Position numbers and translations under genes: made by a program
Notes under the pieces: generated by a model
Told to the model about the DNA's origin: nothing
What the model saw: only the letters and a program-made list of their open reading frames with translations
The model's database searches: none
In this document: in pieces, positions 1 through 21,412 of the stretch
Layout of the letters: each line of letters starts with the position of its first letter
Position numbering within the stretch: the first letter of the stretch is position 1
DNA from: a virus
Strand: one strand, 5' to 3'
IMG/VR virus record: IMGVR_UViG_3300033273_000117
Span: 1 to 21,412 of that record
Length of the DNA: 21,412 nt

Positions 1-489
1 AGCCACCCAACTGTCCATGGTGGCGTCCTGTTGCATTTTCATCATGAGAACCATGGTTCTCTTGTGTGGTCTCTGTTTCCATCCATACCACTTAGAGACT
101 TTACCCTTGTCATGAGGCGGTTCTTTACCAACTGAATAGTATTGATCAGCTGTCATGTCAATCACAAATCCAGTCTCACGATCTTTCAACCACCAGTGAA
201 GATCTCCTCTGTAATCTCTAGCACTCATGGGATCAAGAGTATCAGTATCAAGGAGATAATACATAGCCTGAGTTGCATGATAACAATGCCCATACATGGG
301 ATTGGTCTCATTCTCAACACGATACTTCTTAGTAAGAAGATCTGGCGTGAGGCATTCCCTCAGTCTCCGTGAACACTCAAGGATCATGGAGATAGTGTAA
401 GGAACTTTGTGATAGTGAAGGATGTCTTTTTTAATGACGATCCATTCACTTGTACCTTTTTGATAACAAGGTCTCTCTAAGATATCCAC
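1..489 (-). CDS. Hypothetical protein with Cys-His-Asp arrangement, YunG-like (3' end outside window)
   Basis: An open frame runs off the left edge; 163 codons are visible. The sequence contains GHCYHATQAMYYLL (Cys69, numbering from the GTG), then DLHWWLKD (His98) and FVIDMTADQYY (Asp111). An ordered Cys-His-Asp with a GxC helix start and an 'HWW' strand looks like the papain/NlpC/transglutaminase-type fold of the small YunG family, so a cysteine hydrolase or amidase activity is possible; this is inference from motif layout only. The start is uncertain. A GTG at 489 gives a 13-base overlap with the upstream gene, which suits this tightly overlapping operon; an in-frame ATG at 531 would give a longer overlap. 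Neither has a convincing ribosome binding site. It is the last visible gene of the gp45-speD operon. Confidence 0.7.
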   Translation of the reverse strand, partial: MDILERPCYQKGTSEWIVIKKDILHYHKVPYTISMILECSRRLRECLTPDLLTKKYRVENETNPMYGHCYHATQAMYYLLDTDTLDPMSARDYRGDLHWWLKDRETGFVIDMTADQYYSVGKEPPHDKGKVSKWYGWKQRPHKRTMVLMMKMQQDATMDSWVA

Positions 490-686
490 TCTGGTCTTTT
501 CAAATAAGAACTTGGCACAATTTCCCACCATTCATTCCCATCAAAAATATACAACTTGCGTGTATCTTTGTCAAGGAAAACATCACCCTTATTTAAGTAT
601 TTTTTTATATACTTAACAGGATTTTTTTCACCAATAAGTTCTGGAATCCAAGGTGTATTCCAAGAAGAGCAAATAAAATCACTCAT
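477..686 (-). CDS. Small hypothetical protein, 69 aa
   Basis: I do not recognise the family. The start is placed at the ATG giving MSDFICSSWNTPW, which overlaps the end of the upstream gene by eight bases; a longer version beginning five codons earlier (MRFLI) would overlap more and is less likely. The product is soluble-looking, rich in Trp and Lys, with a central segment KGDVFLDKDTRKLYIFDGN that reads like two short beta strands joined by a turn, followed by EWWEIVP. That pattern resembles small beta-rich domains that display aromatic residues, but no function can be assigned. It lies inside a run of overlapping small genes downstream of the clamp gene and is presumably co-translated with them. 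Confidence 0.7.
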   Translation of the reverse strand: MSDFICSSWNTPWIPELIGEKNPVKYIKKYLNKGDVFLDKDTRKLYIFDGNEWWEIVPSSYLKRPEWIS

Positions 687-873
687 TATCAAGAATCTCA
701 ATGTGAGACAAAAACTGTGATGGAGTATTCCACCATATCATCTGGGTATCTTCCCAGTTGTCAAAAATTACAAAATCACCATGAGCATCAACAACCTTGT
801 ATCGGTGGCGAATGTATGGTTCTTTAGAGGTCTCAGTAAAATACCGAGAGTCCTTCTTATCAATCAGTTTCAT
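679..873 (-). CDS. Small hypothetical protein, 64 aa
   Basis: Family not recognised. The ATG shares its first base with the stop of the upstream 150-residue gene (TGATG), a typical translational coupling junction, which supports this start. The protein has a basic N-terminal third (MKLIDKKDSRYF, YIRHRYKVV) followed by an alternating hydrophobic stretch (GDFVIFDNWEDTQMIWWN) likely to form beta strands, and an acidic end. No catalytic motif, membrane segment or signal peptide is visible. Gene density and overlap on both sides argue that it is a real gene rather than a chance frame. Confidence 0.7.
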   Translation of the reverse strand: MKLIDKKDSRYFTETSKEPYIRHRYKVVDAHGDFVIFDNWEDTQMIWWNTPSQFLSHIEILDNE

Positions 874-1325
874 CAGAGGAACTGTTTCAAATAATCCAAA
901 CCCCAGTCTAACGTATGAGAGGGGATGACGTCAACATTTTTCTCAAGAATATATCGTGCTTCGGTCAAACGCTCCAACCCACATGCCCTTGCCGATGCTT
1001 TAGAAATAGCATAGAACTCCACCAGTGCCTCACTATCACCTTTCTTGAACCCACGGACATAGAAGTCTCTTGCTTCTCGCATGAGTTCTTGAGTCTCGGG
1101 TGCGAAGGTGATAGTTTCCTTCTTGAAAGGAATTTCCATATTCTTCATACAACCCATACTGAACTTCATTGCCTTTCGGGTTTCGTAGACAGAGAGAGCA
1201 AAGATTTGTCCGTCTCTGTAGGCATGTTGAATAACACCATTACTACATTCCATCACACGGAGAATGGCAACTTTGTCCAGTTCTTCACTAGGAAGGTTTT
1301 CGTAGAGTTTTTTCCAGTTTTTCAT
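873..1325 (-). CDS. Hypothetical protein, 150 aa, helical
   Basis: Family not recognised. The gene starts with ATGA overlapping the stop of the upstream membrane-protein gene and ends with TGATG overlapping the next, so it is embedded in one translationally coupled operon. The predicted protein is mostly alpha-helical with several Cys residues (MECSNG, MGCMKNM, RACGLERL) that are not spaced as a zinc finger. The C-terminal half (MREARDFYVRGFKKGD, then RLTEARYILEKN) reads like a helical hairpin. Its position downstream of the sliding clamp is where T4 has the clamp-loader genes, but it lacks a P-loop and I see no gp44 or gp62 similarity, so I leave it unnamed. Confidence 0.75.
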   Translation of the reverse strand: MKNWKKLYENLPSEELDKVAILRVMECSNGVIQHAYRDGQIFALSVYETRKAMKFSMGCMKNMEIPFKKETITFAPETQELMREARDFYVRGFKKGDSEALVEFYAISKASARACGLERLTEARYILEKNVDVIPSHTLDWGLDYLKQFL

Positions 1326-1540
1326 AACGATAGTTGGATAATTTTTGATGCGTCAATAGTAGAAAAAAATGCTTCTAAACCAACAATGTCCCAAGTCCTA
1401 ATCTTAACAGCAAAAGGGAGCATTGCTAAATTACCAATAAGTCGAATCCAACATCCCCAATAAACAGAAACATAAAGAATAAAGAAGTATCCAATAATTA
1501 AACAAATACTTCCCAGGACACGCAATTGGTTTGCATTCAT
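1322..1540 (-). CDS. Small two-helix membrane protein, 72 aa
   Basis: The sequence shows a hydrophobic segment LGSICLIIGYFFILYVSVYWG (about residues 9 to 29) and a second, LIGNLAMLPFAVKI (about 34 to 47), with an amphipathic tail containing TWDIVGLEAFF. It is therefore probably an inner- or thylakoid-membrane protein with two spanning helices and a short loop; topology cannot be decided. It overlaps speD at its start (ATGA) and the 150-residue gene at its end (ATGA). No family or function is recognised. The fully coupled position suggests synthesis in step with SpeD, but no functional link is shown by sequence. Confidence 0.75.
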   Translation of the reverse strand: MNANQLRVLGSICLIIGYFFILYVSVYWGCWIRLIGNLAMLPFAVKIRTWDIVGLEAFFSTIDASKIIQLSL

Positions 1541-1872
1541 TCAAGTGGTCTCACAAATTCATTTGAAACAATGTCGCGGGCATCAAGTGCCTCATACATA
1601 TAGGTTGCACCAGACCTTGGGTTTGTGTGGTCTCCACAAGTAAACACATCACATACCGCCATACCATTCTCTGGCCAAGTGTGAATACTGATGTGGGACT
1701 CAGAAAGCAGAGCAACAGCAGTGACTCCTTGAGGGTCAAACTTGTGGGACTGAACCCCAAGGAGAGTGCTCTCTGCGAGGGCAGCAGCATTCACAAGAAC
1801 ATTGCGAATGTGTGCCTCATCATCTAAAAGTCCAAATGGACAACCCTTAAGGGTAAAGAGAATGTGTCTCAT
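1537..1872 (-). CDS. speD: S-adenosylmethionine decarboxylase proenzyme, bacterial type
   Basis: The enzyme removes CO2 from S-adenosylmethionine to give the aminopropyl donor for spermidine synthesis. The self-cleavage and active-site segment LLSESHISIHTWPE is intact: cleavage is expected between Glu58 and Ser59, Ser59 becoming the pyruvoyl group. His64 and Cys79 (in DVFTCGD) follow at +5 and +20 from this Ser, the same spacing as Ser63, His68 and Cys83 of the Thermotoga maritima enzyme. At 111 aa it is slightly shorter than cellular class 1B enzymes. The ATG at 1872 is preferred because it overlaps the gp45 stop as TGATG; an upstream TTG adds one residue only. speD is a known auxiliary metabolic gene of T4-like cyanophages; a role in altering host polyamines or charge-balancing phage DNA is inference. 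Confidence 0.95.
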   Translation of the reverse strand: MRHILFTLKGCPFGLLDDEAHIRNVLVNAAALAESTLLGVQSHKFDPQGVTAVALLSESHISIHTWPENGMAVCDVFTCGDHTNPRSGATYMYEALDARDIVSNEFVRPLE

Positions 1873-2546
1873 CAACCGAAAGTGGAATCAGGTTCCAGAG
1901 CGATATAGTAAGTAAGGTTGTATTTGGTATTGGTAAACTGAGAAAGCAGTTTGGAGGAGACAACAACATCATAGGCACCAGGAATGATCTTGATGTTTTC
2001 TACTTTGAAGTTGAAAGTAAACTCTTGGTCAGTCTCACCAACAACGATGGCATACTCGTTAGAAGTATCATTCTTCTTATCACGCACCACCAGTTTGATG
2101 ACACCTGCTTCACCAACGGCAGACAGGTCGGGCAGTTGATACACTGCTGCTGCCTTCACCAGTTTCTCCAGAGAAGTGCTGTCCAGTTGGAAGCAAACAT
2201 CTTGAGTGGGAAGTTGAATGTCCTTCTCAGGAGGAGCAATGATGACGTTAGGATCAGCAAAGAAATACTTCACACGACGCTTACCTTCACGGATGCTGAG
2301 GTAAGACTCTTCCTTGAAGTCAAGGTCAGGGTCTTGGTGCAGACTCAAACCATTCAGAAACTGGTTGAGATCATAGATGGCAAAGTCACGAGGAAACTCT
2401 TCAGTGATGTCTGCCTCTGCGAGGATGTTCTTAGCAACAGAAATAGTGCGAAGACGGTTACCCTCTTTCACAAGGATGGAGTTGTTGATACCCGCAAAGT
2501 TCTTCAGAATGGTCAGGGTATTGTCGGACAGTTTCATGTTGCTCAT
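1872..2546 (-). CDS. 45: DNA polymerase sliding clamp (T4 gp45)
   Basis: This is the T4-type trimeric processivity clamp that tethers the phage DNA polymerase and, in T4, also serves as the mobile activator of late transcription together with gp55 and gp33. Recognised from overall sequence: the N-terminal MKLSDNTLTILKNFAGIN, the central DFKEESYLSIREGKRRVKYFFADPN, and the C-terminal YYIALEPDSTFG. Its length of 224 aa is close to T4's 228. The ATG overlaps the stop of the DUF3310 gene as ATGA. The genes for the clamp loader (44 and 62) that follow gp45 in T4 are not next to it here; speD and small ORFs intervene, so the loader must lie beyond the left edge or elsewhere. Confidence 0.95.
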   Translation of the reverse strand: MSNMKLSDNTLTILKNFAGINNSILVKEGNRLRTISVAKNILAEADITEEFPRDFAIYDLNQFLNGLSLHQDPDLDFKEESYLSIREGKRRVKYFFADPNVIIAPPEKDIQLPTQDVCFQLDSTSLEKLVKAAAVYQLPDLSAVGEAGVIKLVVRDKKNDTSNEYAIVVGETDQEFTFNFKVENIKIIPGAYDVVVSSKLLSQFTNTKYNLTYYIALEPDSTFG

Positions 2547-2923
2547 TGGTTGTAAGTTTCACGGACAGCGTTTTTGTCATTGTAGTTCATCAGAAGAACC
2601 GCATAATGAAGGATCTTCATAATATCACGGCGAGCACTTCCCTTCTTATCATAACGGGAAGCATACTTGAGAATATTACTGCGACAGAATGCCTCACCAT
2701 CGCCGCACGCTTCAATCAGGTCAAGAGTTTGAATCTGTTGGTCACCAGCAGAATAGTGTTGGTTGTAGGTTCCACGAATGTACTCAAGAAGTTCCTTGAC
2801 GATCTCTTCTTCATTGTACTTCCAAGGAGTTGCGGGGGAACTTGGAATCATATCAGTAGTCATTGTAAAAGTGTTTCCATCCATGTTTAGTTCATCATAA
2901 ATGAAGGACCAGATGTTAGTCAT
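2543..2923 (-). CDS. DUF3310-type small protein
   Basis: The central region (about residues 52 to 113) has the pattern of the phage-common DUF3310 domain: YNQHYSAG, then QTLDLIEACGDGEAFCRSNILKY, a basic KKGSARRD turn, and ILHYAVLLM. DUF3310 proteins are often labelled nucleotide kinase-like in phage genomes, but no P-loop is present here and the activity is not established. The N-terminal 45 residues are not part of the domain. I choose the ATG at 2923 (MTNIW) rather than a TTG two codons earlier. The gene begins eleven bases after the cobS-like stop and overlaps gp45, so it probably belongs to the same early transcript. Confidence 0.85.
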   Translation of the reverse strand: MTNIWSFIYDELNMDGNTFTMTTDMIPSSPATPWKYNEEEIVKELLEYIRGTYNQHYSAGDQQIQTLDLIEACGDGEAFCRSNILKYASRYDKKGSARRDIMKILHYAVLLMNYNDKNAVRETYNQ

Positions 2924-2934
2924 AACCAATTATA

Positions 2935-4029
2935 TCAGAAAGGTGCTTCGGACGCAACTTCTTCACTGGGGAGTTGGAAGTCGGCGTCAACTTTGTCATA
3001 GAGTTCAATGAAAGATTGTTTGGTTTCGTCGTCAAAGCGGTTGACGCACACTTGGATTGCTTTTGCCTTGTCACCGAAGATGCTGTAAGCACGAATGATG
3101 TGGACAAGACGGCGGGTGGAGATGATCTCTTCAATGCCACCATCGTAGAAGGTCTTACGGATGATGTCTGCCCAGTCAGTCAGACGCTTACAGAAGTCAG
3201 TGTCGTTGATACCCAGAGAGGAAGCAATTCCCTCAAGGATCTTCTGTTCAGTCTTAGGAGTCGGATACTCCTGCTCGAAGGTGACAGGGAAACGCTCAAG
3301 GAACGCCTCATTCAGAACGTTGGTGCCGATGAAGCGACCATCGTCAGAACCCTTACCCTTGGTGTTAGCAGTGGCAATGACGTTGAAACCAGCAGCAGGC
3401 TTGACCCACTTACCAATCTTCTTAAGGAAGACTCCCTTGCCTTCTAGAATGGACTGAAGGCAGAGGATTTTATTGGAAGCCAGGTCGATTTCGTCCAGGA
3501 GAAGGACTGCTCCTCGCTCCAGTGCTTCGATGACGGGACCGTTGTGCCATGCAGTATTCCCATCAACAAGCCTAAAACCACCCACCAGGTCATCTTCATC
3601 AGTCTCAATCGTAATGTTGACTCGGATCAGTTCCCGCTTCAGTTGAGCACAAGCTTGCTCCACACCGAAAGTTTTACCGTTACCAGAAAGTCCCGTAATG
3701 AAAGTAGGATAGAAAAGACGGGACTCAATAATTTTCCGAATATCACCAAAGTTACCAAACTTGACGAAGGTATCATCTTTCGCGGGGATAAGGTTTTGCT
3801 GTTCCTGAGCGGGAACAATTGCAGCAGGTGCCTGGTAGGTTTTCTCCATTTGTTCCCGAACGGTAAGGTTCCACTTACCACGACCAATTTTGTAATCGTT
3901 AAGTTTATTGGTAACGGTCTGGTAGTTGGCACCATTCATAGCACACCAGGCACGGATGTCGGCGGCAGTCACAGACTCTCCATACACTGCTTGGAGAGAA
4001 GTGCGGATGTAGTCGGCGGAGATGGTCAT
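2935..4029 (-). CDS. cobS: CobS-like MoxR-family AAA+ ATPase
   Basis: Domains: an N-terminal winged-helix-like segment (residues 1 to 66), a linker rich in Ala, Pro and Gln, and an AAA+ module from about residue 95. Visible motifs are Walker A GLSGNGKT (113 to 120), Walker B LLLDE (176 to 180), a sensor-1 type VIATANT (217 to 223), and FLERF with Arg246 as candidate arginine finger. Cyanophage genomes label this gene cobS after the ATPase subunit of aerobic cobaltochelatase. Neither a CobN partner nor other cobalamin genes are in this window. MoxR-type ATPases usually pair with a VWA protein that recruits the substrate, and such a protein is encoded one small gene upstream. The ATPase call is secure; the chelatase role is not. 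The ATG at 4029 lies about 18 bases after the start point predicted from the -10 box at 4055-4060. Confidence 0.93.
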   Translation of the reverse strand: MTISADYIRTSLQAVYGESVTAADIRAWCAMNGANYQTVTNKLNDYKIGRGKWNLTVREQMEKTYQAPAAIVPAQEQQNLIPAKDDTFVKFGNFGDIRKIIESRLFYPTFITGLSGNGKTFGVEQACAQLKRELIRVNITIETDEDDLVGGFRLVDGNTAWHNGPVIEALERGAVLLLDEIDLASNKILCLQSILEGKGVFLKKIGKWVKPAAGFNVIATANTKGKGSDDGRFIGTNVLNEAFLERFPVTFEQEYPTPKTEQKILEGIASSLGINDTDFCKRLTDWADIIRKTFYDGGIEEIISTRRLVHIIRAYSIFGDKAKAIQVCVNRFDDETKQSFIELYDKVDADFQLPSEEVASEAPF

Positions 4030-4054
4030 TGAGTGGTTTGTTTGAACTGAAGTT

Positions 4055-4060
4055 ATTATA
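4055..4060 (-). promoter_or_regulatory. Putative early (sigma-70) -10 box for the cobS-like gene
   Basis: On the minus strand TATAAT occurs in ACTATAATAAC, 26 bases before the ATG and directly behind the terminator of the upstream late gene. There is no good -35 at 16 to 18 bases, since that region is the terminator hairpin. The exact -10 match and its placement right after a terminator support a promoter; its strength is unknown. Confidence 0.5.
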
Positions 4061-4065
4061 GTACT

Positions 4066-4111
4066 AAAAAGGGGGTCCGAAGACCCCCAGTGGACGGTTT
4101 GAAAAGTGTCC
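4066..4111 (-). terminator. Double-hairpin terminator of the 68-aa late gene
   Basis: Read on the minus strand, a weak hairpin (GGAC ... GTCC, with one G-U extension) starts at the stop codon. It is followed by a perfect 7-bp stem GGGGGTC/GACCCCC closed by a UUCG tetraloop (4071-4088) and a run of five T. This is a canonical factor-independent terminator. The same two-hairpin unit recurs at 6499-6547 with only a few base differences. Confidence 0.88.
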
Positions 4112-4317
4112 TATCTAGAGCTACTTCTACGGAGAGTTTTCTTATGGGACTTGTAGGGGGCGGGCTCTTTTACAGGCTCTGGAGCAGGTGCTTCCTCAAC
4201 TACAGGTTCAGGAACTTCTACTTCCACTACAACTTCTTCCACTACTGGTTCGGGAGCAGGTGCTGGAGCAGCAGGTGCTGGCTTCTTACCTCCCAATAGA
4301 TCTCCAAATCTAGACAT
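4111..4317 (-). CDS. Small Pro/Ala/Val/Glu-rich late protein, 68 aa
   Basis: Family not recognised beyond low-complexity character. The protein has a short N-terminal motif MSRFGDLLGGKK, a middle of about 40 residues made of Pro-Ala and Glu-Val repeats (for example APAPAPEPVVEEVVVEV), and a basic tail KSHKKTLRRSSSR. Such Pro/Ala/Glu spacers are usually extended and flexible. It has its own late promoter (4341-4348), overlapping the stop of the metallopeptidase/VWA gene, and its own terminator, so it is a one-gene late transcription unit set between two early genes. Late timing and a charged, extended design suggest a virion or assembly component, but that is inference. Confidence 0.75.
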   Translation of the reverse strand: MSRFGDLLGGKKPAPAAPAPAPEPVVEEVVVEVEVPEPVVEEAPAPEPVKEPAPYKSHKKTLRRSSSR

Positions 4318-4340
4318 TGCTTTTATCGAATACTTTTAGG

Positions 4341-4348
4341 TATTTATT
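4341..4348 (-). promoter_or_regulatory. T4-type late promoter before the 68-aa gene
   Basis: The minus strand reads TTAATAAATACCTAAAAG; AATAAATA differs from the T4 late consensus TATAAATA at one position. It overlaps the stop codon of the upstream gene and lies 24 bases from the ATG. The downstream CTAAAAGTATT part is shared with two other late promoters in the window, and AATAC ... GTATT (4329-4344) can form a small hairpin across the box. Confidence 0.75.
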
Positions 4349-6470
4349 AAGCAACAAGTTCCACAAACTCTCCAAGGATCTTTTTATTCATCTTCTTGGA
4401 CTTGAGACTCTTAGCGAAGGCAGATTTGATTTGGGTCTTGGTAGCGTCCTCAGCAACTTCAAAGTCAGCGTCCTGAGCGAGAGCATTGGCGGAAAGACCG
4501 AAGTAAGTATGATACCCAGAATTTTTGAGCGAGAAGGCACGCTGCTTTTTCCAGATAGCCATAGTCTTATCAGTTTCCTCACTCATGTATCCACAGTAGC
4601 GACGAATAAAACTACCAGCGTCACGAGACTCAAGCACTCGGATACCAATGAAGTTGGTATCCTTAAAGTTATCGCGGAGGTTACGGAGTAGAACATCAGT
4701 AAACTCATACCACTCACAGTCAAGAGAGTAGGTCATACCAGTCTTGCGATCACGCAGATAAGAGTTTGGGTAGATATTAGAAGTCCCCATGAAGGGTTCC
4801 TCCTCAAACTGGCGTTGAATTTCACGGTGATACTTAAGCATTGCTGCCTCACCGTCAGTCAAAACAACACACTGAACTTTCTGCAGTTTGTTTTCTTTCT
4901 GAAACTTAGGAAGAATTTGGTGGAGGGCAATGAGAGTCTCATTCAGGGGGGTGCCTGAGAGACTCAAACCATAAGGAATATTATAACGAACATAAGAGTT
5001 CCAACGGAAAGCATTAGCAATGCGAAAAATGTTCTTCATTTGTTCTTCCATGGTCTTACCGTTAGTCTTGCTGGTGAGCATGTTCATCAAAGAAAACCAC
5101 TCACCAACCTGAACCAGACCATCTTTCTTGGTATAAGCAAGTTCGCGTAGGGTTGCTTTACCATCCTCACCATAAGAAACTAGAGGATAGTCGCTAGTGA
5201 AAGCATAAACCTCAAATGGAATAGCAACTTTCTTACAGAACCACACAAGGTTGAAGAGTTGCTTGACCGTATCCAACATTACATCACCCATAGAACCAGA
5301 CCAGTCAAGGATGAAAACCAAACCATGGTTCTTACCGTCGGCAAGGGTAGTTACTTTCTTGAAAAGGTCTTCATTGTACTTGTAGGTGTGGAGTTTGGTG
5401 CAGTCAAGAACGCCAGTGCGAGCAGTGGTAGCACGGGCATAAGAGTCTGCCGCTTTCTTACATTCAAACTCTTTGACCAGGTAGTTTACTTCTTTCTGAG
5501 CAGCACGCTTGAACTCCAAGAACTTCTTATCAACTTCACCAAAGATTTCTTCGGAGGAGTATTCTTGTTCTTCGATCCAAGAACCCCAGTATTCTTTACA
5601 CTTATCATGGATTTCGGAGTTAGGTACGATAATTTTATTCAGGTCAAGTTTGGGCAACTCAAGATAGACATTCTCAGGACCACCATTCTCAACCAACTGC
5701 TTCAGTGCTTCCTCAAGAGACTCCATGGTCTTGACTTCAGGTTCTTCATTGGTTTGACCACCAGAGGAAGTAGTTTGTTGTTGCTCCTCTGCTTGGGTTT
5801 CACCTTCACCTTCACCATCACTTTCACCTTCTTCCTGCTGATCGGAGAAGTCTGAAGCAGGTTCGGTAGCACCACCTTGCTGAGACTCAAGATCATCCAT
5901 AGGAGTCTTGGTTTCTTCCTGCTGCTTTGCCTTGCAGAAGTTATAGAGTGCTTCTGCAGCAATAAGAACATCAGAGAAGGTTTCAGTCTCTCCAACCATA
6001 GAGACGATATCCATCTCATCATCCTCAAAGGGGATGTTTACAAAGTTACCAAGTTTGTAGTAGAGGTTAACTTTATCAGCAAGGTTGTAAGTGGTAAGGT
6101 CGTCGTCAGCAATTTGGAAGAAGTCTTCCTCACAAAGTTCTTCATAACCTTTGTAGAAGGTCTTAGAAAGACCAGCATAACGACGCTTCATCAGTTTCTC
6201 AATGCGAGCGTCTTCAACCACATTCACAAACTGAGGTGGAATCTTGTGAGTCTCTAACCAGTTCTCATCTGGAGTGTAGAGAGCATGACCAACCTCATGA
6301 CCAACCAGAAGGTCATAGACGGTGTTGCTTGCCTTCTCCCACATAGGAAGAGTCAACACACGGGTGTGGACATTGAAGCAAGCAGTCTCAACCTTCTTGT
6401 GCTCAACCACAAGATCCTCAGTAGCAAGAAGTTTGGCGAGTTGGGACTTGATTTCGTGGCGAACGGTCAT
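4347..6470 (-). CDS. HEXXH metallopeptidase / VWA-domain protein, likely partner of the CobS-like ATPase
   Basis: The 707-residue protein carries HEVGH (His58 to His62) with VVEDARIE (Glu86) downstream, the layout of a gluzincin-type zinc peptidase. An acidic, Gln/Gly/Glu-rich linker follows (about 181 to 250). The C-terminal half is a von Willebrand A domain with a MIDAS DWSGS (Asp389, Ser391, Ser393), a later GTPLNETL threonine segment and VVLTDGEA. VWA proteins next to MoxR/CobS ATPases act as substrate adaptors (CobT, NorD, ViaA), so the natural reading is a two-component remodelling machine with the cobS-like product. CobT itself has no HEXXH that I know of. I chose the ATG at 6470 (MTVRHE) because the longer frame opens with a TTG in the terminator T-run. 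Its stop overlaps the late promoter of the 68-aa gene. Confidence 0.85.
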   Translation of the reverse strand: MTVRHEIKSQLAKLLATEDLVVEHKKVETACFNVHTRVLTLPMWEKASNTVYDLLVGHEVGHALYTPDENWLETHKIPPQFVNVVEDARIEKLMKRRYAGLSKTFYKGYEELCEEDFFQIADDDLTTYNLADKVNLYYKLGNFVNIPFEDDEMDIVSMVGETETFSDVLIAAEALYNFCKAKQQEETKTPMDDLESQQGGATEPASDFSDQQEEGESDGEGEGETQAEEQQQTTSSGGQTNEEPEVKTMESLEEALKQLVENGGPENVYLELPKLDLNKIIVPNSEIHDKCKEYWGSWIEEQEYSSEEIFGEVDKKFLEFKRAAQKEVNYLVKEFECKKAADSYARATTARTGVLDCTKLHTYKYNEDLFKKVTTLADGKNHGLVFILDWSGSMGDVMLDTVKQLFNLVWFCKKVAIPFEVYAFTSDYPLVSYGEDGKATLRELAYTKKDGLVQVGEWFSLMNMLTSKTNGKTMEEQMKNIFRIANAFRWNSYVRYNIPYGLSLSGTPLNETLIALHQILPKFQKENKLQKVQCVVLTDGEAAMLKYHREIQRQFEEEPFMGTSNIYPNSYLRDRKTGMTYSLDCEWYEFTDVLLRNLRDNFKDTNFIGIRVLESRDAGSFIRRYCGYMSEETDKTMAIWKKQRAFSLKNSGYHTYFGLSANALAQDADFEVAEDATKTQIKSAFAKSLKSKKMNKKILGEFVELVA

Positions 6471-6491
6471 TGGTCTGTTGCGTATGGACCT

Positions 6492-6497
6492 ATTATA
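6492..6497 (-). promoter_or_regulatory. Putative early (sigma-70) -10 box for the metallopeptidase/VWA gene
   Basis: TATAAT on the minus strand (TTGTATAATAGG) lies directly after the terminator T-run of the late island and about 22 bases before the ATG. No clear -35 hexamer is found at normal spacing because the terminator stem occupies it. It is parallel in placement to the box at 4055-4060. Confidence 0.5.
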
Positions 6498-6498
6498 C

Positions 6499-6547
6499 AA
6501 AAAAAGGAGGTCCGAAGACCTCCCAGTGGACAGTTTGAAAAGTGTCC
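6499..6547 (-). terminator. Double-hairpin terminator of the 167-aa late gene
   Basis: On the minus strand, right after the stop codon, comes a 5-bp hairpin GGACA ... TGTCC (6528-6547). Then a perfect 7-bp stem GGAGGTC/GACCTCC with UUCG loop (6506-6523) and seven T. It is nearly identical to the unit at 4066-4111. The base changes in the main stem (A-T against G-C in the middle) are compensatory, so the structure is conserved. Confidence 0.9.
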
Positions 6548-7051
6548 TCAGACACCTTTCAGAAGTTTGAAGTCAGGTCCTACACCTTTACCAGGCTTGT
6601 ACAATGGTTCACCAGTTAACTTATTCTTCATACCAGCTTGAGCATTCTTTGCTGCTTGAGTTCCACCCTTAACATCAGCAACATTAACAGTATACTTCTC
6701 AGCAATAGAATTTCTCTCTTCTTCGGTCATAGAGACCATCTTCTGAATGGCTTCCTCTTCAGTAAGACCTTCGCTTACTAGGTGACCCTTGACGATATCA
6801 AAGAGATCAGCACCCGCTAACTGAAGTGTCATTTTCTTCTTAGGAGCAGGAGTTTGCTTCTCTCCAGGAAGATGTGGGCGACCACCAGGAGCCTTAGGAG
6901 TTCCAGGTCTACCTGGTTCGCCAGGAAGTGCTGGTCCACCAGCCTCATCAAGTTGCTCCTCAGCAACAGTCTCTTCTTGGATTTCTTTGGTCTGTGGTGT
7001 ATGAATGCTACTGTACGCTTCTCTAAAAAGGCGAAGTTCCTTGGAGTCCAT
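6548..7051 (-). CDS. Late protein with collagen-like Pro/Gly stretch, 167 aa
   Basis: Family unnamed. Layout: an N-terminal helix (residues 1 to 30); a possible prohead-protease site LDE followed by Ala37; a Gly-Pro-rich stretch (38 to 64, for example PGEPGRPGTP) resembling short collagen-like repeats; a Lys-rich spacer; a helical module LFDIVKGHLVSEGLTEEEA (83 to 101) continuing to MVSMTEEE; and a Gly/Lys-rich tail. The helical module also opens the neighbouring 327-residue protein. Its late promoter (7071-7078) and terminator imply synthesis with virion genes, so a minor structural or internal virion protein is the best guess. The ATG at 7051 is the only reasonable start, 20 bases after the promoter box. 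Confidence 0.78.
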   Translation of the reverse strand: MDSKELRLFREAYSSIHTPQTKEIQEETVAEEQLDEAGGPALPGEPGRPGTPKAPGGRPHLPGEKQTPAPKKKMTLQLAGADLFDIVKGHLVSEGLTEEEAIQKMVSMTEEERNSIAEKYTVNVADVKGGTQAAKNAQAGMKNKLTGEPLYKPGKGVGPDFKLLKGV

Positions 7052-7070
7052 TTTACAAATACTTTTTAGT

Positions 7071-7078
7071 TATTTATT
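7071..7078 (-). promoter_or_regulatory. T4-type late promoter before the 167-aa gene
   Basis: The minus strand reads GAATAAATAACTAAAAAG. AATAAATA is a one-mismatch match to TATAAATA, overlaps the stop codon of the 327-aa gene, and shares the downstream CTAAAAAGTATT with the promoters at 4341 and 8078. Confidence 0.75.
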
Positions 7079-8057
7079 CACCCTTATATTTTGTATTATA
7101 ACGCTTACCACGCCAAGTGAACTCTTTCTCCCCAGCAGCACGAGCAGCAGCAAAAGTCTTATCAAAATCTTTAGCAGCAGCACTTAGTTTTGGTGCTTCT
7201 CTTTTTACTGGTTCCGCCTTTACTGGTTCTACTGCTTTCTGTACTGGTTGCGATTTTGGTGTTCTTGGAAGTGCGGGGTCACTTTCAGGTGCTCTATAAC
7301 GACTGTGACCTGGACCAATTTGACCACCATGGCTTACAGTTGTCGCCAAGTCTCTCAGACTTGTAAATAGGTTATCTTTTGGATTAAATACTTTTCGTGC
7401 CTGGTCAACAGCACCTAGAGCCATTCCAGCAAAACCTAGTCGTCCACCCAAAGTCTTAGGATTCAATGCTCCTTTTACTACCGAAGAAGCGTTGAAAGTA
7501 GGTTTAGGAGTATTCAAAGCAGTTCTTGCTTTAATACCAGCATCTGCAGGTGGTAAATTAAAAATATTCCTTGCAGGGTTTGGTCCGATTGGTTTTGTTG
7601 ATCCTGGACCAAATTGTGGTTTTGGTGCTGGAGTATCTAACCCATATTTGGCAGAAACCTGTTGAATGTTAGGAACACTTCTAGACCCCAACATACCTTG
7701 AGTCTGGTTAGGAGTAGGAATAGGTTTGGCTGGTGGAAGTAGTCTAGTTGGAAGTCTGCTAGATTCGGGTTTAGGAAGTCCTCTTTGTGGTTGTGGTTTC
7801 TTTGGAAACTGATTCCAAGGATCACGAATAGGTTTTGCCATTTCAGGTTTCTTAACCTTTTGCCTAGGAGTGGTTACTCGTTCTTCAGCAGGTTTCTTTT
7901 GAGGAAGGAATTCAAGCATTTTAGCAAGACCACCAAGGAATACTTGAGTTGGATCAAAACCTTGCTCAACCATCATAACCATAGCACGGGTAGCATCTTC
8001 TGGAGAAAGTCCTTCTTCTTCAGTAAGATAAGAGTAAACCTTGTCGAAGTTGTCCAT
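7074..8057 (-). CDS. Late Pro-rich protein with N-terminal helical module and C-terminal WRGK motif, 327 aa
   Basis: Family unnamed. The N-terminus (residues 1 to 45) is helical: MDNFDKVYSYLTEEEGLSPE, then ATRAMVMMVEQGFDPTQ, similar to the module in the adjacent 167-residue protein. The middle is basic and Pro-rich with many PKP/KPQ turns, probably disordered, interrupted by a hydrophobic Gly/Ala segment LGGRLGFAGMALGAVDQAR that could interact with membrane or coiled coil. The C-terminus DFDKTFAAARAAGEKEF then TWRGKRYNTK looks like a short terminal motif that I recall from other marine phage structural proteins. A late promoter lies 21 bases before the ATG. A virion or ejected internal protein is plausible; not proven. 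Confidence 0.8.
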   Translation of the reverse strand: MDNFDKVYSYLTEEEGLSPEDATRAMVMMVEQGFDPTQVFLGGLAKMLEFLPQKKPAEERVTTPRQKVKKPEMAKPIRDPWNQFPKKPQPQRGLPKPESSRLPTRLLPPAKPIPTPNQTQGMLGSRSVPNIQQVSAKYGLDTPAPKPQFGPGSTKPIGPNPARNIFNLPPADAGIKARTALNTPKPTFNASSVVKGALNPKTLGGRLGFAGMALGAVDQARKVFNPKDNLFTSLRDLATTVSHGGQIGPGHSRYRAPESDPALPRTPKSQPVQKAVEPVKAEPVKREAPKLSAAAKDFDKTFAAARAAGEKEFTWRGKRYNTKYKGE

Positions 8058-8072
8058 CTACACAAACACTTT

Positions 8073-8219
8073 TTAGGTATTTATGAAAAAAGAAACGTCC
8101 CCGTGTTGGAGACGCTTCTTGAGTGCTTGGCGACGTGCCTTTGCTTGTCGGAGTGCTTGCGGTTTCAGTTTTCGCTTCTGCTCCTTCTTAGAGTGTTTCT
8201 GCCAGTTAGGGACATTCAT
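8073..8219 (-). CDS. Very basic 48-aa protein overlapping the end of gene 46
   Basis: This short frame starts at an ATG whose last two bases are the first two of the gp46 stop (ATGA), the same coupling seen at other junctions in the window. The translation begins MNVPNWQKHSKKEQKRK and continues through KPQALRQAKARRQALKKRL; about 40% of residues are Lys or Arg, with very few acidic ones. The middle should form a strongly basic helix, fitting nucleic-acid or acidic-protein binding. The TAA stop sits inside the late-promoter region of the next gene. No family is recognised. Confidence 0.7.
   Translation of the reverse strand: MNVPNWQKHSKKEQKRKLKPQALRQAKARRQALKKRLQHGDVSFFINT
8078..8085 (-). promoter_or_regulatory. 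T4-type late promoter before the 327-aa gene
   Basis: The minus strand reads TTCATAAATACCTAAAAAG, in which CATAAATA matches TATAAATA except for the first base. It lies at the end of the 48-aa gene. AAATAC ... GTGTTT (8064-8082) can pair into a 6-bp hairpin with one G-U pair, overlapping the box. Confidence 0.78.
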
Positions 8220-9946
8220 TGGTCTTGTGATGCTGAGGACATCTTACGGGAAAAACCTTTTACTTTTTCAAACCTTATGACACTTTCGAATTTGTCGAGC
8301 ATGTCTTGTTTATGAGAGATAACAAAGATATTAGCGTCTTTAATGACGTAACGGATAATCTTAAGAAACTCATCAGTGCCGAAGCCATCAAGAGAGGAAT
8401 CAAATACCTCATCCATAATCAGCAGGTTTGTATTAGCAGAGTTTTTGACTCTCGCTACTTCACGCCAGGTGAAGAGTAGGGATAGGTCGATTCTCATTTT
8501 CTCACCCTCGCTAAAAGAAGAATATGAAAAGTCTTCGTGAATGGGTGACTTGACTGTTTCGTTAAACTCTTCGTCAAGATGGAAGTTAATATAAAAATCC
8601 ATCATCTGAAGGTAACGATTGACCTGCTGATTTATGAACGGAAGATACTTCTTGATTATCTTCGTTTTTACACCATCGTCCTTAAGTAAGGAATAGGCAA
8701 AATCGTGATATACGATTTCTTGTTTTTTGTCTGAAAGGTCTTCTATTGTCTTTTGGAGATTTTCTCTAAATTCTTCTAATTTCTCATGTTCAGAATTTCG
8801 GTTTGCAAGGTTCTCGGTAATAGTTTGAATTTCATGCTCAAGATCTCTGATTTGTCTCTGGTTGAGGCTAATCCGAGTATTGTTTTGAGAAATGCCATGC
8901 GTTAAGTTTGTGATCTCCTGGGAAAGGTCGGTGAATTGACGCTCTCTTTCCTGTTCGAACTTGATAGTGTTTTCGAGTTCTTCGTAACCTTCCTTTAGTT
9001 CCTTTGCCTTATTTTGAGCGTCCGTAATTCTATTTAACCGGAACTCTTCTTCTATACTTTGAGTACATGTAGGGCATACCGTATTTTCACTAAAGAACTT
9101 GTGCTCTTTGGTAATTGTGCTTACTTTCTGGGAGATTTTACCTCTTAGATTGTTTAGTTTTACTAACTTTTTGCTAGCATCTGTAAGACCTTGTTGCTGT
9201 TCAGTAAGTTTCTCTACCTGCTCGTTGGTCTTATCATTCTCTTCCATGTAAATGCCAACTTCTTTGAATAAGTTGGTAATTTTTTCTTTATTGGCATTGA
9301 TATTGGCGTTTCCCCTATTCTCCAACTCTTCGATGAATTCTTTCTGCATCTTCATCTTGTCCTTGAGAGTTTCTTTCTTCAACTCAAGAGACTTAACTTG
9401 AGACTTCTTCTCTTTGATATTATCTTTGAGGATATTATTCATCGCAGAGAAGATACGAATATCCAGAAGGTCTTCAATAACCTCACGACGATTAGCAGAG
9501 GTCAACTGCATAAACGGCACAAACGTGCTGCTACCCAAGATAACGATTTGGGTGAAAGATTTGTAGTTTAGCTTGAGAATATTCTCTTCCAGAATACGCT
9601 GCATCGCACGGTCATCTGCTTCACGATGTAGCGGAGTACCATTGACTACAATATCAAACACAGAAGGTTTGATACCACGACGCACAAGGTACTGACGAGT
9701 ATTGATACTAAACTCAATCTCAACCACACATTCACGCTCGTTGGTAGTGTTTACCAACTGTGGTTTATTGATCTTACGATATGGTTTATTGAACAATGCA
9801 AAGGTAAGTGCGTCTAATACTGTTGACTTACCTGCACCATTTGTACCAACGACAAGGTTAGTTCTATGTTGGTTTAGTTGAACTTCCGTAAACTGGTTTC
9901 CAGTGGAAAGAAAGTTTTTCCATCTAATCTTTTGAAAGGTTATCAT
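8216..9946 (-). CDS. 46: Rad50/SbcC-like recombination endonuclease subunit (T4 gp46)
   Basis: This is the ATPase half of the gp46/gp47 nuclease, which resects DNA ends for phage recombination-dependent replication and host DNA breakdown. Visible: Walker A GTNGAGKS (34 to 41), long coiled-coil arms on either side of a zinc-hook CPTC (Cys291, Cys294), the ABC signature FSEGEKMRIDLSLLF, Walker B LLIMDEVFDSSLDG and a switch-like VISHKQDM. Length 576 aa against 560 in T4. The ATG at 9946 lies inside the end of the small upstream gene (23-base overlap). The 3' end overlaps the basic 48-residue gene as ATGA. All key motifs are intact. Confidence 0.97.
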   Translation of the reverse strand: MITFQKIRWKNFLSTGNQFTEVQLNQHRTNLVVGTNGAGKSTVLDALTFALFNKPYRKINKPQLVNTTNERECVVEIEFSINTRQYLVRRGIKPSVFDIVVNGTPLHREADDRAMQRILEENILKLNYKSFTQIVILGSSTFVPFMQLTSANRREVIEDLLDIRIFSAMNNILKDNIKEKKSQVKSLELKKETLKDKMKMQKEFIEELENRGNANINANKEKITNLFKEVGIYMEENDKTNEQVEKLTEQQQGLTDASKKLVKLNNLRGKISQKVSTITKEHKFFSENTVCPTCTQSIEEEFRLNRITDAQNKAKELKEGYEELENTIKFEQERERQFTDLSQEITNLTHGISQNNTRISLNQRQIRDLEHEIQTITENLANRNSEHEKLEEFRENLQKTIEDLSDKKQEIVYHDFAYSLLKDDGVKTKIIKKYLPFINQQVNRYLQMMDFYINFHLDEEFNETVKSPIHEDFSYSSFSEGEKMRIDLSLLFTWREVARVKNSANTNLLIMDEVFDSSLDGFGTDEFLKIIRYVIKDANIFVISHKQDMLDKFESVIRFEKVKGFSRKMSSASQDQ

Positions 9947-10205
9947 TCAGTTTCGGGGGAATAACGATGTCGTTTGGGGTTATCACTGCGTATTTGTAAT
10001 TATACATCCTACAGGTCCTTATAGCAAGTGCTCCATCAACTTCTACAACATCCATCTCAACATCATCTTCTTCTTCCGCAAGCATCATAGCGTATCGGTC
10101 AGCATCATCTTCTTCCTCAAAAAGAAACAGAACTTTATTTCCTTTTTTATCTTGGACGGCATAAGCACCGTCATCTTTTCTGTCTTTAAGAGTAAGAAGA
10201 AACAC
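9924..10205 (-). CDS. Small acidic protein between genes 47 and 46, DUF3110-like
   Basis: A 93-aa protein with start GTG sharing its first base with the gp47 stop (TAGTG). No other start keeps the N-terminus FLLTLKDRKDDGAYAVQD. The segment NKVLFLFEEEDDADRYAMML, followed by an acidic EEEDDVEMDVVEV strand, resembles the DUF3110 family common in cyanobacteria, where an FxxxxDAERYA pattern is typical; this is remembered similarity and needs a profile search. Two beta-alpha-beta-like halves can be guessed, a ferredoxin-like fold. Its fixed place between the two nuclease subunits hints at a link with gp46/gp47, but no function is known. Confidence 0.8.
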   Translation of the reverse strand: MFLLTLKDRKDDGAYAVQDKKGNKVLFLFEEEDDADRYAMMLAEEEDDVEMDVVEVDGALAIRTCRMYNYKYAVITPNDIVIPPKLNDNLSKD

Positions 10206-11245
10206 TACTCAACCTCGCACGCTTGTGAATATATCTTTTGCAGAATGCCCTTTACGATAGATTTATCACATTCCATTTCTGCTTCATCAATATATCTATT
10301 CAAGATAGAAATAGTGTTTTCACTCTCCTCAACTTCAAAGTCTTCACCTGCTTGTATCTCAAAGTTCTCAACGATCTTGAGTTCTTGAATACCAGCAGAG
10401 TAGAGTTTATCAATAAACTTCTCAAAGTCTTTTGGTTTGCTCTTCTTCTTGACGATGACTTTTACAATCTTACCTTGATACTCACGAGCATCAAAAAGTT
10501 TGTAATTAGTATCTTCATAATAGATATTGAAGAAGATACGGTATGGATTATTGACTGGAGTATGTTCTAGAGTTTCGGTATCGAAGATGTGAAAACCACG
10601 AGGGTCATTCACATCATTCCAAAACATCTCATAGGGATTACCTAGGTAGAAGATTTTTCCATCATCCGATCGAGTGTGATAGTGTCCCGAGAAGACATGG
10701 GAGAACTTCTCAAATAGTTCGCAGTCCATACCGTCTTCCATGACGTGCCCGCGATGAGCTCTGAATCCGTTAAGCTCAAGGTGCCCCATCGCACATACGC
10801 TAGATGAAGCTTTAATAGATGAGACAGTATTTTCAAAATTTTCATTATTGATCCAAGGAATAAAAAGTGTATTTAAGTTTCCGAGTTTGACTTCTGTTAC
10901 TTCTGGATAGACAATAACATTGTCGTATTGCTTGAGGAGAAGACCAACAGAGTTGACTTGGTTGGTATTCTTGTAGTAGGCGGTATGGTTTCCAACAATA
11001 GTATGAACCGTGATACCCATCTGGTGTAGACGGTCATAATAGTTTTCTTTCGCCCACTCCAACGCCCACAGGTCGATAGACCTTCGGTTGTCGAAGGTAT
11101 CTCCCATATCTACAACGACTTTAATGTCGTGCTCTTCAAGATATGGGAAGAAGATATCGTCGTAAAATCTTTTAAAATGGTCGTGAAGGAATTTCGAAGA
11201 CTTACGGGCACCGAAGTGCTGGTCCGTGATAATAGCAACCTTCAT
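10205..11245 (-). CDS. 47: Mre11/SbcD-like recombination endonuclease subunit (T4 gp47)
   Basis: The nuclease half of the gp46/47 complex. Metallophosphoesterase motifs are present in order: TDQHFG (Asp8, His10), DMGDTFDNR (Asp49), VGNHTAYY (Asn86, His87), MGHLELNG (His155) and FSGHYHT (His188, His190). These coordinate two metal ions, usually Mn2+, and carry out exo- and endonuclease cleavage. Length 346 aa against 339 in T4. The ATG overlaps the gp55 stop as ATGA, so the late sigma factor and the nuclease are made from one early message, started by the promoter at 11793-11820. The C-terminal region after the nuclease fold is the usual gp46-binding cap and tail. Confidence 0.97.
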   Translation of the reverse strand: MKVAIITDQHFGARKSSKFLHDHFKRFYDDIFFPYLEEHDIKVVVDMGDTFDNRRSIDLWALEWAKENYYDRLHQMGITVHTIVGNHTAYYKNTNQVNSVGLLLKQYDNVIVYPEVTEVKLGNLNTLFIPWINNENFENTVSSIKASSSVCAMGHLELNGFRAHRGHVMEDGMDCELFEKFSHVFSGHYHTRSDDGKIFYLGNPYEMFWNDVNDPRGFHIFDTETLEHTPVNNPYRIFFNIYYEDTNYKLFDAREYQGKIVKVIVKKKSKPKDFEKFIDKLYSAGIQELKIVENFEIQAGEDFEVEESENTISILNRYIDEAEMECDKSIVKGILQKIYSQACEVE

Positions 11246-11757
11246 CGATTCTTGTAAGTGATAGCGTCCTTAATGCTATTATAGTCCGAACTATGCCCAG
11301 AAAGCAAGCTATCGTCAACCATCATGACTTCATCGTAACCAGTCTTTTCAATGATCTTGGTCTTGATTTCCAGTTGCTTCTTTTCCTTCTGGATGCGTCT
11401 CAGGAAGGCGTAGTGAATGATTTGAGTAAAGTATGCGAATGGGTTCTTAGACTTCTCTGGGTCGAAGTTATGAATGTATTGAACACAGTTTTCAATGCCG
11501 TCAGAGATCATATCATCCCTGAACATATAGTTCACAAAGTTGGGTTTGTATGATAAGTGAGTAGCAATCTTCAGAAAGCAGTCACCAAGATAGTTTGGGA
11601 TAGGTGGTTTACCTTCCCATCGTTTTGCTCGGTCTTCCCTAGTGGGTTCTCTACCGTTGAGCTCTAAGAAACTTTTTTCTACCTTGGAACGATAAACAAT
11701 AAGAGCTTCTAGAAGCTCTTTGTTGTTGACGTAATGCTCTGATTTCTTTCTGGACAT
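11242..11757 (-). CDS. 55: Late-transcription sigma factor (T4 gp55)
   Basis: gp55 is the small sigma-70-family protein that directs host RNA polymerase to the TATAAATA-type late promoters; with gp33 and the gp45 clamp it gives activated late transcription. Recognised from the ISDGIENCVQYIHNFDPEK segment, which corresponds to the region 2 core, and the following NPFAYFTQIIHYAFLRRIQKEKKQ helix that reads the -10 element. Length 171 aa against 185 in T4. The protein has no region 4, as expected for this family. It is the first gene after a strong early promoter and overlaps gene 47. The many late promoters found in this window are its predicted targets. Confidence 0.95.
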   Translation of the reverse strand: MSRKKSEHYVNNKELLEALIVYRSKVEKSFLELNGREPTREDRAKRWEGKPPIPNYLGDCFLKIATHLSYKPNFVNYMFRDDMISDGIENCVQYIHNFDPEKSKNPFAYFTQIIHYAFLRRIQKEKKQLEIKTKIIEKTGYDEVMMVDDSLLSGHSSDYNSIKDAITYKNR

Positions 11758-11792
11758 AACATTGTTGTATTCAATAATATTTTGTTATGTAT

Positions 11793-11820
11793 ATTATACC
11801 ATACTTTAGAAGCTTGACAA
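11793..11820 (-). promoter_or_regulatory. Extended -10 sigma-70 promoter for 55-47-46
   Basis: The minus strand has TTGTCA (11815-11820), a 16-base spacer, and ATGGTATAAT in which TGGTATAAT is a perfect extended -10 (TATAAT at 11793-11798). It lies 36 bases before the gp55 ATG in the largest intergenic gap of the window (about 110 bases). This is the best host-type promoter here and should fire early using the unmodified polymerase. Confidence 0.85.
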
Positions 11821-11868
11821 GTTCCTAAAATGTGTGTAGACTACCTTTGTCCCGGTTAAAGATGGGAT

Positions 11869-12303
11869 TTAGCTATCTTTAAGATCTTTATTACTCTTAT
11901 AGATTCTTTCCAAAGTTTTTCTAGCATCTTCTACTGAAGATACATATCCCATATTCTTTGTTACTTCTGTTTTACCAGTAGAAGAAGATGATGAGTTTTT
12001 CAATAGAGGCATATCATCGTCATCATCTTCTAGATATCTATTGTAAAACTCAATAACATTTTCATCAGTTATTTCAGTCATAGTAATAATCTTATCAAGT
12101 TTTACAACAAAGAAATCATCACCTGGTATTGACATCCAAGGTTTTATTTTTATACCGTAAGAATTACGGATAGAGATTACCTTCATCATTACTGGGTTTT
12201 GTAAGATCAGTACAGGGTCTCCATCGTTCTCATCTAGACAGACAAGGGCAAATATTTCTTCACCAGTAATAAGTTTTATAGAACTATAGAATTCATCTCC
12301 CAT
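11869..12303 (-). CDS. Hypothetical protein with Sm-like N-terminal segment, 144 aa
   Basis: Family not named. The first about 75 residues (SSIKLITGEEIFALVCLDE, then DPVLILQNPVMMKV and IKPWMSIPGDDFFVVKLDKI) have a strand pattern like the Sm/LSm-like small beta-barrel proteins that many marine T4-like phages encode: 'kLitGeEIia.v ... lkNPv'. The C-terminal half is acidic (EDDDDDMPLL) followed by a Ser-rich linker (SSSSSTG) and a helix SSVEDARKTLERIYKSN. The ATG overlaps the uvsW stop as TAATG, so it is translated with uvsW. RNA binding, as for other Sm-like folds, is possible but only inferred. Confidence 0.8.
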   Translation of the reverse strand: MGDEFYSSIKLITGEEIFALVCLDENDGDPVLILQNPVMMKVISIRNSYGIKIKPWMSIPGDDFFVVKLDKIITMTEITDENVIEFYNRYLEDDDDDMPLLKNSSSSSTGKTEVTKNMGYVSSVEDARKTLERIYKSNKDLKDS

Positions 12304-13766
12304 TAGTTTTTAAGCGGAATGTTTACAATATCGTAGTTAAAGTTTTCTTCGTTATAAACTTTAATTCTTTCTATCAGATGATTAAGGGTATAATTTCTCC
12401 TAGATTTGTAGGAAATGTCGTCAGCAATATCATATAAAGTTGCTTTTGTTTTATTATTGCCTTTTCTGAGCACTCGTCCAATGCTTTGGAGATTTCTGAT
12501 TCTGGATTTTGAAGGAGAAGCAAAAATAACATTATGGAGGTTTTTAATGTTAATACCGGTAGAGAACGTTCCGTAAGAAGCAACAATAATAGCGTTATTT
12601 TCTCTCTCCGTAATTTCCCTTACCTTCTCCCTATCTTCTGTCGCCACTCCACCATGAACAAAGAAGACGTGACGTTCATCTGCCTTAGAGTTATTTATTA
12701 AATCGAATAGGGGTTGTCCGTGCCCTTCAACACGGGAGAATAGTATGAGCGTATTACCTTTAAGATCAAGGGCAAGGTTACGTATAAACTTGTTTCGTCT
12801 ATCATGATTGATAATGTACTGGACTTCTTCTTCAAAGTTTTCAAACTTATGGGCAGGGTGTTTCAATAGAAGCACGTTGATATCTAACTTAGCAACGTGC
12901 CCCTTCTTCATCAGTTCTTCGGTCCTGATGATCTTGTAGGAGGGACCGAATAATCCCTCCAATACCCATTTATGAGTCTGTGTTCCGTCTAGTGTGCCTG
13001 TAAAACCGAAACGATATTTACAGTCAGCAAGCTTAGACATTATAGATATTAAAGACTTAGACTTAAACTGGTGTGCTTCATCTCCAACAACCACATTAAA
13101 TCTTGAGAAGTATTTGCGGGGAAGTTTGTAGATGGACTGCCAGGTCGTGATGATGACTTGTGAGTCGGTCTCTCTTTCTTTCCCCGCATAGATCTTGTGG
13201 CAATATGAACCTACGTCCCACCCATAGTCTTCAAAGTCTTTATACATCTGTTCTACAAGGGAAGTCGTTGGCACGACTATCAGAGTATTTTGTCCTTTCT
13301 CAACGTAGTATCTCACAATCGAGTATATCATCAACGACTTTCCAGAAGCAGTTGGAGATATCAATAGCTTTCTATTATGTCTTAGGGCGTCGTATACTCC
13401 CTCTACTTGATATTCGCGGGGGGAGTAATTACAAATAGCATTCATATAATCCTTCACACCTTCCTTTGAAATGAAGTCATTGACCTCAAAAGGAAGACCA
13501 TAGAATTTGTTGTCAGCAAACTCATAGGTATATTCATGGTTCTCACAGAACCTCGTTAGTTTATCCAATAACCCGACATATATCTCACCAGTCTGGGTAT
13601 TGAATAAACGAATTTTTCCGTCCCAGTACTTACTACGGTACTGAGGCATAAACTTTGCTCCTGGAACCTCAAACGTAAACTGGTCTGCTAACTCGTAGTA
13701 AACGTGAGGTTCCGCTTGAACTTGAAGGTATACTTCATTCTTCTTCGATATAATCAAATGAGACAT
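12303..13766 (-). CDS. uvsW: Recombination DNA/RNA helicase (T4 UvsW)
   Basis: A superfamily 2 helicase that, in T4, unwinds R-loops at origins, reverses stalled forks and promotes branch migration, turning replication from origin-dependent to recombination-dependent. Motifs: the RxYQ segment SPREYQVEGVYDAL, Walker A SPTASGKSL (137 to 145), DEAH (229 to 232) in VVVGDEAHQF, motif III GFTGTL, and motif VI QSIGRVLRKG. The N-terminal about 100 residues match the small UvsW substrate-binding domain (FEVPGAKFMPQYRSKYWDG). Length 487 aa against 503 in T4. A late promoter and a hairpin precede the ATG at 13766. As in T4, late expression fits its role in shutting off origin initiation. Confidence 0.96.
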   Translation of the reverse strand: MSHLIISKKNEVYLQVQAEPHVYYELADQFTFEVPGAKFMPQYRSKYWDGKIRLFNTQTGEIYVGLLDKLTRFCENHEYTYEFADNKFYGLPFEVNDFISKEGVKDYMNAICNYSPREYQVEGVYDALRHNRKLLISPTASGKSLMIYSIVRYYVEKGQNTLIVVPTTSLVEQMYKDFEDYGWDVGSYCHKIYAGKERETDSQVIITTWQSIYKLPRKYFSRFNVVVGDEAHQFKSKSLISIMSKLADCKYRFGFTGTLDGTQTHKWVLEGLFGPSYKIIRTEELMKKGHVAKLDINVLLLKHPAHKFENFEEEVQYIINHDRRNKFIRNLALDLKGNTLILFSRVEGHGQPLFDLINNSKADERHVFFVHGGVATEDREKVREITERENNAIIVASYGTFSTGINIKNLHNVIFASPSKSRIRNLQSIGRVLRKGNNKTKATLYDIADDISYKSRRNYTLNHLIERIKVYNEENFNYDIVNIPLKN

Positions 13767-13767
13767 A

Positions 13768-13790
13768 ACCCATAAGTATCACCTATGGGT
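13768..13790 (-). promoter_or_regulatory. Hairpin in the uvsW leader, predicted translation switch
   Basis: On the minus strand ACCCATA ... TATGGGT forms a perfect 7-bp stem with a 9-base loop GGTGATACT; the 3' arm ends one base before the uvsW ATG. The Shine-Dalgarno-like AGGTGA lies across the loop. A late transcript starting six bases after the AATAAATA box would begin at about 13784 and lack most of the 5' arm, so only read-through RNA could fold it. Confidence 0.65.
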
Positions 13791-13797
13791 ATTTATT
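13790..13797 (-). promoter_or_regulatory. T4-type late promoter before uvsW
   Basis: The minus strand reads GAATAAATACCC. AATAAATA is one mismatch from TATAAATA and overlaps the TAA stop of the small upstream gene. It sits 23 bases from the uvsW ATG and immediately next to the hairpin. Confidence 0.75.
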
Positions 13798-14008
13798 CTC
13801 CCATCTTAAACGTATATTCCAACAACAACCTTTCGAAAAAGTCTTTTAGTTCTTCTAGTCTTTGCTTCTTATCTGGGCACGACACCCAATTTTGTAAATG
13901 AAGACTTATTGACTCGTGAATCTGTCTTACATCTTCGATCCCCATATCCATTGAGATATAGGGAAGGTTTTCATCAAAGTCTTTTTCGTAAAGATGGTCG
14001 TCGTCCAT
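13793..14008 (-). CDS. Small acidic hypothetical protein, 71 aa
   Basis: Family not recognised. I place the start at the ATG at 14008 (MDDDHLYEKDFDENLPYI), which shares its A with the uvsY stop as TAATG; the ten extra residues of the longer frame would lie inside uvsY. The N-terminus is acidic. The rest is helical (GIEDVRQIHESISLHLQNW, then QRLEELKDFFERLLLEYTF) and could make a two-helix bundle. Its position between uvsY and uvsW, with coupling to uvsY, suggests a minor partner in recombination, but nothing in the sequence proves it. Confidence 0.75.
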   Translation of the reverse strand: MDDDHLYEKDFDENLPYISMDMGIEDVRQIHESISLHLQNWVSCPDKKQRLEELKDFFERLLLEYTFKMGE

Positions 14009-14439
14009 TAGTTGAAACCTGCTTGGAAGCGATGCCACTCTATGGCATTCTTGATTTGAAAAGTTCTGTTTGAAATAGTTTTGATAATATCTTCAAGGAA
14101 CTTCAACATCACATCATAATATCGGATCTTGATATCCAGTTTAGTTAGTTTCTCATCTGCCTCCAGATGCCTCTGTAAGGCGTCCTTTTCTCTAACTTTA
14201 TATGGGAAAGGTTCTTCCTCGTACACCTCTGCTGGTGCCTTTCCTGTGTAGTAATTGTAGCGTTCTAGTTTTACTTTGTTGTAAGTCTCTCTTGCTTTTT
14301 CGCGCAACAAAGTAATAGTATTATAGACAGTATAATACTTAGCGTGAAGTTGGGGTATTTTTAAAGACTCATCATGTAGATTATCAGGGTCGATCTGAGA
14401 GTCACGCTCCCACATCTCCTGAATTTGGTCAAGGTTCAT
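14008..14439 (-). CDS. uvsY: Recombination mediator (T4 UvsY)
   Basis: UvsY loads the RecA-like UvsX recombinase onto single-stranded DNA coated with gp32. It is recognised from the N-terminal MNLDQIQEMWERDSQIDPDN segment, the LKIPQLHAKYYTVYN core that carries the LKARL-type DNA-binding region of the family, and the C-terminal ISNRTFQIKNAIEWHRFQAG oligomerisation helix. Length 143 aa against 137 in T4. The ATG overlaps the stop of the gp3-like gene (ATGA), so it is translated from the message started at 15006-15013 and also, perhaps, from upstream read-through. Its partner uvsX is not in this window. Confidence 0.93.
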   Translation of the reverse strand: MNLDQIQEMWERDSQIDPDNLHDESLKIPQLHAKYYTVYNTITLLREKARETYNKVKLERYNYYTGKAPAEVYEEEPFPYKVREKDALQRHLEADEKLTKLDIKIRYYDVMLKFLEDIIKTISNRTFQIKNAIEWHRFQAGFN

Positions 14440-14990
14440 AAGCGAGTTCTGCCGTCAGAATCTACGATAATATACACAGTATACTTGAATGTTGCTTCTG
14501 CTGTAAAGTACTGTATGTCAGTTGCTGAAGTGTCAAACTCCAGGGACGTTAGGGACACTGGGAACAGGTCTCTGAACTTTACAATACTGTTTACTCTATA
14601 ATTGCTGTTTAGGATGGACAGACTACCATCACTAAACTGCTCCTGTAGTTGATCTTTTACACCAAATTCGTCGGTTGTGAGGTCAATAAAGTCTTGTGGA
14701 GTTTCTGGGAAACCAAGTCCAGTCAACCAGTTGTGAACCGCCATGTAGTTGGTCATGTCCTCATCAACCAAGAACCTAAGGGTTAGGTCACCATAGGTTA
14801 GTTTTTCACCAGGAATATCAATATCCTTAAGGTATGATGACTGTGTTGCCAACTGTAAGTTTATTTCTGGCAGTCTAGCACTAGTGCAGAAAAAATCAAC
14901 CTTTGGGTGCTTAGACAAACTAAACTGAAACCCAGTTGGTGATAAGAAGTTTCTGTTTTGTATTTGGTTTCTAAACTGTGAAACAGTCAT
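14436..14990 (-). CDS. 3: Tail tube-related protein, probably tail completion protein gp3
   Basis: A 184-aa virion protein. The sequence (NFLSPTGFQFSLSKHPKVDFFC; then DIPGEKLTYGDLTLRFLVDED; NYMAVHNWLTGLG; and a C-terminal TAEATFKYTVYIIVD strand) has the beta-sandwich pattern of the myovirus tail tube and terminator proteins. T4 gp3 is 176 aa and caps the tail tube at the head-proximal end. In related cyanophages the gene between 23 and uvsY is annotated gp3, which matches here by position and length. A tube-initiator such as gp54 or gp48 is less likely because those are longer. It has its own late promoter right after the gene 23 terminator. Confidence 0.75.
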   Translation of the reverse strand: MTVSQFRNQIQNRNFLSPTGFQFSLSKHPKVDFFCTSARLPEINLQLATQSSYLKDIDIPGEKLTYGDLTLRFLVDEDMTNYMAVHNWLTGLGFPETPQDFIDLTTDEFGVKDQLQEQFSDGSLSILNSNYRVNSIVKFRDLFPVSLTSLEFDTSATDIQYFTAEATFKYTVYIIVDSDGRTRL

Positions 14991-15005
14991 TATCAGTTTT
15001 ATTTG

Positions 15006-15013
15006 TATTTAGA
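15006..15013 (-). promoter_or_regulatory. T4-type late promoter before the gp3-like gene
   Basis: The minus strand reads TCTAAATACAAATAAAAC. TCTAAATA is one mismatch from TATAAATA and is the same octamer as the gene 23 promoter. It directly follows the gene 23 terminator, 16 bases before the ATG. Confidence 0.7.
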
Positions 15014-15014
15014 T

Positions 15015-15041
15015 AAAAAAAGAGGGTCCGAAGACCCTCTT
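15015..15041 (-). terminator. Factor-independent terminator of gene 23
   Basis: The minus strand has an 8-bp stem AGAGGGTC/GACCCTCT with a UUCG tetraloop (15021-15040), extended by one A-T pair, followed by a run of T. It lies 21 bases after the gp23 stop and separates the capsid transcript from the recombination genes. Confidence 0.93.
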
Positions 15042-15061
15042 GATAGATATGTGAACCGAGA

Positions 15062-16438
15062 TCACATGAGATTCTGAACCTTGACTCTTCTGTAGTAGCG
15101 GTTGACGTTCTGGGTGAGAGCGCCAGCACCAACAGTAGTGCCCTGAGCGAATGGGTTGGCGACCATGCCGTAGCGGGTCTTGAAGCCAATCTTGGGCTGG
15201 AAGGTGTCCTGACCAACGGCACGAACCATTTGGAGAGGAACGTATGGGCAGTAGAATAGTCCAGCGTCATAAGGGGAAGCACCCTTATAACCAGCAACGT
15301 AGTACTGGTCGGCAGCGAGGTTAGCCGAATATGGGTCGATGTAGACGCGGAACTTACCAGCAAGAACACCAGCGAAGGTGTTACCGGTGTCGTCAACGTT
15401 AAGGTTAGCGTTGAGGGCAGGGGTGTAGTCGAGTACACCAGCCATCGTGAGGGCGGAAGCAACGTCTGCGGAGCAGAGGATCATGTTGCCCTTTCCTCTA
15501 CGAGTTCTCTGGGCGATAGCGTTAGCATCACGCTCGATCTGGAAGATCAGACCCTTGAACTTCTCAACACTCCAGCGACCGTTGGAGTCAACGTCGAGGT
15601 CGAAAGCACCTTGAGTAGCAACGTTAGTAGCAGCGCCTTGCTCAGCAACACGGTAGATAGTTCTGATGACTTCGCGGTTGATCTCAGCCAGAATCTCAGT
15701 GGAGAGAATGTTGGCGAGTTCCGCTTCAGCGTTCAGACCGTGGATTGCCTTGAGGTCCTGAGCGAGTTCTAACGAGTACTCAGCTTTCAGAGCTCTTGAC
15801 TTGGCGGTAACGGTGACCTTCTCGATCGAGAATGCCATCTCGTTGAAAGCGTCTCCAGAGGTGCCGAGATCTTCAGCATCGTCTGTACGCATACCCTGAC
15901 CTACGCTGTAGGTAGAACCAGTGATACCTGAAGTTGGGTTAAGGGCAGCAGGGTTAGAACCGACTTGACCGGTTGTACCCATACCAACGCTACCAGCGGT
16001 GAATCCGTTGCTGAGGTCGAAACCTTCGTTCTGACCAGAGAAGGCAGAATCGACTTCATCGAACAGAGCTTCAGCACCACTCTGAGTCTTATACTTGGAG
16101 CGCATCGCAAAGATGAGTCCAGTAGGTCCGCTCATTGGTTGAACGCCAGCGAGGTCATAAGCGACCAGGTTAGGCATTGAGCGGCGGATCAGGGAGATCA
16201 GAACTGGGTCGAAACCAGCAACGGTCTGACCGCCTGAACCGGTGTAACCACCGTTACCAACAGAGTTGGTAGGTGATTCGTAAAGGAATTCACGCTCTTC
16301 TTTGAGAGCGACTTCTTGGTTCTCCAGGAGTTGAGCGGTAACGGCTCTACGATGTGCATCCTTGATAGGATCCATTCCTTCGTAGTCCAGAAGGGGTGCC
16401 CACTTCTCCTGCAGATGCTCGTTTAGGGGCATTTGCAT
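15062..16438 (-). CDS. 23: Major capsid protein (T4 gp23)
   Basis: The main hexameric shell protein with a HK97-type fold. It is recognised by its N-terminal delta domain (LLENQEVALKEEREFLYES), the VQPMSGPTGLIFAMRSKY segment, the AFSIEKVTVTAKSRALKAEY strand (T4-type gp23 hallmark), and the C-terminal FQPKIGFKTRYGMVANPF. Length 458 aa against 521 in T4; the T4 insertion domain is reduced, as usual in cyanophages. A prohead-protease site LYE followed by Ser55 is expected to release the N-terminal 54 residues during maturation. The ATG at 16438 follows AAAGAGGT, a good ribosome binding site. It has its own late promoter (16481-16488) and terminator. Confidence 0.98.
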   Translation of the reverse strand: MQMPLNEHLQEKWAPLLDYEGMDPIKDAHRRAVTAQLLENQEVALKEEREFLYESPTNSVGNGGYTGSGGQTVAGFDPVLISLIRRSMPNLVAYDLAGVQPMSGPTGLIFAMRSKYKTQSGAEALFDEVDSAFSGQNEGFDLSNGFTAGSVGMGTTGQVGSNPAALNPTSGITGSTYSVGQGMRTDDAEDLGTSGDAFNEMAFSIEKVTVTAKSRALKAEYSLELAQDLKAIHGLNAEAELANILSTEILAEINREVIRTIYRVAEQGAATNVATQGAFDLDVDSNGRWSVEKFKGLIFQIERDANAIAQRTRRGKGNMILCSADVASALTMAGVLDYTPALNANLNVDDTGNTFAGVLAGKFRVYIDPYSANLAADQYYVAGYKGASPYDAGLFYCPYVPLQMVRAVGQDTFQPKIGFKTRYGMVANPFAQGTTVGAGALTQNVNRYYRRVKVQNLM

Positions 16439-16480
16439 TTGAACTTTACCTCTTTAAAAAAGTTTAGTTTGAACTGTTAT

Positions 16481-16488
16481 TATTTAGA
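16481..16488 (-). promoter_or_regulatory. T4-type late promoter before gene 23
   Basis: The minus strand reads TTTCTAAATAATAAC. TCTAAATA lies just after the gene 22 stop and 42 bases before the gp23 ATG. A second late promoter here would raise capsid protein output over scaffold, as in T4. Confidence 0.72.
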
Positions 16489-16490
16489 AA

Positions 16491-17564
16491 TCACTTTTTA
16501 GCGACTCTTCTCAGAGTATCCATGTAGGATTCCATTAGTGGGGATGCTGATGTTGAACCAGCAACCTCGGTGCCTTCAGAGATGGTCTCTGAGTGATCTC
16601 TTTGAGCACTGGCACTTGGGAAGTATGACTCCTTCAAGGTGCCTAGTTTCTCACGATAGTCTGCTTCACTTTCAAACTCAACATTTTCAGCAAGAGTAGC
16701 GAGCTTGTCTTTCTGGGAAAGGGCAAGTCCTTCAGCAACTTCAGCAAAGATGACATCAGCAACTGACTCAGCTAGTCTCTTATTTAGAGCAACGTTTCTT
16801 TCGATTTGCTCGTTGAGTTTACCTTCCATTTCATCAAGTTTATCTACCATGCTCTCGATTACATCATATCTTTCTTCAGGGATAGTTACATAATGATCTT
16901 CAAAAAGACTCTTCATTCCAGTTAGGAACGATTCGGTCATTTCAGTCTTGAGACCGTGCTCAACGGCGAGAGCGTTCTCTTGGATCCACTCATCAGCAAC
17001 ATACTCAAGGTATGCGTCGAGTCTTTCGGTCAGACCTTCTTTAATGGTTTCAATCTCTTCTACGAGAACAGTCTCATAGGCAGATTGAAGGTTTTCTTTG
17101 ATTTCGTTAACCTTCGAGCTGATAGCAGCTTCGAAAATAGTGCGTGCTTTCTCTTGGAACTCCTCAGAAAGCTCTTCACCTTCGAATAGAGCTTGAACAT
17201 CTTCTTCGATGCTGAACTCTGGTTCTACGGTTTCCTCTGCTTCGGCAACGACTTCCTCTTCAGTTACTTCCTCTTCGGAAACAACTTCCTCTTCGGTAGT
17301 CTCTTCTTCGGCAACGATTTCTTGCTCTTCATCAGCCTCAACTTCCTCGGCTCTAGCGGCTCTGGCGTTTACGACATTTTTGACCTGAGCAAGGGTCTTG
17401 CCTGGAGTCTCCAGTTTGTTGGAGTCGTCATCGGGTCTTGAGTTCTCGGGGGTAGGACCACCAAGATCCTCATAAGGAACACCGCTAGCTTGCATTGGTT
17501 CAGCAGGTGCAGCGTTTTGTGTTACTACGTTTTCCATTTCCTGTAAGTTGCTATCAGCGGACAT
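16491..17564 (-). CDS. 22: Prohead scaffolding core protein (T4 gp22)
   Basis: The internal scaffold around which gp23 assembles, destroyed afterwards by gp21. It fits by position between 21 and 23 and by composition. After a Pro/Ala/Asn-rich N-terminus comes a strongly acidic block of about 70 residues with near-repeats of EEEVVSEEEVTEEEVVAEAE. A long helical, coiled-coil-prone region follows (VNEIKENLQSAYETVLVEEI, and EGKLNEQIERNVALNKRLAES), ending in MESYMDTLRRVAKK. Length 357 aa against 269 in T4; the extra length lies mainly in the acidic block. Several L-x-E tripeptides could be gp21 cleavage sites. A perfect TATAAATA late promoter lies upstream. Confidence 0.93.
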   Translation of the reverse strand: MSADSNLQEMENVVTQNAAPAEPMQASGVPYEDLGGPTPENSRPDDDSNKLETPGKTLAQVKNVVNARAARAEEVEADEEQEIVAEEETTEEEVVSEEEVTEEEVVAEAEETVEPEFSIEEDVQALFEGEELSEEFQEKARTIFEAAISSKVNEIKENLQSAYETVLVEEIETIKEGLTERLDAYLEYVADEWIQENALAVEHGLKTEMTESFLTGMKSLFEDHYVTIPEERYDVIESMVDKLDEMEGKLNEQIERNVALNKRLAESVADVIFAEVAEGLALSQKDKLATLAENVEFESEADYREKLGTLKESYFPSASAQRDHSETISEGTEVAGSTSASPLMESYMDTLRRVAKK

Positions 17565-17597
17565 TTTCTTTTGATTAACTTTGGTATAATCTATATT

Positions 17598-17605
17598 TAT
17601 TTATA
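17598..17605 (-). promoter_or_regulatory. Perfect T4 late promoter before gene 22
   Basis: The minus strand reads TTTATAAATAAATATAG, containing an exact TATAAATA just after the gp21 stop codon, 34 bases before the gp22 ATG. A second overlapping AATAAATA lies four bases further down. Confidence 0.88.
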
Positions 17606-17607
17606 AA

Positions 17608-18258
17608 TCAGAGATTTGATAAGAAATCATTGAAGAGTTGTAGTTTGTGCTCTTCAAGTCTTCTTTGATCAACTAAAGTGTTAATACGTCTCTGAGTTCT
17701 TTCTGCGAGTTGCTCACGAAGGATTCCACCTTCCCAAACCCACTCTTTTCCTTCCATGATTCCGTTAACGAAAGCATCAGGAGCAGAAGGGTCGGCAACG
17801 ATATCAGCAGCAGTTGCTAACTGGAAGTCTTCGCCAACAATCTTATGACCTTCATTGGTCATGCGGAGTGAACCAACACCACGAGAAGAAACACCAAGTG
17901 AAACACCAGACTCTAGAAGAGACTTGGCGATCTTACCCATTGGGGTTTCAAGAATCTGTGCCTTACCTCTGAAGTTGTTACCTTCTTGAGTCAGACAAGT
18001 GATTTTGTGTGAAACACGGTCAAGGTTAACGGTAGGACCATCGGGGTGACCGAGTTCGCCAAGAGCACGACCCTTGTTTACAAAGTTTTCGCAATAGCGA
18101 TTGACTTCTCTTGAAAGGGTGTCGATGGGATACATTCTCCCATTGCGATTCTTGATTTCGCCTTGAAGAAATACACCTTCGATGTATAACTTCTTATTAA
18201 CACCTTTTCCTTCGGTGATAATATTAACGTTTGAAATTTCTTCTGTGATGAGTTTCAT
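17608..18258 (-). CDS. 21: Prohead core protease (T4 gp21)
   Basis: A serine protease of the phage prohead-maturation type that cuts gp22, gp23, gp67 and itself at L/I-x-E sites inside the prohead. Candidate catalytic residues: His71 in ALGELGHPDGP and Ser124/Ser125 in GVSLGVSSRGVG, followed by the conserved ATAADIVADPSAPDAFV segment holding the acidic member. Length 216 aa against 212 in T4. N-terminal LITE and IITE sequences (residues 3 to 6 and 13 to 16) and a C-terminal LEE could be self-processing sites. The ATG at 18258 starts two bases after the stop of the upstream gene; the T4 order 67-(68)-21-22-23 is kept. Confidence 0.95.
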   Translation of the reverse strand: MKLITEEISNVNIITEGKGVNKKLYIEGVFLQGEIKNRNGRMYPIDTLSREVNRYCENFVNKGRALGELGHPDGPTVNLDRVSHKITCLTQEGNNFRGKAQILETPMGKIAKSLLESGVSLGVSSRGVGSLRMTNEGHKIVGEDFQLATAADIVADPSAPDAFVNGIMEGKEWVWEGGILREQLAERTQRRINTLVDQRRLEEHKLQLFNDFLSNL

Positions 18259-18262
18259 TTGT

Positions 18263-18532
18263 TTATGCGGTAAATCCTACTTTTGCACCCTTGACAGTTG
18301 CGGCACTAGCAAATACACAATATGTTGGTTGCTTCTCAAGATACTCAACGGAATTTGCGGGCATGGTCATAGAACCAATTCCAGTTCCACTTTGCGTCTC
18401 AACAACGGTAACCAGTGCAGCACTTGCAGAGTTATTAACAAGACGAACAACAGTAGCATTAGTAAAACTAGTAGCGGTTCCTGTTGTAGTTGGCAGATTT
18501 ATTTCATCCGCCAAGAGCAAAGTTCTTGCCAT
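18263..18532 (-). CDS. Small beta-rich virion-associated hypothetical protein, 89 aa
   Basis: It has the position of T4 gene 68 (prohead core) but does not look like it: instead of an acidic helix, the protein is Thr/Ser/Ala/Val-rich with few charges and an alternating pattern typical of a beta-sandwich (TNATVVRLVNNSASAALVTVVE, then GSMTMPANSVEYLEKQPTYCVFASA). The start MARTLLLADEINLPTTTGTA overlaps the gp67-like stop as TAATG. I recall similar small proteins in the same place in cyanophages, with no known function. A capsid decoration or portal-associated role is possible given context and late expression. Confidence 0.8.
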   Translation of the reverse strand: MARTLLLADEINLPTTTGTATSFTNATVVRLVNNSASAALVTVVETQSGTGIGSMTMPANSVEYLEKQPTYCVFASAATVKGAKVGFTA

Positions 18533-18735
18533 TATTCTTGATCCTCTTGTGGTTCTTGTTCAATTTCTTGTTCAGGTTGCTCACCCTCATATTCGTCACC
18601 AAACATAGATGCTGCTACAATAGGTCTAGCAGCATCAATTCTTTCGGCGGCTTTTGAATATAAAGCGGTTTTGATAGCATCAGAAACATCCGACGACTTA
18701 CCATCAGTCGCAATCAAATCGATAATATTGTCCAT
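18532..18735 (-). CDS. 67: Prohead core protein, gp67-like
   Basis: A 67-aa protein directly after the portal gene, as in T4 where gp67 has 80 aa. An N-terminal helical part (MDNIIDLIATDGKSSDVSDA, then LYSKAAERIDAARPIVAASMFG) is followed by a tail made almost only of Glu, Gln, Asp and Pro (EYEGEQPEQEIEQEPQEDQE). Helix plus acidic tail is the gp67 design; sequence identity is low, so the name rests on position, size and composition. In T4 it is part of the scaffold core and is cut to small internal peptides. The start at 18735 follows an exact TATAAATA late promoter. Confidence 0.8.
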   Translation of the reverse strand: MDNIIDLIATDGKSSDVSDAIKTALYSKAAERIDAARPIVAASMFGDEYEGEQPEQEIEQEPQEDQE

Positions 18736-18760
18736 GAAATGTTATAGTGTATATACTGTA

Positions 18761-18768
18761 TATTTATA
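18761..18768 (-). promoter_or_regulatory. Perfect T4 late promoter before the gp67-like gene
   Basis: The minus strand reads GATATAAATATACAG with an exact TATAAATA that overlaps the gp20 stop codon and lies 26 bases before the next ATG. It should drive the whole prohead core/protease set (67 to 21). Confidence 0.87.
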
Positions 18769-20437
18769 TCTCAGCCTTTTTGGTATCTTTTTGCATTTCT
18801 GCATCAGTTACTGAACCATCTATTTCTTCATCTGTGACTGGTGCTCCAAGATCTCCGCCTTCTTGAGGCAATGGTTCACCTGTGATAGGATCAATCATCG
18901 AAGGGTCGGGTAGAATACCCTTTGCGATTTCATCTTCGATTTGCATATCGATTTCATTGATCTCTTGATCGGTTTGACGAAGAATCTTCTTACGAACGTA
19001 TTCGGTGGAATAATACTTACCAATATAAGGTTCGATAGTTGCCAGGTTTCCAAGTCTGCCCTGAAGCATTTCTGACTCTTTCAGTTCGGCAAACTGATTA
19101 TCATACAAGAAGTCATATTGAATATGATCTGACATTACTTCCCAATCTTCGGGAGTAACAATGTTCTTCAGGATAAGTTGAGTTCTCAACATGTCGTTGA
19201 ACATCTGAGAAAAACGTTTTCTCAGACGACCAACAAACTTAGCAAACTTAAGTTCGTCTCTCAGAATTTCAGAAGAACGACCAAGGTTGAAACCACCATC
19301 AGCAGCAATTCTTGACTCTGGAACTCCAAGTGCTCTATAGAGTTTCTTTTGGAAATACTCAATATCAGCGAGTTCACCTAGGTTTTGTCCACCAGGAAGT
19401 GTGGTGATTTCTGTACCACGACCACCTTCTCTTCTAGGCAGCCAGAAGTCTTCCATCATGGACATAAACTTACGGTCATCACGGATCTCTCCAGTTGATG
19501 CGTCATAAGCAAGTTTATTTCTGTAGCGAGACATAACCTCTTTGAGGTATTGTTCCGCTTTTACCTTAGGCAGGTTACCAACGTCGATATAGAAAATACG
19601 ACGTTCAGGTGCTCTGGACAAACGATAGATAACCAGAGAGTCCTCAATCATTCTTAGTTGATTGAGTGCTTTGATTGCCTTGTGCATATAAGACAATACA
19701 GTTCCTTTGTTTCTATCTACAAGACCAGAACTACAATAGACAACTGAGTCCTTTGCGATCTTAACTCCTTTTGTCTTTCCAGTTCCACCACCAAAGTTTC
19801 TGTTTGGATAGTTTGGTTTTGGTGTGTATAAGAAATACTCCTCAATCTGAGGTTCTATTACAGAGTCTTCAGTATCTTTGCCTCTGTTAACTGCCTGGGC
19901 AATAGCGAGACCTCTCTTATCCACCTTCTTTTCCTGGCGGATAAACTTCATCTTCATTGGGTCAATGTATCTCAAGTCCTGAATACCTGCCTGAGGATTC
20001 TTGAGGTCAATGACTTTCAGATAATAAAGTCTTCCATCAACATACCAGTTTCTAAAAATTTCATGGCACTTCTTATCGAAGTCCATTATTTCTTTGAGAT
20101 ATTTAAACTCTTCTCTAATTACCTGCTTGAGTCTCTCACTAGCGTTCAAGTTTGAGAGTTCAATTTCAACAGGAGAATCATACAGGTCGCTAACAATTGC
20201 TTCATTTACGACATCTTCGATGGCACCATCACACTCGGGGTGAAGTGCCATCTCACGATATCTTTTGATCAAGTCATGCTCAGTTTTGTAGATTCCTTCA
20301 ATGTCAAGATAATGACCGTAGAAACCACTGCTAATATAGTTATCAACCCCGTCCTCATTATTCTGAGGAACGGGGGAAATAACTGAGGGTGGTTTGCTTT
20401 GGTCCTTGTCAATGGAGAAACCAAAAAGTCTTGCCAT
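18764..20437 (-). CDS. 20: Portal vertex protein (T4 gp20)
   Basis: The dodecameric portal through which DNA is packaged and ejected, and the starter of prohead assembly. It is recognised by DIEGIYKTEHDLIKRYREMA near the N-terminus, the conserved IEDVVNEAIVSD, YFLYTPKPNYPNR, SRAPERRIFYIDVGNLPK (a hallmark segment used in cyanophage gp20 surveys) and EYFQKKLYRALGVPESRI. Length 557 aa against 524 in T4. The C-terminus is acidic and Gly/Pro-rich (GEPLPQEGGDLGAPVTDEE), likely disordered. A weak late-promoter-like ACTAAATA lies across the gp19 stop upstream. Confidence 0.98.
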   Translation of the reverse strand: MARLFGFSIDKDQSKPPSVISPVPQNNEDGVDNYISSGFYGHYLDIEGIYKTEHDLIKRYREMALHPECDGAIEDVVNEAIVSDLYDSPVEIELSNLNASERLKQVIREEFKYLKEIMDFDKKCHEIFRNWYVDGRLYYLKVIDLKNPQAGIQDLRYIDPMKMKFIRQEKKVDKRGLAIAQAVNRGKDTEDSVIEPQIEEYFLYTPKPNYPNRNFGGGTGKTKGVKIAKDSVVYCSSGLVDRNKGTVLSYMHKAIKALNQLRMIEDSLVIYRLSRAPERRIFYIDVGNLPKVKAEQYLKEVMSRYRNKLAYDASTGEIRDDRKFMSMMEDFWLPRREGGRGTEITTLPGGQNLGELADIEYFQKKLYRALGVPESRIAADGGFNLGRSSEILRDELKFAKFVGRLRKRFSQMFNDMLRTQLILKNIVTPEDWEVMSDHIQYDFLYDNQFAELKESEMLQGRLGNLATIEPYIGKYYSTEYVRKKILRQTDQEINEIDMQIEDEIAKGILPDPSMIDPITGEPLPQEGGDLGAPVTDEEIDGSVTDAEMQKDTKKAEI

Positions 20438-20463
20438 CGTATAACTGTTTGCTTATTATTGAC

Positions 20464-20471
20464 TATTTAGT
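20464..20471 (-). promoter_or_regulatory. Possible late promoter before gene 20
   Basis: The minus strand reads TAACTAAATAGTC, overlapping the gp19 stop and 26 bases before the gp20 ATG. ACTAAATA has two mismatches to TATAAATA, so this is a weak candidate supported mostly by position. Confidence 0.4.
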
Positions 20472-21066
20472 TAATGTCTTCACCACCCGCATTTGCAGCA
20501 TTACCCTTGACTGCTTCCCACCAGAGAACTTGGAGTTCAACAGTGAACTCTTGAATCTGACCAGTGCTATCATACGATAGGTCGATAGGAGCAACTTGAG
20601 TTGGGAAAACATCATAGAAATGATACTTTCTCAGGGTGCCGCCGTTACGATCTAGTTGATAGATGTAAGCATCTGCCTGATAGTCTGCTGGATCAGTTGT
20701 TCCAGTGTTATCAGAAACACGGTTGATGGTGTTCATCCACTTTTCGAAAGCGGAACGAATAGCAAAGTCAGTGTCGTTGATAACCGTGATGGTCCAGGTA
20801 TCGAATGTACGGTCTCCAGCAACTTTGAGGATCCTTCCTCTGAAAGGAACCTCAATAGGAGCAACGTTAGATGCTGGAAGGTTTGCTGCCTTGACAAGGA
20901 AACGTGCCTTGTTAAGAATATCATTCAAACCTTCAACTTCTACCGAACCTGGAAATGAAAGCTCAACCTCAAAAAGGTTTGAGCGAGCACCGCCGCCAGT
21001 AAGCTTACTCTTGAAGTCAGTAATCTTTCTTAGTGGGGGTGGATTGAGTTGATTTCTGGTTGCCAT
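20467..21066 (-). CDS. 19: Tail tube protein (T4 gp19)
   Basis: The protein that stacks in hexameric rings to form the inner tube of the contractile tail. Recognised by the N-terminal FKSKLTGGGARSNLFEVELSFPG, the ARFLVKAANLPASNVAPIEVPFRGR strand pair, DTWTITVINDTDFAIRSAFEKWMN, and the C-terminal QIQEFTVELQVLWWE. Length 199 aa against 163 in T4. The ATG at 21066 is preceded by TTAGAGG at a suitable distance, a real Shine-Dalgarno sequence. The gap to the end of gene 18 is only 37 bases and has no terminator, so sheath and tube are co-transcribed. Confidence 0.97.
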   Translation of the reverse strand: MATRNQLNPPPLRKITDFKSKLTGGGARSNLFEVELSFPGSVEVEGLNDILNKARFLVKAANLPASNVAPIEVPFRGRILKVAGDRTFDTWTITVINDTDFAIRSAFEKWMNTINRVSDNTGTTDPADYQADAYIYQLDRNGGTLRKYHFYDVFPTQVAPIDLSYDSTGQIQEFTVELQVLWWEAVKGNAANAGGEDIN

Positions 21067-21103
21067 TTTTGTGTGCCTCTAAGGTTGATTAATAAAGTAA
21101 ATA

Positions 21104-21412
21104 TCAGACGTTACCGATGACTTCCGAGAAGGAAACCCCAGTTCTGGTAGCAACGAAGGTCAGACCAATGAAGTTGATTGATCTGTTTGGTTTGATGTAG
21201 ATGTCAGCGACAAACTCATTGTTGTCGATAACAGCAGCAGTGTTATTTGTTTCGTCACAAATAACAACGTAGTCAAAGATGCCTCTCTTGGCTTGAACAT
21301 CACGGAGGAATGGTTCAACGATGTTAACAAAGTTGGTTCTTGTGATCTCGTCGTTGAACTCAAACAGTTGGTCTCTAGCGGCAGCAGCGATTGCTTGCTC
21401 CAGGTAGATGAA
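21104..21412 (-). CDS. 18: Tail sheath protein, C-terminal part (T4 gp18)
   Basis: Only the last 102 codons are in the window; the gene begins beyond the right edge. The fragment reads IYLEQAIAAARDQLFEFND, then TNFVNIVEPFLRDVQAKRGI, DYVVICDETNNTA, NEFVADIYIKPNRSINFIGL, and ends FSEVIGNV. The VEPFLRDVQAKRGIFDYVVICDxTNN and IYIKPxRSINFIxL blocks are the conserved C-terminal domain of contractile sheath proteins, including the strand that is exchanged with the neighbouring subunit. Gene order 18-19-20 is that of T4. Confidence 0.96.
   Translation of the reverse strand, partial: FIYLEQAIAAAARDQLFEFNDEITRTNFVNIVEPFLRDVQAKRGIFDYVVICDETNNTAAVIDNNEFVADIYIKPNRSINFIGLTFVATRTGVSFSEVIGNV

Follow-up and report, generated by a model that had tools for sequence, protein, structure and literature searches.

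In bacteriophage T4, the leaders of e, soc and 49 form an RNA helix over the Shine-Dalgarno sequence and/or the AUG on long early RNA (PMC3014915). Gene e has late promoters immediately upstream, whose RNA lacks the helix's 5' strand and is translated well, and 100-fold less lysozyme was obtained experimentally from the structured RNA (PMC3014915). In the leaders of T4 I-TevI and segB and of Aeh1 mobE, the late promoter is sited so that late RNA lacks an inhibitory hairpin, which is present on early/middle transcripts (PMC2988022). T4 uvsW is expressed from a late promoter (PMC3016281), and in cyanophages a late motif, NATAAATA, has been published (PMC2984593). Our search of the open-access literature retrieved no report of a uvsW hairpin or of a cyanophage promoter-in-hairpin switch, although a prior report is still possible, and no cyanophage start-site paper.

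The DNA analysed here (hereafter the window) comprises the 21,412 bases of an IMG/VR record; nearest to it among annotated phages is Synechococcus phage S-SKS1, whose UvsW is 92% identical. On the minus strand, gp23 is followed by a terminator, the late box TCTAAATA, a gene-3-like ORF, uvsY, a small ORF, AATAAATA and uvsW, and downstream of uvsW lie an Sm-like ORF and then gp55, gp47 and gp46. Gene names are based on Pfam for uvsW, uvsY and the Sm-like ORF, and on annotated relatives with the same gene order (S-SKS1 and others) for the rest. The small ORF has no match in Pfam. The ORF after uvsW (11869-12303, minus strand), which carries the annotation 'methylamine utilization' in other phages of this kind, scores above the cut-off for Pfam Sm_like (PF16243).

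Table 1. Features of the uvsY-uvsW region, in positions of the window.
Feature	Position	Strand	Basis and remarks
Intrinsic terminator after gp23	15011..15041	-	Stem 15041-15020 plus T run; 9 pairs, 5 G-C (pattern scan, sequence read)
Late box TCTAAATA before gene-3-like ORF	15006..15013	-	Sequence read
Gene-3-like tail-completion ORF	14990-14436	-	
Putative sigma-70-type uvsY promoter TTTACA-N18-TATACT	14478..14507	-	Scan match 10 of 12; inside gene-3-like ORF
uvsY	14008..14439	-	Pfam UvsY PF11056, 4.9e-47
Small ORF, function not assigned	13793..14008	-	ORF list; stop codon TAA 13795-13793 inside late box
uvsW late promoter box AATAAATA	13790..13797	-	Distance to uvsW fixed among relatives
Hairpin 5' arm ACCCAUAGGU	13781..13790	-	Fold, covariation
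Predicted late +1 (A of AGGUGA)	13784	-	T4 spacing rule
Shine-Dalgarno-like AGGUGA	13779..13784	-	Sequence, fold, pairing probabilities; AGGU within stem
Hairpin 3' arm ACUUAUGGGU	13768..13777	-	Fold, covariation
uvsW helicase, 487 aa	12303..13766	-	Pfam UvsW_N, ResIII, Helicase_C; ATG 13766-13764

The heptamer ATAAATA occurs 8 times in the window against 2.8 expected, always on the minus strand and mostly just 5' of gene starts, which indicates that the uvsW box belongs to a real promoter set. This box (13797-13790) is followed by the 23 nt of CCCATAGGTGATACTTATGGGTT (13789-13767) and then by the uvsW ATG. It thus lies directly upstream of the gene, as in the T4-type embedded hairpins, and it is kept in 74 distinct junctions. 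In T4 late promoters the box occupies -13 to -6 relative to the start, and the same geometry would place the late +1 of uvsW within the 5' arm of a hairpin.

A previous sequence-only reading had described this hairpin as a perfect 7-bp inverted repeat directly abutting the box. The inverted repeat is confirmed on the minus strand, and the stem ends one base before the uvsW AUG, but in the minimum-energy fold the 7 bp are merely the outer part of a longer stem, ACCCAUAGGU/ACUUAUGGGU, of 10 pairs including one G-U, closed by the 3-nt loop GAU (-12.3 kcal/mol). Box and repeat are indeed adjacent, to the point of sharing one base, the last A of the box (13790) being the first base of the 5' arm. 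The AGGTGA motif, said to span stem and loop, does overlap the stem, but in the fold its AGGU is paired rather than looped out. The 29-nt segment has a z of -3.2, with 24 of 5000 dinucleotide shuffles equally stable. Given that 92 of the 21,383 minus-strand 29-mers of the window fold equally well, the fold in the window is by itself modest evidence, and the case rests on conservation and covariation. The plus-strand fold (z -1.55) was set aside as being on the wrong strand for uvsW RNA.

Junctions in other phages were found by tblastn with UvsW in IMG/VR contigs and named phages. A hairpin at -4 kcal/mol or better is present in 57 of the 74 distinct box-to-ATG junctions, with a median z over all 74 of about -3.0; this level is reached by 5 of 48 other late-box leaders of the same loci. 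The hairpin occurs with varied upstream genes and in unlike sequences (CCCAUAGGUGAU..., UUCAUAACUGAU..., UUUGUAUCAGAA..., AUCCUACGUUGG...). Among the named phages, P-SSM2, S-SKS1 and S-SRM01 carry it with a standard box, and their uvsW leaders rank 1 of 50, 1 of 51 and 5 of 68, respectively, in stability among the late-box leaders of each record. In ACG-2014f the hairpin follows a box-like TATACATA, and in Bellamy the start codon behind it is GTG. Sf-CH5 combines a late box with a stem of less regular form, and in S-CAM7 the stem includes the box and does not adjoin the ATG.

For the analysis of covariation, we used the gapless 23-nt class (35 sequences), in which no fitting was needed. Overall, 90.6% of the cells of this class are paired, a proportion that falls to 45% or less when the partner is slid, and both sides have changed at 7 of the 10 pairs. 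The covariation score is 0.443 as compared with 0.237 in shuffles (0 of 500 as high). Since the shuffles ignore relatedness, the changes were also mapped on the UvsW tree, where parsimony gave 14 double changes, 26 single changes that keep the pair and 30 changes to or from the unpaired state, the last mostly at the stem ends. The most frequent pair failures are located there as well (columns 8-30, 9-29 and 17-21 of alignment A1). Moreover, G-U cells outnumber A-C cells by 48 to 5, with 20 of the 48 at one pair and related by descent; this excess points to an RNA helix on the uvsW sense strand. The check for compensatory change at the uvsY-uvsW junction, proposed together with the hairpin, was thus passed in most relatives, although 17 of the 74 junctions with a late box have a weak fold or none. 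These comparisons bear out an RNA helix of the sense strand that covers the start of translation, is maintained by compensatory change and has the late +1 predicted within its 5' arm, and we consider it nearly certain that a conserved hairpin of this kind is real at the uvsW late promoter.

The same data bear on whether the inverted repeat could act as DNA, as an operator through which a dimeric protein controls the late promoter. The repeat does overlap the promoter, and T4 late promoters can carry operators, for example at I-TevI (PMC2988022). An operator would be expected to show conserved letters without strand bias; here the letters vary while the pairing is kept, and the G-U bias, even with 20 of its 48 cells at one pair, is unexpected for a DNA dyad. 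We therefore rejected this explanation, which seems to us extremely improbable.

How might an RNA hairpin at this position act? RNA entering uvsW from upstream would contain both arms and form the stem, which would cover the ribosome-binding region and abut the AUG (or, in some phages, include it), so that uvsW would be poorly translated. Late transcription from AATAAATA, dependent on gp55, would give an RNA starting inside the 5' arm, on which the outer six pairs could not form and uvsW would be translated. Such a translational lock on read-through RNA, by-passed by late transcription, is in our judgement the most likely function of the hairpin; what we infer in proposing it are the ends of the transcripts, that read-through RNA exists and when it is made, and how large the translational effect is.

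Folding calculations are consistent with this lock. From the predicted start at 13784, near which the sequence-only reading had also placed it, late RNA of the window would lose 6 of the 10 pairs. In the 57 hairpins, the pairs whose 5' base precedes the predicted +1 number 6 in the median, and 3 remain. With the 5' end at 13789 the leader has a computed fold of -10.7 kcal/mol, which weakens to -1.6 kcal/mol when the RNA starts at 13786 and to -0.7 kcal/mol when it starts at 13784. Opening the region from -16 to +6 at 25 C would cost 18.3 kcal/mol on read-through RNA of the window and 9.8 kcal/mol on late RNA; as the latter value reflects other folds that remain, late RNA is better described as less closed than as open. 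The corresponding medians are 13.9 and 8.5 kcal/mol for hairpin junctions, and 8.7 and 6.3 kcal/mol for the other junctions. A helix sequestering the Shine-Dalgarno sequence and/or the AUG on long RNA is in this way indicated by the predicted fold, the opening cost and the covariation alike. What the sequences establish is the conserved helix and its constant position with respect to box and AUG; they also predict that the stem is lost once the 5' end lies at ~13786 or further downstream.

It should be noted that some features of the leader speak against a lock. The 12 nt between AGGUGA and AUG make a long spacing, and a Shine-Dalgarno sequence is missing from several hairpin classes. The long spacing would suit a stem that assists expression, either by shortening the distance to the AUG or by protecting the 5' end of late RNA, and enhancing stems are known from T4 38 and 25 (PMC3014915). 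In our case, the Shine-Dalgarno sequence lies inside the stem rather than 5' of it, bases of the AUG are paired in 14 of the 57 hairpin junctions, and late RNA would be without the 5' arm unless it started at the box itself, all of which makes a helper role very unlikely. A further point against the lock is the stop codon of the upstream ORF in the box, as a terminating ribosome would occupy the 5' arm and could open the stem. In the window and many relatives this stop is 3 to 5 nt upstream of the 5' arm, a position suited to translational coupling, in which ribosomes finishing the small ORF would open the hairpin and translate uvsW in proportion on the long RNA. The hairpin nevertheless persists in junctions that have the end of uvsY a few or tens of nt upstream, or other genes in front, and it is always found at a late promoter, so that we regard coupling as improbable, if less so than a helper role.

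A lock also needs RNA to act upon. In the window, uvsY and the small ORF lie upstream of uvsW on the same strand, and no terminator separates them from it. About 65 nt upstream of uvsY lies TTTACA-N18-TATACT, and a sigma-70-like match is found 5' of uvsY at 62 of 67 late-box loci, most of them with identical hexamers and spacing. The codons that carry the two elements (161-164 and 168-171) seldom differ synonymously within the late-box set (TTT, for instance, is used in 94 of 95, TAT in 96 of 100 and ACT in 93 of 98). Most of the codons around them change freely, and in the box-less set these codons themselves do vary. This is good evidence for a hidden DNA element within the gene-3-like coding sequence, and the element could be an early promoter that supplies read-through RNA. 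The read-through would probably arise from this promoter; the late promoter upstream of the gene-3-like ORF may contribute as well.

The second of these sources opens the way to another purpose for the same hairpin, namely insulation of the dose: the stem would keep UvsW from being overproduced on strong read-through RNA, late RNA of the gene-3-like or gp23 promoters included, and the amount would be set by its own promoter alone. Late read-through is plausible because the window and 34 of 58 late-box relatives have a late box in front of the gene-3-like ORF. On the other hand, a strong terminator follows gp23, and the constrained sigma-70-like promoter before uvsY favours early read-through as one source at least. 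We hold dose insulation to be possible although rather unlikely; whether it or early-versus-late timing is the purpose, the lock would be the same.

If the lock acts on read-through, hairpins might be lost where read-through is stopped. Loss of the hairpin was associated with an intervening terminator (Fisher p = 0.014), and adding the presence of the promoter gave p = 0.004, unadjusted. On independent pairs of the tree, this link to terminators or read-through had no support, with or without promoter presence. Moreover, four loci (L066, L080, L241 and L274) have the uvsY promoter, no terminator and a weak or absent hairpin, and they count against the lock since read-through is expected there. 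That the hairpin tracks expected read-through is thus only a trend.

The same layout was observed at other genes. In some relatives, a small HNH ORF (L058:1164-1472; relatives L376-L402) directly follows an intrinsic terminator, and a late box and then a covarying stem against the ATG are present in 19 of its 20 distinct leaders. The combination of terminator and hairpin suggests tight control of a possible homing endonuclease. T4 applies the design to homing endonucleases and to gene 49 (PMC2988022, PMC3014915). In S-SRM01, the late-box leaders more stable than that of uvsW include three (L457, L452 and L458) that precede an HNH-like ORF (TATAAATAAGTATGGTTAGTAACCATACTTTATG), a GIY-YIG-like ORF and a 170-aa ORF with no assigned function, the first two named by eye from sequence motifs. 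An ORF of the endonuclease VII family (L009:3872-4321; PF02945, the family of T4 gene 49) likewise has a late box, with a hairpin that is weak (-5.3 kcal/mol). In Bellamy (L434), the late box TCTAAATA and the stem GAGTTGCC/GGTGACTC precede an ORF of 151 aa that contains a hydrophobic stretch and might encode a membrane or lysis protein.

Most of the other cyanophage clades sampled have neither box nor hairpin. In S-RIM8-, S-RIM2-, ACG-2014d-, P-TIM40-, S-CAM9- and S-T4-like phages this late box is absent, and uvsW overlaps or lies near the preceding gene. The switch would accordingly be confined to a part of the T4-like cyanophages, and late restriction by a hairpin is no general need. In some of the box-less clades (L158, L164, L165 and L174), short dyads or TATAAT-like motifs, such as CATAGTGT...ACACTATG, precede uvsW and are perhaps another promoter type.

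As for the biological reason for late UvsW, which we likewise infer, the hairpin may serve to keep UvsW off until origin firing ends; this purpose is unproven, and its link rests on T4 (PMC3016281). In its widest form, the proposal would be that the promoter-in-hairpin switch extends through the clade and acts both on a core gene of replication and repair and on mobile endonucleases. Combined with an early promoter upstream of uvsY, hidden inside a structural gene, it would let a single uvsY-uvsW operon give UvsY early and UvsW late and so set the change from origin- to recombination-driven replication. We advance this whole picture tentatively, as somewhat short of an even chance. A regulatory design proven in T4 would in this manner be extended to abundant marine viruses, with evolutionary evidence for the RNA structure. 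UvsW ends origin-dependent replication in T4, the cultured phages P-SSM2 and S-SKS1 carry the hairpin, and clades with and without it offer a natural comparison for when UvsW must appear.

The T4 orthologue of this helicase, to which the sequence-only reading had appealed as the model, turned out to be a poor precedent. T4 uvsW is convergent to uvsY, with segE upstream, unlike the same-strand order of the window, and inspection of the T4 record by eye showed no hairpin of this type upstream of its ATG; we rejected it on both grounds, the proper precedents being e, soc, 49 and I-TevI (PMC3014915). Another cyanophage leader, the psbA 5'-UTR of S-PM2d, likewise combines a gp55-type motif with a predicted hairpin (PMC5931967). 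The role proposed for that hairpin is in mRNA stability or light response, and the part of that paper drawn on here describes no promoter-in-hairpin switch (PMC5931967). With T4 e, soc and 49, the uvsW leader has in common the helix over the translation start; the genes differ, and the effect was shown for e and is proposed for uvsW. With I-TevI, segB and mobE it would share the placement of the promoter, although these encode endonucleases and uvsW a helicase of replication and repair, so that the cyanophage HNH ORF is their nearer parallel. Taken together, our analysis suggests that the mechanism itself is the one known from T4 (e, soc, 49 and I-TevI), and that uvsW in part of the T4-like cyanophages is a probable case of it.
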